This document shows positions 1-64,000 of a stretch of DNA of 64,000 nucleotides, piece by piece. The stretch is taken from NCBI GenBank assembly GCA_035544215.1, contig DATKHY010000003.1, positions 124,001 to 188,000 of the forward strand. Reading direction: 5' to 3'. Below the pieces are notes generated by a model. The model made no database searches. It saw nothing but the letters and a program-made list of their open reading frames with translations, and had not been told where the DNA came from. Made by a program: the position numbers and the translations under genes. This stretch comes from Candidatus Binatia bacterium. GTDB taxonomy: Bacteria > Vulcanimicrobiota > Vulcanimicrobiia > Vulcanimicrobiales > Vulcanimicrobiaceae. Numbering within the stretch: the first letter of the stretch is position 1; every line of letters begins with the position of its first letter.

Positions 1-2
1 GC

Positions 3-1739
3 GTAAACGCCCAACAGGCGCGGCGCATTCTGGATCGCCTCGTCGGCTATAAAATATCGCCGCTGCTGTGGGCGAAGGTGCGCGGGGGCCTGTCCGCGGG
101 TCGAGTACAATCGGTGGCCGTCAAGCTCATCGTCGACCGGGAACGCGAGATCGCCGCCTTTGTTCCGAGAGAATACTGGACGATCACGGCACTTCTCGCG
201 CCGCACGGCGCACTGGCGGACTCGGCTTTCTCCGCGGATCTGGTATCGCATCGCGGCGAGAAGCTCGAGATTGCGACGGAGGCCGCCGCCGCCGCGGTCC
301 TGCGTGCGCTCGACGGCGCGGTCTATCGGGTTGCGTCGGTCAAGAAACGGGAGCTGCGCAGGAACGGGCCCCCGCCGTTCACGACCTCGACGCTGCAGCA
401 GGAGGCGTCGCGCAAGCTCAAGATGCGCGTGCGGCGCGCCATGCAGGTGGCTCAAGCGCTGTACGAGGGCGTCGACCTCGGCGGTAGCCAGGGAACCGAA
501 GGTCTGATCACCTACATGCGCACCGACTCGACGCGGATCAGCGACCAGGCGCGCGAGGCCGCCGAGCAGTTCATTGTGAGCGCGTACGGCAAGGAGTTCC
601 ACGCCGGAACCCGCCACCGCGTGCGCGAGGGCGCGCAAGACGCCCACGAGGCGATCCGCCCGACGTCGCTGCTGCACACGCCCGAGAAGCTCGCCGGCGT
701 TCTCAAGCGCGACGAGCTGCGGCTCTACTCGATGATCTGGGAGCGGTTCGTGGCCTCGCAGATGTCGCCCGCGCTGCTCGATCAGACGGTCGTCGACGTC
801 GCGGCCAACGACTACGGCTTTCGGGCGACCGGGACGATCGTGCGCTTTCCGGGATTTACGCGCGTCTACGACGAGAGCCGGGACGAGGAATCGGCCGCTA
901 AGGGGCGCGTCCGTCTCCCTCAATTAGAAGAAAATGCGGAGCTTGACTGTGGGAAGCTGGATCCCAAGCAGCACTTCACCGAGCCGCCGCCGCGCTATAC
1001 CGAAGCCGCTCTGGTTAAGGCGCTGGAGGACAACGGCATCGGACGTCCCTCGACGTATTCCGCGATCGTCGAGACGATCCAGGCGCGCGGTTACGTTACG
1101 CAGCAGGATAGGCGCTTCGTACCGACCGAGATCGGCGCCGCGGTGAACGACCTGCTCGTCGAGCACTTCCCCAACATCGTCAGCCTCCACTTCACCGCCC
1201 AGATGGAAGGCGACCTCGATAAGGTCGCGGAGGGGCACGAAGATTGGATCGCGCTGCTGCGCCGATTCTACGGCCCGTTCGAGAGCGACCTCGAAACCGC
1301 CGAGAAGAAGCTGCCGCGGCTCGAGCTGCGCGACGAGCCGACGGACGAGATCTGTCCAAACTGCGGGCGTCCCATGGTGATCAAGACGGGCCGCTTCGGA
1401 AAGTTTATCTCGTGCACGGGGTACCCGGAGTGTAAAACGACGAAGCCGATCGTCAAAGAGACCGGCGCGGAGTGTCCCAAGTGCGCCGGCGCCATCGTCG
1501 AGCGGCGTTCGAAGAAGGGCCGGCTATTCTACGGCTGCGCGAACTACCCGAACTGCGACTTCATCTCGTGGGACGCCGTGGCGCGCGAGCGCTGCCCGGT
1601 CTGCGGATCGTACGTCGTGGGAAAAACGCGCCGCGGCGGCGCCGTCCAACTGCAGTGCGCGGCGGACCGCAGCCACGACGTCAGTGCGCTCGCCTCGAGT
1701 GAGGCCGCTGGGGCGGAGCGCGAACCGCTCGAAGCATGA
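3..1739 (+). CDS. topA: DNA topoisomerase I, 3' part (5' end outside window)
   Basis: Type IA topoisomerase that relaxes negative supercoils through a 5'-phosphotyrosine intermediate. The reading frame is open to the left edge (it starts VNAQQARRILDRLVGY), so the Toprim domain lies outside the window. The GTG at 78 is internal and is not the start. The active-site tyrosine motif YMRTDSTRIS is present at about 514-543. The C-terminus carries C4 zinc-finger repeats: CPNCGRPMV..CTGYPEC, CPKCAG..CANYPNC and a last half CPVCGSYVV. The gene overlaps trmFO by 4 bp (ATGA) and appears to head the housekeeping run that follows. The family assignment is firm. Confidence 0.97.
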   Translation, partial: VNAQQARRILDRLVGYKISPLLWAKVRGGLSAGRVQSVAVKLIVDREREIAAFVPREYWTITALLAPHGALADSAFSADLVSHRGEKLEIATEAAAAAVLRALDGAVYRVASVKKRELRRNGPPPFTTSTLQQEASRKLKMRVRRAMQVAQALYEGVDLGGSQGTEGLITYMRTDSTRISDQAREAAEQFIVSAYGKEFHAGTRHRVREGAQDAHEAIRPTSLLHTPEKLAGVLKRDELRLYSMIWERFVASQMSPALLDQTVVDVAANDYGFRATGTIVRFPGFTRVYDESRDEESAAKGRVRLPQLEENAELDCGKLDPKQHFTEPPPRYTEAALVKALEDNGIGRPSTYSAIVETIQARGYVTQQDRRFVPTEIGAAVNDLLVEHFPNIVSLHFTAQMEGDLDKVAEGHEDWIALLRRFYGPFESDLETAEKKLPRLELRDEPTDEICPNCGRPMVIKTGRFGKFISCTGYPECKTTKPIVKETGAECPKCAGAIVERRSKKGRLFYGCANYPNCDFISWDAVARERCPVCGSYVVGKTRRGGAVQLQCAADRSHDVSALASSEAAGAEREPLEA

Positions 1740-3079
1740 CCCTCCGCTTGGCCGTCATCGGCGGCGGGCTGGCGGGGTGCGAGGCGGCATGGCAGGCCGC
1801 GCGTTGCGGCGTCGACGTGGACCTCTACGAGATGCGTCCTCAGCGCAGCGGGCCCGCGCATCACACCGGTACGCTTGCGGAGCTCGTGTGCAGCAACTCA
1901 CTGCGCGGCGCGGCGCTCGAAAACGCCGTCGGGCTGCTCAAGGAGGAGCTCGCGCGCTTGCGGTCGCTGATCGTGGGCTGCGCCCGCGAGAGCGCCGTGC
2001 CGGCCGGCGGCGCGCTGGCGGTGGACCGCGATCGCTTTTCGAGCCTCGTCGAATCGCGGATCGCAGCCGAACCGCATATCCGGCTGCACCGCCAGGAGCT
2101 GCTCGCCATTCCTCTCGATCGCCCCGCGATCGTGGCGTGCGGCCCGCTTCCAACTGACGAATTCTTGGCGCAGCTGGACCGGCTGTTTGGCGAGGGCGAG
2201 ATGCGCCGGCTGCATTATTACGACGCGGCGTCGCCGATCGTCGCGGCCGATTCGATCGACGAGTCCCAGATGTACCGAAAGTCGCGCTACGACAAGGGTG
2301 CGGGCGACGACTATCTCAACATTCCGCTCGATCGCGCCGGGTACGAGCGGTTGTTGGCCGACCTGCGAATGCTCGAACGCCATCCGGCGAAGGCGTTCGA
2401 GTCGACGCGCTACTTCGAGGGCTGTTTACCTGTTGAAGAGATGGCGGACCGGGGCGACGACGTGCTGCGTTTCGGACCCCTGAAGCCGGTCGGTCTACGC
2501 GACCCGCGCACCGGTCGCGTGCCCTACGCCGTCGTGCAGTTGCGCAAAGAGAACACTGACGGCACCGCTTACAATCTCGTCGGCTTTCAGACGCGTCTTA
2601 CGTGGCCTGCACAGCGTGAAGCTTTCGGAAAGCTGCCCGGCTTGCAGCGGGCGGAGTGGCTTCGGCTAGGCGTCATGCACCGTAACACGTTCATCGACTC
2701 GCCGCGCCTGCTCGACTCGCATTTGAAGCTGCGCGGAAGCGCCGCGCTGTACTTCGCCGGACAGATCACCGGGGCGGAAGGCTACGTCGAGGGAGCGGCG
2801 TGCGGTGCGATGACGGGGATCCATGCAGCCCGCGCGATCTTAGGCCTCGCGCCGATCGACTTTCCGCGCGCGAGCGCGTTGGGGGCCGTCGTCGCACACC
2901 TGCAAAATCGCGAGACGCCGGACTTTCAGCCGGCGAACGTGACCTGGGGCGCGTTCCCGGCCCCTCGGGAAGCCGAAGCGCCGCTGGGTAAGCGGGAGAG
3001 GAGAAGAATGATGGCCGAGCGCGCGCTAGCCGCGATCGAATCGTTGGCCGCTGAAACCCTCTTTGCGCCTGCAGGGTAG
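1736..3079 (+). CDS. trmFO: Methylenetetrahydrofolate--tRNA-(uracil-5-)-methyltransferase TrmFO
   Basis: FAD- and folate-dependent enzyme that makes m5U54 in the tRNA T-loop. The 447-residue length is normal for the family. The N-terminal dinucleotide fold [11 protein letters not shown] lies at residues 9-19. The conserved [10 protein letters not shown] motif has Cys52, and [11 protein letters not shown] carries the second conserved cysteine. The start overlaps the topA stop as ATGA, which implies translational coupling. The topA-trmFO-hslVU order is also known from Firmicutes. No anomaly is seen. Confidence 0.96.
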
Positions 3080-3089
3080 TCACGCTAGC

Positions 3090-3620
3090 ATGAAGGTTCG
3101 ATCCACTACGATTCTGGCGGTACGGCGCGACGGTAAGCTCGCCATCGCAGGCGACGGCCAGGTCACGCTCGACAAGACGATCGTCAAACACGGGGCGCGA
3201 AAGGTCCGAAAGACCTGCGGCGGCAAGGTGCTGGCCGGATTCGCCGGCTCAGCTGCCGACGGCATCACATTGCTCGAAAAGTTCGAGAGCAAGTTCGCCG
3301 AGTTCAAGGATCTCACGCGCGCGGCCGTCGAGCTCGCCAAGGACTGGCGGCAAGACCGCGCCTTGCGGCGACTCGAGGCGCTGATGATCGTCGGCAACGG
3401 CGAGCACCTGTTCGTGCTTTCCGGAACCGGCGACGTGATCGAGCCCGACGAGGCAATCGCCGCGATCGGCAGCGGCGGCGCGTACGCGCAGGCCGCAGCC
3501 GCCGCGCTGCTGCGCAACACCCAGCTCGACGCCGCCGACATCGCGCGCAAGAGCCTCGAGATCGCCGCCGAGATTTGCATCTACACCAACGGTGACATCA
3601 TCGTGGAGACGCTGTCCTGA
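3090..3620 (+). CDS. hslV: ATP-dependent protease subunit HslV (ClpQ)
   Basis: Proteolytic subunit of the HslUV protease, an N-terminal threonine hydrolase. The ATG at 3090 gives [16 protein letters not shown]. Family knowledge places the mature catalytic Thr at the TTIL motif, so a propeptide of about five residues would be removed. Conserved blocks are [40 protein letters not shown] and the end [15 protein letters not shown]. The protein has 176 residues. An earlier in-frame start at 3063 would overlap trmFO and add unconserved residues. The stop codon lies inside a palindromic repeat that separates it from hslU. Confidence 0.95.
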
Positions 3621-3666
3621 GCCCTTCGACTCGCTGCGCTCGCTCAGGACAAGCTCTGTCGAAGGG
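3613..3666. repeat. Palindromic intergenic repeat, copy A
   Basis: Two interleaved perfect inverted repeats: TGTCCTGAGC (3613-3622) with GCTCAGGACA (3642-3651), and CCCTTCGAC (3622-3630) with GTCGAAGGG (3658-3666). The element fills the gap between hslV and hslU and supplies the hslV TGA stop. Related copies lie at 42598 and 46719. Confidence 0.8.
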
Positions 3667-3684
3667 TTTGCGGTGACGAACGGG

Positions 3685-5109
3685 ATGACCACCGTCGATC
3701 CGACCGCGCTGACGCCGCGTCAAGTCGTGGCCGAGCTCGATAAGTACATCGTCGGACAGGCCAGGGCGAAGCGCGCCGTCGCGATCGCGCTGCGCAACCG
3801 GTATCGGCGGGCGCGCGCTCGCGAAGACCTGCGTGAGGAGATCACGCCGAAGAACATTCTCATGATCGGTCCGACCGGCGTTGGGAAGACCGAGATCGCG
3901 CGGCGGCTCGCCGCTTTGGTCGGCGCGCCGTTCGTCAAGGTTGAGGCCACGAAGTACACCGAGGTCGGCTACGTCGGACGCGACGTGGAGTCGATGGTGC
4001 GCGATCTCGTCGAGGCTTCGATCCGGACGGTCACGGAAGAGCGCCGCGAGGAGGTGCGCGAGCTGGCGAGGCGCCACGCCGTCGAGCGCGTGATCGATGC
4101 GCTCCATCCGGAGACGCGCCCGCCCGGCCAGTCGCAGAGTAACCCGTTTGGCGCGGCGCTGGGGTCGATCTTTGGGAGCGGAGTCGCAGGACAGCCGTCG
4201 CATCCGGGTCCGTCGGTTTCGGTTTCTCCCGACGCGCAGCGCGTTCGGGACCAGACGCGCGGCGAGATCGAGCGCGGATTTTACGACGTGCGGCTGATCG
4301 AGATCGAGGTCGAAGAGACGCCGAGCCTGCCGATCGGCGTGATCGGCGGCGGCATGGATCAAGGGGGCGACCTCGGCGAGATGCTGGGCGGCATCCTGCC
4401 GAAACGCCGCACGAAAAAGCGCGTGACGGTGGTCGATGCACTCAAAATTTTCGAGCAAGAAGAGGCCGGCAAACTGATCGACATGGACGCCGTCAAGCGC
4501 GAGTCGCTCCGCCGCGCCGGCGAAGATGGAATCATCTTCATCGATGAGATCGACAAGGTCGCGGGATCGCAACAGCAGCGCGGCGGGCCGGACGTTTCGC
4601 GCGAAGGCGTCCAGCGCGACATCCTGCCCATCGTCGAAGGATCGACCGTGAATACGAAGCACGGCCCGATCAAGACCGATCACATCCTCTTCATCGCGGC
4701 CGGCGCGTTTCACATCAGCAAACCGTCCGATCTAATTCCCGAGCTTCAGGGACGCTTGCCGATTCGCGTCGAGTTGGACTCGCTAACGGCCGAAGACTTC
4801 AAGACCATCCTGACCCAGCCCAAGAACGCGTTGGTCGAGCAATACAAGGCGTTGCTTGCTACCGATAACGTCACGCTCGAATTCCGGGACGACGCGATCG
4901 AGCAGCTCGCGACCTTTGCGATGCGCGTCAACGAGCAGACCGAAAACATCGGCGCCCGGCGCCTCCACACGGTGCTGGAGCGCGTCCTCGAAGACATCTC
5001 TTTTTCCGCCCCCGAGACCACCGGTACGGTCGTGATCGACGCCGCCTACGTGCGCGGGCGTCTCGCCGACGTCGTAGAGAACGCCGACCTTTCGGGGTAT
5101 ATTCTTTAA
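3685..5109 (+). CDS. hslU: ATP-dependent protease ATPase subunit HslU (ClpY)
   Basis: AAA+ unfoldase partner of HslV. Walker A is GPTGVGKTE, Walker B is [12 protein letters not shown], the pore motif GYVGRD is present, and the C-terminus ends LSGYIL, matching the HslU tail that docks into HslV. The long middle I-domain is present, including a Gly/Ser/Pro-rich stretch. The ATG at 3685 gives [15 protein letters not shown], where conservation begins, and 474 residues. The GTG at 3673 is an alternative. The in-frame start at 3592 would translate the palindromic repeat and is unlikely. Confidence 0.95.
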
Positions 5110-5165
5110 GGATATTCACATTACGCCCGGCAGGGCGAATACGCCGGCAAAGAGGATGTTCACGC

Positions 5166-5636
5166 ATGAACAAGTCCATTGGCGCCTTTTCCGCGCTCCT
5201 CGCCGTAGCCGCACTTCTCGTTGCGTGCAACGGAAACAACGGCAGCAACCCCGCTCCGGCGCCGAGCGGCACGTGCGGCGGCCCTCCGAATAAGCTCGAA
5301 GTGCTGTATCCGATCCCAAACACGAAGAACGCCCCGCAGAACCTTAACTTCGTCTACGTTTCCACGAAGGGGTCGTTGCCGCCGAGCAACAGCTTCAACT
5401 TCCTCCTCGCGCAGTCGAACGGCAACTCGACGTTTACGAGCCTTTTCGGTCAGATCACCGCGGGGCAGATCCCCAACCCGCATGCGAGCCCGTCCTATTC
5501 GGGAGCGGTGTACTATGCGTCGCAGATACCGCCGAGCTATCTCATCGGGCCGCACCAGGCGGTCAGCCTGTTCTGGAACGACGGTGGAACGAACTGCTCG
5601 CCGCACTTCCTGGTGAGCTCTTTCAGCACGCAATAG
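5166..5636 (+). CDS. Small putative lipoprotein of unknown function
   Basis: 156 residues. The N-terminal signal MNKSIGAFSALLAVAALLVAC ends in a lipobox (LVAC, Cys20 region), followed by an Asn/Gly/Pro-rich linker. The rest is a beta-rich domain with two further cysteines (TCGG near residue 37 and NCSPH near the end) that could pair. I recognise no family. It sits between hslU and def on the same strand, and its function cannot be read from context. Confidence 0.7.
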   Translation: MNKSIGAFSALLAVAALLVACNGNNGSNPAPAPSGTCGGPPNKLEVLYPIPNTKNAPQNLNFVYVSTKGSLPPSNSFNFLLAQSNGNSTFTSLFGQITAGQIPNPHASPSYSGAVYYASQIPPSYLIGPHQAVSLFWNDGGTNCSPHFLVSSFSTQ

Positions 5637-5661
5637 GTCCGGGCTATTCGGAACTAAAGTA

Positions 5662-5693
5662 GCGGGCGGCGACAACGAAGAATAGCCGCCCGC
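5662..5693 (+). promoter_or_regulatory. Perfect stem-loop abutting the def start codon
   Basis: GCGGGCGGC (5662-5670) pairs perfectly with GCCGCCCGC (5685-5693) around a 14-nt loop, and the def ATG begins at 5695. No separate Shine-Dalgarno sequence is visible between the stem and the ATG. There is no T-tract, so a terminator for the upstream lipoprotein is less likely than a translational control element. Its role is inferred. Confidence 0.5.
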
Positions 5694-5694
5694 A

Positions 5695-6201
5695 ATGCCG
5701 TACATTCGCGAGATCCTCACCGAGGGCCATCCGACGCTGCGCAAGGTCGCGAAGAGGGTCGATCCGCGCGAGATCGACGATCCGCTCTTTCAACAGCTGA
5801 TCGACGACATGTTCGAGACGATGTACGCGGCTCCGGGGGTGGGGCTCGCCGCGCCGCAGGTCAACGTTTCGAAGCGCTTGTTCGTGATGGACGTCAACGA
5901 CGACGAGCATCCGCCGGCCGTCGTGATCAACCCGAAGTTGGAGGGTTTGGCGGAAGAGGTCGAGCTGCGCGAAGGCTGTCTTTCGGTGCCTGGAATGATC
6001 GGTGAGATCGTTCGCTACGAGCGCGCGGCCGTCACGGGTCTCGATCGCGAGGGCCGCAGAATTCGCATCGAGGGCGAAGGGCTGCTGGCGCAGTGCCTGC
6101 AGCACGAGGTGGATCACCTCAATGGCGGGCTCTACATCGACCGGGCGAAGAACGTCCGTCTCGCCGTTTCCGAAGAGGACAAGGAAACGGCCGAGGCGTG
6201 A
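5695..6201 (+). CDS. def: Peptide deformylase
   Basis: Fe/Zn metallohydrolase that removes the N-formyl group from nascent proteins. All three family motifs are present: GVGLAAPQ (48-55), EGCLSVPG (93-100, metal ligand Cys95) and HEVDH (137-141, two metal-binding His and the catalytic Glu). The protein has 168 residues, normal length. It overlaps fmt by 4 bp (GTGA), the classic def-fmt pair whose products add and remove the formyl group on initiator Met. Confidence 0.97.
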   Translation: MPYIREILTEGHPTLRKVAKRVDPREIDDPLFQQLIDDMFETMYAAPGVGLAAPQVNVSKRLFVMDVNDDEHPPAVVINPKLEGLAEEVELREGCLSVPGMIGEIVRYERAAVTGLDREGRRIRIEGEGLLAQCLQHEVDHLNGGLYIDRAKNVRLAVSEEDKETAEA

Positions 6202-7028
6202 AAACGCTCTTTCTCGGCACAGCTTCGTTTGCGGTGCCGAGTCTGCGCGTCGTTGCGGCCCGCACGCAGCTCGTCCGCGTCGTGACGCGTCCGGATCGTC
6301 CTGCGGGACGCGGTCTGCGCCTCACGCCGAGCGCCGTCAAACGCGTTGCGCTCGAGCTCGGACTCCGCGTCGACGAGCCGCTTGCGCTGCGCCCGTATGC
6401 CGCGGAGCTGCGCGACGAGGGAATCGACCTCGTCGTCCTCGCGGCCTATGGACGCATCTTGCCGCAAGTGCTGCTCGATCTCCCGCGCCTCGGCGCGCTC
6501 AACGTGCACCCATCGCTGCTGCCGAAATACCGCGGTGCGACACCGATTCAGGCCGCTCTCTTGAGCGGCGATAGGGAGACCGGCGTCAGCATCATGCTGA
6601 TGGACGCCGGCCTTGACACCGGCAGCGTCGTCCTTGCGGAGCGCGTCGTCATCGGACCGGACGAGACCTACGGCGAACTGCACGACCGTCTGGCGCGGAT
6701 TGGCGCGGACGCGCTCGCGCAAGCGCTCGATCTCGCCGATAGCGGGGAGCTCGTTGCCGCACCACAGCGCGGCGAGCCGAGCTTGACGCGGCCGCTCGCC
6801 CGCGAGGATCTTACCGTCGATCTCGGCTGGCCGGCGCAGCGCGTCGTTAACCGCGTGCGCGCCTACTCGCCGCGCCCCGCGGCGCGGGCGAGCATCGACG
6901 GCGAGATCGTCAAGATCTTGCGCGCGCACATCGGGCCGGAGGGCCGGCTCGTCATCGACGAGCTGATTGCGCCGAACCGCGGAAGGATGAGCGGCGCGGC
7001 CTACCTGCAGAGCCGAAGGACGCGATGA
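6198..7028 (+). CDS. fmt: Methionyl-tRNA formyltransferase
   Basis: Transfers formyl from 10-formyl-THF to Met-tRNAfMet. The GTG start at 6198 overlaps the def stop and gives the canonical FLGTASFAVPSLRVV N-terminus. The catalytic core NVHPSLLPKYRGATPIQ is followed by the Asp-containing MDAGLDTGSVV. With 276 residues it is shorter than the usual 305-315, mainly in the C-terminal OB-like domain, but all catalytic residues are present. It overlaps rsmB by 4 bp. Confidence 0.95.
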   Translation: MKTLFLGTASFAVPSLRVVAARTQLVRVVTRPDRPAGRGLRLTPSAVKRVALELGLRVDEPLALRPYAAELRDEGIDLVVLAAYGRILPQVLLDLPRLGALNVHPSLLPKYRGATPIQAALLSGDRETGVSIMLMDAGLDTGSVVLAERVVIGPDETYGELHDRLARIGADALAQALDLADSGELVAAPQRGEPSLTRPLAREDLTVDLGWPAQRVVNRVRAYSPRPAARASIDGEIVKILRAHIGPEGRLVIDELIAPNRGRMSGAAYLQSRRTR

Positions 7029-8347
7029 ACGCTCGGGAGCTCGCGCTGAGCGTCGTTTGCGACGTCTTTCCTCCCCGTGGATCGCGGGCCGTGGAGCGGG
7101 GTGCGCAGGCGTCGTTCGATTACCGCGCTCGCCGCGCGCAGCTCGGCGATCGAGATCGCGCGTTCGCCGCGCAGCTCGCATACGGCGCGATCAAGATGCG
7201 GCGCACAATCGATTGGTACCTCGAGCCGTTCTTGGCATCGCAGCGCGAGCTGCCGCCGGTGATTCGCGAGCTGCTGCGGCTGGCGATTTACGAGTTGACT
7301 TTCACGCGAGCCGACGAGCACGCGACGGTATTCGAGTTCGTCAATCTCGCCAAGCGGCACGCGCACCGCGGGCTGGCCAATCTGGTGAACGCAGTGCTTC
7401 GCAGCTTCCTTCGGCAGAGACCGCCGGCGCCGCAGCGCGATCGCTTCGAGAGCGAACGGGAGTATCTCGCCACGCGCTACTCGCTCCCGACATGGCTCGT
7501 GCGCCAGTGGCGCGAGATCTTCGGCGCGGACGCCGAGCGAGTCTTTGCGAGCGTTAACGACCAGGCGCAAGCGGCGGTAGTGGTCAACGCGCTCAAGGCG
7601 ACACCGGCCGATGCGGCGCGGCGGCTTTTGGCGCTGGGAGTCGAAACGCGCGGCTCGGCCGTCGTGCCGGAGGTGCTCTTGTTGGGGGGTGGCGGTCCGC
7701 TGCCGAGCGACGACGGCATATGGTGGTCGCAGTCCGAGAGTTCGGCGATGGCAGTCGACGTGCTCGGACCGCAACCCGGCGAAGCGATCCTCGACGTCTG
7801 TAGCGGGCGCGGCAACAAGGCGCTCCAAATCGGTGCGCGGCTCGCCGGACAGGGGAACCTGATCTGCGTGGAGCGGGATGTGCGCAAGATCGCGACGCTC
7901 GGTCGCCGGATGCAGGAGGCCGGGGTCATCGCCGGCGTCGTCGCGGGCGACGCCACGGCTGAAGCGCTGCTCGGGGACCAGTGTTTCGACCGGGTCCTCA
8001 TCGACGCGCCGTGCTCGGGAGTCGGCCTGGTCGGGCGGCACCCGGAGACGCGCTGGAAGAAGCAGGGAACCGACGGCGAACGGCTGTCGCTGACGCAGCG
8101 AGCCTTGCTCGAGCGGATCGCCCGCCACGTCTACCCGGGCGGCGCGCTGGTCTATGCGGTTTGTTCGACGGATCCACGCGAGACGACGGAAGTGATCGAG
8201 GACTTTTTGGCGCGAGAAAACTTCGAGCGCGGTTTGATCCCCGCCGCGTACGAGAAGCTGCTGACCGACGACGGCGACGTGCTCGTGCCGCCCGGCATCG
8301 ACGGACGCGACGGCTTTTATCTCGCACGGGTCGAGCGCCGCCCGTGA
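7025..8347 (+). CDS. rsmB: 16S rRNA (cytosine(967)-C(5))-methyltransferase RsmB
   Basis: 440 residues: an N-terminal NusB-like RNA-binding domain (about 1-140) and a Rossmann methyltransferase domain. Motif IV DAPCSG has Cys330 and motif VI VCSTDP has Cys380, the two cysteines used by RNA m5C methyltransferases. The SAM loop reads LDVCSGRGNKALQIG. It is coupled to fmt (ATGA) and to the FHA gene downstream (GTGA). The def-fmt-rsmB order is widespread in bacteria. Confidence 0.94.
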   Translation: MNARELALSVVCDVFPPRGSRAVERGAQASFDYRARRAQLGDRDRAFAAQLAYGAIKMRRTIDWYLEPFLASQRELPPVIRELLRLAIYELTFTRADEHATVFEFVNLAKRHAHRGLANLVNAVLRSFLRQRPPAPQRDRFESEREYLATRYSLPTWLVRQWREIFGADAERVFASVNDQAQAAVVVNALKATPADAARRLLALGVETRGSAVVPEVLLLGGGGPLPSDDGIWWSQSESSAMAVDVLGPQPGEAILDVCSGRGNKALQIGARLAGQGNLICVERDVRKIATLGRRMQEAGVIAGVVAGDATAEALLGDQCFDRVLIDAPCSGVGLVGRHPETRWKKQGTDGERLSLTQRALLERIARHVYPGGALVYAVCSTDPRETTEVIEDFLARENFERGLIPAAYEKLLTDDGDVLVPPGIDGRDGFYLARVERRP

Positions 8348-9009
8348 GCGTGCTTTCGAAAATCGAACAGTTCTGCGCGACACTCATCGAGCGCGCCTTC
8401 GCGAAGTCGTTCCCGAGCGACCTGGAGCCGGCGCAGATCGCCCGCAAGCTCGTATCCACGATGGAGGCGCAAACGCGAGGCGACGAGGGGCGCCTGAGCG
8501 CGCCCGCCGCGTACGCCGTCTACGTGAGCCCCGGCGACTTCGAACGGCTCGCCGAGCACAGGGCGTATTTGGAGCGCGCCTGGGCTGAGCTGCTACGCGA
8601 CCTGGCAGCGCGGGTCGGGATCGTCTTCGAGGACGGCGAGGCGCGCGTGACGATGGCCGCGCGGGCCGGCGTTCCGCTCGGCGCGATCGCCGTCGAGGTC
8701 GGCGACGGGAGGACAACGCGCGGGAGCTTTTGCCTGCGCATGGTCAAAGGCGTTCCGCCGGATGGGGTATATTCGATTCTGGGGAAGACCCGAATTGGAC
8801 GCAGCGAAGAAAGCGAAATCGTTCTCGTGGACCCTAGCGTCTCGCGCGCACACGCGATCGTCGAGATACGGCGCGGCGAGCCGGTCGTCAGCGACGTGGG
8901 ATCGACCAATGGAACGTACGTGAACGGGCGCCGCGTGCGCTCGCAGTCGCTGCACGACGGGGACGAGCTGCTCTTCGGCGACACGCAGATGAGGTTCGAG
9001 ACCGCATGA
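8344..9009 (+). CDS. DUF3662/FHA-domain protein (FhaA-like)
   Basis: 221 residues from a GTG that overlaps the rsmB stop. The N-terminal domain (about 1-125) matches the FhaA N-terminal domain type (LIERAFAKSFPSDLEPAQIA). The C-terminal FHA domain has the phosphothreonine-binding signatures IGRSEESEI, SRAHA and STNGTYVNG. In Actinobacteria FhaA reads Ser/Thr-kinase phosphorylation of cell-envelope machinery. Here it is the first gene of an FHA-FHA-PP2C-RodA block, which supports the same general role. No kinase gene is in the window. Confidence 0.85.
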   Translation: MSVLSKIEQFCATLIERAFAKSFPSDLEPAQIARKLVSTMEAQTRGDEGRLSAPAAYAVYVSPGDFERLAEHRAYLERAWAELLRDLAARVGIVFEDGEARVTMAARAGVPLGAIAVEVGDGRTTRGSFCLRMVKGVPPDGVYSILGKTRIGRSEESEIVLVDPSVSRAHAIVEIRRGEPVVSDVGSTNGTYVNGRRVRSQSLHDGDELLFGDTQMRFETA

Positions 9010-9446
9010 CGTTCGAGATCGCCGCCGCCGATTTCGAGCGGCAGATGCGGATGGGGTCGCTGGAGATCACCGCGGCGCTCGCGCTCGTCGCGGCGCTGAC
9101 GGCGCGACTGCCGGCGCGCACCGCGGCGGAGATCGGCCTCGTCACGCCCGTGCGTCTACGGCTCGAGATCCTCGAGCGCGGTGCAAACCGTTCGTTCGAC
9201 GGGCGCCCGCCGCTCGAGCTCGGACGCGACAAAGGGACGGAGATCGTGCTGCGCGACCCGGAGGTGAGCCGCCGTCACGCGCGATTCGAGAGCCAAGACG
9301 GCGTAGTGTTCGTCAACGATCTCAAGAGCAGCAACGGCACGTTTCTGAACGGGCGCCGCGTGACCGAGGCCATCGAGGTCCGTCCGGGCGACGAGATCGA
9401 CGTCGGGACGACGCGGATTCTGGTCAGATCGGTCCGCCCCGGATGA
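9006..9446 (+). CDS. FHA-domain protein (FhaB-like)
   Basis: 146 residues. A helical, possibly membrane-associated N-terminal segment rich in Ala/Leu (about 18-40) precedes an FHA domain with LGRDKGTEI, SRRHA and SSNGTFLNG, all core pThr-binding motifs. It overlaps its neighbours on both sides by 4 bp. By position it corresponds to FhaB/FipA of mycobacteria, which links phospho-signalling to division. That role is inferred from order and domain only. Confidence 0.82.
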   Translation: MTFEIAAADFERQMRMGSLEITAALALVAALTARLPARTAAEIGLVTPVRLRLEILERGANRSFDGRPPLELGRDKGTEIVLRDPEVSRRHARFESQDGVVFVNDLKSSNGTFLNGRRVTEAIEVRPGDEIDVGTTRILVRSVRPG

Positions 9447-10183
9447 CGCTCGCAATCCGCGGTGACCGCACATCGTGCCTGAGCCTACAGCTCGGGCCGC
9501 GCACGTGGCTCTTGGCCATCGCGCGCGGCTTCGGCAGCATCGGCGGAATCGCCACCGAGGCCGCGCTGCTCGCGCGGCTACGAGTAGAATGCGAGCGTCG
9601 CATGCGCAGCGCACGCTTTCGGGCGGCGGTAGATCGGCCGCAGGCGGCGGCGACGGCCATGCACGGCGTGCTGGCGCGCGTGAACGGCGACCTCTACGCG
9701 TGCACCGCGAGCCACGAGGATTACGTCACGGCGGCGGCCTCGCTCACGGCCGTCGTGATCGTGCACGGCCACGCGTACGTCATGCACGCGGGCTCGACCG
9801 CCGCGTATCTCGCCCGCGAGGGCGAGCTCATGCCGCTGTTCCGCGACGACGTCTTCGAGGAGCGTCGCGGCCCGCTGCTGGTTCGCGCGTTCGCGGTCGC
9901 GCCGGTTCTCGACGTCACGATATCGAGCGCGATGCTCGCGCCGGGCGACGCAATCGTGCTCCTCGGCCGGCGTATGCGGGGCGAAGCCGAGCGCCGCGCC
10001 GTGCTCGCAAGCCTCGACGCAGCCGACCCAGGCGAACGCGTGCTCATCGCGCGATTCGATCAGGACGACCTGGCGCCGAGCGACGCGTACGTCGCCGAGC
10101 CACCGCGCCCGCTCGCGCGAGCGCTCGCGCGCCTCGCCGCGGCGATCGCATCCGTCGTCGCGGCGGTCAGCCGACGCTGGTAA
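9443..10183 (+). CDS. Degenerate PP2C-like protein, probable pseudophosphatase
   Basis: 246 residues with the layout of a PP2C Ser/Thr phosphatase in the place where Actinobacteria have PstP. The metal-binding positions are lost. The usual ADG-G-GH block reads ARGFGSIGG with Arg28. GDSRAYL reads AGSTAAYL at about 116-123. SDGL reads GRRM at about 175-178. The fold signals (AYLAREGEL, LAPGDAIVLL) remain. I infer a non-catalytic PP2C fold that may bind or regulate the FHA proteins or RodA. The tail has a hydrophobic stretch (about 225-242). Confidence 0.7.
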   Translation: MTLAIRGDRTSCLSLQLGPRTWLLAIARGFGSIGGIATEAALLARLRVECERRMRSARFRAAVDRPQAAATAMHGVLARVNGDLYACTASHEDYVTAAASLTAVVIVHGHAYVMHAGSTAAYLAREGELMPLFRDDVFEERRGPLLVRAFAVAPVLDVTISSAMLAPGDAIVLLGRRMRGEAERRAVLASLDAADPGERVLIARFDQDDLAPSDAYVAEPPRPLARALARLAAAIASVVAAVSRRW

Positions 10184-10203
10184 TTCTTCGCCGCGTCGCG
10201 CCG

Positions 10204-11409
10204 ATGGCGGGTGCGCTGGCCGTCGCTGCGCTGATCCTGTCGTACGCGCCGCGCAACACGATCGGTCCGCCCTGGGTTTTCGCGCTGCTGGCCGCGCTCG
10301 CCGTGATCTGGGTGTTGTGGCAGCCGTCGAACACCGTCCGCGACGACGCGCTTCCGGCGCTCGCCGTCGTGCTTGCGGCGCTCGGACTGGCGCTGGTCGA
10401 TCGGCTCTCGCCCGAGCTCGCGCAGCGCCAACAAGTGTGGCTGGTCGTGTCCCTGCTGCTCGCGATCGCGCTCGGGCCACTTTTCTCCGGCTTCCGCCGC
10501 TTCGCCGCGTACAAGTATCTCTGGGTCATCGCCTCGCTTGTGCTGTTCGCACTGCTCTTGTTCTTCGGCGAAGAGATCAACGGTGCGCGCCTGTGGATCA
10601 AGCTAGGGCCGGTCGAATACGAGCCGATCGAGCTGATCAAGCTCTTTATCGTGCTCTTTTTGGCGGCATATCTCGCGGAGACGGCCGACGTGATCGGAAA
10701 CGCGCGTCCGTGGTCGCTGCGCGCCAACGTCAAGTATCTCGGCCCGCTCTTCATCGGTTGGGGCGTCTCGATCGCGATCTTGGTCCTTCAGCGCGACCTC
10801 GGCATGGCGACGCTGCTCCTCGCGACGTTCGCGACGATTCTATACGTCGCGACTCGCCGCGCGGATATCGTACTGTTCGGTGCGCTGCTTTTCGTGGTCG
10901 GCGCCTTCTGGGCGGTGCATCACTATCCGTACGTGCACGCGCGCATCGCGGTGTGGCGCGACCCGTTCTCGGATCCGTACGGCGCCGGATACCAGTCGTC
11001 GCAGGCGTACTACTCGCTCGCCGCGGGCGGCCTCTTCGGCAGCGGGTACCGGCTTGGACATCCCGAAAACATTCCCGACGTGCCAACGGATTATGTTTAC
11101 GCGGCCTTCGCGGAAGAATTCGGCGTTATCGGAGCGCTCATTCTGCTCGCGATCTTCCTGAATCTCGTGCGCAGGATTTTCGCAACCGGGCTGCAACAGC
11201 CGGATCTCTACACGAAGCTGCTCGCGACGGGTCTCGCCGCCACGCTCGGTTTTCAGGTCATCATCATCGTCAGCGGAGTGATCGGATTGCTTCCACTCAC
11301 GGGAATAACGCTGCCCTTCATGTCGTACGGGGGCAGCTCGCTGGTGGCAAACTTTCTGCTCGTCGCGCTCGTTTGGGCGATGAGCGCGCGTCCGCGGAGG
11401 ACCACATGA
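10204..11409 (+). CDS. rodA: FtsW/RodA/SpoVE (SEDS) family peptidoglycan polymerase, RodA-like
   Basis: Polytopic SEDS glycosyltransferase that polymerises lipid II, 401 residues from the ATG at 10204, with about ten membrane segments. Diagnostic motifs are RDLGMATLLL, the W-D...GYQSSQAYYSLAAGGLFG block, the EEFG motif and FMSYGGSSL near the end. The position after the PP2C-like gene matches the rodA slot of actinobacterial pstP-rodA-pbpA operons. No transpeptidase partner follows. No clear Shine-Dalgarno precedes the ATG, so initiation may rely on coupling to the upstream gene. FtsW cannot be excluded. Confidence 0.88.
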   Translation: MAGALAVAALILSYAPRNTIGPPWVFALLAALAVIWVLWQPSNTVRDDALPALAVVLAALGLALVDRLSPELAQRQQVWLVVSLLLAIALGPLFSGFRRFAAYKYLWVIASLVLFALLLFFGEEINGARLWIKLGPVEYEPIELIKLFIVLFLAAYLAETADVIGNARPWSLRANVKYLGPLFIGWGVSIAILVLQRDLGMATLLLATFATILYVATRRADIVLFGALLFVVGAFWAVHHYPYVHARIAVWRDPFSDPYGAGYQSSQAYYSLAAGGLFGSGYRLGHPENIPDVPTDYVYAAFAEEFGVIGALILLAIFLNLVRRIFATGLQQPDLYTKLLATGLAATLGFQVIIIVSGVIGLLPLTGITLPFMSYGGSSLVANFLLVALVWAMSARPRRTT

Positions 11410-11834
11410 GGATCGCCGCCGCGCTCGCGTTCGTGCTCCTCGCCGCATGCGCGAAGAGCTCGAATGGCGCGGCCGCTTCCGCTTCAGCGTCCGCCGAGGC
11501 AGCGAATCCGGCATCGGCCAGCGACGGCGCCGTCGTCTACATTGCGAATTGCTCCAGCTGTCACCAGGCCGACGGCCAAGGCGTGAGCGGCGCGTTTCCT
11601 CCGCTCGCCGGCAACCCGGTCGTGACGGGTAACCCGACCGCGGTGATCGCCATCGTCAAGAACGGTCTCGACGGCAAAGTCGTCGTGAACGGCCAAGCGT
11701 ACAGCGGCATCATGCCGCGCTGGGGCGGCGTGCTTTCCGACGAGCAGATCGCGGCGGCGATCACGTACGTCCGCAGCTCCTGGCACAACCGCGCCGCCGG
11801 CGTCAGCGTCGCGCAGGTGCACGCCGTCAAATAG
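11406..11834 (+). CDS. Lipoprotein class I cytochrome c
   Basis: 142 residues. The signal peptide ends in lipobox LLAAC, followed by a Ser/Ala-rich linker. One c-type haem site CSSCH is followed by QADGQG, and the Met ligand lies in the IMPRWGG region. The C-terminal helix carries LSDEQIAAAITYVRSSW, typical of small periplasmic cytochromes c. It overlaps rodA by 4 bp (ATGA), so it is co-translated with a wall-synthesis gene, an unexpected partner. It likely carries electrons on the outer face of the inner membrane. Confidence 0.88.
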   Translation: MRIAAALAFVLLAACAKSSNGAAASASASAEAANPASASDGAVVYIANCSSCHQADGQGVSGAFPPLAGNPVVTGNPTAVIAIVKNGLDGKVVVNGQAYSGIMPRWGGVLSDEQIAAAITYVRSSWHNRAAGVSVAQVHAVK

Positions 11835-12453
11835 AGACGACGCCGCAGTCCCGCGATTCGCGCAGCGGTGATCCGAACTCGTGCTCGAAGAGCGACTCTA
11901 CGAACTCGAGCATGGCCGGATCGGCGTGGCGCAGGCGCGCGCGCGTCGCACGCGGCCACGGCGACGCGGGGTCGTTGGCCTCTACGTAGGCGCGCAGCGA
12001 TTCCGCGAAGTACTCGTCGACGCCGGTCGCCGCGTACGGCGTGACGAAGCTGGTTGCGCTCGCGAAGAGCGCGCGCAGCCGCGGGTCAATGCCGCTGCGA
12101 TAGACGCCGCCGCCGAGCGCGCAATCGAGCGCATGGCCGAACTCGTGCGCAACGGTCATCGGGCTGCGCGAGCGCAAGAACAGCGCGCGCTCCTCGACGA
12201 CAAACAACCCAGCCGGCGGTGCCGGCCAGGCGTCGACGTCGATGCCCAGGCGCGCCAGCGCCGGGGACGCCTCGCGATAGCGCTCTTCCGGGCGCAGGAG
12301 CATCACGCGAATGCGGCTGCGCAGTGCGTACGCCAGAGCGCCGCCGCCGAAGCGCAGCAGCGTTTCGATCACCGCGGGCTCCGGTGGGCGACGGCGGTCA
12401 CCCGCGACGAGACGCCGGGCGACCGCGGCTGCGTCCTTATGCATCCGCGCCAT
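11827..12453 (-). CDS. Putative zinc metallopeptidase (HExxH, anthrax lethal-factor-like fold)
   Basis: 208 residues. The zinc motif is HEFGH (TVAHEFGHALD), with a likely third ligand in DEYFAESLRAYVE about 40 residues later. This HExxH plus YFAE arrangement resembles gluzincins of the lethal-factor-related type; that sub-family call is tentative. There is no signal peptide, so it may be cytoplasmic. Its 3' end overlaps the 3' end of the cytochrome c gene by 8 bp (convergent). Confidence 0.6.
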   Translation of the reverse strand: MARMHKDAAAVARRLVAGDRRRPPEPAVIETLLRFGGGALAYALRSRIRVMLLRPEERYREASPALARLGIDVDAWPAPPAGLFVVEERALFLRSRSPMTVAHEFGHALDCALGGGVYRSGIDPRLRALFASATSFVTPYAATGVDEYFAESLRAYVEANDPASPWPRATRARLRHADPAMLEFVESLFEHEFGSPLRESRDCGVVSI

Positions 12454-12570
12454 CGTCGCGCAGCGACGTTACCGCGGCGTGGCGCGCGCGTTTTCAGAAT
12501 TTTTTCATGCCTGTGTCCTAGGGTGGTCGCACCGCACCCAGGCCCCTCGCTAAAATCTCCGGAGGTTCGT

Positions 12571-12729
12571 GTGATCAGTGCCATGCAACGACGTCGTTCC
12601 GCCGCAGGCGGCCGGCCTGGGGAACCAGTCGGCATGGTCGCGACGGGACGCTCCGCCGCCGACACGAAGCTCTACTCAACGACGACAACAACAACGATCT
12701 ACGCGCACGAGAACGATAGGAGAACATGA
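12571..12729 (+). CDS. Small ORF overlapping a lipoprotein start (52 aa)
   Basis: The GTG at 12571 has a strong Shine-Dalgarno (CCGGAGG, 5-nt spacing). The ORF ends in a TGA that overlaps the next gene's ATG as ATGA at 12726. The product is basic and Ser/Thr/Gly-rich, with a run of six Thr and no recognisable domain. The signal spacing and exact coupling overlap argue for translation, but coding character is weak. It may act as a leader for the lipoprotein. The rest of the gap from 12454 to 12570 shows only an AT-rich run near 12491-12510. Confidence 0.4.
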   Translation: MISAMQRRRSAAGGRPGEPVGMVATGRSAADTKLYSTTTTTTIYAHENDRRT

Positions 12730-13916
12730 ACGCATTACGCTTTGGGTTTGCGCTGTCCGCTTGTGCGGCGGCCGCCGCCCTAGGAGCGTGCAGCAGTGGG
12801 GCTTCGGCCCCGCCGCTCGCGCCCGTCAATTCGCTGACCCCATCCAGCTCGCTCGCCGCGCACGCGAAACACACCGTGGGGCTCGGCAAACTGCTCACCA
12901 CCAAGAACGGTGGGCAGGTCTTTGGCTTCGACATCGATCGTAACGGCACGGACGGCGTGCTCGCGACGGCGTCCGACGTCGAGACCTTCGATCAAAACAA
13001 CGGAACGATCAGCAAGTCCTTCCCGAAGAAGCTCCCGCCGGGAACGTCCTACTCGCTGGACGCGATCTTCTCCGGAGACGTCGCGCTGGTCACACGCTAC
13101 GTGGTACCGAAGGGACAGATATTCGCCAAGCGCTTCTACGACCTGATGAACCCCGTCACGGCGGGCAAATTCACGAACGTCTGGACGCCTCCGATTCGCG
13201 ACATCGACGTGCTGCAGACCGGCGTCAATCAGGTCACGTCGACCGGCGCGCTCTTCGCCATCGAGCTGAAGAAGCAGGACAAACCGGTCATCGTCGTCTC
13301 CGACGTCGCCAAGAACACGATCGCCAAGGTGATTCACCTCGATCCCAACCTGTTCGGCGGCGGTAACGGCCCGCAGTTCGGCCAGGACACGACGACGAAC
13401 CAGGCCGTGATCGCACTTTCGCCGGACGGCGGACGCGTCGGCGGCGAGGCGCCGGTCAACGTTCTCGTGGATCTCGCGACCGGAAAAGAGAAGAAGTTTG
13501 CCGGCCTCAACAACGGCTTCTTCGGCTCGGGCTACGTCAACGGCTTGGCGGTGGACTCGATGACCGGAGTTGCCGCCACGACGACTGAGCTCAACGCGCA
13601 GGTCGAAATCTACAACCTGGCACAGCAGACCGGCATCGCCGCGCAGCTACCGTGCACCGGCAGCACCTCGCAAATCAACAGCGGCGCCGGCATCGCCGCC
13701 GATCCGGTCCACGGGCTGTTCCTAGTCACCGATCCGAGCTACGCCTGCAGCTCGGGCAGCGCGCTCGTCGTGTACGACGAGAAGGGCAATAACGTCGAGA
13801 CGATCACCGGATTCAAGTTCGCGATCGGCGAGCCGCCGCCGGTGATCAATCCGGCGACGCGCACGGGCTGGGCCTTCGGGCCCGCCTTCAGCCAGCTCCA
13901 GCAGTTCTTCTATTAG
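12726..13916 (+). CDS. Putative lipoprotein with repeat/propeller-like domain
   Basis: 396 residues. The start has a good Shine-Dalgarno (TAGGAGAAC). The signal peptide is followed by the lipobox-like ALGACSSG. The remainder has repeated beta-strand units (for example VFGFDIDRNG, ALSPDGGRV, GLAVDSMTG) suggestive of a beta-propeller that binds extracellular ligand. Two C-terminal cysteines (PCTGS, YACSSGS) may form a disulfide. I assign no family. Confidence 0.7.
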   Translation: MNALRFGFALSACAAAAALGACSSGASAPPLAPVNSLTPSSSLAAHAKHTVGLGKLLTTKNGGQVFGFDIDRNGTDGVLATASDVETFDQNNGTISKSFPKKLPPGTSYSLDAIFSGDVALVTRYVVPKGQIFAKRFYDLMNPVTAGKFTNVWTPPIRDIDVLQTGVNQVTSTGALFAIELKKQDKPVIVVSDVAKNTIAKVIHLDPNLFGGGNGPQFGQDTTTNQAVIALSPDGGRVGGEAPVNVLVDLATGKEKKFAGLNNGFFGSGYVNGLAVDSMTGVAATTTELNAQVEIYNLAQQTGIAAQLPCTGSTSQINSGAGIAADPVHGLFLVTDPSYACSSGSALVVYDEKGNNVETITGFKFAIGEPPPVINPATRTGWAFGPAFSQLQQFFY

Positions 13917-13963
13917 CCGCCCATAAACGGCGGACACGACGGCTAAACCAACCGGGCAGGGGT

Positions 13964-13969
13964 TATAAT
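13964..13969 (+). promoter_or_regulatory. Consensus -10 box (TATAAT) for a possible leaderless transcript
   Basis: A perfect TATAAT lies at 13964-13969 with no good -35. A start site seven bases downstream would fall on 13976, the first base of the small ORF's GTG. That fits a leaderless mRNA. Confidence 0.45.
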
Positions 13970-13975
13970 GCTAGG

Positions 13976-14077
13976 GTGCCCGGCCACGTGATCTCCATTA
14001 ACCCCTTCCCGCTACTGATAGTTGTCGCCGGAGTGCTCGTCGTCATCTTCGTCCTTATTGCGCGGCGACGCATGTGA
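13976..14077 (+). CDS. 33-aa single-pass membrane microprotein (candidate)
   Basis: The GTG ORF encodes a short polar N-terminus (VPGHVISINPFP), a strongly hydrophobic stretch of about 18 residues, and a positively charged end ARRRM. That is the layout of a small type I/III membrane peptide with a cytoplasmic Arg cluster. It has a consensus -10 box placed for leaderless transcription and no Shine-Dalgarno. Its partner is unknown. Confidence 0.4.
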   Translation: MPGHVISINPFPLLIVVAGVLVVIFVLIARRRM

Positions 14078-14091
14078 CGCACAAATGGGGG

Positions 14092-14745
14092 CTAGCGAGC
14101 CGCGCTCGCCATTAATAGCCCGGGGACATTGAATACTACGTGGACGATAACGGCGGGAATCACGCTACCGCTCCGCTGGCGCAGTTCGCCCGCCAGTACC
14201 CCTAGGGCCAGCGCCGCACCGGCCGTCCATGGGCCGACAGCGAAATGGACAATGGCGAACAGGAGCGCACTTCCCGCTACGGCTCCGACGCTCGCACGTA
14301 CTGACGTCTCTGCCGCGGCGGAGAGATTGCGTGCTAACACTGTTTGCAACAGGCCCCGAAAAATCAACTCCTCCTGGAGCGGCGCGCACAGTCCGAAATA
14401 AAGCCACGCTAGGATCGGCGGCAAGGTTAATCCCGCTAGCGGGCCAGGCTCGTGCACACGTGACAGTACGCCGGCTACGGCTGCTGCAAATGGCACCGCA
14501 AGCGCGAATGCCATGGCCAGATCGCGCTTGCTCGACCAACGCAGTCCAAAGTCTGCGAGCGTCGCTCTTAGGGGTGTTTGTAGTGCGAACATGAGCATCA
14601 GAGCCACGCTTGCACTAACAAAAATAATAAAGGGAACGGAATGAGCAATGGACAGACGCAAAACTGCCACCAGCGCGAACGTGGGCACATAAACCGCTAA
14701 AAGCAGGCCGAGCGCGACTCCGAGGCCGCGCAGCAAATGCAACAT
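14092..14745 (-). CDS. CPBP family intramembrane metalloprotease
   Basis: 217 residues with about seven hydrophobic segments. The CPBP/Abi signatures are present: EE..R (QEELIFRGLL), then FAIVHF and HVVFNV, which supply the Glu and His residues of the buried metalloprotease site. The family includes Rce1-type CAAX proteases and bacteriocin-immunity proteins; the substrate here is unknown. The gene is visibly less GC-rich than its neighbours and shares that with the small gene beside it, possibly from transfer. Confidence 0.82.
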   Translation of the reverse strand: MLHLLRGLGVALGLLLAVYVPTFALVAVLRLSIAHSVPFIIFVSASVALMLMFALQTPLRATLADFGLRWSSKRDLAMAFALAVPFAAAVAGVLSRVHEPGPLAGLTLPPILAWLYFGLCAPLQEELIFRGLLQTVLARNLSAAAETSVRASVGAVAGSALLFAIVHFAVGPWTAGAALALGVLAGELRQRSGSVIPAVIVHVVFNVPGLLMASAAR

Positions 14746-14795
14746 TCGAGGAAGTCCTATCGACTACTGAGCTCCTGAGGCCGCGAGCTCCCGAG

Positions 14796-15011
14796 CTATC
14801 GCCGCCGACGGAAGCTGTTGTAGATTTCGACGAGGCGATTTATTTCCAAATTAGCGCCTGTGTACGCTAGCCGCGCTGATTCGAACTCACTTGAATCCAC
14901 ATCGCGCACTGCGAACCACGCCTCCCACGCGTGCTCCTGCACCTCACGTGCGGCCTGAATAGCGTCGAGGACTGCTTGTTGCGACTTAAACTCGTTCTTA
15001 CTTTCCTGCAT
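14796..15011 (-). CDS. Small coiled-coil hypothetical protein (71 aa)
   Basis: Highly charged and helical (MQESKNEFKSQQAVLDAIQ; ends RRRR), consistent with one or two amphipathic helices. No family recognised. The same frame stays open upstream of the ATG to a TAA and reads plausibly (EELLKWATKGAFEVP), so a longer N-terminus from a non-standard start is possible. It lies in the low-GC patch and is probably co-oriented with the CPBP gene. Confidence 0.5.
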   Translation of the reverse strand: MQESKNEFKSQQAVLDAIQAAREVQEHAWEAWFAVRDVDSSEFESARLAYTGANLEINRLVEIYNSFRRRR

Positions 15012-15122
15012 CGGGACTTCAAACGCGCCTTTCGTTGCCCACTTCAGTAATTCTTCCGTGCTCCGTGCGCGGCGCCATCGTGTCGAGGCACTTTAGCATT
15101 AAGCCGCCAGATCGCTGCGATG

Positions 15123-17348
15123 TTAGCGTAGAACCGTAAACCCCGGAGCGCTACCGTGCGGCGGGGGCACGACGCGGATCGTCACGCGATCGCTTCGTGC
15201 ACCATCGGCGGCTTCGATGCGCCACGTGCCCAGCCGCAGCGGCCAGAACGCGGTCCCGGTTGCGTCGAGCGCGAGCCTCTCGCCGCCGACGCTCCAGCGC
15301 ACCGGTCCGCCGGAGCCCACCGCGCGCAGCGAGAGCTGTTGTTCTCGAGCTTGCACGCGATCGCCGGAGTCGTTGCGTACGAACACGTCGCCGTCGTGCG
15401 GAAAGACGATGCGCAGGCGCCCCGGCGTATTGCGCCGCTGCAGCGCGAGCCACGAATCGTACTGTTCGTGCGACGGTCCGGCCGGGCGCTGCACGGCCGC
15501 GAGGTCCTCGGGCCGCACCCACTCCTCGACGACGGCGGGGCAGTTGGCCTCGGGCGCGTGTCCGGTCGCGGCGCAGATGGGCGTGCGAACGAATCCAAGC
15601 GGCGGCGCGAACGGCGGCGGGTCGTCGCGCCGCTCGTAGAGGTGCAGCATGATGCGATTCCACAGCGGTCCGGCGCCGGTGACGCCGGAGACGCCGCGCA
15701 TCGCGCTGCCATCGAAGTTGCCGACCCACACGCCGACGGTGTAGTCGCGCGTGAAGCCGACGGTCCACGTGTCGCGGAAGTCCGATGACGTGCCCGTCTT
15801 CACGGCCGCCGGGAAGGGCATCTGCAGCACCGAGCCCACGCCGAACGACTTCGCGCGCGCATGCGGATCGGCGAGGATGTCGGTGACGAGCTGCCAGTCG
15901 CTCGAATCGCCGACGGTTCGCGTGCTCGCGCTTCGATTCACGAGACGCAGCGGCGCCAAGACGCCGCTGCGCGCTATCGCGGCGTATGCCTGCACGAGCT
16001 CCCAGAGGCTCACCTCGCCGCTGCCCAGCGTGAGCCCCAGCCCGTAGTACGACGCGGGATGGGTGAGGTGCGCGAAGCCGAGGTCGTGCAGCCGATCCAA
16101 GAACGCGCCGACGCCGAGACGCGAGAGCACCTGCACCGCCGGCGCGTTGAGTGAGTTCGCCAGCGCGTAGCGAACGCGGACCGGTCCGCTGAAGCGTCCG
16201 CTGTAGTCGGCGGGCTGATAGAGTTTGCCGCCGGGGATGGCGTATGAGGCGGGCACATCGGCGAGAATCGTTGTCGAGTCGATCGTACGCCGCTCGAGCG
16301 CGAGCTCGTAGGCGAACGGCTTGAGCGACGATCCGGGCTGGCGCAACGCCTGCACGCCGTCGTTGCTTCCGAGCGCTTCGAGCGAGAAGTAATCCGGCGA
16401 GCCGACGTAGGCGAGCACGTCCCCGCTCCTATTGTCGACGACCAGCGCGGCGCCGTCGGTGACGTGATAGCGCTGCAGCGCCGCGATCACGTCCTGCGTC
16501 TGCGCCTGGACGAAGCGCTGCAGATCTGCGTCGAGCGTCGTGCGCACGCGCCCGGCTCGGCCGTCGGACTGCCGGTACAGCAGGAAGAGCGCCTGCGCCG
16601 CGCCGTCGATCCCGTAGTCGTTGCGGCGAATCGCGAGCGTCTCGGCAAAGGCTTGCGTAGCGCGCGCCGGCGTGATCGCGCCGAGCTCGACCATGCGCCG
16701 CAGGACGAACCGCTGGCGCTCTCGGAGCGCTTTGTAATCGGCGTCGGGCGCGAGCCGGGCCGGATCGTTCGGGATGGCCGCCAGCAACGAGGCCTGCGCG
16801 AGGTCGAGATCGCTCGCGGGCTCGCCGAAGTAGGTTCGCGCGGCAGCCTCCACGCCGTAGACGTTACCGCCCATCGGCACGCGATTCACGTAGGCCTCCA
16901 GCACCGCGCTCTTGCTGGAGGCGATCGCGATGCGCTGAGCTGCGCCGATCTGCGCGAGCTTCCCGCGAATCGTGCTAGGCTCGCCGCGCAAGAGGCGCGC
17001 CAGCTGCATCTCGATCGTCGAGCCTCCGCTTCGCGCCTCGCCGAAGATCGCATAGTCGCGCGCTGCCCGGAAGAGCGCGGGCACGTCCACCGCGCCGTGA
17101 TGCCAGAAGCGCGCGTCCTCCGCGGCGACGATAGCCTCGAGAAAGTCCGGCGAAACCGATGCTAGCGGCACGCGGATGGCGTGCAGGGCGTCGGCGCCGA
17201 GGACCGTTCCGAGCACGCCCCCGTTCCGGTCGGTGTAGGTGACCGATCCGCGCGGCACGTTGAGCCGTGCGACGTCGATGCCGCCGAGGCGCAGCACAAC
17301 GATCGCCGCCAAAACGCCAACAGGGAGCGCCAACGCAAAGAGTTTCAT
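15123..17348 (-). CDS. pbpC: Penicillin-binding protein 1C
   Basis: Bifunctional peptidoglycan synthase, 741 residues. It has one N-terminal membrane anchor. The GT51 domain has catalytic Glu77 in AAEDARFWHHGAVD and GGSTIEMQLAR. The transpeptidase domain has SxxK in QPGSSLKPF, SLN, and KTGTSSD. The C-terminal PBP1C-specific domain (about 610-741) follows. It is divergent from an alpha-2-macroglobulin gene only 14 bp away; pbpC and yfhM are a known pair in proteobacteria. The intergenic gap is too short for separate upstream promoters, so promoters must lie inside the opposite coding regions. Confidence 0.95.
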   Translation of the reverse strand: MKLFALALPVGVLAAIVVLRLGGIDVARLNVPRGSVTYTDRNGGVLGTVLGADALHAIRVPLASVSPDFLEAIVAAEDARFWHHGAVDVPALFRAARDYAIFGEARSGGSTIEMQLARLLRGEPSTIRGKLAQIGAAQRIAIASSKSAVLEAYVNRVPMGGNVYGVEAAARTYFGEPASDLDLAQASLLAAIPNDPARLAPDADYKALRERQRFVLRRMVELGAITPARATQAFAETLAIRRNDYGIDGAAQALFLLYRQSDGRAGRVRTTLDADLQRFVQAQTQDVIAALQRYHVTDGAALVVDNRSGDVLAYVGSPDYFSLEALGSNDGVQALRQPGSSLKPFAYELALERRTIDSTTILADVPASYAIPGGKLYQPADYSGRFSGPVRVRYALANSLNAPAVQVLSRLGVGAFLDRLHDLGFAHLTHPASYYGLGLTLGSGEVSLWELVQAYAAIARSGVLAPLRLVNRSASTRTVGDSSDWQLVTDILADPHARAKSFGVGSVLQMPFPAAVKTGTSSDFRDTWTVGFTRDYTVGVWVGNFDGSAMRGVSGVTGAGPLWNRIMLHLYERRDDPPPFAPPLGFVRTPICAATGHAPEANCPAVVEEWVRPEDLAAVQRPAGPSHEQYDSWLALQRRNTPGRLRIVFPHDGDVFVRNDSGDRVQAREQQLSLRAVGSGGPVRWSVGGERLALDATGTAFWPLRLGTWRIEAADGARSDRVTIRVVPPPHGSAPGFTVLR

Positions 17349-17362
17349 GGCCTGTGCACGGA

Positions 17363-20300
17363 ATGTACGATTCCTTGCGCTTCTTTGGCCTGCTTTTCGC
17401 CATTGCTACGACGGCCGCGATCGTCGCGTGCGGCGGCCCCGCGCGCAACGCGAACCGGCTCGGCCCGGTCACGGCGCTCCGGCAGCCGCAGCTGCCAGCG
17501 TGGATCGCGTCGATCTCGCCGACGGGTAAGGCCGACACGCTCGCGCAGATTCGCATCATCTTCAACAAGCCGGTGGCGCCGGTCACCGCGCTCTCCGGCC
17601 CGGGACCGCAGGACGTGGTGAGCCGCGTGAGCATCGAGCCGGCCCTGCGCGGGCACTTCGTCGTGCTCACACCAAAGATGATCGGGTTCGTCGCGGAGCA
17701 GGCGCTGCCGATCGGAACGCGCGTGCGAATCACGCTCGCCGCGGGGCTGCGGGATCTGGAGGGTGACGCCCTGCAGCAGGATCTCGCGTGGACGTTTGAG
17801 ACGAAGCCGGTGCAGTTTACCGATCTGCCGCAGACGCGGGCGCCTGACGACGAGTCCACTCCGCCGCCTGTTGGCCTGCGCCCGACGCTCTCGGTGACGT
17901 CCAACGCCGCCGTCGACGCGTCGTCGCTGGCCGAGCATGCCTCGCTGGTAGGGGGCGGCGAGACCGTCTCCGTGACGGCCGCGATCAAGGCGCAGCCCAC
18001 ACCCTACCCCGGCAGCAACGCGCAAGAGCTGTTCGACCCATCGCTCAACGTCTGGACGTACCAGCTGCGCCCGGCGCGCGACTTGCGCCGCGGAACAACG
18101 TACGCGCTGCAGATCGATCCCGGCGTCGCCCCACAGTACGGCAACGTTCCGACACAAGAGCGTTTCGTGGGGTCGGTCCGCACCTACGACGCGCTCGCGA
18201 TCGTTCCCACGGCGGCGCCGAGTCCGAACTCCGGCGGCCGCTTCGCGCGCGGCGACCCGGTCATCGTCTTCTCCAATCCGCTCGATCCGAAGTCCGTCGC
18301 CGGCCAGGTCACGATTTCGCCCGCCCCCACAGCGGTGAAGTCGCTCGTCACCGTGCCGGATCAGTCGAACCAGATCGCGATCGATCCGTACGCGCTCGAT
18401 CCGAACGCCACGTACACCGCCACAATCGGCGCCGGCGTGAAGGACACGTTCGGTCAGACGCTGGGCACGCCGCAGCAGGTGACGATTCGCACGTCGGACT
18501 TCGCCCCCGGCGCATGGGCGCCGACGGGCACGACGATCGTCCCGGCCGGCGCACCCGTCGCGCTGAATTTCTACGCCACCAATCTCCCCGGCAACGCGTA
18601 TCAGGCCGCGTATGCACGCGTCGCTCCGCAGCAGCTGCTCGGCACCGCCGCGCCGCTCTCGATGCTTTCGGCGTGGAAGAGCTGGCCGTCGCGCACGCTG
18701 GCCGGCGCCCGCACGAACGCGCAGAGCGTCATGCGCGTGCCGCTGCGCGACGAGGCCGGCGGCGACTACGGAGCGTTTGCCTACGGATTCCGCACGGCGC
18801 TGGACTCGCCGAGCTCGGATCCGTGGCTCACGGGCATCGTGCAGATCACGAACCTCGGCGTCTTCGCGCAATGGTTTCCGACGCACGGCATCGTGCTCGT
18901 GCAGCACTTGAGCGACGGCGCGGCGGTGCGCGCGGCGGCGGTGACGGTATATCGCCTGAACGAAGACAACAAGACTGCGCCGCAGGCGTGCGCGACCGGA
19001 AGCACCGACGCAAACGGCGAGCTCGACCTGACCGGCGTCGACGTGGAGCGCTGCTCGGTCGGCGCGCAGAACAACAACGCGCCCAATATCGGCGTCGTGG
19101 CGAGGGAAGGGGGCGACGTCGCGACGGTGACCGCGTGGAACTACAGCGGCGTCTCGCGCTTCGACGTGTATGCCGGATGGACCAGCGGCGCGCCGCTCTC
19201 GCGCGGCACGATCTTCACCGACCGGCAGATGTATCAGCCCGCTGAGCGCGGCGAGCTAACAGGACTGGCGTACTACGTGAAGGGCGATCGGGTCGTCGCG
19301 GATTCAAACGCGACCTACAAAGTCAGCTTGATCGATCCGAACAACAATGCATCGCCGCTCGGCCAAGTGCGTACGGACGCGTACGGCGTTTTCTCGCTGC
19401 CGATCGCCTTCTCGAAGCAGCAGGCTCTCGGCTACTATAGTGTCAAGGCCACGGGCACCAACGGCAACGAGGTCGACGGCTCGCTGCGCGTGGCGCAGTT
19501 CAAGCCGCCCAACTTCAAGCTCACCCTGACGCTGGGAGCGACGTCCGCGACTGCGGGAACGAGCGTGCACGCCGCCGTCGCGGCCGCCTATCTCTTCGGC
19601 GCGCCGCTACAGGGCGGCACGGCGCACGCATACGTCACGCGCGACGTCGCGACCGTGCAGCCCAAGGACTGGGATGATTTCTCGTTCGGTCCGCAGTGGT
19701 TCTATCCCGAGCAGACGCCCTCGTTCGACACCGATGTCTTGCAGAAGGATCTCCCGCTCGACAGCCAAGGCGGCGCGTCGCTGGACGTCGCCGTGCCGGC
19801 GAACCTGCCGTTTCCGATGACGTATCGCGTCGACATGGAGACGAGCGACGTCTCGAACCTCTCCGTCGCCGACTCGAAGAGCTTTCTCGCGTTGGCCTCC
19901 GACGCGGTGATCGGCCTTGCTTCCGATACCGTCGGCCAGGCCGGCACACCGATGCCGATCCGCACGATCGTGACCGACGCCGACGGCAAAGCTATCGCCG
20001 GTCGCGGGGTGCACCTCGAGCTGCAGAAGATGACCTATACGTCGGCCACGCAGGAAGTCGAGGGCGGCGAGAGCGCGCAGCAGGCGATTAAGTACGATAC
20101 GGTCGCAACCGCCGACGCGACCTCGGGCGACAAGCCGGTCACCGCGCCGCTCACGCCGCCCGACTCCGGGCCGTATCGCGTGCGTGCAACGTTTCCGGGC
20201 GCCAAGGGCGACGCGACCGCGAGCGAGATCCAGGTCTTCGCTTTCGGCGCCGGCGAGGCGGACTGGGGCCTCACCGACACCAACGCCGTCGCGGTTAAGC

Positions 20301-22996
20301 TCGACAAGAAGCAGTATGCAATCGGTGACACCGCCGCGGCGCTCGTCGCGTCGCCGTACGCGCACGCCGACGTCTACCTCGCCGTGGTGCGCAACGACGC
20401 CATCTATCGCACCACGCTGCACGACGTCAGCGGCGCGGTTCACGCGACGTTCAAGGTCACGTCGCAGATGCTGCCCAACGCGGCGGTCGAGGCGGTCGTC
20501 GTGCGGCGCAGGTCTCCCTCGGAGAAGGGCGGTCCGGACACGCTCTCGCTGACCGGCATGGCCGGCTTCAACGTCGATCTCGCCGGCCGCTACCTCAAGC
20601 TCGCGATCGCTCCACAGAACGCGACCGTGCATCCCGGCGGGCCCCAGCGCGTCGACTTCCGCGTGACCGCGCAGAGCGGCGCGCCGGCCCGCGGCGAGGT
20701 GGTGGCGATGGTTGTCAACGACGCGATCCTGCAGCTCTCCGGCTATCGCCCGCCGGACGTCGTGCAGACGGTGTTCGCGCAGCAGCCGATAGCGACGATC
20801 TTCGCCGACAACCGCGAGAACGTGACGTTAAAAACGCAGACGCCCCCGCTCGAGAAGGGCTTCGGCTACGGGGGCGGTTTCCTAGCCGGCGCGGCCAGCA
20901 CGCGCGTGCGCGCGAACTTCCTGCCGATGGCGTACTACGGCGTGCTGCCGACCGATGCGCAAGGCCACGCGAGCGCCGCATTCAACATGCCCGACGACCT
21001 AACGACGTGGCGTGTTATGGCGGTCGCGCTGTCGCAAGACACCGCCCACTTCGCGACCGCTGACACGACGTTCGTGTCGAATCAGCCGCTCATCGCGAAC
21101 CCGCTGCTGCCGCAGTTCGCTAGGCCCGGCGATCGCTTTGATCTGGGCGTCTCGATCGCTAATCAGACCGGCGCGGCCGGCGCGCTCGACTTGATCTTGA
21201 AGCTCACGGGCGCGCTGAGCTTCGCGCAGGGCGATCCGCGTACGAACAACGCGTCGGAGCAGGCCACGACCGGCGTCTCTGCGTTGCGCTTCCCGGTGAG
21301 CGTCGGCACGCCGGCGCCGACGACGCTCGCGGCCAACGCCGCGCTCGGTGGGCACCAAGACGCGTTCAGCGTGCCGTTCAGCGCGAGCGATCGCGCGATC
21401 ACCGATTCGGTGATCGACACCGGCGTCGCGCGCGGCGAGGCGTCGGTTCCGATCGACCTGAGCTCGGGCGGATCGCTGCAGATCACGCTTTCCAACTCGG
21501 TCGTGCCGCAGTTCGGCGTTTCGGCGGACCGCGTGATGACGAACGATGCGTTTCTGCTCGCGGACGACGCGGCGTCGCGGCTGACGGCGGCAAGCGTGCT
21601 GCAGCGCCTGCGCAGTCCCTACCGCCTCAAGCTCTCGTTCGACCCGGCGGCGGCGATCGCGACGAATCTGCAACGGCTGCTCTCGCTGCAGCGCGCCGAT
21701 GGGGGCTTTGGCGTCTATGTGAACGCGCCGGACAGCGATCCATTTGCCACGGCGGCGGCGCTCGAGGGGCTCGCCTTCGCGCGCGCGCAGGGCGTCGCGG
21801 TCGACGCTGGCGCCGTCTCCAAGGCGTCGAGCTTCATGGCGCAGGCACTCGCGAACCCCGGCCGGTTCAAGTGGTGCGCGACCGACGCGCTGTGCAAGGC
21901 GCGGCTGCGCTTCGAAGCGCTCTGGGCGCTTGCCGCAGCGGGGAGTCCGCGCACGGACTTTCTTTCCGACATAGTCGCGCAGTCGGACAGGTTCGACAGC
22001 GCGGCGCAGATCCGGCTGGCGCGCTACCTGCTGCGCACGCCGGCTTGGCAGAGTCAGGGCGCGGCGATGGCGTCGCGTCTGCAACAGACGCTCTACGTGA
22101 CGGGCCGCTACGCGGTCGCGAACCTCTCGTATCGCTGGTCGTGGCTCGGCTCCCTGGTCGACGCGCAGTCGCAGATGCTGCAGCTGCTGCTCGAGCGCCA
22201 TGCGCCCGCCGATCAGATCGATAGTGCGGTGCGCGCGTTGATGGCGCAGAAGTGCCGATGCGGCTGGGGAACGGCCGACGACACCGCGTCGGCGCTCGTC
22301 GCGCTCAGCGCGTATGCGGCGACGGAGCGTCTCGTGCCGTCCACGGCGGTGGCGACGGTAGGAGGCGCGACGGTTGCCAGCGCGCGCTTTGGTACGACGG
22401 CGTCGTCGCAGACGGTGACGGTGCCCGTTTCAACGCTGCAAGGCAAGAAGATCGTCATCAAAGGGACGACCGTGCACTACACCGTGCTGTACACGTATCC
22501 CGTGCCGTCGGACGCGCCGGGCGAGCTCGCGGCGTTCCGCGTGGTGCGCACGCTGAACGATCCCTCGAGCTCGGCGTCGACGAGCGCGGGCGTGGCGCTC
22601 GCGACGATGGACCTTGCCGCGGTTAGTCCCGTCAGCGTCGCGGCCGGACGCGTGTTCGACGTCGGCGTGCGCGTGATCGCGGATCACCCGGTCGACCGTT
22701 TTGTGATCGAGGATCCGCTGCCGGCCGGCTTCGAGGCCATCGACACGAGCTTCAGAACGGCGCTGCAGGCGGTCGTTCCGCAGAGCAACAGCTGGCAGAT
22801 CGACACGAGCCAGATCTACAGCGATCGCATTATGGCGTACGCGTCGCACCTGGATCCTGGAGTATACGATCTGCACTACCTCGTTCGCTCGGTGACTCCG
22901 GGAACGTTCGCGTGGCCCGGCGCGCGCGCGTATCTCCAGGACGCTCCGGAAGAGTTCGGCCGCAGCGCGTCCACATCGCTGCGCATCGGCCAGTGA
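17363..22996 (+). CDS. Alpha-2-macroglobulin family lipoprotein lacking the thioester motif
   Basis: Large periplasmic protease-trap protein, 1877 residues from the ATG at 17363. A signal peptide ends in lipobox IVAC. Then come an Ig-like N-terminal part, several MG domains (FTDRQMYQPAERGELTG), the A2M core (GILPTDAQGHASAAFNMPDDLTTWR type), an alpha/alpha-toroid (SLQRADGGFGVYV) and a C-terminal receptor-like domain (FVIEDPLPAGFEAID). The CxEQ thioester motif of YfhM is absent: its expected site reads LADDAASRLTAASVLQRL. It therefore resembles the thioester-less YfaS type although it pairs with pbpC. The role is presumably protection of the wall-synthesis zone. Confidence 0.9.
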   Translation: MYDSLRFFGLLFAIATTAAIVACGGPARNANRLGPVTALRQPQLPAWIASISPTGKADTLAQIRIIFNKPVAPVTALSGPGPQDVVSRVSIEPALRGHFVVLTPKMIGFVAEQALPIGTRVRITLAAGLRDLEGDALQQDLAWTFETKPVQFTDLPQTRAPDDESTPPPVGLRPTLSVTSNAAVDASSLAEHASLVGGGETVSVTAAIKAQPTPYPGSNAQELFDPSLNVWTYQLRPARDLRRGTTYALQIDPGVAPQYGNVPTQERFVGSVRTYDALAIVPTAAPSPNSGGRFARGDPVIVFSNPLDPKSVAGQVTISPAPTAVKSLVTVPDQSNQIAIDPYALDPNATYTATIGAGVKDTFGQTLGTPQQVTIRTSDFAPGAWAPTGTTIVPAGAPVALNFYATNLPGNAYQAAYARVAPQQLLGTAAPLSMLSAWKSWPSRTLAGARTNAQSVMRVPLRDEAGGDYGAFAYGFRTALDSPSSDPWLTGIVQITNLGVFAQWFPTHGIVLVQHLSDGAAVRAAAVTVYRLNEDNKTAPQACATGSTDANGELDLTGVDVERCSVGAQNNNAPNIGVVAREGGDVATVTAWNYSGVSRFDVYAGWTSGAPLSRGTIFTDRQMYQPAERGELTGLAYYVKGDRVVADSNATYKVSLIDPNNNASPLGQVRTDAYGVFSLPIAFSKQQALGYYSVKATGTNGNEVDGSLRVAQFKPPNFKLTLTLGATSATAGTSVHAAVAAAYLFGAPLQGGTAHAYVTRDVATVQPKDWDDFSFGPQWFYPEQTPSFDTDVLQKDLPLDSQGGASLDVAVPANLPFPMTYRVDMETSDVSNLSVADSKSFLALASDAVIGLASDTVGQAGTPMPIRTIVTDADGKAIAGRGVHLELQKMTYTSATQEVEGGESAQQAIKYDTVATADATSGDKPVTAPLTPPDSGPYRVRATFPGAKGDATASEIQVFAFGAGEADWGLTDTNAVAVKLDKKQYAIGDTAAALVASPYAHADVYLAVVRNDAIYRTTLHDVSGAVHATFKVTSQMLPNAAVEAVVVRRRSPSEKGGPDTLSLTGMAGFNVDLAGRYLKLAIAPQNATVHPGGPQRVDFRVTAQSGAPARGEVVAMVVNDAILQLSGYRPPDVVQTVFAQQPIATIFADNRENVTLKTQTPPLEKGFGYGGGFLAGAASTRVRANFLPMAYYGVLPTDAQGHASAAFNMPDDLTTWRVMAVALSQDTAHFATADTTFVSNQPLIANPLLPQFARPGDRFDLGVSIANQTGAAGALDLILKLTGALSFAQGDPRTNNASEQATTGVSALRFPVSVGTPAPTTLAANAALGGHQDAFSVPFSASDRAITDSVIDTGVARGEASVPIDLSSGGSLQITLSNSVVPQFGVSADRVMTNDAFLLADDAASRLTAASVLQRLRSPYRLKLSFDPAAAIATNLQRLLSLQRADGGFGVYVNAPDSDPFATAAALEGLAFARAQGVAVDAGAVSKASSFMAQALANPGRFKWCATDALCKARLRFEALWALAAAGSPRTDFLSDIVAQSDRFDSAAQIRLARYLLRTPAWQSQGAAMASRLQQTLYVTGRYAVANLSYRWSWLGSLVDAQSQMLQLLLERHAPADQIDSAVRALMAQKCRCGWGTADDTASALVALSAYAATERLVPSTAVATVGGATVASARFGTTASSQTVTVPVSTLQGKKIVIKGTTVHYTVLYTYPVPSDAPGELAAFRVVRTLNDPSSSASTSAGVALATMDLAAVSPVSVAAGRVFDVGVRVIADHPVDRFVIEDPLPAGFEAIDTSFRTALQAVVPQSNSWQIDTSQIYSDRIMAYASHLDPGVYDLHYLVRSVTPGTFAWPGARAYLQDAPEEFGRSASTSLRIGQ

Positions 22997-23038
22997 AACA
23001 AAGGTTCGCTTCGCGCGTGCGAGCAATAGCGAGATCGC

Positions 23039-23722
23039 ATGGAATGTAACCGCGCCGCGTTCTTGACCGGTTCGCTCGCGCTGGCGACCGGTGCCTTCGC
23101 TCGGCCCGCCGATGCGGCCACCGCTCCGCCGGCGAGCGCCACTCCAGAGATGCTGCTCGGCCAGCTGATGGCCGGCAACAAGCGCTTCGTCGACAACGAT
23201 TTTCCCGCGATCAGCCGCGTCGCCGAGAAGCGCGAGCTGGTCGTCGAGGGCCAAGCGCCGTTCGCGGCGGTTCTGAGCTGCGCCGATTCGCGCGTCATCC
23301 CAGAGCTCGTCTTCGTTCAGACGATCGGTCAGCTGTTCGTGACGAGGGTGGCCGGCAATTACCCCGACGCGCTCGTCACCGGCTCACTCGAGTACGCGAT
23401 CGCGCCTCTTGGCACGACCGTCGTGTTCGTGCTCGGGCACGAAGGCTGCGGCGCCGTCAAGGCCGTGTACGCGGCGATCAAGGGGAAGCAGCAGCTACCC
23501 GAGCACCTCTCGGCATTTCAGCACTTGATTGCGCCGGGGATCGCCGACGTCGTGGCGGCGCGCGGCAGCATAGAAGAAGCGATAGAGGCGAACGTTCGAG
23601 CGGCGGTGACGGCGCTGCGCAATAGCCCGCCTGTTATTGCAAAAGAAGCCTCCGCCGGACGCGTACGCGTGGCCGGCGGAGTCTATCACCTGAGAAGCGG
23701 AGCGGTTACGCTGCTGCAGTAG
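23039..23722 (+). CDS. Exported beta-class carbonic anhydrase
   Basis: 227 residues. An N-terminal signal (NRAAFLTGSLALATGAFARP) precedes a beta-carbonic anhydrase domain with zinc ligands in SCADSRV (Cys and the Asp-Arg pair) and GHEGCGAV (His and Cys). The signal resembles a Tat leader but lacks a twin Arg. Beta-CAs are mostly cytoplasmic, so this copy probably works in the periplasm, hydrating CO2 or buffering pH. Confidence 0.9.
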   Translation: MECNRAAFLTGSLALATGAFARPADAATAPPASATPEMLLGQLMAGNKRFVDNDFPAISRVAEKRELVVEGQAPFAAVLSCADSRVIPELVFVQTIGQLFVTRVAGNYPDALVTGSLEYAIAPLGTTVVFVLGHEGCGAVKAVYAAIKGKQQLPEHLSAFQHLIAPGIADVVAARGSIEEAIEANVRAAVTALRNSPPVIAKEASAGRVRVAGGVYHLRSGAVTLLQ

Positions 23723-23725
23723 TCC

Positions 23726-24073
23726 CTAGTATCGAGGGCAGTAGTAATTCGCGTGTGCGTTGCCCGTGATAGTAATGTTGAGATTGGTGGCGTTGACCCA
23801 GTAGAGGTAGACAGGGCTTCCTTTGGGTCCGCTTTCCGTCACGTCGATCGTGAGCGGCGTTCCGCCCTCGGAGCCGTTCCAGAAGTTGTTGACGTAACAG
23901 CCGTTGCGATTGATGGGTAGGCGCGCCTTGGCGCAGATGTTGCCGGGCTTGCACACTTTGTCAGGCGAAATTACGTCGGCCTGGACGGCTCCCTCGGCGG
24001 GGGCTACCTCGGCACGAGGCGCCATGGCCGGATTGAACGTAAGTGCGGCCAAGAGGAGTGACATCAGGATCAT
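23726..24073 (-). CDS. Small secreted cysteine-containing protein
   Basis: 115 residues if it starts at the ATG at 24073, which gives a clean signal peptide (MILMSLLLAALTFNPAMA). An upstream start at 24172 would bury that signal. The mature part has four cysteines (VCKPGNICAK, GCYVN, YYCPRY), probably two disulfides, and a beta-rich C-terminus. An AAGGAG lies 14 nt upstream, rather distant. Convergent with the carbonic anhydrase. No family recognised. Confidence 0.55.
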   Translation of the reverse strand: MILMSLLLAALTFNPAMAPRAEVAPAEGAVQADVISPDKVCKPGNICAKARLPINRNGCYVNNFWNGSEGGTPLTIDVTESGPKGSPVYLYWVNATNLNITITGNAHANYYCPRY

Positions 24074-24211
24074 CGTTATCGTGTTATCTCCTTGCGACGG
24101 TTTACGATGTATACGAGTAGGATAACCGGAAGCGTCGCGCTTGCCCGCAAGCAGGCGAAGCGTTTTGTACAACTTTTAATGCCCGCGTTTTAGCCGGAAT
24201 GGGCCGCTCGC

Positions 24212-24240
24212 TTGAATGCTTATTCCTGATAATGTATTAT
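24212..24240 (+). promoter_or_regulatory. Sigma-70-type promoter of the beta-oxidation operon
   Basis: TTGAAT (24212-24217), a 17-bp spacer and TATTAT (24235-24240). A strong AGAGGAGG Shine-Dalgarno follows at 24288-24295, before the ATG at 24300. The region from 24074 to 24211 is AT-rich and otherwise shows nothing I can name. Confidence 0.65.
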
Positions 24241-24299
24241 TTATCACCCCGCCGGCGACGCCGAAAAGCTAGGATATATTTGAGGAAAGAGGAGGCCAC

Positions 24300-26126
24300 A
24301 TGAGCACCTATCGAGCGCCACTGCGCGACATGCAGTTCGCCCTCCGCGAGCTGGCCGGGATCGAGGGAGTGGCGGCTCTCCCGGGCTGCGAGGACACGCT
24401 CGACGTGCTCGACTCGGTGCTGGAGGAGGCCGCTGCGTTCGCGTCCGGAGTGCTCGACCCGCTCAACCGGGTGGGCGACAAGGAGGGCTGTACCTGGAAC
24501 GCGGGCGAGGTGACGACGCCGGCCGGCTTCAAAGAGGCCTACCATAAATTCGCCGAGGCGGGCTGGATCGGCTTGCCCGTTCCGGCGGAGTACGGCGGCC
24601 AAGGGCTGCCGCAGCTGCTGCTCGGGCCGACGCTCGAGATGTGGAACGCGGCCAATATCGGCTTCGCCAACGGACCGCTGCTCAATCAGGGGGCGATCGA
24701 GGCCATCGAGCTCGTCGGGTCCGACGAGCAGAAGAAGCGCTTCATCCCCAACCTGGTCTCCGGCAAGTGGACCGGCACCATGTGCCTGACCGAGCCGCAG
24801 GCGGGATCGGACCTCGCGCAAGTGCGCACGCGCGCCGTACCCTCGGGCGACCATCACAAGATCTCGGGCACGAAGATCTTCATCACGTTCGGCGAGCACG
24901 ACATGGCCGAGAACATCATCCACCTCGTGTTGGCACGGCTGCCCGACGCACCGGAGGGGACGAAGGGAATCTCGCTCTTCATCGTGCCGAAGTTCCTAGT
25001 CAACGCCGACGGCAGCCTCGGCGAGCGCAACGACGTCGTCTGCTCCGGCATCGAGCACAAGCTCGGCATTAACGGCAACCCGACGTGCACGCTGAACTAC
25101 GGCGAGCGCGGCGACGGCGCCGCTGGCTATCTCGTCGGCGAACCCAACCGCGGGCTCGAGTATATGTTCATCATGATGAACGCCGCGCGGTTCTCCGTCG
25201 GCGTGCAGGGCATCGCGCTCGCCGATCGCGCCTATCAGAGCGCGCTGGAGTATGCCAGGGAGCGGGTGCAGGGCCGCGACCTCAAGCCCGGCTCGCGCGC
25301 GCCGGAACCGATTTTCAAGCACCCCGACGTGCGACGCATGCTGATGTGGCAGAAGGCTACGATCGAGGCGATGCGCGGCTTGGCGTATGTCACTGCCGCG
25401 TCGCTCGACTACGCGCTGCGCCATCCAGACGAGCGCGTGCGCAAGGAGCACAAGGCCTTCGTCGAGCTGATGATCCCCGTCGTAAAGGGCTGGTGCACCG
25501 AGAACGCCGTCGAGCTCTGCTCGACCGCGCTGCAAGTCTTCGGCGGTATGGGCTACATCGAGGAGACCGGGATCGCGCAGCAGTACCGCGACGTCCGCAT
25601 CATCACGATCTACGAGGGCACCACGGGAATCCAGGCACTCGATCTGATCGGGCGCAAGCTCCTGCGCGACATGGGCGCCGGAGCTCGCAGCGTCGGAGCG
25701 AAGATGGAGGCCGTCGCGAAGGAATGCGCGGCGCACGCCGATCCGACCGTCAAGCGCATCGGAGAGGGGCTCGGCAAGGCGCTGCTCGTGCTCCAGGAGA
25801 CGTCGCAGTGGATCGGCATGAACGCGATGGGCGATCTGAACAAAGCCTTCGCGTGTTCCGTGCCGTACCTGCGACTGTGGGGCACGATCGCCGGCGGGTG
25901 GCAGATGGCGCGCGCCGCGCAGATCGCGGCAGCGAAGATCGCCGCCCGCGACGCGGACGCGGAGTTCTATCGCGCCAAGCTGGCGACGGCGGCATTCTAC
26001 GCGACGCACGTGCTGACGCAGTGCGCCTGGTATCAGCGCCAGATCGTCGAGGGCTCGAGTGACGTGATGACGTTGGACGAGACGCAGTTTGGACTCGATC
26101 GTAAGGTTCCGGCCGGCGTATCATGA
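24300..26126 (+). CDS. Acyl-CoA dehydrogenase (long ~600-aa type)
   Basis: First step of fatty-acid beta-oxidation, FAD-dependent. 608 residues, the long form with an extra C-terminal helical domain. Motifs include MCLTEPQAGSDL (substrate/FAD region), FGGMGYIEE and IYEGTTGIQALDLIGRK, which carries the catalytic-Glu region. It is first in a three-gene operon with the hydratase/dehydrogenase and thiolase and overlaps the second gene by 4 bp (ATGA). It would act on acyl-CoA in the cytoplasm. Confidence 0.95.
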   Translation: MSTYRAPLRDMQFALRELAGIEGVAALPGCEDTLDVLDSVLEEAAAFASGVLDPLNRVGDKEGCTWNAGEVTTPAGFKEAYHKFAEAGWIGLPVPAEYGGQGLPQLLLGPTLEMWNAANIGFANGPLLNQGAIEAIELVGSDEQKKRFIPNLVSGKWTGTMCLTEPQAGSDLAQVRTRAVPSGDHHKISGTKIFITFGEHDMAENIIHLVLARLPDAPEGTKGISLFIVPKFLVNADGSLGERNDVVCSGIEHKLGINGNPTCTLNYGERGDGAAGYLVGEPNRGLEYMFIMMNAARFSVGVQGIALADRAYQSALEYARERVQGRDLKPGSRAPEPIFKHPDVRRMLMWQKATIEAMRGLAYVTAASLDYALRHPDERVRKEHKAFVELMIPVVKGWCTENAVELCSTALQVFGGMGYIEETGIAQQYRDVRIITIYEGTTGIQALDLIGRKLLRDMGAGARSVGAKMEAVAKECAAHADPTVKRIGEGLGKALLVLQETSQWIGMNAMGDLNKAFACSVPYLRLWGTIAGGWQMARAAQIAAAKIAARDADAEFYRAKLATAAFYATHVLTQCAWYQRQIVEGSSDVMTLDETQFGLDRKVPAGVS

Positions 26127-28138
26127 TTCCGCAGGAACGGCGCGACGATGTGCGCCTCATCGCGCTCGACAATCCGCCGGTCAACGCGCTTTCGTTCGCC
26201 TATTGCGCGAAGCTGAGCGCGCAGCTCGAGGCCGCGCACGCGGACGACGCGGTCGAAGCGATCGTCTTCACGGGCCGCAACGGTCTCTTCAGCGCCGGCG
26301 CCGACGTCAACGATTTCAAGAACGAGCTGCCGGCGGGCGCCATAACGATCCGCGACGTGATTCACGCGATCGAGACGAGCGGCAAGCTCCACATCGCGGC
26401 GATCGACGGCAACTGTTTAGGCGGCGGACTCGAGCTCACGCTGGCCTGCGACTATCGCATCGCGACGGCGCGCTCGAAGCTCGGCCTCCCGGAGATCAAG
26501 CTCGGACTTCTGCCGGGCGCGGGCGGCACGCAGCGGCTTCCGCGCCTGATCGGCGCGCGCGCCGGGCTCGAGTTCATGCTCAAAGGTTCCTCGGCAAACG
26601 CCGACAGCGCAATGGAACTCGGAATCCTCGATGAGGTCGTCGAGGGCAACGTTGTCGAACTCGCGGTCGCCAAAGCGCGCAGCCATCCGCCGAAACGGCG
26701 CACCTCGGCAATGCAGGCGACGATCGCTCCGGGCGTTCCGGACCAAGCCGGCCCGTACGTCGTGGCGCAGGCCCACAAGATGGTGCCGCCCGAGAACCGC
26801 GGCGGGCTCGCCGCGCACAAATTGATCGACGCGGTCCAAGCCACGGTCGAGCTGCCGTTTGCGTTCGGGCTCGCGCGCGAGGCGCGGCTCTTCGACGAAC
26901 TCGTACGCTCGGAGCCGTCGCTCGCGCTGCGCCACATCTTCTTCGCGGAACGCGAGCTGTCCAAGGTGGGTGGCATAGACATGCTGCGCTCCACCCACCG
27001 TGACGTAAAATCCGCAGGCATCGTTGGGGCCGGCACCATGGGCAGCGGCATCGCGATCGCCTTCGCGCAGGCCGGCATCCCGGTCGTCGTCGTCGACAAC
27101 GACGACGCGGCGGTCGATCGCGCGCGCCAGACCGTGATGGGCATGTTCATGTATCAGGTTCGGAAGGGGCGGCTTACCCAAGAGGAGGCGTGGAAGCGCG
27201 CGCAATCGATCGAGTTCACCGAAGATTGGAGCCGCCTCGCTGACGCGGACGTCATCGTCGAGGCCGTCTTCGAGGACCTCGACGTCAAGCGCGACGTCTT
27301 CCGCCGCCTCGACGAGATCGCGAAGCCCGGCGCGCTCCTCGCCACCAACACGTCGACGCTCGACGTCGACAAGATCGCCGAGGTGACGAAGCGCCCGGAG
27401 CGCGTCCTCGGGCTGCACTTCTTCGTTCCGGCGAACATCATGCCGCTGCTCGAGATCGTCCGCGGCCGAGCGACGTCGGAGGAGAGCCTGGCGACGGCGT
27501 TCCGGCTCGGCAAAACGCTGCGCAAGAAGGCAGTGCTCTCGGCCAACGCGTTCGGCTTCATCGGAAATCGCATGATCTTCGATTACCTGGGTGAGGCCAC
27601 GGCGCTGGCCGAGGAGGGCGTGCCGCCGGCGCGGATCGACGCCGCGATGAAAGACTTCGGCTTCCCGATGGGGCCGTTTGCGATGAGCGATCTCTCCGGG
27701 TTAGACGTCGGCGCAGCGATTGCGCGGGCGCGCGGCGGTTCGGGTGCGCGCACCGACGTGCTCGAGCGGCTCGTCGCGATGGGCCGCCTCGGGCAAAAGG
27801 CGATGGCCGGCTACTTCAAATACGACAAGTCCGTCGGCAAGGGACGCGAGCCGATTCCCGATCCCGAGGTTGACGCGCTCTTCGCGGACGCTGCGCGCAA
27901 AGCAGGCATCGCGCGGCGCGACGTCTCGGACGACGAGATTCGCGAGCGCCTGCTCAACGCGCTCGTCAACCGCGGCAGGCACCTGTTGGAAGAGGGCGTT
28001 GCGTTGCGCCCCGGAGACATCGACATCGTCTACGTCTACGGCTACGGATTCCCGCCGCATCACGGCGGTCCGATGTGGTACGCCGCCGAGACGCAGCGAG
28101 ACGAAAGCAAACGCGAGGGAGTCTTGGCGCATGCCTGA
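26123..28138 (+). CDS. Bifunctional enoyl-CoA hydratase/3-hydroxyacyl-CoA dehydrogenase
   Basis: 671 residues. The N-terminal crotonase domain has the oxyanion-hole region [17 protein letters not shown] and the Glu-containing [17 protein letters not shown]. The C-terminal NAD-dependent dehydrogenase has Rossmann motif [20 protein letters not shown] and the His-containing [20 protein letters not shown]. It performs steps 2 and 3 of beta-oxidation and corresponds to FadB/FadJ. It overlaps the thiolase by 8 bp. Confidence 0.95.
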
Positions 28139-29318
28139 GGCCGTCATCGTGTCGACGGCGCGCACGCCGATCGGCCGCGCGTTTCGCGGCGCGTTCAATC
28201 AGACGCCGGGCGCGACCATGGCCGGACACGCCATCGAGCACGCGCTGCGGCGCGCGTCGGTCGATCCGGGCGAAGTCGACGACGTGCTCCTCGGCTGCGG
28301 TCTGCCGGAGGGCGCGACGGGCAACAACGTCGGGCGCACGGCGGCGCTGCGGGCCGGCTGTCCGGTGAGCGTGCCGGGACAGACGATCAGCCGTTTCTGC
28401 GCGTCGGGCCTCGACGCGATCGCCGCGGGGGCGAAGCGCGTCATCGCGGACGGCGCGCGGATCGTCGTGGCGGGTGGGGTCGAGTCGATCAGTATGGTGC
28501 AGAACGAGGTTCACATGCACTTCATCACCGAGGAGTGGCTGCTGCGCCACGCGCCCGATCTCTACACGCCGATGCTCTTCACCGCCGACTTCGTCGCGAA
28601 GAAATATTCTGTTTCGCGCGAGCGGCAGGACCAATACGCGCTGCAGAGCCAGCAGCGCACGGCCGCCGCGCAGGCCGCGGGGCGCTTCGACGCCGAGATC
28701 GTGCCGCTGCCGTCGTGGAAGTACGAACAAGATAAGACGACGGGCGCCGTGACCGAGCGCCACGTCGACCTGACGAAGGACGAAGGCAACCGCCCCGACA
28801 CGACGCTCGACGGCCTGGCCGCGCTCCGCAGCGCAGTGCCGGGCGTCGCCGACGCGAGCGTCACGGCGGGCAACTCGTCGCAGCTCTCCGACGGCGCCGC
28901 CGCCGTCGTCGTCATGGATTCTGCGCTCGCGCAGCAGCGCAAGCTTGCGCCGTTGGGCATCTACCGGGGCTACGTCGTCGCCGGATGCGATCCGGGCGAG
29001 ATGGGCATCGCGCCGATCTACGCCGTTCCGAAACTGCTCAAGCAGCATGGCTTGAGCATCGGCGACATCGGCTTATGGGAACTGAACGAGGCCTTCGCGG
29101 TGCAGACGATCTACTGCCGCGACACGCTCGGAATCCCCAACGACCGGTTCAATGTCGACGGCGGTGCGATCTCGATCGGCCATCCTTACGGCATGAGCGG
29201 CGCGCGCATGACGATGCACGCGCTCATCGAGGGCAAGCGCCGCGGCGAAAAATACGTCGTCGTGACGATGTGCGTCGCCGGAGGAATGGGAGCCGCGGCG
29301 CTCTTCGAGGTCGCCTAG
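28131..29318 (+). CDS. Acetyl-CoA acyltransferase (thiolase)
   Basis: Last step of beta-oxidation. 395 residues from the ATG at 28131. The catalytic Cys is in [11 protein letters not shown] (about 86), the His in [16 protein letters not shown] and the second Cys in [18 protein letters not shown]. Third gene of the operon. A degradative FadA-type role is the natural reading from context. Confidence 0.95.
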
Positions 29319-29322
29319 CGCG

Positions 29323-29601
29323 CTATTTTTTTGAAAACGCCGTGCACCAGCCCTTGGGGCTGATCGATCCGTCCACGATGCTGCACGTTCCGTTCGCCGA
29401 TGCCGAGCTGCCCGGCTTGAAGAACCGGCACTGCGAGCACTGCTGTCCGTGACTGGGGGTGCTTTGATATTTGAATTGCGCTTTGGAAGCCTTCGCCTGG
29501 GCCGCGGTCGTTTCGGCGAGAAGCAGCCCGGCTAGGGCGGGCAGCACCAGGGCGCCGGCGACGAACCGGCCGCGGGTCATGCCGTCGTTAGACTCTTTCA
29601 T
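29323..29601 (-). CDS. High-potential iron-sulfur protein (HiPIP)
   Basis: 92 residues. The HiPIP pattern is complete: four Cys ligands in CSQC, GTC and GWC order (QQCSQCRFF, NGTCSIVDG, PKGWCTAF), for one [4Fe-4S]3+/2+ cluster. The export signal MTRGRFVAGALVLPALAGL is Tat-like, but the pair is RGR rather than RR; HiPIPs are normally Tat substrates. A strong AGGAGGT lies 9 nt upstream of the ATG. It is a periplasmic electron carrier, convergent with the thiolase gene. Confidence 0.92.
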   Translation of the reverse strand: MKESNDGMTRGRFVAGALVLPALAGLLLAETTAAQAKASKAQFKYQSTPSHGQQCSQCRFFKPGSSASANGTCSIVDGSISPKGWCTAFSKK

Positions 29602-29780
29602 TTGAACGCTTACCTCCTACGAAGAACCCTTTTGCCCAAAGCTGCGGCCATTCTTGCCTCTGCAGTGACCGGGCAGGCGGCACCGGCCTCTCACTCCGGC
29701 TTAATGGTACGCTAATCGTGATTCGATGACTTCGCGCGGCCAATGCGGTTTCAATTGGCGTGAGGGGAAAAAGACACAAC

Positions 29781-32033
29781 ATGACAACCAAGTGGTTCAC
29801 TAGCCTGATTTCCGGGGTTGCCCTCGTCGGGGTGACTCTCACGGGCGCATTCCCGGTCGCAGCAGCCGAGCAGGCGCCCGACAAAAACGGGCCGGGCGTC
29901 GCGAGAGTCAGCATCATCCAGGGCTCGGCGGTCGTCCAGCGCGGCGACAGCCACACCCAGTCGGCCGCGGTGCGCAACACGCCGCTCCTACCGGGCGACT
30001 ACATTTCGACCGGCCAGACATCGCGCGCCGAGGTTCAGTTCGATGGCGAGACCGCCGTGCGGTTGGGCGGGAACGTTCAGGCGCGGGTAACCGACAACGA
30101 TCCGAACAACCGGCGAATGCAGCTCGCTGACGGCACGATCGAAGTCGGCATGGTCCGCAACGGACAAACGATTGACATCGACACGCCGTCGGTCACGGTG
30201 CGTGTCCACGAGGCCGGCGACTACCGGATCTCGATCGGCAACGACGGCTCGAGCTGGGTAACGGTTCGGCGCGGGACGGTCGACATCGTCACGTCACAGA
30301 ACACCTTCGCGCTGGGACAAGGCCGGACGCTCGTCGCGCGGGGCTCGGCGTCGAATCCGGCAATTAGCTATAGCTCCGCGATCGCGTTCGACTCGTTCGA
30401 CGACTTCAACGCGCAGCGCGACCAGTCGATGGTCGCCGCGCTGAACGCAAGCCCGAACCTCAACCCGAGCATCGCCGGGTACGACAACCTCGACGCCTAT
30501 GGCCAGTGGCAAGACGTCGCCGGCTACGGCCAGGCTTGGGTGCCCGATCAGACGTCCGGATGGGCTCCGTATCGTGACGGCTCTTGGGCCTGGGAAGGCG
30601 GTTACGGTTGGACGTGGGTCGGTGCCGAGCCGTGGGGCTGGGCGCCGTATCACTACGGCCGCTGGTTCTGGGCCAACGGCTACGGCTGGGCCTGGTATCC
30701 GCCGGCATACGGCTACACGCCCGCGTGGTCGCCGGCGCTCGTCGGATTCTACGGATTCGGCGGCGGAGTGAGCGTCGGGGTCTCGTTCGGCTTCGGCTAT
30801 CCATACGTGGGCTGGTGCCCGCTCGCACCCTATGAGGCGTACTATCCGTGGTACCCGGGCTGGGCCTGGACCGGCTTCGGATGGGGCTGGCCGTGGTACG
30901 GTTATGGCGGCTATGGCGGCTATGGCGGTTACGGCGGCTTCTACGGCGGAACGCGCATCGTAAACGTCACGAACATCACCAACGTCTATCGTAACTTCCG
31001 TCACGGCGGCGGCAGCGGAACGGTGGTCGGCCGCTTCCAGCACGGAACGATCTCCGGACACACCATAGCGGTGACGTCGCGGAACCTCGGCGGACGCGTC
31101 GGATCGATCCACGGCGCGCTGCCGATTCGGCCGACGACTGCCAACGAGCGCTTCTCCGGCAGAAGCGTCGCGCAGACGCACTTCTCGCGGGCCTTCGACT
31201 CGCCGCGCTTCGCGTCGAACCACGCGGTCGCCGCGCGCAACTCGTTCGCCGAGCAGCAGCGCGACGTCACTCGAACCGTCCACGGAACGGCCGTGTCGCA
31301 TCAGACTGCGCCGCTGACTCGCACGAACGAGGCAACCATGCACGGAACGTCCGTGACGCGTGGCAGCGAAGCCACGATGCGCGGAACCGAGGCGACCCGC
31401 AACGCGGCCGCCCCGACCGGCTCATGGGCGCGCTTCGGCCAATCGCGCGGCGAGCCACGCTCCGCCGGCTTCTCCTCCGAACAACGCTCGGCGGGCGAGC
31501 AGCGCGCGACCGCCAGCACGGGCGCTCGGCAGAACTCCGGATTCGAACGGTCGAGTTTGAACGGGCGGGCGACGGAGTCGAGCGCGGCGGCGCGCAACAC
31601 CGAGCGGGCACCCTCGAATTCGTGGGGCCGCTTCTCGCAGTCGCGCGGTAACGTCCCGGTCCAGTACGGCGATCGCGACTCGTACTCGCGCGGCGCGTCC
31701 TACGGGAACGCCGGCTCGGCTCGCGGATCGTACCCGTCGTACTCGCGCCAGTCGTACCCGTCATACTCGCGCCAGTCATACCCATCGTACTCGCGCCAGT
31801 CGTACCCGTCCTATTCGCACGAGTCGTACCCGTCGTACTCACGCGGCTCGTACCCGTCGTACTCGCGCGGCTCGTATGGCTCCGCTCCGTCGTACTCGCG
31901 GGGATCGTACGGCTCGGCCCCGTCGTACTCGCGCGGATCCTACTCTGCGCCCCGCGAATCCGGCGGCGGCGGTGGTGGTGGAGCTCCTCGCGGCGGCGGC
32001 GGAGGCGGTGGAGGCCGCAGACCGCCTCAGTAA
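29781..32033 (+). CDS. Secreted FecR-domain protein with Trp/Tyr-rich DUF6600-like region and Ser/Tyr repeats
   Basis: 750 residues. A signal peptide (ending FPVAAAEQ) is followed by a FecR-like domain (about 40-210: GDYISTGQTSRAEVQFDGET), then a Trp/Gly/Tyr-rich segment with repeated WVP, GWAPYRDGSW and GWAPYHYGRW units typical of DUF6600. Next come a Gly-Tyr stretch, a low-complexity Thr/Ser/Arg region and tandem SYPSYSRQ repeats ending in poly-Gly. Probably cell-surface or extracellular. The ATG at 29781 is preferred over the GTG at 29760. The gap 29602-29780 holds the HiPIP Shine-Dalgarno region and nothing else I can name. Confidence 0.82.
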   Translation: MTTKWFTSLISGVALVGVTLTGAFPVAAAEQAPDKNGPGVARVSIIQGSAVVQRGDSHTQSAAVRNTPLLPGDYISTGQTSRAEVQFDGETAVRLGGNVQARVTDNDPNNRRMQLADGTIEVGMVRNGQTIDIDTPSVTVRVHEAGDYRISIGNDGSSWVTVRRGTVDIVTSQNTFALGQGRTLVARGSASNPAISYSSAIAFDSFDDFNAQRDQSMVAALNASPNLNPSIAGYDNLDAYGQWQDVAGYGQAWVPDQTSGWAPYRDGSWAWEGGYGWTWVGAEPWGWAPYHYGRWFWANGYGWAWYPPAYGYTPAWSPALVGFYGFGGGVSVGVSFGFGYPYVGWCPLAPYEAYYPWYPGWAWTGFGWGWPWYGYGGYGGYGGYGGFYGGTRIVNVTNITNVYRNFRHGGGSGTVVGRFQHGTISGHTIAVTSRNLGGRVGSIHGALPIRPTTANERFSGRSVAQTHFSRAFDSPRFASNHAVAARNSFAEQQRDVTRTVHGTAVSHQTAPLTRTNEATMHGTSVTRGSEATMRGTEATRNAAAPTGSWARFGQSRGEPRSAGFSSEQRSAGEQRATASTGARQNSGFERSSLNGRATESSAAARNTERAPSNSWGRFSQSRGNVPVQYGDRDSYSRGASYGNAGSARGSYPSYSRQSYPSYSRQSYPSYSRQSYPSYSHESYPSYSRGSYPSYSRGSYGSAPSYSRGSYGSAPSYSRGSYSAPRESGGGGGGGAPRGGGGGGGGRRPPQ
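31728..31937 (+). repeat. In-frame tandem repeats encoding SYPSYSRQ and SYGSAPSYSRG
   Basis: Six 24-bp units (31728-31871) encode SYPSYSRQ or close variants, followed by two 33-bp units (31872-31937) encoding SYGSAPSYSRG. The units differ by few bases, so copy number could vary by slippage or recombination. Confidence 0.85.
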
Positions 32034-32056
32034 CTCGCACCTTCGCAGGGAAAAGA

Positions 32057-32078
32057 GGGCGGCGCCAAGGCGCCGCCC
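32057..32078 (+). terminator. Hairpin after the FecR-domain gene, likely terminator
   Basis: GGGCGGCGCC (32057-32066) and GGCGCCGCCC (32069-32078) form a perfect 10-bp stem with a 2-nt loop, preceded by A-rich and followed by T-rich sequence (TTCGCTTT). The U-tract is imperfect. Confidence 0.6.
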
Positions 32079-32143
32079 TTCGCTTTGAAGAAAAGCGGGC
32101 GGCAATCTGCTTCTCCGAACATCTAAGGAGCCCGAACGTTTTT

Positions 32144-32677
32144 ATGAACAAAGCACGCTTCTCGCTAGGCGTCGCGGCACTTAGCCTGGTCTGCTCCGCG
32201 CCCGCCCTGAGCGTCACGTCGCATCCGGCGCATCCGATCAAGGTCAACAAGTGCAATCCGCAACGCAACAACTACGCGCAAGCCGGTTACGTGCCCGCGT
32301 ACTATCCCGGCGGCGTCGGCCCGTACTGGGGCTGGCCCTCGGTCTACGGCTACGGTTACCAGTATTACCAGTATCCGGTGTCCGGCAATCCAACCCTCGC
32401 GATTGATTACGTGAACGTCACGCAGACCGTGATGAAGGACATCGAGTTCGGGTTAGTCGTTCGCGGCAACCTCGTCGCCGAGGTACGCGACGTCGGTACC
32501 TTCTCGCCGGGCGCCGAGATCAAGCACGAGTTCGGAATCAGCCGCAACGTCTTCCCGCTTCAAACGAGCTTTCAGGAATGCGTTCCGCTGAAGATCACGT
32601 TCGCCGACGGTACGAAGTGGAAGAATCCGCATCTCCCGGCGCTGCGTCGCTCGATCTACGGACAACCGCCGCACTAA
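32144..32677 (+). CDS. Secreted hypothetical protein with Tyr/Pro/Gly-rich region
   Basis: 177 residues. An N-terminal signal (MNKARFSLGVAALSLVCSAPALS) precedes a short Tyr/Pro/Gly-rich stretch (about 50-85) and a compact beta domain with two cysteines (CNPQ, QECVP). A Shine-Dalgarno-like TAAGGAG lies about 12 nt upstream. Located between the FecR-domain gene and gdhA. No family recognised. Confidence 0.65.
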   Translation: MNKARFSLGVAALSLVCSAPALSVTSHPAHPIKVNKCNPQRNNYAQAGYVPAYYPGGVGPYWGWPSVYGYGYQYYQYPVSGNPTLAIDYVNVTQTVMKDIEFGLVVRGNLVAEVRDVGTFSPGAEIKHEFGISRNVFPLQTSFQECVPLKITFADGTKWKNPHLPALRRSIYGQPPH

Positions 32678-32691
32678 AAGTACAGCACGCA

Positions 32692-32755
32692 ATACAGCGC
32701 GGAACGTGGGCCCCAGGAAGACGCCTTCAAGGGGCCCATGTCCGGGGCGCTGTAT
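32692..32755 (+). promoter_or_regulatory. Long nested hairpin in front of glutamate dehydrogenase
   Basis: Three nested perfect stems: ATACAGCGC (32692-32700) with GCGCTGTAT (32747-32755), TGGGCCCC (32707-32714) with GGGGCCCA (32731-32738), and GAAG (32717-32720) with CTTC (32725-32728) around an ACGC loop. It ends 12 nt before the ATG at 32768. I match it to no known riboswitch. It could be a regulatory leader or a protein-binding site. Confidence 0.6.
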
Positions 32756-32767
32756 AGAAAAGGTGCT

Positions 32768-34035
<1,268 letters not shown>

Positions 34036-34039
<4 letters not shown>

Positions 34040-34614
34040 CGCAGCTCGGGTTCTTCGAAGGCGGCCGGCGCACGCTGGTCGACGACGAGACCGGCGCGAT
34101 CGTGTACGTTCCGGGTTTCATCGATCCGCCGACCGCGCAGCGCTGGTTCGACGCGCTGCGCGAAGCGGTGCCGTGGAGGAGCGAGCGGCGGCACATGTAC
34201 GATCGCGAGGTCGACGTGCCGCGGCTCGTCGCCGGCTACCGCCTCGATGACGAGGAGCCGCCCGCGGTGCTGGCCGAGGCCGCCGCACGCGTCGCGACCG
34301 CGACCGGTACGCCGTTCAATTCGGTCGGCCTGAATTACTATCGCGATGGGCGCGATAGCGTCGCGCCGCACAACGACCACCTTTACGAGATCGTCGAGCG
34401 ATATCCGATCGCGCTGATCTCGCTCGGCGCGACGCGCCTGATGACGATCCGCAGCAAGAGTAGGCCTCGGCGCACGTTCGACCTGGACCTCGAGGGCGGC
34501 AGCCTGCTTCTGATGAGTTACGAAACGCAGCTGCATTACGATCACGGCATTCCCAAGAGCCGCGTGCCGGTCGGGCCGCGCATCAGCGTCGCGTTGCGCG
34601 TGCGGCCGCGCTGA
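34036..34614 (+). CDS. AlkB-like 2-oxoglutarate/Fe(II) dioxygenase
   Basis: About 192 residues. The 2OG-oxygenase set is present: NYYRDGRDSVAPHNDH (HxD iron ligands), the distal His in HYDHGIP and the 2OG-binding Arg in GPRISVALRVR. AlkB homologues repair alkylated bases in DNA or RNA by oxidative demethylation. No ATG, GTG or TTG occurs at the expected N-terminus. The nearest candidate is the CTG at 34036, which overlaps the gdhA stop as CTGA; the GTG at 34102 would cut into the conserved YVPGF strand. Confidence 0.85.
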
Positions 34615-35537
34615 TGGAATCGCGTGCGGAGCCGTGGACCGCCGAGGTCGAGCTGACTGCGCAAAGCGCCGCCGGACTCGTAGCGCAGCAGTTTCCGCAG
34701 CTCGGCGCACCGTTGCTGCGCCCACTCGGCGAGGGCTGGGACAACGCCGCCTACCTCGTCAACGACGCGTGGGTCTTTCGCTTCCCGCGTCGCGCCGTCG
34801 CCGCGGGACTCATCGCGACCGAGTCGCGGATTCTCCCCTTGGTCGCGCCCGCGCTTCCGCTGCCCGTCCCCGTTCCCGTTTTCGTGGGACGTGCGAGCGC
34901 CGGTTATCCGTGGCCATTCGTGGGCTATCGCGTGTTGCGGGGTACGCCGATCTCGAATACGCCCACATGCGAATGCGACGATCCTGAGCTCGCGCGCGCG
35001 CTAGGCAAATTTCTCCGCGCTCTTCATGCAATCGACGCGAAGCCGCTCGTCGCCGCCGGACTTCCCGAGGATACGATCGGGCGTCTCGACCATGTTCGCA
35101 TGCGGCCGAAGTTCTTCGAGCGGCTAAGCGCGCTGGACGCCGCCGGCCTGGTGCGCAACGCCGGTGTCCTGATGGCGTTCCTCGATCGCGTCGCTCCGGC
35201 GGGCGCAAGACCCGAGCGGCTCGCAGTCGCGCACGGCGACCTCTACGCGCGCCACGTCCTGGTTGACGCGAGGCTGCAAGCGGCGGGAGTCATCGATTGG
35301 GGCGACGTTCACCACGGTGATCCGGCCCTCGACCTCGCGATCGCGTTCAGCGTCGTCGCACCGGGCGCGCGCGATGCGTTCTTCGAGGCGTACGCGCCGG
35401 TCGATTCACGCACGCTCGAGCTCGCGCGCTATCGCGCGATCTATCACAGCGTGATGACGGCACACTACGGACTGCGCGTCGGTGACACGGAACTGATCGA
35501 AGCCGGAACGAGGGGCCTTCGGCTAGCGCTCGATTAA
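34614..35537 (+). CDS. APH-family phosphotransferase (aminoglycoside/choline kinase-like)
   Basis: 307 residues, protein-kinase-like fold. The catalytic loop reads AHGDLYARHVLVD (HGD present, but the usual Asn at the metal position is His), and the metal-binding Asp is in VIDWGDVHHGDPALDLA. The N-lobe has GEGWDNAAYLV. The start overlaps the upstream stop (TGATG). The substrate is unknown: family members phosphorylate aminoglycosides, macrolides, homoserine or choline. Resistance should not be inferred from this alone. Confidence 0.8.
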   Translation: MESRAEPWTAEVELTAQSAAGLVAQQFPQLGAPLLRPLGEGWDNAAYLVNDAWVFRFPRRAVAAGLIATESRILPLVAPALPLPVPVPVFVGRASAGYPWPFVGYRVLRGTPISNTPTCECDDPELARALGKFLRALHAIDAKPLVAAGLPEDTIGRLDHVRMRPKFFERLSALDAAGLVRNAGVLMAFLDRVAPAGARPERLAVAHGDLYARHVLVDARLQAAGVIDWGDVHHGDPALDLAIAFSVVAPGARDAFFEAYAPVDSRTLELARYRAIYHSVMTAHYGLRVGDTELIEAGTRGLRLALD

Positions 35538-35890
35538 GGCGACATGGACGGCTCGGGCGTCGGGCCGTAGATGGCTTCGGCGGCGGTGCAGATCGTCCGC
35601 GAGCCGAGCTTGAAGTCGACCAGCGCCTCACCCTGCTCCGTCGTCGCGGTTCCGCCGATGGCGACCGGCGAGTCGACCGGCAGCGCGACGCGGTTGTAGA
35701 GCAGATCGGTCTGCCGCGTGAGGGCGCCGATGCTGCGATCCGTGAGATTGTCGTCGAACCACTTGCACGTATCGGCCGCGCCGCCCGGCAGGCCCGTGAA
35801 GGAATACATGATCGTTTGTGCCGGCGCGGCCGCGCACGCCAGAGACGCGATTGCCGCGAACGCCGCGGCCGCGGCGAGAGGACGCTTCAT
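35534..35890 (-). CDS. Small secreted hypothetical protein
   Basis: 118 residues. The signal peptide (MKRPLAAAAAFAAIASLACAAAPAQ) contains a cysteine but no convincing lipobox. The mature part has two cysteines (DTCKWFDD, RTICTAAE) and a short Pro-rich end. A TAGTAT hexamer lies about 9 nt upstream of the start, so the 5' leader may be only a few bases. Convergent with the kinase gene by 4 bp. No family recognised. Confidence 0.55.
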   Translation of the reverse strand: MKRPLAAAAAFAAIASLACAAAPAQTIMYSFTGLPGGAADTCKWFDDNLTDRSIGALTRQTDLLYNRVALPVDSPVAIGGTATTEQGEALVDFKLGSRTICTAAEAIYGPTPEPSMSP

Positions 35891-35902
35891 GCTCGCTTCA
35901 TA

Positions 35903-36568
35903 CTACGCGCTGGCGCGCCGCCCTGTTTCGCGGCGGGCGTCGGCGAGCAGACGCCGTACCTCGTCGTCGCTAGTCTGTTCGAAGTTCACGTAGTACAGAC
36001 CCACGGCGTGGAACGGTTCGGGGGTTCGTACGCACACGACCCGATCGACGATACCGCGCAGCGACGCGACCGTACGCGGCGCCGCCACGGGCACTGCCGC
36101 GACGACCGCGGCGGGGCTGCGGCGGCGCAACGCCGTCGCGGCGGCCCGCATCGTTGCACCGGTCGCCAGCCCGTCGTCGACGACGATGACGACCTTGCCC
36201 CGCAGATCCAGCTCCGGACGCGCGTCGCGATAGGCAATCTCGCGGCGCCTCAGCTCGTCGATCTCGCGCCGAACGACTTCTTGCAACGCCTCCGCGTCGA
36301 TCCCGAGCGTTGCGATGAGCTCGTCATCGAGGACGCATGTGCCGTCGCCCGCCAGCGCCCCCATCGCGAGTTCCTCGTGACCCGGCACCCCCAGCTTGCG
36401 GACGACGTAGACGTCGAGCGGCGCGCGCAGCCGGCCCGCGATCTCGTAGCCGATCGGGACACCGCCGCGCGGCAGCGCCAACACCACGACGTTCGGATCG
36501 CCGGCGTACTCCGCGAGAAGCTCGGCGAGCTGCCGCCCGGCGTCGGCCCGGTCGGCGAAGAGCTGCAT
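35903..36568 (-). CDS. Phosphoribosyltransferase-domain protein
   Basis: 221 residues from the ATG at 36568; an earlier frame start at 36691 adds an unconserved tail. Type I PRT fold with the PRPP loop VVIVVDDGLATGATM and an N-terminal LALPRGGVPIGYEIA strand-loop. Similar proteins are often annotated as predicted phosphoribosyltransferases of unknown substrate. Located upstream of the lipoprotein phosphoesterase pair, on the same strand. Confidence 0.82.
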   Translation of the reverse strand: MQLFADRADAGRQLAELLAEYAGDPNVVVLALPRGGVPIGYEIAGRLRAPLDVYVVRKLGVPGHEELAMGALAGDGTCVLDDELIATLGIDAEALQEVVRREIDELRRREIAYRDARPELDLRGKVVIVVDDGLATGATMRAAATALRRRSPAAVVAAVPVAAPRTVASLRGIVDRVVCVRTPEPFHAVGLYYVNFEQTSDDEVRRLLADARRETGRRASA

Positions 36569-36618
36569 GCTTGACACTGTTCCCGCGGCGGCGGCCGATT
36601 TACTCGGGGACGCCGTTA

Positions 36619-38022
36619 TTACTCCGGTGGCCCGCCATCGTGTTCGATGAGCCGTGCCATGCCGGCCGGGTTCGTGACTTTGTGAGCGCACGGCGATGCG
36701 GGAGGAAGCGGTGCGGGCTTAAAGGTGTTTAGCACCTGGCTCAAATCGAACACGTCTGCCATCGACGGCGCGGTCGCGTCAGTAGTGCCAAGCGTCCCGA
36801 GGTCAAACGTTTGTTCTATCAGCTTCAAGATGCTCCCGAAGGTATAGTGCGTGTGCGCGACGTGATGCGGCATCGCGAGCGGGGAAATAACGATCATCGG
36901 CACGCGAAAGCCCAGGCTTGTGTAGTTTATTTGGGCAGGGGGCTCGTTGTCGTACCATCCGCCCCAATCGTCCCATAGCAAGATGATCGCGGTGTCCTTC
37001 CAGTAGCGGCTGGTTCCGATGGCGTTGACAACCTTAGTCACCCATAGGGGGCCGCCATCGCATCCGCTCGCGGGATGGTCTGAATCGTAAAGCGACGGTA
37101 TGACCCACGAGACTGCTGGTAGAGCGCCCGCCTTAACGTCAGCGAAAATGCTCGTATTCGGCGAGCTGATATGCGTCCTCCAATCGCGACCGTAGAAAAC
37201 CTTCTTGATCGCGCGGAAACCGTTCCATACACCGCCGGAGAAGTCGCTCGGCAGGGTGATGCAGCAGTGGTCCACGTAAAAGTTCCAGGAAACGCTTTTG
37301 GCGTCGAGCAGGTCGGCAAGTGTAGCCCATGTGAAGCACGGCAACGCTCCAGACCCTACGCGGCCGTCCTTGAAGAGGACGGACGTTGTGTCGCCGGGCG
37401 GTGAATCGCAGCCCCATGGGGGCGTCACGGGCTCATCGGTTATAGATTCATGATCGTTCAGTGCGACCGTACCTGAGAGCAGCATTTGATGCGCAATGAA
37501 GCTGGAGGCCGTCTCGGTGAAAAACATCTCGTCCGAGAGCGTGTACTGCTCCGCGAGGTTCCAGTAGGGCTTCGTTTCCGTGCGGTCGACGTATGCGTAA
37601 GGGTAAAGTTTGGCTGGCCCAGCCTGGCCCGATTCGCCGAAGCGTATTGAATCGAAACCGTCGTTTTGGCAAACGTCGCTGGCATTCGCATTGCACTCAA
37701 CGACGAAGGCATGGTGGCTGTGATCGATGTCGGTCCCGAGGGCTGGAGGTCCGCTAGCGAGGCGCACCGAGTGAAGCGGCACTAGATGCGACCCTTTACA
37801 CCATGGGGCCGGCTTGCACGCCCCCCGCATCGCGGTGTTGGCTCCCGGGTAACCAGCGAAGAGATTGTCGAAGCTTCGGTTTTCCTGCACCATGACTACG
37901 ATGTGCCGAATCGCGTGCGCCGGCCGCGTCGTCGGGGGCGTCGACGAGATGCTGCTCGAGCTGTTGCATCCCGCCGCGGCGGCAAGCACAGCGAAAAGAC
38001 ACAGAAGGCCCAAGCGTTTCAT
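36619..38022 (-). CDS. AcpA/phospholipase C-type phosphoesterase lipoprotein, copy 1
   Basis: 467 residues. Lipoprotein signal (AAAAGC). The phosphoesterase family (PF04185 type) opens with HIVVMVQENRSFDNLF, where Glu-Asn bind metal, followed by DHPASGCDGG and WDDWGGWYD, which carry further metal-binding residues. Such enzymes are secreted acid phosphatases or phospholipases C. It is the downstream member of a tandem pair, 30 bp from its paralogue. Its base composition looks less GC-rich than copy 2. Confidence 0.88.
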   Translation of the reverse strand: MKRLGLLCLFAVLAAAAGCNSSSSISSTPPTTRPAHAIRHIVVMVQENRSFDNLFAGYPGANTAMRGACKPAPWCKGSHLVPLHSVRLASGPPALGTDIDHSHHAFVVECNANASDVCQNDGFDSIRFGESGQAGPAKLYPYAYVDRTETKPYWNLAEQYTLSDEMFFTETASSFIAHQMLLSGTVALNDHESITDEPVTPPWGCDSPPGDTTSVLFKDGRVGSGALPCFTWATLADLLDAKSVSWNFYVDHCCITLPSDFSGGVWNGFRAIKKVFYGRDWRTHISSPNTSIFADVKAGALPAVSWVIPSLYDSDHPASGCDGGPLWVTKVVNAIGTSRYWKDTAIILLWDDWGGWYDNEPPAQINYTSLGFRVPMIVISPLAMPHHVAHTHYTFGSILKLIEQTFDLGTLGTTDATAPSMADVFDLSQVLNTFKPAPLPPASPCAHKVTNPAGMARLIEHDGGPPE

Positions 38023-38052
38023 TCCGACCTCCGAGTAGTAGACGGGGGTGAG

Positions 38053-39453
38053 CTATTCGGGTACGCCGTTATCGTGCTCGATGATCTGCTCCATGCTAGG
38101 TGAGCCGCCGCTGCCGCTGCCGCAGTTCTTAGTCGGCGGCAACGGTTCTTTATGGAACGCATTCGGCGGTTGAGACAGGTCGAACATGTCGCTGAGAGAG
38201 TTGGCGCGCACGTCGCTCGTTCCGAGCGATCCCAGGCCGAAGGTCTGCTCGATGAACTTCAGGATGCTGCCGAAGTCGTACTGCGTGTGGCCGACGGTGT
38301 GCGGCTTGACGTACGGCGAGATCACGATCAACGGCACGCGGAATCCGAGGCTCGTGTAGTTGGTCTGCGGCGCCGGAACGGAATCGTACCATCCGCCCCA
38401 GTCGTCCCACGCGACCAGGATTGCCGTGCTGTTCCAGTACTTGCTCGTGCCGATCGCGTTGACGACCGAGGTGATCCAGTGCGGGCCGTGGTTGCAGCCG
38501 CTCGCGGGATGATCCGAGTCGGCGAGCTTCGGGATGACCCACGACACGGCCGGAAGCGTGCCGTTCTGCACGTCCTTGAACACATTGGTGTTGGGGAAGC
38601 TCATGTGGTCCTTCCAATCCGGGCCATAGCGCACCTTGCGGATCGCATCGAAGCCGTTCCAAACACCGCCCGAGAAATCTCCGTTGATGCTGGACACGTA
38701 GAACTTCCACGAGGTGCTGGCGGCGTCTAATAGATCCGCCATCGTCTTATATTGCGTGAAGCACGGGAACGGGCCGCCGAACTCGTTCACCTGTCCGTTG
38801 GTCTTGATGATTGCGGTCACGGTGCTGGGCGGAGCGTCGCAGCCCCACGGCGTGGCGTCGGGCTGATCGGTGAGCGATTCGTTCGCGTTCAGACGCGTCG
38901 TCCCGGCGATGATCTGCTGGTGCGCGATGAAGCTGCTCGCGGTAGCGGTGAAGAACATGTCGTCCGCGAGCCCGTACTGGCTTGCGAAGTCCCAATACGC
39001 CTTGGTCTCGGAGCGCTTCACGGCGCGATACGGGTAGAGCTTGGCGGGCGGTCCATACAGCGCCTGACCGAACGTTATCTTGTCGAATCCGTCGTTTTGG
39101 CAGACGTTCGATGCGTTCGGGTCGCACTCGACCACGAATGCGCCGTGGCTGTGACTGATGTCGGTGCCCAGCGCGAACTGATTGGTACTCTCGAGCGCGA
39201 CCGTTGTGATCGGTACCTTGCCGCTCGGCGGGCACCATTTGGCCGGCTTGCACAGACCGGTGGTCGCCGTAGTCGCGCCCGGAAAGCCCATGAAGATGTT
39301 GTTGAAGCTGCGATTTTCTTGCAACAGAATGACGACGTGTTGAATCGAGTGAGCCGGCTGCATCGTCGGCGGTGGCGAGATGCTGCTCGAGTTGTTGCAG
39401 CCAGCGGCGCCGGCGAGCGTGGCGCAGAGAACGAAAAGTCCGAAGCGTTTCAT
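38053..39453 (-). CDS. AcpA/phospholipase C-type phosphoesterase lipoprotein, copy 2
   Basis: 466 residues, close paralogue of the neighbouring gene with the same motifs (HVVILLQENRSFNNIF, DHPASGCNHG, WDDWGGWYD) and a lipoprotein signal (GAAGC). A good GGAGGTTCC Shine-Dalgarno precedes the start. The intergenic space to the divergent aspartic-protease gene (39454-39534) must hold both promoters. Likely role: release of phosphate from extracellular organic phosphates or phospholipids. Confidence 0.88.
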   Translation of the reverse strand: MKRFGLFVLCATLAGAAGCNNSSSISPPPTMQPAHSIQHVVILLQENRSFNNIFMGFPGATTATTGLCKPAKWCPPSGKVPITTVALESTNQFALGTDISHSHGAFVVECDPNASNVCQNDGFDKITFGQALYGPPAKLYPYRAVKRSETKAYWDFASQYGLADDMFFTATASSFIAHQQIIAGTTRLNANESLTDQPDATPWGCDAPPSTVTAIIKTNGQVNEFGGPFPCFTQYKTMADLLDAASTSWKFYVSSINGDFSGGVWNGFDAIRKVRYGPDWKDHMSFPNTNVFKDVQNGTLPAVSWVIPKLADSDHPASGCNHGPHWITSVVNAIGTSKYWNSTAILVAWDDWGGWYDSVPAPQTNYTSLGFRVPLIVISPYVKPHTVGHTQYDFGSILKFIEQTFGLGSLGTSDVRANSLSDMFDLSQPPNAFHKEPLPPTKNCGSGSGGSPSMEQIIEHDNGVPE

Positions 39454-39534
39454 GGAACCTCCAAGCGCGGTGTTCTTGCTTACTGTATTCGCTGCAGGAG
39501 AAGAGAAAATCTTGTCGCAGCCTGCTTGGTGACT

Positions 39535-40359
39535 ATGGTTACCGTTCGCTTCGCGGCCTCCGCCTGCTTCGCCGTCGTGTTGGCGGCGCCGCCCGCCGCG
39601 CGTGCCGTCGATACCATTCCGTTTACCGAGGTCAAAGGCGGCCTGCTCCAGGTACAGGGATCGGTCGACGGCCAGTCGCCGGTACCGATGCTGATCGATA
39701 CGGGAGCCGGCGTCGACGTGCTGTCGACGGAGCTCGGCCGCAAGCTGGTCCTCGTCAACGGCAAGTACGTCAGCCTACGTCTGACCGGTCAGCGTGTGGA
39801 CCTGCCGGTAGGGGCGATCGTTTCGCTTGCGCTCGGCGGCGTAAACGTTGCCGCGCCGCACGTCGGAATCTGGGGCGGCCTCGACGGAACCGGAGTCGAC
39901 GGCCTCGTATCGGCGACTGCGTTTCGCAACGTCGCGACGACTTTCGACTTTAAAAACCATCAAGTTATCATAGAGGACGCGCAGACGTTCCCCGAGCGCG
40001 TGCGTGCCGGCATCAAGGTGCCGATCGTACTCCAAGACGATCTCGGCATATCGCTCGGCCTCTTCGCGCGCTTCGATTTCGGTGGCGGCAAGACCGGCTT
40101 GTGCGAGATCGACACGGGCTCGCCCGGCATTACGATCGATAAGAGTTTGGCGGCATCGCTCGGGCTGAATCCCAATGCCGGGGCGACGAAACTGTCGTCC
40201 ATATCGCTCGAGGGCGCGCCGCAGACCATGATCGAGCAGCCGGCCGTAACGTTCGCCAACCTGATCTACGACTGCAACATAGGCAACTCGTTCTGGGCGG
40301 GGAAAATCTTCACGCTCGATCTGACCAACCGCGTATTCTACGTGGCCACGCCGTCTTAG
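39535..40359 (+). CDS. Secreted retropepsin-like aspartic protease domain protein
   Basis: 274 residues from the ATG at 39535 (GTG at 39529 also possible). The signal peptide ends PPAARA. Two DTG motifs in sequence, IDTGAGVDVLS and IDTGSPGITID, form the expected pair of catalytic Asp sites of a fused retropepsin-like protein. Such bacterial exported proteins are poorly characterised. An AGGAG at 39497 is too far from the ATG to decide the start. Confidence 0.72.
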   Translation: MVTVRFAASACFAVVLAAPPAARAVDTIPFTEVKGGLLQVQGSVDGQSPVPMLIDTGAGVDVLSTELGRKLVLVNGKYVSLRLTGQRVDLPVGAIVSLALGGVNVAAPHVGIWGGLDGTGVDGLVSATAFRNVATTFDFKNHQVIIEDAQTFPERVRAGIKVPIVLQDDLGISLGLFARFDFGGGKTGLCEIDTGSPGITIDKSLAASLGLNPNAGATKLSSISLEGAPQTMIEQPAVTFANLIYDCNIGNSFWAGKIFTLDLTNRVFYVATPS

Positions 40360-40398
40360 GGTTTCCTTAGGGTAGGAGCCCCCGGCCGTTAGAAGGCC

Positions 40399-41076
40399 GT
40401 GGACGGCGGGTATGAGGGCGGCGTGGTAACTCCGCCAGCCAGCCCGCCGCCGGCTTTGACGCTTGTCACGCAGCGGTTTGCCGAGACGAACCGCGGCATC
40501 GTCGGTTTCCACCTGCGCAGGGTCTTCGACGTACACGCGGGCTTCTCGAAGCGCCACGAGGAGCTCGTGATGGACGGCATCTACAGCGACGGCGCGATCG
40601 TGAAGGTGCACGTGTCGAGCTACACGATCGACGGAAAGCCGGCCGACGCCGCGACGCAGGCGACGCTGGTGCAGTCGTACGAACATCCCGCCCCGGGCGC
40701 GATCTTCAACGTTCCGTTCGATCCGCGTTACGTCGAAGCGTATCAATATCAGAGCGCGGGGCCGCAAAAGATCGCCTTTACGTCGACCTTGCGCGACGCC
40801 GCCCACGGCACCGGCAGCTTCTCGTTCGACGGAAGCGGCAACGTGCTCAGCTATACGTATCAGCCGAACGTCCTGCCGCCGCACGCGAGCTTCGGCCAGG
40901 TGACGGACCGGCGCTCCGAGGCGCTGCCGGGTTATTGGGCGGTCGTGGAGGAGACGCAGCAATATAAAGGGAGCTACGGGCCGTTTCCGGGCTCCGGAAC
41001 GGTCGAGATAACCTTCTCCGACTTTCATCGCTTCACCGACCTGCAGAGCGCGCTCCGCTCCCTGCCGAGTTCTTAA
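40399..41076 (+). CDS. Hypothetical protein, possibly missing its signal sequence
   Basis: 225 residues. The frame is closed by a TAG at 40390, so the GTG at 40399 is the first usable start. The product opens MDGGYEGGVVTPPASPPPAL without a signal peptide, although its beta-rich body and neighbours suggest an exported protein. Either it is cytoplasmic or the 5' end is eroded. No domain recognised. Confidence 0.5.
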   Translation: MDGGYEGGVVTPPASPPPALTLVTQRFAETNRGIVGFHLRRVFDVHAGFSKRHEELVMDGIYSDGAIVKVHVSSYTIDGKPADAATQATLVQSYEHPAPGAIFNVPFDPRYVEAYQYQSAGPQKIAFTSTLRDAAHGTGSFSFDGSGNVLSYTYQPNVLPPHASFGQVTDRRSEALPGYWAVVEETQQYKGSYGPFPGSGTVEITFSDFHRFTDLQSALRSLPSS

Positions 41077-41145
41077 TAGCGGGCTTCCGCGAAGCAGGCT
41101 TTGGCGTCCGTTGTTGAAAACCGTGACGGCCTACAGGGGGAGCAG

Positions 41146-42609
41146 ATGACAGGGCGCAAGACGTTATTTTTAAACCCGCCGAGCTTCGAAGGGTACGACG
41201 GTGGCGCGGGTTCCCGGTATCAGTGCCGCCGCGAGGTGCGATCTTTTTGGTATCCCACGTGGCTGGCGCAACCCGCCGCGATGGTGCCGGGCAGCCGCCT
41301 CGTCGACGCGCCGCCCGACGATCTGACGATGGATCAGGTAGTGCCGCTGGCCAAGGACTACGATTCAATCGTCATGCACACAAGCACGCCGTCGTTCAGC
41401 AACGACGCCCGCGTGGCGGAGCGTCTGAAGCAAGAAAATCCGGACGTGTTGATCGGCATGGTCGGCGCGCACGTCGGCGTCCTCCCCGAGCAATCGCTGC
41501 GCGGGGCGCCGGCCGTCGATTGGGTGAGCGTCGGCGAGTTCGACTACACCTGCGTCGACGTGGCGTCCGGAAAGCCCATCGCAGAGGTGGACGGCCTCGC
41601 CTACCGCTCTAACGGCGATATCGTGCGCACCCCCGAGCGCCCGACGATCACGGACATGGACGCATTTCCGTCGGTGCTCGACGTCTACCGCCGCGACCTC
41701 ACGATCCCGAACTACTTCAACGGCTACCTGCAGCACCCGTACGTCTCGCTCTACACCGGACGCGGCTGCAAGTCGAAGTGCACGTTCTGCCTCTGGCCGC
41801 AGACGATCGGCGGCCATCTCTACCGCGTGCGCAGCGTCGAGAGCGTCGCGGCCGAGATGGCGCGGGCCAAGGAGCTGTTCCCGGAGGTTCGCGAGTGGTT
41901 TTTCGACGACGACACCTTGACCGACAACATACCGCGCGTCGAGGAAGTCGCGCGGCGGCTTGGTCCCCTCGGGATCACGTGGTCGTGCAACGCGAAGCCC
42001 AACGTGCCGCGCTCGACGCTCGAGATCATGAAGGCCAACGGCCTGCGGCTGCTCCTCGTCGGATACGAGTCCGGCAATCAGCAGGTGCTCAACAACATGA
42101 AGAAGGGCACGCGCCTCGACATCATCCGCCGCTTCTCGAAAGATTGCCGCGAGCTCGGCATCAAGGTTCACGGCACGTTCATCTTGGGCATGCCGGGCGA
42201 GACGCCGGAGACGATCCGCGAGACGATTGACTTCGCGTGCGAGATGGATCCGGAGACGATCCAAGTTTCACTCGCGGCGCCGTATCCCGGCACGTATCTC
42301 TACAAGCAGGCGCAAGACAACGGTTGGCTCGAGGCGCAGAGCAGCGACCTGGTCGACACGCACGGCGTGCAGCACGCCGCGCTGAACTATCCCGGTCTGA
42401 CGTCGACGATGATGTTCGAATCGGTGGACGAGTTCTACCGGCGCTTTTACTTCCGCCCGCGCAAGATGTTCTCGCTGCTCGGCGGCATGATCGGCGACCG
42501 TCAGGTGATGAAGCGCCGCCTGCGCGAGGGGGTCGAGTTCTTCCACTTCCTACGCGAGCGCAAGCGCGAACAAGCCGAAGGACGCCGCACAGCAGTATTG
42601 TCATCCTGA
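41146..42609 (+). CDS. hpnJ: Hopanoid biosynthesis-associated radical SAM protein HpnJ
   Basis: 487 residues. The N-terminus is typical of HpnJ (TLFLNPPSFEGYDGGAGSRY), with a B12-binding-like domain followed by the radical SAM domain. The [4Fe-4S] cysteines are CKSKCTFC in a CxxxCxxC pattern. HpnJ is implicated in forming the cyclitol-ether head group of hopanoids. The ATG at 41146 follows a strong AGGGGGAG. The stop codon lies inside palindromic repeat copy B. No other hopanoid gene is nearby. Confidence 0.9.
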   Translation: MTGRKTLFLNPPSFEGYDGGAGSRYQCRREVRSFWYPTWLAQPAAMVPGSRLVDAPPDDLTMDQVVPLAKDYDSIVMHTSTPSFSNDARVAERLKQENPDVLIGMVGAHVGVLPEQSLRGAPAVDWVSVGEFDYTCVDVASGKPIAEVDGLAYRSNGDIVRTPERPTITDMDAFPSVLDVYRRDLTIPNYFNGYLQHPYVSLYTGRGCKSKCTFCLWPQTIGGHLYRVRSVESVAAEMARAKELFPEVREWFFDDDTLTDNIPRVEEVARRLGPLGITWSCNAKPNVPRSTLEIMKANGLRLLLVGYESGNQQVLNNMKKGTRLDIIRRFSKDCRELGIKVHGTFILGMPGETPETIRETIDFACEMDPETIQVSLAAPYPGTYLYKQAQDNGWLEAQSSDLVDTHGVQHAALNYPGLTSTMMFESVDEFYRRFYFRPRKMFSLLGGMIGDRQVMKRRLREGVEFFHFLRERKREQAEGRRTAVLSS

Positions 42610-42646
42610 GCCGCGCGCAACGCGCGCGTGTCGAAGGACGAAGGAC
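42598..42646. repeat. Palindromic intergenic repeat, copy B
   Basis: TTGTCATCCTGAGC, an inner GCGCGCAACGCGCGC hairpin, then GTCGAAGGAC (42630-42639) and a partial second GAAGGAC. It fills the whole space between the hpnJ coding end and the convergent glycosidase and supplies the hpnJ stop codon. Confidence 0.75.
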
Positions 42647-42647
42647 G

Positions 42648-44159
42648 CTACTCGAGCGTTAGCACCGAGACGCTATAAGGCGGGAGCGCGAGCGGCACCG
42701 ACGTGCCGACTTTGCCGAGGGCGCGTCTCTCCGGCCCGACCCATTCGTTGCCCTTGGATTTATCGTACTGAGCCTTCCCGTAGGTCGCGAGCGCGGCGGT
42801 GAAACTCGTTCTGGTCGAGTTCTTCACCCTCGCCTCGACGTCGATGGTATGAAGCGTGTTGTTGAAGATGGCGAACGCGTAGCCGTTGCTTTCGGCGAAA
42901 CCGTACGCGCGTACGGCCGGATGCAGTGTGCGCGGAACGGTCGTGGTTCGGACCTGCGAACCGGCGGCGACGTCGCCGGCCAGAAGCGCCATCACGCGCG
43001 CCGTTGGAAACGGCGTCCCGCCGGGAATCTTAGGCGCGCCCTGACACCCGTACTCCGGTAAGTCGTCCGAAAAGAGCGCTTCGGTTCCGAAATCTTGCCA
43101 GCCGTAGAGTTTCTTCGAGAAGTCGCCGTTTTGATCGCAGCTGCCGTAGGCCAGCCAGAACGTGGACATCGGCACCCCGGCGTTGGCCAGTGTGCCGAGC
43201 ATTTGTCCGACATAGAGCCCGTTGACGATCGAAACGGATTGCTTACCCTCCTTGCCGGCATCGTTGTTGTACTCGCCCAGATAGATGGGGGTGCTCGCGG
43301 GAACCCCGGCGGCGGTCATCTCGTCGCGCAAGCCCTCGAGGTCGGAAGCGAACGTGTCGATGGCCGCGCCCAACAGAAAACGGTCGCTGTCTTTGTTGTA
43401 CTCGGGGTAATAATGGACTTCGACAAAGTCGAACGGTTGCGCCTCGCGCAGCACGACGTCGTTCCACGCGCGATCCGAGGGCGTGTCGACGACCACTCCG
43501 AGCTTTGCATTTGGATCCGCCTTTTTCACGGCCGGGTAGTAGCCGTCTCGGACGGCGGCCGAGTAGGTGTGGGGATCGTGCGGATGCGAGTGCAGATCGT
43601 ACTCCCACGAGCCGTACACCTCGTTTCCGACCGTCCAAAATGCGACGTGATACCCGCGGTTCTTTGCATGCGCGACCCACGCGGCGGCTTCGCTCGGCTG
43701 ACCGCCCGCGTTGCAGGCGCGATTGCTTCCGTAGTCGAGCGTGATCGCGATGTCGATCTTCAGCGGATCGGCGACGCGCCTCATCAAGTGATCGAAGGTG
43801 GAGGGCGGCGTGATATAGCCTTGATTGTCGCAGAGCGACCCGCCGTCTTCCCAGTGATACGCGTCCGATTCCGATCCGCCGGGAAAGCGAACGAGATGAA
43901 TACCGCTACGGCGCAGCGACGGATTGACGAAGCCGCGCAGGAAGTCGTACCAGGTGTCGAGCGAGGCGCCGTAGAGGTCGGCCGATACCGTCGGTCCCTT
44001 CGAACGCGCGTCGAGCTCGACGACCGGCGTCTGTGAGGCGTTCAGTTGCGGCAATGCTCGCAGTAGTGGCGACGGCATCACCGTAAGGCCGCGGCTCCCA
44101 CCGCAGGCTGTCGCGACGGCCAAGGTCAGGGCTGCTCCGAGGATCCATCGCCGTTGCAT
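42648..44159 (-). CDS. Exported GH51-like glycoside hydrolase lipoprotein
   Basis: 503 residues from the ATG at 44159. Lipoprotein signal (VATACGG). A TIM-barrel enzyme with VRFPGG, the acid/base Glu in WTVGNEVYGSW and a probable nucleophile Glu in YLGEYNND, resembling alpha-L-arabinofuranosidases (GH51). The long open frame upstream runs into the opposite strand and is not coding. A GGGAGGG Shine-Dalgarno and a TATACT hexamer lie upstream. The family sub-assignment is moderate. Confidence 0.72.
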   Translation of the reverse strand: MQRRWILGAALTLAVATACGGSRGLTVMPSPLLRALPQLNASQTPVVELDARSKGPTVSADLYGASLDTWYDFLRGFVNPSLRRSGIHLVRFPGGSESDAYHWEDGGSLCDNQGYITPPSTFDHLMRRVADPLKIDIAITLDYGSNRACNAGGQPSEAAAWVAHAKNRGYHVAFWTVGNEVYGSWEYDLHSHPHDPHTYSAAVRDGYYPAVKKADPNAKLGVVVDTPSDRAWNDVVLREAQPFDFVEVHYYPEYNKDSDRFLLGAAIDTFASDLEGLRDEMTAAGVPASTPIYLGEYNNDAGKEGKQSVSIVNGLYVGQMLGTLANAGVPMSTFWLAYGSCDQNGDFSKKLYGWQDFGTEALFSDDLPEYGCQGAPKIPGGTPFPTARVMALLAGDVAAGSQVRTTTVPRTLHPAVRAYGFAESNGYAFAIFNNTLHTIDVEARVKNSTRTSFTAALATYGKAQYDKSKGNEWVGPERRALGKVGTSVPLALPPYSVSVLTLE

Positions 44160-44203
44160 CGCGCCCTCCCGAGGCAGAGTATAGCGCATAGATGAGCGGC
44201 GAT

Positions 44204-44232
44204 TTGACGAACATACGTTCGCATGGTAGAGT
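44204..44232 (+). promoter_or_regulatory. ftsY-recA-recX promoter with embedded LexA/SOS box
   Basis: -35 TTGACG (44204-44209), a 17-bp spacer and -10 TAGAGT (44227-44232). Inside it, CGAACATACGTTCG (44208-44221) is a palindrome matching the Gram-positive LexA box pattern CGAAC-N4-GTTCG. It overlaps the -35, so repressor binding would block transcription. Divergent from the glycosidase gene. Confidence 0.7.
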
Positions 44233-44259
44233 CGGTAGCGTGAACGCAAGGGCCGTCGC

Positions 44260-45195
44260 CTGAGCTGGCTTTCACGCCTGCGCACCTCGCTCGGCAAGGC
44301 GCGTGAGGCATTCTCCTCCGTGGCGCGCCTCGGCCGCCCCGAGCGGCCGCTGACGGCCGAGTTCTGGGACGAGTTGGAAGAGACGCTGATTCTGGCCGAC
44401 TTCGGCGTACCGACGACCGCGAAGATCGCAACGGGGCTGCAGACGGTCGCGCGCCAGGAGGCGTGGACGACGACCGATCGCGCAGTCGCGCGTTTCCGCA
44501 AAGACGTCGAACGCTTTCTCACGCTGCCGGGAGCGGAGCTGCAGCTCGATCGCACGCCCGCCGTGATCTTGATCGTCGGCGTCAACGGCAGCGGCAAGAC
44601 TACGACGATCGGCAAGCTCGCGTTACGCCTGCGCAAGGCGGAGAAGCGCGCCTTGCTCGTGGCCGGTGACACGTTTCGCGCCGCGGCCGCCGAGCAGCTC
44701 GCGGTCTGGGCCGACCGCAGCGGCAGCGCGCTGATTCGCGGCGCCGAAGGCGCCGATCCGGCTTCGGTCGTCTTCGACGGCGTGCGCGCCGCGAAGGCGC
44801 GTGAACTGGACGTCGTGCTCGTCGACACCGCCGGGCGGCTTCAGACCAAGACGAATTTGATGGAAGAGCTCAAGAAGATCCGGCGCGTCATCGAGCGCGA
44901 GCTCGGCGAGCCGCCGGCCGAAACGCTGTTGGTCGTCGACGGGACGAACGGCCAGAACGCGATCTCGCAGGCGAAACTCTTCAACGCCGCGACGGAGCTC
45001 ACCGGAATCGTCATCACAAAGCTCGACTCGACAGCGAAGGGAGGCGTGCTCGTCGCGATCGTAGACGAGCTCGAGGTGCCGATCAAGTTCGTGGGCCTGG
45101 GCGAGGGTCCCGAGGATCTGCGCCCCTTCGTCCCCGCGGAATTCATCGATGCCCTGTTCGAAGACGAATGCCACCCACTTGGCACTCCGCCGTGA
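44260..45195 (+). CDS. ftsY: Signal recognition particle receptor FtsY
   Basis: SRP GTPase receptor for co-translational membrane insertion. The NG domain has FWDELEETLILADFGV, G1 VGVNGSGKTTTIGKLA, DTFRAAAAEQL, DTAGRLQTKTNLMEEL and TKLDSTAKGG. The first standard start is the GTG at 44320, but the conserved N-terminal helix (WLSRLRTSLGKAREAF) lies upstream in frame back to a TAG at 44236, with no ATG, GTG or TTG. The CTG at 44260 is the best candidate and overlaps the TGA of a 7-codon ORF (GTG at 44240). A one-base sequence error is the alternative. Confidence 0.93.
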   Translation: MSWLSRLRTSLGKAREAFSSVARLGRPERPLTAEFWDELEETLILADFGVPTTAKIATGLQTVARQEAWTTTDRAVARFRKDVERFLTLPGAELQLDRTPAVILIVGVNGSGKTTTIGKLALRLRKAEKRALLVAGDTFRAAAAEQLAVWADRSGSALIRGAEGADPASVVFDGVRAAKARELDVVLVDTAGRLQTKTNLMEELKKIRRVIERELGEPPAETLLVVDGTNGQNAISQAKLFNAATELTGIVITKLDSTAKGGVLVAIVDELEVPIKFVGLGEGPEDLRPFVPAEFIDALFEDECHPLGTPP

Positions 45196-45230
45196 GAGCG
45201 TGATACAGGCTCAGAAGAGAAAGGAACATC

Positions 45231-46268
45231 ATGGCAGCAGAAGACGAACGGCAACTCGCCCTCACCAACGCGCTCGCTCAGATCGAGCGGCAGTTCGGTA
45301 AGGGCGCGATCATGCGCATGGGCGACTTCCAGGAACGCATGGCGTTCGAGATCGTGCCGACCGGCTCGATCGCGCTCGACCTAGCGCTCGGCGTCGGCGG
45401 CTTCCCGCGCGGCCGAATCGTCGAGATCTACGGCCCGGAGTCGAGCGGCAAGACGACCCTCGCGCTGCACGCCATCGCCGAGGCGCAGAAGCCCGGTGGC
45501 ACGGCGGCGTTCATTGACGTCGAGCACGCGCTGGATCCTAACTACGCCGCGGCGCTCGGAGTCGATCTCGACAACCTGCTCGTGTCGCAGCCGGACACCG
45601 GCGAACAGGCGCTGGAAATCGCCGAAATGCTCACGCGCAGCAACGCGGTCGACGTCGTCGTCGTCGACTCCGTCGCCGCTTTGGTGACGCGCGCCGAACT
45701 GGAGGGCGACATGGGCGACGCGCACGTCGGCTTGCAGGCCCGGCTGATGTCGCAGGCCCTGCGCAAGCTGACCGCCGCGATCTCGCGCAGCAAGACCGTG
45801 ATGATCTTCATCAATCAGCTGCGCGAAAAGGTTGGCGTGATGTTCGGTAACCCGGAGACGACCTCGGGAGGCCGCGCACTGAAGTTCTACGCGTCCGTCC
45901 GGCTCGATGTCCGAAAGCTGGAGACCATCAAGATCGGTCAGGACGTCGTCGGCACGCGCACCCGCGTCAAGGTCGTGAAGAACAAGGTCGCGCCGCCGTT
46001 TCGGCAGGCGGAGTTCGATATCACCTACGGTCACGGCATCTCGAAGATGGGCTCTACCCTCGACGTCGCGCTCGATCAGAACATCGTGGGCAAGAGCGGC
46101 TCCTGGTACACCTACGGCGAGCAGCGCATCGGTCAAGGCCGCGAGAACGCCAAGGCATATCTGGAAGAGCACCTCGACCTCGCCGCCGAGATCGAGGCGA
46201 AGATCCGCGAGGCGCTCAGCAAAACGGCCTCGACCAACGGCAAGGCCCCCGCCGCCATCGCCGACTAA
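45231..46268 (+). CDS. recA: Recombinase RecA
   Basis: DNA-dependent ATPase for homologous recombination and LexA cleavage. 345 residues. Walker A is GPESSGKTT, Walker B is [11 protein letters not shown]1 is [20 protein letters not shown] and L2 is [19 protein letters not shown]. Only 35 bp separate it from ftsY, with a GAAAGGA Shine-Dalgarno and no promoter or SOS box of its own visible, so it probably depends on the SOS-boxed promoter ahead of ftsY. Confidence 0.97.
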
Positions 46269-46274
46269 CTCGAC

Positions 46275-46730
46275 ATGAGGGCGTACTCTGCGGCGCTCGC
46301 GTTTCTCGCGCGGCAGCGCTGCACGGAGGTGCGCCTCTGGCAGCATCTGGAGCGCAAGGGCTTCGACGACGCTGCGGTTCGCGAGGCGATCGAGCGCTGC
46401 AAGGACGAGGGATTCCTCGACGACCGTCTGTACGCGCGCTTGTACGTCGAGGGGAGGCGCAAACCGGTCGGCAACGGCCGGCTCGTCGGCGAGCTCGTGC
46501 GCAAGGGAATCGACGGTGAAGCGGCCGCCCACGCCGTGGCATCGCTGGAACGCGACGAAGGCGCGCGCTGCGCGGCGGCCTTCGCGCGATTGCGCGACAG
46601 GAATCCCGAGATATCGTATCCGTCGGCGGCGCGGCGCCTGGAGCGGCTCGGCTTTCCGGCCGCGACGATTTACCGGACACTGCGCGCGCACGCCGCGCAA
46701 TCCGGCGCACTCCTGCCGTTGTCATCCTGA
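46275..46730 (+). CDS. recX: Regulatory protein RecX
   Basis: 151 residues. Alpha-helical RecX repeats: LARQRCTEVRLWQHLERKGF, FLDDRLYARLYVEGR and LRDRNPEISYPSAARRLERLGF. RecX inhibits RecA filament growth and is commonly placed right after recA, as here with a 6-bp gap. The C-terminal LSS and stop codon are contributed by palindromic repeat copy C. Confidence 0.9.
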   Translation: MRAYSAALAFLARQRCTEVRLWQHLERKGFDDAAVREAIERCKDEGFLDDRLYARLYVEGRRKPVGNGRLVGELVRKGIDGEAAAHAVASLERDEGARCAAAFARLRDRNPEISYPSAARRLERLGFPAATIYRTLRAHAAQSGALLPLSS

Positions 46731-46807
46731 GCGTAGCGAGCGTAGCGAGCGGAGTCGAAGGACGCGCGTGCCTCGGGGTCCTGAGCGAGCGAAGCGAGTC
46801 GAAGGAC
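46719..46807. repeat. Palindromic intergenic repeat, copy C (two units)
   Basis: Unit 1 (46719-46763) starts TTGTCATCCTGAGC, has short GTAGCGAG iterations and ends GTCGAAGGAC. Unit 2 (46778-46807) is GTCCTGAGCGAGCGAAGCGA followed by GTCGAAGGAC. It provides the recX stop and separates recX from the response regulator. Confidence 0.8.
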
Positions 46808-46849
46808 ACCGCGTCTCATCCGGGCCCTACCGCGGGCACTCCATCCGGC

Positions 46850-47539
46850 ATGCCGGCGTACACGATCCTCGTAGCCGAAGACGATGCAGCGATTCGCGAT
46901 CTGGTGACGCATCATCTCGAGCGCGAGGGCTTCGCGGTGACGTGCGTCGCGGACGGCCACGCGGCGCTACGCCGAGCGCGCGGCGGCGCCGACCTCGTCG
47001 TCCTCGACGTCGGTCTGCCCGGTGTGGACGGCTACGACGTCGCGCGCACGCTGCGGCGCGAGGAACGCACCGTGCCGATCGTGATGGTCACCGCCCGCTC
47101 CGACGAGATCGACCGCGTCCTTGGGTTCGAGCTCGGAGCCGACGATTATCTATCCAAACCGTTCTCGGCTCGCGAGCTCGTCGTGCGGATCAAGGCGATC
47201 CTGCGCCGGAGCGGCCGGGCGCTCGCGCAGGCCGGCCCGGTGCTACGCTTCGGACGGCTTGAGATCGATCAGGGCGCTCGTGAGGCGCGCGTCGACGGCG
47301 CCGACGCGAGGCTCAAACCTCGCGAGTTCGCGCTGCTGATGGAGCTCGCCGGCAATGCGGGCGTCGCGTTGTCGCGCGACTGGCTCCTGCAACGAGTGTG
47401 GGGATTCGATTTCAACGGCGACGAGCGGACGATTGACGTTCACGTCCACCGCCTGCGCGCCAAGATCGAGGAGCGCTGGCATCTCCCGCCGCTCCTGCGC
47501 ACCGTCCATGGATTCGGCTACAAGTTCCTGCGACAGTGA
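46850..47539 (+). CDS. OmpR/PhoB-family response regulator
   Basis: 229 residues. Receiver domain with acidic pocket AEDD, phospho-acceptor Asp in LVVLDVGLPG, Thr in VMVTAR and Lys in LSKPF. The C-terminal winged-helix DNA-binding domain is of OmpR type (RTIDVHVHRLRAKIE, LRTVHGFGYKF). Paired with the histidine kinase 18 bp downstream. Target genes are unknown. Confidence 0.93.
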   Translation: MPAYTILVAEDDAAIRDLVTHHLEREGFAVTCVADGHAALRRARGGADLVVLDVGLPGVDGYDVARTLRREERTVPIVMVTARSDEIDRVLGFELGADDYLSKPFSARELVVRIKAILRRSGRALAQAGPVLRFGRLEIDQGAREARVDGADARLKPREFALLMELAGNAGVALSRDWLLQRVWGFDFNGDERTIDVHVHRLRAKIEERWHLPPLLRTVHGFGYKFLRQ

Positions 47540-47557
47540 CCTCGCGGAAGGCCGGCC

Positions 47558-48232
47558 ATGAGCCCGGAGCATCTCGCCCGGGCGATGATCGCCACCGTCG
47601 GTCACGAGCTTCGCACGCCGTTGACGTCGATCCGCGGCTACCTCGAGACGCTGCTCGATGAGGAGTGGGACGCGCCGACGGCGCGGCGCTTCCTCGAGAC
47701 CGCCCGGCGCGAGACGCTGCGATTGAGCCGTTTGGTCGAGGGCATGCTCGAGTTTTCGATGCTCGAGCCGGTGGCGACAGAGCCGTGCGGCCGGTGCAAC
47801 GTCGTGGAGCAGATCGAGGCGACCGTCGAGATGATCGCTCCTCTCGCGGCCGCGCGCCGCGTCACGATACGAACCTATCTGCCGGAGTCCGCGCCGGCAC
47901 GCGTCGACGGCGATGCATGCGTTCATGCGTTGGCGAACCTGGTCGAGAACGCGGTGAAGCACGGCACCGACCGCGGAACGATCGACGTGCGCTGCTACCG
48001 CGAAGAGCGCTACGTTCAGATCGCCGTCGAGGATGACGGAGGCGGAATTCCGTCGGCGCAGCGCGAGTCCATCTTCCTGATGGGCGCAAGCAGCGCGCTT
48101 CCAGGCCGCGGCGGGTGCGGCATCGGACTGGCGGTCGTCAAGGCGATCGCCGAACGCGCGGGGGGTGACGTGCGGGTCGAACGCTCGGCTCTGGGCGGCG
48201 CCAGGTTCGTGTTGCGCTTCCCAGCGGGATGA
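47558..48232 (+). CDS. Soluble sensor histidine kinase, minimal
   Basis: 224 residues. The HisKA H-box GHELRTPLTSIRGY is near the N-terminus, followed by a HATPase domain with N-box NLVENAVKHG, G1 DDGGGIP and G2 GIGLAVVKAI. There is no membrane segment and no sensor domain, so the input must come through a partner or cytoplasmic cue. It is cognate to the preceding response regulator by position. Confidence 0.88.
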   Translation: MSPEHLARAMIATVGHELRTPLTSIRGYLETLLDEEWDAPTARRFLETARRETLRLSRLVEGMLEFSMLEPVATEPCGRCNVVEQIEATVEMIAPLAAARRVTIRTYLPESAPARVDGDACVHALANLVENAVKHGTDRGTIDVRCYREERYVQIAVEDDGGGIPSAQRESIFLMGASSALPGRGGCGIGLAVVKAIAERAGGDVRVERSALGGARFVLRFPAG

Positions 48233-48261
48233 GGGGGTGCGCGCGTCGTAGATAACAGCCC

Positions 48262-48594
48262 GTGGCAATGTCCCGGGTGACCTTCGCACATGCGAGTGAG
48301 GCCGAGCTCGCGCGCCTCTTCGACTTCTATCGAATCACCTGGCAGTACGAGCCGCGAAGTTTCCCCATCGCGTGGAACGAGAACGGCCGTCCGGTGGAGT
48401 TTTTCACACCGGATTTTTATCTTCCGGAACACGACCTCTACGTCGAGGTGACCGTCGCCAAGCCGGCTCGGAATACGAGGAAGAATCGCAAGCTGCGGTT
48501 GATGCGCTCGCATCACCCGCGCGTCAACGTCAAGCTCTTCACACGCCGCGACGTCGAGCGCGTCTTTTCGCGCTCGATGAAGCGCGTCTCGTGA
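48262..48594 (+). CDS. Small PD-(D/E)xK nuclease-like protein
   Basis: 110 residues from the GTG at 48262 (ATG at 48268 also possible). WQYEPRSF and FTPDFYLPEHDLYVEVT resemble the core of small restriction-endonuclease-fold proteins, with the PD and E of the active site. The expected catalytic Lys is not in the exact ExK position (EVTVAK). It overlaps hpt by 4 bp (GTGA). Function unknown; activity is unproven. Confidence 0.55.
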   Translation: MAMSRVTFAHASEAELARLFDFYRITWQYEPRSFPIAWNENGRPVEFFTPDFYLPEHDLYVEVTVAKPARNTRKNRKLRLMRSHHPRVNVKLFTRRDVERVFSRSMKRVS

Positions 48595-49103
48595 TCGGCG
48601 AGCCGCTGTTCGACTCCCGGTCGATCGCCGACCGTGTCGCCGCCATCGGCGCCGCGATCTCGCACGACTATGCGGGTAAGCAGCCGCTTATGATCGGCTT
48701 GCTCGCCGCGGCCGCGACGTTCCTCGCCGACCTGGCGCGAGCCGTGACCATCCCCTGCCACCTCGATTTCATTGCCGTGAACAAGTACGGCGATGCGGAC
48801 GGCATCGTGGTCGAGAAGGACGTGGCGATTCCGCTGGCCGGGCGCCACGTCATCCTCGTGGACGACACCGTCGACACGGGTCTGACCCTGCAATACGTCT
48901 ACAAGACGCTGATGGAGCGGGGGCCCGCCTCGCTGGCCGTTTGTACGCTGCTCGACCGGCCACACAGGAGAATCGTGGACATTGAAATCAAGTACAGGGC
49001 CTTCGAGGTCCCCGACGTATTCGTCGTGGGTTACGGCCTCGATTACCTTGGACGCTATCGGGAGTTACCGGCGTTGTATGCACACGGGACCTGGCCCGGA
49101 TAA
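48591..49103 (+). CDS. hpt: Hypoxanthine phosphoribosyltransferase
   Basis: 170 residues. Purine salvage: hypoxanthine or guanine plus PRPP to the monophosphate. The PRPP loop is VILVDDTVDTGLTLQYV. The C-terminal region VPDVFVVGYGLDYLGRYRELP is characteristic of HPRT. The GTG start overlaps the preceding stop. The purine theme continues with purA about 1.3 kb downstream. Confidence 0.92.
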   Translation: MIGEPLFDSRSIADRVAAIGAAISHDYAGKQPLMIGLLAAAATFLADLARAVTIPCHLDFIAVNKYGDADGIVVEKDVAIPLAGRHVILVDDTVDTGLTLQYVYKTLMERGPASLAVCTLLDRPHRRIVDIEIKYRAFEVPDVFVVGYGLDYLGRYRELPALYAHGTWPG

Positions 49104-49104
49104 A

Positions 49105-50427
49105 ATGGGCCGTTATGCTCGCTTAAGATTCTTGCTGGCATGGCTGTGTGCGGTCGCGCCGGCGATCTTGCCGCTTCCCTCTCCCGCTCTCGAACTGCGG
49201 TCGATCGAACAGGCTGCCGCGGATTACCGCAGCCCGAACGAGCGTCTCCAGGAGATGTTCCGCGCCGCGCTTCTCGACACGAGCCGGCTTGCGCAGTACG
49301 CTCCCGACGGCACAGCCTACATCATGACGGGCGACATTCCGGCCGAATGGCTCCGCGACGCGAGCGCGCAGGCCCGGCCGTACCTGTTCTTTGCGAAGGA
49401 AGATCCCGAAGTGCGCGGGCTGCTGCGCGCGATCGTCGGCCGCATGGCGAAGTACCTGCAGATCGATCCCTACGCCAACGCCTACACGCTCGACTATCGC
49501 GTTTGGGAACAGAAGTTTGAGCTCGATTCCCTCGCCTACCCCACCGTGCTCGCGTGGAGCTATTGGAAGACGACTGGCGACACGTCGATCTTTTCGGGCG
49601 ACTTCTCGAAGATGCTCGACGGCGTGCTCGTCACTATGGAGCGGGAGCAGAACCATCCGCGCGACTCACGCTACGCGCACAAGGAGCTCCCCAACAACGG
49701 TCGCGGCAACCCCGTCGGCTACACGGGCATGATTTGGACCGGCTTTCGTCCTTCGGACGACGCGTGTCAATACAACTATTTGATTCCGTCGGAGATGTTC
49801 GCCGTCGTTGCTCTGGGCGACATGGCGGACATCGAACTCAACGTCTACCACAACATCGTCAAGGCCCGCGAGGCCAAGGCGCTGCGCGACGAGGTGCAGC
49901 GCGGCATCCAGACGTATGGCCTCGTGCTCGTGCCGAAGTACGGCTACATCTACGCCTACGAGGTCGACGGCCTCGGCCACGCGATTCTCACCGACGATGC
50001 CAACATCCCCAGCCTGCTCGCCTCGCCGTACTTCGGCTACACGACGCCCAGCGACCGCTACTACGACAACACGCGGCGGTTCTTGCTCTCCCAAGACAAC
50101 CCGTCGTTCTATCAGGGTCACTGGGCGCGCGGTATCGGCAGCTATCACACGCCCGAGAATTGGGTTTGGCCGCTGGCTCTGATCATCGAGGGGATGACGG
50201 CGACCACCGGCGCCGAGAAACAGGACGTCCTCGGCCAGCTTCTCGCCAGCGATCCCGGCGATCATCTGCTTCACGAGTCCTTCAATCCGAACAACCCGCA
50301 GCAATACACGCGCCGCAACTTCGGCTGGCCCAACGCCCTGTTCTCCGAATTCGTGATGACGCAGTTTGAGGGGACCGCACAGATCCCGATGGGCGACACC
50401 AGCGACCTCGAGTTTAGGACGGAATAG
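49105..50427 (+). CDS. Exported GH125-family exo-alpha-1,6-mannosidase
   Basis: 440 residues from the ATG at 49105, with a signal peptide (LLAWLCAVAPAILPLPSPAL). The GH125 signature YIMTGDIPAEWLRDASAQ is present, as are the conserved YHTPENWVWPLALI and ESFNPNNPQQYTRRNFGWPN. Members trim non-reducing alpha-1,6-linked mannose from glycans. An extracytoplasmic glycan-trimming role is inferred; the source glycan is unknown. The gap to hpt is 1 bp. Confidence 0.85.
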   Translation: MGRYARLRFLLAWLCAVAPAILPLPSPALELRSIEQAAADYRSPNERLQEMFRAALLDTSRLAQYAPDGTAYIMTGDIPAEWLRDASAQARPYLFFAKEDPEVRGLLRAIVGRMAKYLQIDPYANAYTLDYRVWEQKFELDSLAYPTVLAWSYWKTTGDTSIFSGDFSKMLDGVLVTMEREQNHPRDSRYAHKELPNNGRGNPVGYTGMIWTGFRPSDDACQYNYLIPSEMFAVVALGDMADIELNVYHNIVKAREAKALRDEVQRGIQTYGLVLVPKYGYIYAYEVDGLGHAILTDDANIPSLLASPYFGYTTPSDRYYDNTRRFLLSQDNPSFYQGHWARGIGSYHTPENWVWPLALIIEGMTATTGAEKQDVLGQLLASDPGDHLLHESFNPNNPQQYTRRNFGWPNALFSEFVMTQFEGTAQIPMGDTSDLEFRTE

Positions 50428-51592
50428 CCGAATAGCTTCTAAGGCCGATATTATTCTGGGGCTGCAGTGGGGCGACGAGGGCAAGGGCCGCGTCGTCGAT
50501 CTGTACGCCCAGGACTACGACGTCGTCGCGCGGTTTGCGGGCGGCGACAACGCCGGACATTCGATCGTCGTCGGCGATCGGAAGCTAGCCCTGCGCATCG
50601 TGCCGTCGGGGGTCATGCACCCGCACGTGGAGCTGTTCATCGGCGGGGGTACGGTCGTCAACTTGCGCACGCTGTTCGAGGAGTTCGACACGTTGACCGC
50701 GATCGGCGTCGACGTCTCGCGCGTGAAACTCTCCGACCGCGCCCACGTCGTGTTTCCGCATCACGTCGAGCGCGACAAGGTTGCCGAGGCCGAACGCGCG
50801 CAGGCGCTCGGGACGACCGGCCGCGGCATCGGGCCGGCCTACGTCGATCGCGTCGCGCGGACCGGCGTTCGCGTCGGCGACCTGCTAGCTCGCGATGACA
50901 CGCCCGAGACGCGGCGGATCGCTCCGCATGTGGTCGACGGCGTGGCGTACATTCACGAGCGCCTCGACGCCGGCAGATGCGTGCTGCTTGAGGGCGCGCA
51001 AGGCTCGCTGCTCGACGTGACGTACGGCACGTACCCGTACGTTACGAGCTCGAACACGATCGCCGGCGGCGCCTGCACCGGGCTCGGCATCGGACCGGGG
51101 ACGATCGGGCGCGTCGTCGGCGTGCTGAAGGCCTACTGCACGCGCGTCGGCGCGGGGCCGTTTCCGTCGGAGCTCCACGACGAGCGCGGCGAACGCTTGC
51201 GCCGCCAGGGCGGCGAGTTCGGCACCGTCACGGGGCGACCGCGGCGCTGCGGTTGGTTCGACGCCGTTGCGGCACGCTACGCCGTCGCGCTCAACGGCGC
51301 CGTCAGCGCCGTCGTCACGAAGCTCGACGTGCTGAGCGGGCTCGAGCGCATCGGCATCGTCACCGGGTACCGGCTAGGCGCCAAGCCGGTCGGCTTCGCC
51401 GATGCGGGCGCGCCCGAGCTTGAGATCGAGTGCGAGGAGTTACCGGGCTGGAGCGAGCCGATCGACGAGTGCCGGCGCATCGCCGATCTGCCGAAGGCCG
51501 CCCGCGGCTACGTCGAACGACTGCGCGAGCTGATCGGCGTGCCGATCGAACTGGTCTCCGTCGGCCGGGAGCGTTCGCAGCTGGCTCGTTAG
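50366..51592 (+). CDS. purA: Adenylosuccinate synthetase
   Basis: Joins IMP and aspartate with GTP in AMP synthesis. Core motifs: GLQWGDEGKGRVVDL, GGDNAGHSI, TTGRGIGPAYVDRVARTG, EGAQGSLLDVTYGTYPYVTSSNT and TKLDVLSG. Conservation begins at ADIILGLQWG (about 50444). No ATG, GTG or TTG precedes it closely. The only standard in-frame start is the TTG at 50366, overlapping GH125 by 62 bp and adding about 26 unconserved residues. A non-standard start nearby (ATA at 50432, or ATT at 50450 with AAGG upstream) is possible. Confidence 0.93.
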   Translation: MRGPHRSRWATPATSSLGRNSRIASKADIILGLQWGDEGKGRVVDLYAQDYDVVARFAGGDNAGHSIVVGDRKLALRIVPSGVMHPHVELFIGGGTVVNLRTLFEEFDTLTAIGVDVSRVKLSDRAHVVFPHHVERDKVAEAERAQALGTTGRGIGPAYVDRVARTGVRVGDLLARDDTPETRRIAPHVVDGVAYIHERLDAGRCVLLEGAQGSLLDVTYGTYPYVTSSNTIAGGACTGLGIGPGTIGRVVGVLKAYCTRVGAGPFPSELHDERGERLRRQGGEFGTVTGRPRRCGWFDAVAARYAVALNGAVSAVVTKLDVLSGLERIGIVTGYRLGAKPVGFADAGAPELEIECEELPGWSEPIDECRRIADLPKAARGYVERLRELIGVPIELVSVGRERSQLAR

Positions 51593-51619
51593 CCTGCCAT
51601 CGCGGGAGTTTCTCTCGGT

Positions 51620-52018
51620 ATGGCCCCCCGGTTTCGCTTCGCCCTCCAACCGCTTCTCGACCGGCGCAGCCGCATCGAAGAGGAGAAGCAGCATCGCTTC
51701 GACCTGCGGCGATGCGAGCGCGACGGCGCGTTGTACGAAGGCGAGCAGCTCGCGGCCGCGCTTATCCAGCGCGCGCTGCGGACGAGCGATGCCGGGAGCC
51801 TCGCGGTTTTCGATGCCGCCATCGCGGCGCGCCGGCAGCGCGCCGAGTGGGTCGAGCGAGCCCTGGCAACGGCGCGCCACGAACTGATGGCCGCGCGTCG
51901 CGACCGCCGCGCGATCGAAAAGCTGCGCGATCGGCGCCGGCACGCGTTCGAAGAAGAAGAGGCGCGGCGCGAAGAGCTGGAAATCGACGAGGCCAACGCG
52001 CGGCGGCGACCGCCGTAA
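51620..52018 (+). CDS. FliJ-like coiled-coil protein
   Basis: 132 residues, almost entirely charged coiled coil. The N-terminus FRFALQPLLDRRSRIEEEKQ matches the FliJ pattern (phenylalanine-rich start, LL-R, then heptads). FliJ is a soluble component of the flagellar type III export apparatus. The next gene is FliO-like, which supports a flagellar link, but no other flagellar gene is in the window. Confidence 0.6.
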   Translation: MAPRFRFALQPLLDRRSRIEEEKQHRFDLRRCERDGALYEGEQLAAALIQRALRTSDAGSLAVFDAAIAARRQRAEWVERALATARHELMAARRDRRAIEKLRDRRRHAFEEEEARREELEIDEANARRRPP

Positions 52019-52024
52019 AGCGCG

Positions 52025-52315
52025 ATGCCGTGGAGCTTCTGGGTGAGTTATCTGTTGAAACTGGGCGTCGTCGGAGCGCTGCTCGCGGCGCTCTACGCCG
52101 CGGCTCGAGCGCTACGCCGGATGCGCTTCTTCACGCGTCCGGGCCAGCGCAGGATCAGAGTGATCGAGACCGCCGTGGTGTCGCAGCACGCCGCGATCTA
52201 CCTCCTCGGCGTCGGAACGCGTTGCTTTCTGATCGGCACCGCGGGTGCTTCGATCGCGACGCTGGCGGAGCTCGCGCCGGCAGACCTGCAGCCCGCGGAG
52301 ACTAGCCGAGACTAG
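52025..52315 (+). CDS. FliO-like membrane protein
   Basis: 96 residues. One N-terminal membrane helix (VSYLLKLGVVGALLAALYAA) is followed by a short cytoplasmic SH3-like domain with IRVIETAVVSQHAAIYLLGV, the pattern of FliO/FliZ-family proteins. FliO helps assemble the FliP pore of the flagellar export gate. Placed 6 bp after the FliJ-like gene; its stop overlaps the convergent Vgb-like gene. Confidence 0.6.
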   Translation: MPWSFWVSYLLKLGVVGALLAALYAAARALRRMRFFTRPGQRRIRVIETAVVSQHAAIYLLGVGTRCFLIGTAGASIATLAELAPADLQPAETSRD

Positions 52316-53355
52316 ACGTTGAAGTAGCGGAACTGTGCGAGCTTGTTGCCGAGGGTTTCTACGAAGTAGACTTCGCTGTCGTTGCCCAGCGTCATTGCGG
52401 TGGGACCGGAGTTCGACGTCGGAACCGGATAGTACAGCACGCGGTGCGATCTGAAGAAGAACTGGCCGATTTTGTTCGCCTTCGTATCCGTGAAGTAGAA
52501 GTTGCCGTCGATCCCCTGCACGAGCTGATCCGGCGTCATCGACGCCGCACCCAGCGGATACTCGGCAGTGATGTTGCCCGTCAGGGAGATGCGCGCGATC
52601 TGTTTGGCGTGCTGCTCGATGAACCATAGCGCCTTGTCCGAGCCCGGCGCGATTCCCATCGGACGCGATCCCGGGGTCGTCACCGGAAACTCGCTGAGCG
52701 GCCTGCCGCTCACGGGAAGGCGTCCGATCGCGTTCGTGCCCGACTCCGTGAACCACAGCGCGCCGTCGGAGCCGTTGGTGATTGAAAGCGGCTGCGCGTT
52801 CCCCGTGAGGTGGAACTGCGTGAACTTCACAAACGGCTTCCTCTTGATCTGCTGGATCCGCCAGACGGAGTTCGTTCCCGTGTCGGTCACCCACATGTTG
52901 CCGTCCGCTCCGAGGGCGATGCCGACGGGTCGCGCCGCGGCATCGGGAAACGTGTACTCCGTGTAGGGAGGTCCGTTCACCGTGATCTGCCCGACCTTGG
53001 CGAGCTTGGTTTCGGTGAACCAGACGTTTAGGTTCGGGCCCGGGCCGGAGGCAATGCCGTTGGGCGTCGAGCCGCGCGAGGGCGTTACGTTTTCGGAGAT
53101 CTTGCCCGCGAGATTGAGTTGCCCGATTTTACTGGGTCTGGACTCGGTGAACCAGAGGTTGCCGTCCGAGCCGAGCGCGATGCCGAGCGGATCGCTCGAC
53201 GCGGTGGGGATCGGGTACTGCGCCGTGACCGCCGGCGTCGGAGTCGGAGCCGGCGTCGGTGTGCCGCTCGTGACCAAATTGCCGTAACCGTTTCCGCACG
53301 CGGCCAAAAAGCCCACGGTCAGGAAGGCGAGCAGCATGCGCGCCGTTGGCACCAA
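52312..53355 (-). CDS. Vgb/streptogramin-lyase-like beta-propeller lipoprotein
   Basis: 347 residues. A TTG start (Shine-Dalgarno GAGGAG 6 nt upstream), a signal peptide with lipobox GFLAAC, then a Thr/Pro linker. The body is a propeller with repeated GSDGNLWFTES..KIG, GADGNMWVTDTG and GSDGALWFTESG blades, like virginiamycin B lyase. True Vgb has catalytic His residues that I cannot assign here, so it is probably a sensor or binding propeller rather than a lyase. Confidence 0.75.
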   Translation of the reverse strand: MVPTARMLLAFLTVGFLAACGNGYGNLVTSGTPTPAPTPTPAVTAQYPIPTASSDPLGIALGSDGNLWFTESRPSKIGQLNLAGKISENVTPSRGSTPNGIASGPGPNLNVWFTETKLAKVGQITVNGPPYTEYTFPDAAARPVGIALGADGNMWVTDTGTNSVWRIQQIKRKPFVKFTQFHLTGNAQPLSITNGSDGALWFTESGTNAIGRLPVSGRPLSEFPVTTPGSRPMGIAPGSDKALWFIEQHAKQIARISLTGNITAEYPLGAASMTPDQLVQGIDGNFYFTDTKANKIGQFFFRSHRVLYYPVPTSNSGPTAMTLGNDSEVYFVETLGNKLAQFRYFNV

Positions 53356-53429
53356 TCTCTTCTCCTCGGAATGGAAGGGGCGATGGATAGCCCTCCGTTA
53401 TTGGCAGACCGCGCCGTCTTTCCCCCATT

Positions 53430-53488
53430 CCTAAATATTTAGTTGACAGCCCGGGACCGACCCGCTATGATTCAACTAAATCTTTAGG
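53430..53488 (+). promoter_or_regulatory. Promoter with paired BlaI-type operators
   Basis: -35 TTGACA (53443-53448), a 17-bp spacer and -10 TATGAT (53466-53471), a near-consensus promoter. Two operator arms flank it in inverted orientation: 53430-53446 and 53472-53488, 16 of 17 bases identical as inverted copies. Each holds a 12-bp palindrome, CTAAATATTTAG (perfect) and CTAAATCTTTAG (near-perfect). Arm 1 overlaps the -35; arm 2 lies over the start point. A repressor dimer at each site would shut the promoter. Confidence 0.8.
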
Positions 53489-53505
53489 AGTAACAAGGAG
53501 ACGAC

Positions 53506-53625
53506 ATGACATACAGGGCCGATTCTTCCAGCGCAGAGCTCAGCCGCAGCTCTCGAACCCGGGTGCGGCTGCCCGAGCCGATGGCGCCGACGCGCCTGTT
53601 CCAGGGCTGGGGCCCGACGGTCTAG
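53506..53625 (+). CDS. 39-aa ORF ahead of blaI (candidate leader peptide)
   Basis: First ORF after the strong promoter, with AAGGAG 5 nt upstream of the ATG. The product is Ser/Arg-rich in its first half and ends PTRLFQGWGPTV; no hydrophobic segment. It ends 11 bp before blaI. The excellent initiation signals favour translation; no homologue is recognised. Confidence 0.5.
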   Translation: MTYRADSSSAELSRSSRTRVRLPEPMAPTRLFQGWGPTV

Positions 53626-53636
53626 AGGGCGGGCGA

Positions 53637-54023
53637 ATGGCACGACGACGCTCCGCGACGCTGACGGAGGCCGAACTGCGGCTAATGGAGGTGCTATGGC
53701 AGCGCGGACACGCGAGCGTCGCCGAGGTGACGGCCTCCCTGCCGCCCCCTCCGATCGCGTATAATAGCGTGCTGACCACAATGCGGATTCTGGAACGCAA
53801 GGGCTACGTCGCCCACGAGGAGGCCGGCCGCGCCTTCATCTATCGGCCGCTGCTTGGGCGGGAGGAGGCCGCGGGCCATGCCGTCGGTCACGTGCTCTCG
53901 CGTTTCTTCGACAACAGTGCGGGCAGCCTGGCGCTCCGCCTCATTGAGAACGAGCGCCCGTCGGGCGACGAGTTGGCGCGTCTCAAGGCGCTGATCGAGG
54001 AGTACGAGGAGGGCGAAAAGTGA
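53637..54023 (+). CDS. BlaI/MecI-family transcriptional repressor
   Basis: 128 residues. N-terminal winged helix: LTEAELRLMEVLWQRGHASV, then YNSVLTTMRILERKGYV, the DNA-recognition and wing region of BlaI/MecI. The C-terminal dimerisation and cleavage region (LSRFFDNSAGSLALRLIE) resembles the segment cut by BlaR1/MecR1-type proteases. The operators lie upstream in its own promoter, so autorepression is expected. It overlaps the M56 protease gene by 4 bp (GTGA). Confidence 0.93.
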   Translation: MARRRSATLTEAELRLMEVLWQRGHASVAEVTASLPPPPIAYNSVLTTMRILERKGYVAHEEAGRAFIYRPLLGREEAAGHAVGHVLSRFFDNSAGSLALRLIENERPSGDELARLKALIEEYEEGEK

Positions 54024-56104
54024 TAGGCCTGCCGCAAGGCTTCGTGACTGTCGCGAGCGTGCTGTCGGCGATCGTACTCAACGCCCTCTGGCAAGACGCG
54101 CTGCTCGTCGTATCGATTTGGATCCTGTTGCGTTTGTGGCCGCGCATCAACGCTGCGACGCGCTACGTCGTGTGGAGTGCGACGCTGATTGCGGCGTTCG
54201 TAGTCCCCGTCGCCACCACGCTCTCGTTCTTCGCCGTTCCGCAGCCGGCGCCGGCAGCGGTCGTGGCGACGCAAGCCCCGCACGCGCGCACAAACCTGCC
54301 GCGGATACCGGAACGGTCGGGTCGCTCGAGCTCCGAGCGCGTGGCGCGCGCGTCCGAGGCGGGGCCCGCGGTGCCGCGTGTGCCCGAACGCGTGCGTGTG
54401 ACCATGCCCGCGCCGCTAGCCGTCGCGATCTTCATCACGTGGCTGCTGCTGGCGTCCTACGCGCTCTTCCGGCTGGTCATCGGACTGGTGAGCCTGGAAC
54501 GGCTCAAGCGCGACGCGTTGCCGCTCCCCGTCGATTATCGCGACGCGATGCCGCAGTGGACCCGCGCGAACAAAGGTGCCCGCGACGTGCGGTTGTGCGT
54601 GAGCGACGACACCGACGTTCCCGTGGCCGTCGGGCTGTTCGACGCGATGATCCTCGTCCCGCACACGCTGCTGGACCGCCTGTCGCAGGGCGAGGTCGAT
54701 CAGATCTGCCTGCATGAGCTCGCGCATCTGCGGCGGGCGGACGACTGGAGCAACGGTTTCCAGCGGCTGCTGATCGCTTTGCTGGGCTGGAATCCGGCCG
54801 CGCAGTTCATCGGTCAGCAGCTAGATCTCGAGCGCGAGGTCGCGTGCGACGACTGGGTGCTCTCGTTTGTCGGAATGGTTCGCCCGTACGCGCTCTGCCT
54901 AACGAAGATGGCCGAGCGCGCCTCGTGGCCGCGCCATCCGATCCCCGCGCCGGGCGTCTTCGCGACCCGCAAACACATCTCGCTGCGCATCGAACGGCTG
55001 CTCGGCGCAGGGCGCAACATCGCGACGAATCTTTCGCTCGCGCCGGCGGCCGCGGCGATCGCCGCCGTCGCTGCACTCGCCCTGGTCATCGGCGTCGTGG
55101 CGCCATCGGTCGCTGCTCCGTACGTCGCGAACCCAGAGACGACTGCCGCCGCGCAGGCGCCGAAGGTTGCGGCGAGCGCGGCGCACGCCGCGGCGGCGCC
55201 CGCCCGGCAAGTCACACGCACGATCGTGCGCGAGGTGCGCGTGCCGGTGGCAACGACGGCGGCGTCCGGACAGACGACGGCGTCGCATTTCCAAGGTTCC
55301 AGCATCACGGTTCCGAGCGTTACCGTGCCGAGCGTGAAGGTGCCCGGTGTTCCGGGCATGACCGTTCCGAAGGTCGTGATTCCGAAGATAACGGTCCCGG
55401 GCTACGACTCGAAGCAGCTTGCCGAGACGGTTTCGAAGCAGGTGCGCGCAGGCATCGACTCGGCGCTGGGGCGGCCGGCCGCGTCGGGCGGTGCGAGCAA
55501 CTGCTCGGGTTGCGACTTCGGCGGCGTCAACTGGTCGGGGCGCGACATGCGCGGCGTCAACTACACCGGCGTTGACCTCAGCGGTGCGAATCTCACCGGA
55601 ACGAACTTCTCCGGCGGCAGCTTCAACGGCGTCGACTTTCGAAACGCGAACCTGTCGGGTGCGTCATTCCGCAACGCGCGCTTGACCGGCTGCGACTTCT
55701 CGGACGCGAATCTCTCCGGCGTCGACTTCCGCGGGGCGCGGCTTTCGGGTTGCCAGTTCACCGGAGCGCAGCTCGCCTCGTCGGAAATGCGCGACGTACT
55801 GAACAGCTGCACGGGTTGCGACTTCCGGCGGGCGAACCTGGCCGGACTCAACCTGTCGAACGTGCGCGCCAACGGCGACGATTTCAGCGGCGCCGACTTG
55901 CGCGGCGTCAACTTCTCGGGAGCCCTGCTCACCGGGATCGACTTCAGCAACGCAGACTTAAACGGAGCGAACCTGAACGGCACGACGTTCAACGGCTGCG
56001 ATCTGGAACACGTCGACCTGAGTCACGTCGATCTCTCGAGAGCCAAGATGATCGGCACCGATTTTTCGAACCGACGAAGTCCGCCGGCCCCGCCGCCTCC
56101 CTAG
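54020..56104 (+). CDS. M56 (BlaR1/MecR1-type) membrane protease fused to pentapeptide repeats
   Basis: 694 residues. The N-terminal membrane protease domain (hydrophobic segments at about 10-40, 50-75, 130-150, then 330-360) has zinc motif HELAH (His232-His236) and downstream LEREVACDD (Glu271/Glu273). After the last helix, where BlaR1 has a penicillin-binding sensor, it has a Val-Pro repeat linker (SVTVPSVKVPGVPG) and about 190 residues of pentapeptide repeats (495-685) in two modules, each opening CxGC (Cys495/498, Cys597/600). No SxxK or KTG is present. By analogy it would cleave the BlaI partner on sensing a signal with the beta-helix. Confidence 0.88.
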   Translation: MIGLPQGFVTVASVLSAIVLNALWQDALLVVSIWILLRLWPRINAATRYVVWSATLIAAFVVPVATTLSFFAVPQPAPAAVVATQAPHARTNLPRIPERSGRSSSERVARASEAGPAVPRVPERVRVTMPAPLAVAIFITWLLLASYALFRLVIGLVSLERLKRDALPLPVDYRDAMPQWTRANKGARDVRLCVSDDTDVPVAVGLFDAMILVPHTLLDRLSQGEVDQICLHELAHLRRADDWSNGFQRLLIALLGWNPAAQFIGQQLDLEREVACDDWVLSFVGMVRPYALCLTKMAERASWPRHPIPAPGVFATRKHISLRIERLLGAGRNIATNLSLAPAAAAIAAVAALALVIGVVAPSVAAPYVANPETTAAAQAPKVAASAAHAAAAPARQVTRTIVREVRVPVATTAASGQTTASHFQGSSITVPSVTVPSVKVPGVPGMTVPKVVIPKITVPGYDSKQLAETVSKQVRAGIDSALGRPAASGGASNCSGCDFGGVNWSGRDMRGVNYTGVDLSGANLTGTNFSGGSFNGVDFRNANLSGASFRNARLTGCDFSDANLSGVDFRGARLSGCQFTGAQLASSEMRDVLNSCTGCDFRRANLAGLNLSNVRANGDDFSGADLRGVNFSGALLTGIDFSNADLNGANLNGTTFNGCDLEHVDLSHVDLSRAKMIGTDFSNRRSPPAPPPP

Positions 56105-56210
56105 TCTAACGCCTTAGCGCGTTAACGCCGCCACTCGGAAAAAATGCCTCGCAGGGTGAGGCCTGGTTTCCTGCGCCCTCTCGATGCCACACGAACGGAG
56201 AACGACTGAA

Positions 56211-56951
56211 ATGACTGCAATCTTAGCCGCGCTCTTTGCCCTCTCCGTCGCGGCGAGCAGCGGGCTTCCGATGAACTGCGTCGGATGTTCCTTCGCGGGC
56301 CGCGACCTTCACGGCGCCGACCTCTCGGGTGCCGCCTACGTCGGAGCCGATTTCGCGCGCGCCGATCTGCGCAACGCGAGCCTGCGCGGCGCGAACCTCG
56401 CGGGCGCCGATTTTAGCGACGCCGACCTGCGCGGAGCGGATTTCCGCGACGCCAGGCTCGCCGGCGTCGACCTCCGCGGCGCGCGCATTCGCGGAGCCAA
56501 CTTTACAGGCGCGCAGCTGGCGGGCGTCGATCTGCGCGACGCATTGAGCGACGCGGGCGACGCCGAGATCCGTGGCCTGCTCGGACACTGCGCGGGCTGC
56601 CAGATGCGCGGCGCCGTCATCGAGGGACGGGATTTGTCGGGCGTTTCGATCCCGGGAAGCGATTTGCGCGGCGCCCGCGCCCGCGGCGTACGCCTTACGG
56701 GCGCGGACCTGCAAGGCGTCGACTTCGCCGGCGCGGATCTGCGCAACGCCGACCTGCGCAACGCGCGACTCTGCTACTACAACGACGAGTCGATCGGCTG
56801 CGCCGATTTCCGGGGCGCGGACGTGCACGGCGCCGATCTGCGCGGAGCGCTCATCTGCCGCAGCCACAGGGAGTCGAGCCGGTGCGATCCGGTCGACGCA
56901 GGCACGCTGCGGCGCTATGCGAAGTCGGCGCTGGACGGCGCGCTGCTCTGA
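56211..56951 (+). CDS. Secreted pentapeptide-repeat protein
   Basis: 246 residues from the ATG at 56211 (signal peptide MTAILAALFALSVAASSG; an upstream ATG at 56184 hides it). The mature protein is right-handed beta-helix repeats (ADLRGADFRDARLAGVDLRG type) in two modules opening CVGC (Cys23/26) and CAGC (Cys127/130), the same caps as in the M56 protein, plus a Cys-containing C-terminal part. A 106-bp gap after the M56 gene contains two short inverted repeats. Probably the partner or substrate in the same circuit. Confidence 0.82.
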   Translation: MTAILAALFALSVAASSGLPMNCVGCSFAGRDLHGADLSGAAYVGADFARADLRNASLRGANLAGADFSDADLRGADFRDARLAGVDLRGARIRGANFTGAQLAGVDLRDALSDAGDAEIRGLLGHCAGCQMRGAVIEGRDLSGVSIPGSDLRGARARGVRLTGADLQGVDFAGADLRNADLRNARLCYYNDESIGCADFRGADVHGADLRGALICRSHRESSRCDPVDAGTLRRYAKSALDGALL

Positions 56952-59017
56952 TGGTTACGGTGCCGCTAGCGGTGACGCAGACCGCACCCTCGCTGCAGCC
57001 AAGTGCTTCAGTCGACGCGTGGAATAAGGCGACGTCGGCGCCGCTCAAGTGGGACGTCGGTCACGCGCGTGCGTCGCAAGACACGACGTTGGTACACGCC
57101 ACTACCGACGGGAAGTATCTTTACGTCCGATTCGACGCCCAGCAGCACGAACCACTGATGGCCGCCCAACACAGCGACGACACGGTTGCGGGAGGCAGCA
57201 ACATCAACGGCGGCATCGCTTGGACCGACGACGCCGTTTGGGTGGACCTCTGGCCGACCGGCCCGGCGGGCTTTCAGTACCAGTTCGAATCGAACCCAAA
57301 CGGCGCGCATAACGAGGCCTCGACCGAAAATACAGCCTTCGCGCCGGAATGGGAATCGCGCGGCGCGGCAACCTCCGCCGGCTACGTCGTGACGATGGCC
57401 ATTCCGCTGCGCGTCATTCACGGTGCGCATGCAGGTACGTGGCGCGTGCAGTTCGTGCGCTACGTACGCTCGACGGGGGAACTCGACGTCTGGTCGTACG
57501 ATCAGTCGCAGACCAATCCGGACGATCCGGCTCGTGCTGGGCGGCTCGACGTACCGCTGGTTGCGAAACCGCCGCTGCCCAAGCCGCGCGTCGGCATGTA
57601 TGCGCTCGGCGAGGTCGCGAGCCGGTCGATCGGCGGCAGCACGTCTCGCGTCGGGACGGACTTTTCGATTCCGGTCACGCAGACGGCGGCAGTTTTCGGC
57701 ACGCTGCACCCCGACTACTCGAACGTCGAGATCGACCAGCAGTCGATTTCGCCGACCGTCTATCAGCGCATTTACTCGGAGGTCCGGCCGTTCTTCACCC
57801 AGGCTGCACCGTATTACAACAACTTCAATTGCGACGTCTGCAGCGGATTTCGAACGATACTCTATACGCCGGCAATTCCAACGCCGTCTCAAGGCTATGC
57901 ATTCGAAGGGAAGCAGGGAGCATTCGGACTAGCCGGATACGATGCAATAGGCGACGGCCGAAACGACTCGGCCGAGGCGCTGAACTATACTTCGGACGAC
58001 AATCACTGGAATGCCGCGCTGCAGCATGTGGTCGCCGACGTCCCCGGCGTCGTCGACGTCTCGAACGAGGCCGGCGTGAGCTGGTTCAACGGAAAGTATC
58101 TCTCGGGGTATGCGAACTACGCGACCGACCGTGGAACTAACGTGCTCGATCCTTCGCAAGGCAACTGGCTCGACGCGGGCGGCGGCTTCATCAGCCAGCA
58201 GTATGCGCTCTTCGGCTCCTACCGCGACGTGGGGACCTACTTCAACCCCGTCGACGGCTTCGATTCCCATCCGGGCATTCGGGGTTATGGCCTCTACGGT
58301 GCGCGGGTGTGGACGTTTGCGCCCAAGGATTTTTTATCGTCGATCGGCATTTCGGGTTTCATGGACCGCTACCAGGGAACCACGACTCCCGGCGTCGCGC
58401 AGAGCGATAACCAAGTGCTGGTGGATTTCCTGACCAAAGGCACGGTTGACCTTCAGCTCTATTCGGGATCGGATTACTGGCGCTTCGGCTCTGACCTCAC
58501 GCCGATCTCGCAAAACGCCGGCTTTAGCCTTACGTATCACAGCGGTATGCAGAATAACCTCAACAATTTTCCGACCCACGGATCGTCGGCGACGCCGACG
58601 TCGATTCAATGGTACACGGGAAATTACGGCATCGGCGGCCGCCTCGACACGTGGTTCCGTAACTCGACGATTCGCGTCGGCAACCGCGGCGCGCTCACGC
58701 TGACGCTCGACGATACGGCCCAATATTTCCACGCGGGATCGCCGAACATCCAATGGTTCGAAGAAATCGCCTACGCGTACCAGATGAGCGCGAATTCGTC
58801 GTTTGCGATCGGCGTACGGCGCGTGGTCGGCTATCCGCCGCAGCCCAATGGCGGCGGCAATTGCGCAGGATCGTGCTCGAACATCTCGATCGCCTACCAT
58901 CTACGTTTGCGCCGGGCCGAGATCTACGCCGCCTACGGCAATCCGAATACGCTGATCACGGTGCCGCAGGCGATCTTCAAGCTGATCTTCTATGCCGGCG
59001 GCGAGAAGGGGACGTGA
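56951..59017 (+). CDS. DUF5916-type protein: CBM9-like domain plus predicted outer-membrane barrel
   Basis: 688 residues from the ATG at 56951, overlapping the preceding stop by one base. The N-terminal beta-sandwich (about 20-200; YLYVRFDAQQ, DDAVWVDLWP) resembles family 9 carbohydrate-binding domains. The central signature HPDYSNVEIDQQ..RPFFTQ matches the DUF5916 hallmark, and alternating strands after it look like a beta barrel. The first residues lack a clear signal peptide (MVTVPLAVTQTAP), which is odd for a barrel; the 5' end may be truncated or start elsewhere. Confidence 0.7.
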   Translation: MVTVPLAVTQTAPSLQPSASVDAWNKATSAPLKWDVGHARASQDTTLVHATTDGKYLYVRFDAQQHEPLMAAQHSDDTVAGGSNINGGIAWTDDAVWVDLWPTGPAGFQYQFESNPNGAHNEASTENTAFAPEWESRGAATSAGYVVTMAIPLRVIHGAHAGTWRVQFVRYVRSTGELDVWSYDQSQTNPDDPARAGRLDVPLVAKPPLPKPRVGMYALGEVASRSIGGSTSRVGTDFSIPVTQTAAVFGTLHPDYSNVEIDQQSISPTVYQRIYSEVRPFFTQAAPYYNNFNCDVCSGFRTILYTPAIPTPSQGYAFEGKQGAFGLAGYDAIGDGRNDSAEALNYTSDDNHWNAALQHVVADVPGVVDVSNEAGVSWFNGKYLSGYANYATDRGTNVLDPSQGNWLDAGGGFISQQYALFGSYRDVGTYFNPVDGFDSHPGIRGYGLYGARVWTFAPKDFLSSIGISGFMDRYQGTTTPGVAQSDNQVLVDFLTKGTVDLQLYSGSDYWRFGSDLTPISQNAGFSLTYHSGMQNNLNNFPTHGSSATPTSIQWYTGNYGIGGRLDTWFRNSTIRVGNRGALTLTLDDTAQYFHAGSPNIQWFEEIAYAYQMSANSSFAIGVRRVVGYPPQPNGGGNCAGSCSNISIAYHLRLRRAEIYAAYGNPNTLITVPQAIFKLIFYAGGEKGT

Positions 59018-59040
59018 AACCGTTCGGACCCAGGCTCGGT

Positions 59041-61107
59041 ATGAGGGGCATGCGCCTTTTCGCTTCCATGACGTTGGCTTGCGTACTCTGTCCCGTTGCC
59101 GCCTCCGCGGCACCGGTCGCGCCGGAGGACCTCTTTAAGCTCACGTTGTTGAGCAACGCGGCGATCTCGCCCGACGGGCGCCTCGTGCTGGTGGAAGCGT
59201 CGCGAATGAACGGTCCCAAAGACACGTACGACCGCTCGATCGAGTTGGTGGACGTAACGAGCGGTCAGCGCAAGCACAACGTCACGAAGCATCTGGGGGA
59301 CGGAGACTACGCTTGGATGCCGGACAGCCGCAGCTTCGTGTTCGTGCGGACCGTCGAGAAGCAGAAGCCGCAACTGTACCGCTACACCATCGCGGGGGGC
59401 ACCGTCGCGCTGCTCACGCACTCAACCGACGGCGTCTCGGCGCCGGTCGTCGACCACGCCGGAGATCGGATAGCGCTCACGGTCACCGCGACCGATCCGT
59501 CTCCTAACGCGCAGGTCGACTTCGCGAAGGCCGGCTTCACGCCGAAGTCCTCGCAGCGCAAGAGCGACATCGCGGTGATCGACTCCCTGTTCTTCGAGGC
59601 CAACGGTCAAGGCTACACCTACCGTCAGCATCAGCACATCTGGGTCGTGGACGCGGATGGGTCGCATCCGAAGCAGCTTACCTCGGGCAAATACTCCGAG
59701 AACTTCGACGACTGGTCGCCCGACGACCGGACGATCCTGTTCGATTCGCTACGCTACGACTCGGTCGACGGCGGCCCCAGCGACGTCTACACGATGCCGG
59801 CGACTGGTGGCCCCATGCAGAAAGTGGCGTCGCCGCTGCCGGCCAATAACGGTGTCTTCTTTAGCGCGAACAATCGCGAGGTCTTCTTCCTGAGCGGCGG
59901 CATTCAGGACGCTGCCGAACGCCCCGCGCTCGTCGTCGCGAACCTGGACGGCTCGAATCGCCGCGTTTTGGTGGAGCGCGACGCAGTGGGCTGGGGCGAT
60001 ACGCTGCTGGGCGATATGAAGGAAGGCGGCGGATTTTGCGGGTGGCGGCTTCCGGACGGAAAGCGCGCGCTGCTCAACATGGACGGCGCCGGCTACGCCA
60101 ACTTGCAGACGTTAGATCTTTCGAGCGGCGACTTCCGGCCGGTCACTCCCGCCCGGGGCGAGGCCTGGTCGTGCTCGATCTCGCGCGACGGAAGCCGCGT
60201 CGCGTATCTGTATAGCGACTTCACGCATCCGGCCGATGTGTACGTCGCCGACCTGGGCGGCGGCACGCCGCGCGAGGTCACGAACGTCAATGCGGCCTAC
60301 CTCGCAAGCATCACGCTTTCGCAGCCGCGCGAGTTTGCGGTGAAAGATTCGGCCGGATTCACCGTGCAGGCCTGGTTCATGCCCGCGACCGGCGGCGCGC
60401 CGAACGCCATGCATCCGACGCTGCTCGACATCCACGGCGGACCGGAGACGCAGTTCGGCGATACGTTCTTCCACGAGTTCCAGCTGTATGCATCGGAGGG
60501 CTACAACGTCGTCTTCTCCAATCCGGTGGGCAGCACCGGGCACGGTCACGCCTTCGAGGAGGCGCTCGAGAGCAACTACGGCGACGCGATGTTCGCCGAC
60601 GTCCAGGCGGTAATGGATGCGGTCGTGCAGCGGCCCGATGTCGACGCGACGCGCCTGGCCGTGCTGGGCGGATCCTATGGAGGATACGCGACGCTGTGGG
60701 TGATCTCGCACACCGATCGCTACAAGGTGGCCGTCGCCGAGCGCGCGGTCAGCAACGTGCGCACCGAGAACCTGACCGCGGACTTTGCCGCGAAGAACGG
60801 CCTAGGCGGCGGCTACTACAACTGGGGGCCGCCGTGGGATCCAGCCAGCACGGACTACGCGCGCTTCTCGCCGCTCACATACGTCGCCGACGTGCACACG
60901 CCGCTGCTGATCCTGCACTCCGACGACGACACCCGCGCGCCGATCGACCAGACGCTCCAGGAATACACCGCGTTGAAGATCCTCGGGCGCACCGTCGAGT
61001 ACGTCGCGGTACCCAACGAAAACCACGACCTGTCGCGCACCGGATCGCCGATCCACCGCGTCGAGCGCCTCAACCTCATCCTCGACTGGCTGCAGAAGTA
61101 CGTTTAA
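59041..61107 (+). CDS. S9-family prolyl oligopeptidase-type peptidase, exported
   Basis: 688 residues from the ATG at 59041 (GTG at 59014 overlaps the previous stop; ATG at 59050 also possible). A signal peptide ends ASAAP. The N-terminal beta-propeller (ISPDGRLVLVEAS, WMPDSRSFVFVR, WSPDDRTILF) gates an alpha/beta-hydrolase domain with nucleophile GGSYGGY, Asp in HSDDDTR and His in ENHDLSR. Acts on short oligopeptides outside the cytoplasm. It directly follows the DUF5916 gene and may be co-transcribed. Confidence 0.92.
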   Translation: MRGMRLFASMTLACVLCPVAASAAPVAPEDLFKLTLLSNAAISPDGRLVLVEASRMNGPKDTYDRSIELVDVTSGQRKHNVTKHLGDGDYAWMPDSRSFVFVRTVEKQKPQLYRYTIAGGTVALLTHSTDGVSAPVVDHAGDRIALTVTATDPSPNAQVDFAKAGFTPKSSQRKSDIAVIDSLFFEANGQGYTYRQHQHIWVVDADGSHPKQLTSGKYSENFDDWSPDDRTILFDSLRYDSVDGGPSDVYTMPATGGPMQKVASPLPANNGVFFSANNREVFFLSGGIQDAAERPALVVANLDGSNRRVLVERDAVGWGDTLLGDMKEGGGFCGWRLPDGKRALLNMDGAGYANLQTLDLSSGDFRPVTPARGEAWSCSISRDGSRVAYLYSDFTHPADVYVADLGGGTPREVTNVNAAYLASITLSQPREFAVKDSAGFTVQAWFMPATGGAPNAMHPTLLDIHGGPETQFGDTFFHEFQLYASEGYNVVFSNPVGSTGHGHAFEEALESNYGDAMFADVQAVMDAVVQRPDVDATRLAVLGGSYGGYATLWVISHTDRYKVAVAERAVSNVRTENLTADFAAKNGLGGGYYNWGPPWDPASTDYARFSPLTYVADVHTPLLILHSDDDTRAPIDQTLQEYTALKILGRTVEYVAVPNENHDLSRTGSPIHRVERLNLILDWLQKYV

Positions 61108-61167
61108 CACGGCACTGACCGTCACAGGCAGGTGTCGTCGGGCGTCGTAGCAGTAAGGATACACGCT

Positions 61168-61983
61168 TTGAAAGCCGCCCTTGCCATGTTGACGGGCGTG
61201 CTGGCGCTCGGCGCCAGTCCGTCACCGCCGCCGACGATCTACCAGGTGGTTACGCGCCCCTTATGCGCGCAGCTGCACGACCGCATCGCGCCGGCGATCG
61301 GCATGATGCTGCAGAACGATTCGACGATCAGGAAGGGCCCGGATTACTTCAAGGAATACAACACCGGCTCGCTCTACGGGTCGGGGCCGAGCACAAAGAG
61401 CGATCCGGTCAATAGCGATCCGGGAAGCGGCACGTCGAACTCGTCACAGAACATCGCGCTGCTCGGGATGGAAAACCTGATCCGCCCCATTGCCAACAAC
61501 ATCATCGCGATCCAAACGCTCCTCGATAGCCCGCAGCTCACCCAGGGAACGGGACAAAAGGACGACGACAAGCGCTTGGGCGAGATCCGCGCGAAGCTGC
61601 TGCATGCGCTTGCCGCGCAGAGCGCGTCGCTGGATATCATCAGCGGGTTCGTCGACACTCAGCAGATGGCGGACCTGCAGCACGCGGGCGAGGGCTACAT
61701 CAGCTCGATCAGCTCACCCGATAGCCGCAACGCGAGCATCTCGACGCCCGCTCCCAATCCGCTCGAGGCCAATCCGAACTACGCGGGCCTTGCGCCGAAT
61801 CCGTACGCGATCGATCCCGCCTCGATTCCGGGCTTGACGCTCGGCTACAACCCGGTGACGCGGCTGCAGGGCGCGCTGACGTGGACCATTTCGGAGGCTC
61901 AAACGCGCGAGAACGAAGCGGCCAAGGCCGTCATGGCTAGTGCCGTCTTGTGCGGCAACGCGCAGCCGACACCGACGCCATAA
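61168..61983 (+). CDS. Exported hypothetical protein, helical
   Basis: About 271 residues from the TTG at 61168, chosen because TAAGGA lies 8 nt upstream and gives a clean signal peptide (MKAALAMLTGVLALGAS); the GTG at 61132 is an alternative. The mature protein is mostly alpha-helical with Asn/Ser/Pro-rich linkers and a Pro-rich end. Two cysteines (RPLCAQL, VLCGNAQ) bracket the protein and may pair. No family recognised. Confidence 0.55.
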   Translation: MKAALAMLTGVLALGASPSPPPTIYQVVTRPLCAQLHDRIAPAIGMMLQNDSTIRKGPDYFKEYNTGSLYGSGPSTKSDPVNSDPGSGTSNSSQNIALLGMENLIRPIANNIIAIQTLLDSPQLTQGTGQKDDDKRLGEIRAKLLHALAAQSASLDIISGFVDTQQMADLQHAGEGYISSISSPDSRNASISTPAPNPLEANPNYAGLAPNPYAIDPASIPGLTLGYNPVTRLQGALTWTISEAQTRENEAAKAVMASAVLCGNAQPTPTP

Positions 61984-62027
61984 TCGTCTTCATGTAGCGT
62001 TCATGCGGCTGCGGTAGCATCGGCCGC

Positions 62028-64000
62028 ATGGACCTCGCCAAGTTCGGGCTGCGGCACGAGCGCCTCGTCGTGTTCGTCGTCGCCGTGCTGACCGTGCTCG
62101 GCATCTACGCGTACTCGACCATCCCCGCGGGCATCTTTCCGCTCATGACGTTCTCGCGGATCGACGTGGTCGCGGACGCCGGCAATCTGCCTCCCGGCCA
62201 GGTGCGCGTCGCGGTCGCCGTTCCGCTCGAGCGCGCGTTCCAAGGCCTTCCATCCGTCGCGCGCGTGTTGACCACCTCCGCTCAAGGCAATGCAGAGTTC
62301 GTCGTCGAGTTCGATCCCCGCACTTCCGTTCAAGCCGACTTGACATACGTCGATCAGGCGATCGCGCAGAATCGCTCGCTGCTTCCGCCGGATACTAACA
62401 TCCAGACGAACATCATCAATCCCAACAGCGAGCCGATCGCGTCCTACGCACTCACCTCCGACGGCATGTCGCAGACGCTGCTGCACGAGTTCGCGCAGCA
62501 AGCCATGCTGCCGCGGTTCTACGGTACGGCCGGCCTCGCGCGTGTGACGGTCGCCGGTGGACCGGAGCGAGAATATCATGTCGAGCTCAATCCGGCAGCG
62601 CTCGCGCAGTACGGCCTGACGGCCGACGACGTTGCGCAAGCGCTCGGGCAGGCCACGAGCGTGACCGCCGTGGGCCTGCGCGACGCGCACTACGTGCGCA
62701 ACGTGCTCGTGGTCGACGCCGGCATCGCGAGTGCGGAAGCGTTGGGGCGCGTGACGGTGCCGGCGCCGCACGGCGATCCTCAGCCGCTCTCCGCGCTCGG
62801 CAGCGTCGAGCTCGGCGTCGCGCCGAAATCGTCCGAGGTCAGCTTTGACACGCAGCCTTCGGTGATCCTGAGTTTTTACGCGCTGCCGCAAGCCGACGCC
62901 GTGAAGATGGCAAACGAGGTCGCGGCGCGCGCGGCCGATATGCGCAGCTCGCTGCCGGCCGGGGTTGCACTCACGAAGTTTTGGGACCAGACGGAGCTGG
63001 TGAAGGAGTCGCAGGCATCGCTGCGCGACGCCATCCTGATCGGTGCGCTGCTCGCGATCCTCGTGATCTTCGTCTTCCTGCGCAACCTTCGCATGACGCT
63101 CGTCGCGGCGATCATCATCCCGATCGCGATGGCCATCGCGATCTTCGCGATCGGGCAGGCGCACCAGACGCTGAACCTGATGACCATGGGCGGCCTTGCG
63201 GTCGCGGTCGGGCTGATCATCGACGACGCGATCGTCGTCATCGAAAACATCGCGCGTAACCACCGCGAGCATCCCGAGAAGGGGATGCGCGAGACGGTCG
63301 CGTTCGCGATGGGGCAGATCGGCCCGGCGATGGCGGCGTCGACAGCGACGACGGTCGTCGTGTTCCTTCCGCTCGCGCTCCTAACCGGCGTCAGCGGATT
63401 CTTCTTTCGCGCTCTGGCGCTGACGCTAGGCTCCGCGCTGATCGTGTCGCTCGCGCTCGCGCTGTTCGTAGCGCCGGTCCTCGCGATGTGGCTCGTCCGC
63501 CCGCGCGACCGCGACTTGGAAGAGCGCGGCGTCGTTCCGGCGATGCTGCGCCGCTACGAGCCTGCGCTGCGCTGGGCGCTCGAGCACCGGCGGCCGGTTT
63601 ACGTTGCAGCCGGCGGCGTGCTGGTCGTGACCATCGTGCTGCTCGTCGCCCTGCCGAGCGACTTTCTCCCCAAGCTCGACGAAGGCCAGTTCGAAGTAAA
63701 CTACACGCTCCCGGTCGGCACCAGCCTGCAGGCGTCGGACGCCGGTGCGCGCCGCATGGAGCAAATCATCCAGCGCGATCCCGCGGTCAGCGCCGTCGGA
63801 CGCTGGACCGGCGTAGACACCAACGGCTACTCGCCGACGCCGCAGAACGTCGGCATCCTGCGGGTCGCGCTCAAGCCGCCGGGCCAGCGGCCCGGCTATC
63901 CCGAGGTCAGCGACCGGCTGCGCGAGCTGGTGGCCGCTGCGATCCCGTCCGCGGACGTCAGCTTCCATCAGATTCTCGAGGACATGATTAACGACGTGTC
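62028..64000 (+). CDS. RND-family efflux transporter, N-terminal part (3' end outside window)
   Basis: The frame is open from the ATG at 62028 to the right edge (about 657 residues). Inner-membrane pump: N-terminal helix (LVVFVVAVLTVLGIYAYSTIP), porter domain loops, then a membrane bundle. Transmembrane segment 4 has the proton-relay aspartates in GLIIDDAIVVIENIARN. The second half begins with HRRPVYVAAGGVLVV. The DD pair fits the hydrophobe/amphiphile or general AcrB-like type more than heavy-metal pumps. No membrane-fusion partner is seen upstream. Confidence 0.93.
   Translation, partial: MDLAKFGLRHERLVVFVVAVLTVLGIYAYSTIPAGIFPLMTFSRIDVVADAGNLPPGQVRVAVAVPLERAFQGLPSVARVLTTSAQGNAEFVVEFDPRTSVQADLTYVDQAIAQNRSLLPPDTNIQTNIINPNSEPIASYALTSDGMSQTLLHEFAQQAMLPRFYGTAGLARVTVAGGPEREYHVELNPAALAQYGLTADDVAQALGQATSVTAVGLRDAHYVRNVLVVDAGIASAEALGRVTVPAPHGDPQPLSALGSVELGVAPKSSEVSFDTQPSVILSFYALPQADAVKMANEVAARAADMRSSLPAGVALTKFWDQTELVKESQASLRDAILIGALLAILVIFVFLRNLRMTLVAAIIIPIAMAIAIFAIGQAHQTLNLMTMGGLAVAVGLIIDDAIVVIENIARNHREHPEKGMRETVAFAMGQIGPAMAASTATTVVVFLPLALLTGVSGFFFRALALTLGSALIVSLALALFVAPVLAMWLVRPRDRDLEERGVVPAMLRRYEPALRWALEHRRPVYVAAGGVLVVTIVLLVALPSDFLPKLDEGQFEVNYTLPVGTSLQASDAGARRMEQIIQRDPAVSAVGRWTGVDTNGYSPTPQNVGILRVALKPPGQRPGYPEVSDRLRELVAAAIPSADVSFHQILEDMINDV

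Follow-up and report, generated by a model that had tools for sequence, protein, structure and literature searches.

A BlaI–M56 operon of Candidatus Eremiobacterota with a pentapeptide-repeat receptor and a matching secreted pentapeptide-repeat protein

The window analysed here, a stretch of 64 000 nucleotides, carries at 53637–56951 a blaI gene, a gene for an M56 (BlaR1-type) protease and a gene for a secreted pentapeptide-repeat (PPR) protein, as judged from ORF translations and profile matches. We propose, with a probability of about one half, that these genes belong to a self-contained envelope-homeostasis circuit repressed by BlaI, the receptor bearing a solenoid on which a secreted solenoid of the same fold docks or with which it competes. 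At the sequence level this reading is based on the gene set, the order of topological elements, the operators, a pairing rule that holds across the phylum, receptor–partner fusions and the old, separate lineages of the two solenoids; the docking itself, stress as the signal, the partner as the off-signal and the cleavage of BlaI are inferred.

BlaR1-type receptors serve penicillin sensing in Staphylococcus and, to our knowledge, are known almost solely as antibiotic sensors. Candidatus Eremiobacterota are soil bacteria of a little-studied phylum. An outer membrane is present in the phylum (PMC6664022, PMC9758169). M56 proteins with pentapeptide repeats were not found in the open-access literature and, if the matched-solenoid reading is true, PPR helices would act as signal receivers, a role undescribed in the open-access papers found. 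The locus unites an M56 receptor and a secreted PPR protein in one operon with clear predicted operators, and makes it testable whether a secreted solenoid switches a receptor bearing the same solenoid. One member of the phylum, Vulcanimicrobium alpinus WC8-2 (3.50 Mb, 68.4% G+C), is in culture (PMC9758169).

Organization of the locus

The features of the locus are collected in Table 1. All junctions from blaI to the S9 peptidase gene are overlapping (blaI and m56 by 4 nt), except for a gap of 79 nt between m56 and the PPR gene. The core of a BlaI repressor and an M56 protease with a HELAH motif, recognized in a first-pass annotation, is borne out by the profile matches, and the Penicillinase_R domain together with the dyad operators at the promoter assigns the repressor to the BlaI/MecI family. 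A search of the region for RNA families found none. The host assembly has a size of 3.23 Mb and its near relatives are Candidatus Eremiobacterota.

Table 1. Features of the blaI–m56–PPR locus (positions in the window)
Feature	Position	Strand	Remarks
Upstream BlaI-type operator (predicted)	53430–53443	.	CCTAAATATTTAGT; overlaps −35 box
σ70-like promoter (predicted)	53443–53471	+	TTGACA-N17-TATGAT; 11/12 consensus
Downstream BlaI-type operator (predicted)	53475–53488	.	ACTAAATCTTTAGG; 45 bp from upstream operator
Small ORF, 39 aa	53506–53625	+	Between operators and blaI; RTRVRLP...GWGP motif common to 8 related loci
blaI, BlaI/MecI/CopY-family repressor, 128 aa	53637–54023	+	Penicillinase_R, E 1.3e-29
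m56, BlaR1-type zinc-protease receptor with C-terminal pentapeptide-repeat domain, 694 aa	54020–56104	+	GTG start; Peptidase_M56, E 1.4e-25; PF00805, E 8e-57, 7 stretches
HELAH zinc motif, M56 residues 232–236	54713–54727	+	
Sensor pentapeptide β-helix, M56 residues 495–684	55502–56071	+	Two CxxC-headed modules 102 residues apart
Secreted pentapeptide-repeat partner, 255 aa	56184–56951	+	Alternative start 56211; PF00805, E 7e-48
Outer-membrane-barrel-like protein, CBM9/DUF5916-like, 688 aa	56951–59017	+	Start overlaps PPR stop (TGATG)
S9 prolyl-oligopeptidase-family secreted peptidase	59014–61107	+	Start overlaps barrel stop (GTGA)
Signal-bearing protein, possible last operon gene	61132–61983	+	Kept downstream in relatives

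Control region

The start coordinate 53430 takes in both operators, which the first-pass annotation did not mention. One site resembling TTGACA-N17-TATGAT is expected by chance in the region, and the promoter call is supported by its position between the two operators. A de novo motif search found the dyad ACTAA-N4-TTAGT to be common to the blaI promoters of the phylum: allowing two mismatches at most, it occurs at 40 of 49 promoters and in two copies at 22, compared with 2.2 and 0.04 in shuffled sequences, a count that is not an independent test because these promoters themselves supplied the motif and the shuffles exclude only base composition as its cause. As a rule the first copy directly adjoins the −35 element TTGACA and the second is found 45 bp further on, beyond the −10 element; this spacing is seen in most promoters with two operators. 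Staphylococcal operator half-sites are of the TACA/TGTA type; operators of this type (TACA...TGTA) were considered and rejected, with essentially none found upstream of blaI.

The operator pair at 53430–53488 is the sole such pair in the genome, so BlaI most likely regulates mainly its own operon, which is predicted to run on into the barrel and S9 peptidase genes. Two further single sites lie within the number obtained with a reversed control pattern, and no wider BlaI regulon is therefore claimed.

M56 receptor and its predicted substrate

The protease part of the M56 protein matches the BlaR1 structures PDB 8exs and 8exp (E 1.5e-4). It has the HExxH motif, the downstream E-x3-D and the Asp nine residues after the first His that characterize the M56 family, and the E/D pattern and the Asp are present in 89 of 91 proteins. 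The protein scores 53 bits against the NCBIfam model blaR1_generic, the cut-off of which is 400. A domain profile search detected no transpeptidase or β-lactamase domain, in agreement with the earlier claim that a penicillin-binding sensor is missing, and pentapeptide repeats stand in its place.

Hydropathy peaks are located near residues 10/31, 64, 141 and 352, and a weaker one at 209 falls within the protease. The PPR domain begins past the last peak and is preceded by a linker with Val-Pro repeats at about residues 370–490. BlaR1 has both termini outside and its protease in the cytosol (PMC9834060), and the order of the peaks agrees with that topology; in the AlphaFold2 model the membrane part is too poor to use. 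By hydropathy, and by transfer from BlaR1, the protease is predicted to lie inside and the PPR domain to be extracytoplasmic. Linker and repeats had been described from the first reading of the sequence, as had the position of the repeats at that of the BlaR1 sensor, and the hydropathy check did not move them to the cytoplasm.

AlphaFold2 predicts the C-terminal domain to be a β-helix (residues ∼501–680, with block pLDDT values of about 79–92), the remainder of the model being unreliable. The tandem PF00805 repeats and the four-sided predicted helix are those of pentapeptide-repeat proteins, and Foldseek matches of the PPR domains are PPR structures such as HetL, MfpA and QnrB.

By transfer from BlaR1 (PMC9834060), the M56 protease would cut the BlaI of the window. 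The cleavage-site sequence LVLNFVE of MecI aligns with LALRLIE, such that the P1′ Phe, which has been called almost invariant in BlaI/MecI (PMC9834060), is replaced by Leu, a warning against assuming this cleavage.

Secreted pentapeptide-repeat partner

The next gene had been read as encoding a secreted protein of the same repeat type, and its PF00805 match and hydrophobic, signal-like N-terminal segment (from hydropathy) agree with this; secretion is predicted. The AlphaFold2 model is a β-helix with a mean pLDDT of 87.9. A CxxC pair occurs in all 36 partners checked and a second is often internal rather than at the helix end. Most partners keep a partner-specific C-terminal cap. The tie of the PPR protein of the window to the outer membrane consists of operon linkage to the barrel gene.

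Pairing of receptor and partner across the phylum

M56 loci were drawn from across Candidatus Eremiobacterota using protein P0002 as the query. In 88 of the 89 loci with enough flank, blaI lies directly upstream of m56. The 85 M56 genes whose 3′ flank was long enough comprise 50 with a PPR sensor, 16 with an α-helical repeat sensor and 19 of another type (TonB_C, HEAT-like repeats, DUF4097, DUF2807 or short tails), proportions that are not a census, as the choice of query over-represents PPR receptors. The gene set is conserved in relatives; its absence there would have spoken against the first-pass reading. The α-helical repeat has the motif LSxDDLIRLRxxGV... and is unrelated to PPR.

Partners were sought in six frames within 2.5 kb of the receptor using partner HMMs, whose training sequences were partners that phmmer had initially picked up next to the same receptors. 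A secreted PPR partner adjoins 37 of the 50 PPR receptors and none of the 35 other M56 genes (Fisher 2e-13), bearing out the co-occurrence that had been proposed as a check. In one relative the receptor is accompanied by two secreted PPR genes. Likewise, a secreted α-repeat partner adjoins 14 of the 16 α-repeat receptors and none of the 69 others (Fisher 3e-14); three of the 16 receptors (L065, L066 and L126) fall below the repeat-count cut and were typed as α-repeat after their partners had been seen, and leaving them out gives 11 of 13. Cross-pairs, with a PPR receptor beside an α-repeat partner or the reverse, are absent from the 85 loci. The Fisher values overstate independence because the species are related; the two folds constitute the real replicate. 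The recurrence of the rule in a second, unrelated repeat fold suggests a reusable design and a general type of receptor–partner pair that may guard the cell envelope.

In ten of the 50 PPR loci the receptor is unfused and the searched flanks contain no partner, so that the partner is dispensable in a fifth of them. The first-pass annotation is right on the anatomy, and the signalling circuit that it proposed is plausible and kept in part: the strong sensor–partner association, the second fold and four fusions speak for it, and these partnerless receptors speak against an obligatory ligand.

A scan of a genome collection, which reaches close relatives only, returned only Eremiobacterota, and outside the phylum a search of plasmids for the fusion gave no record in which most of the receptor stood together.

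Output genes

A barrel gene adjoins, following or divergent, 33 of the 50 PPR loci and three of the 16 α-type loci. Its relatives give weak matches to DUF5916 and CBM9, one of them above the cut-off. The other 17 PPR loci are without a barrel, so the output varies; most of the ten partnerless, unfused PPR receptors nevertheless have a barrel directly following or divergent, so the partner modulates and the barrel looks nearer the core output, even though it is missing from those 17.

Fusions, lineages and alternative explanations

In L081, L094 and L095, receptors that belong to a single genus, the chain runs past the sensor into a partner-type C-terminal cap, and the PPR partner HMM aligns over positions 25–268 of 268; its N-terminal part also resembles the second module of the sensor, which leaves the cap as the diagnostic part of these fusions. 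The α-type receptor L078 contains positions 23–289 of 289 of its partner HMM, including an N-terminal domain absent from other receptors. The partner HMM search within 2.5 kb found no separate partner gene at any of these four loci.

These fusions bear on the main rival to a circuit of docking or competing solenoids, which follows the logic of BlaR1 and BlaZ: the receptor would report an outside molecule that the secreted PPR protein neutralizes or carries, and the two solenoids would never touch. A BlaR1 sensor and the β-lactamase that it induces both bind β-lactams, and the canonical bla system already couples a sensor to a related, regulated protein. The validity of the pairing rule for two folds fits this explanation, as do the CxxC-headed modules that receptor and partner have in common, 102–104 residues apart in both. 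A receptor with partner-type sequence fused to it suits direct coupling better, however, and the PPR helices display no evident ligand pocket or enzyme activity; we regard this alternative as unlikely, yet as the one to be taken most seriously.

In a more doubtful alternative, the PPR and α-repeat domains would serve as a stalk or anchor that keeps the receptor close to the outer membrane or cell wall. The signal would then enter via the helix 2–3 loop or the membrane, and the secreted solenoid would be solely an effector partner of the barrel. Some M56 receptors of the phylum indeed have a short sensor or none, long Pro-rich linkers precede the repeats, and distances between solenoid and barrel correlate (0.38–0.41). 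The receptor–partner distance correlation, given protease and BlaI, is 0.13 (p 0.07), or 0.23 in the barrel subset, and is no stronger than that with the barrel; distance co-variation was dropped as support for docking, being weak and not specific. Matching deletions in the receptor and partner of L041 and L042 were also dropped as co-variation, since the number of CxxC pairs differs between receptor and partner elsewhere. Against a stalk, the fold of the partner follows that of the receptor and not the presence of the barrel, and partner-type sequence is found fused to receptors.

In a quick tree of 79 PPR domains, many forks of which are weak, the receptor/secreted label changes four times, compared with 26 in shuffles, which indicates old lineages kept together rather than repeated fresh duplication; receptor and secreted PPRs thus appear to be mostly separate old lineages. 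A further alternative, in which the secreted gene would be the remnant of a duplication of the sensor domain and play no part in signalling, might be suggested by its high sequence similarity to the receptor domain and its loss in some loci; it is very improbable in view of these lineages maintained side by side across a family, the conserved partner cap and the same arrangement in an unrelated fold.

Proposed mechanism

In the docking or competition circuit, BlaI dimers on the two operators would shut the promoter of the operon from blaI to the S9 peptidase gene. The M56 protein would act as a BlaR1-type receptor with a cytoplasmic protease and a periplasmic PPR β-helix, and the secreted partner as a regulatory subunit that docks on it or rivals it for the same envelope ligand. 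Loss, titration or modification of the partner under envelope stress would switch the receptor on, and the active protease would cut BlaI, so that the operon would yield barrel, peptidase and fresh partner, the last of which would reset the receptor. The direction of control, with the partner as an off-signal, is taken by analogy from YjbI (see below). More tentatively, the locus may represent a class of M56/BlaI systems in which receptor and secreted solenoids of the same fold dock, the fold is exchangeable (β-helix or α-repeat) and the state of the outer envelope is reported to a cytoplasmic repressor through proteolysis.

Comparison with known systems

The locus shares with BlaR1–BlaI and MecR1–MecI of Staphylococcus and Bacillus a BlaI-family repressor, an M56 receptor with HExxH and a downstream ExxxD, a sensor after the last transmembrane helix (by hydropathy here), promoter operators and an autoregulated operon (both predicted here). 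It differs in having a PPR β-helix instead of the penicillin-binding sensor, a gene for a matching secreted solenoid, an outer-membrane barrel and a peptidase as output, an operator half-site ACTAA and, in the repressor, a P1′ Leu in place of Phe.

In CpxA–CpxP and ChvG–ExoR a periplasmic partner keeps a membrane receptor off; these receptors are histidine kinases and do not share a fold with their inhibitors. The logic may be the same here, whereas receptor and partner share a fold and the receptor is not a histidine kinase.

YjbI of Caulobacter crescentus is a secreted PPR protein with cysteine pairs flanking the helix. It keeps envelope-stress signalling silent; zinc stress leads to its destruction, and the response restores its supply (PMC12864828). 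A quadrilateral β-helix with cysteine pairs, secreted in the case of YjbI and predicted to be so here, is common to both systems, and YjbI controls outer-membrane composition, for which the counterpart here is the operon tie to the barrel; YjbI acts on two-component systems, whereas the present operon encodes a PPR-bearing receptor together with its repressor. With MfpA, Qnr and AlbG the fold alone is shared, as judged by Foldseek; those proteins are cytoplasmic and gyrase-related, whereas the PPR domains described here are extracytoplasmic by hydropathy.

Genes neighboring the operon and related loci

The Virginiamycin B lyase-family (Vgb_lyase) gene keeps its position beside the operon in close relatives. 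The 39-residue ORF, which could encode a leader peptide or a small regulatory protein, is also present in seven related loci (L049, L050, L051, L054, L056, L059 and L062) and carries the conserved motif RTRVRLP...GWGP. In one relative (L046:7992-9808), two ORFs replace the single M56 reading frame, a split that reflects either a frameshift or an assembly error.

Coordinates of additional features
Feature	Location	Strand	Remarks
Vgb_lyase-family gene	window 52312-53355		lipoprotein-like; divergent from operon
Small ORF, 39 aa	window 53506-53625	+	conserved; between operators and blaI
Orphan secreted pentapeptide-repeat gene	L071:5349-6137 (G000 C3, about 481.3-482.1 kb)		own genome of the window

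The orphan pentapeptide-repeat protein shares its C-terminal cap with the partners encoded beside M56 receptors, and an M56 search of its genome found no M56 gene nearby.

The predicted secreted partners of the alpha-repeat type (loci L065, L066, L076, L077, L081, L092-L094, L123, L124, L126, L128 and L130) carry an N-terminal domain (...TFRIVRDAG.F.CDGW...) together with repeats. They are possibly an undescribed family; the three that were scanned (L066, L076 and L093) gave no Pfam match above the cut-off. Elsewhere in the same phylum, the M56 receptors of L082, L084, L086, L098 and L068 bear other extracytoplasmic domains, namely DUF4097, HEAT-like repeats (recognized by eye), DUF2807 and TonB_C.
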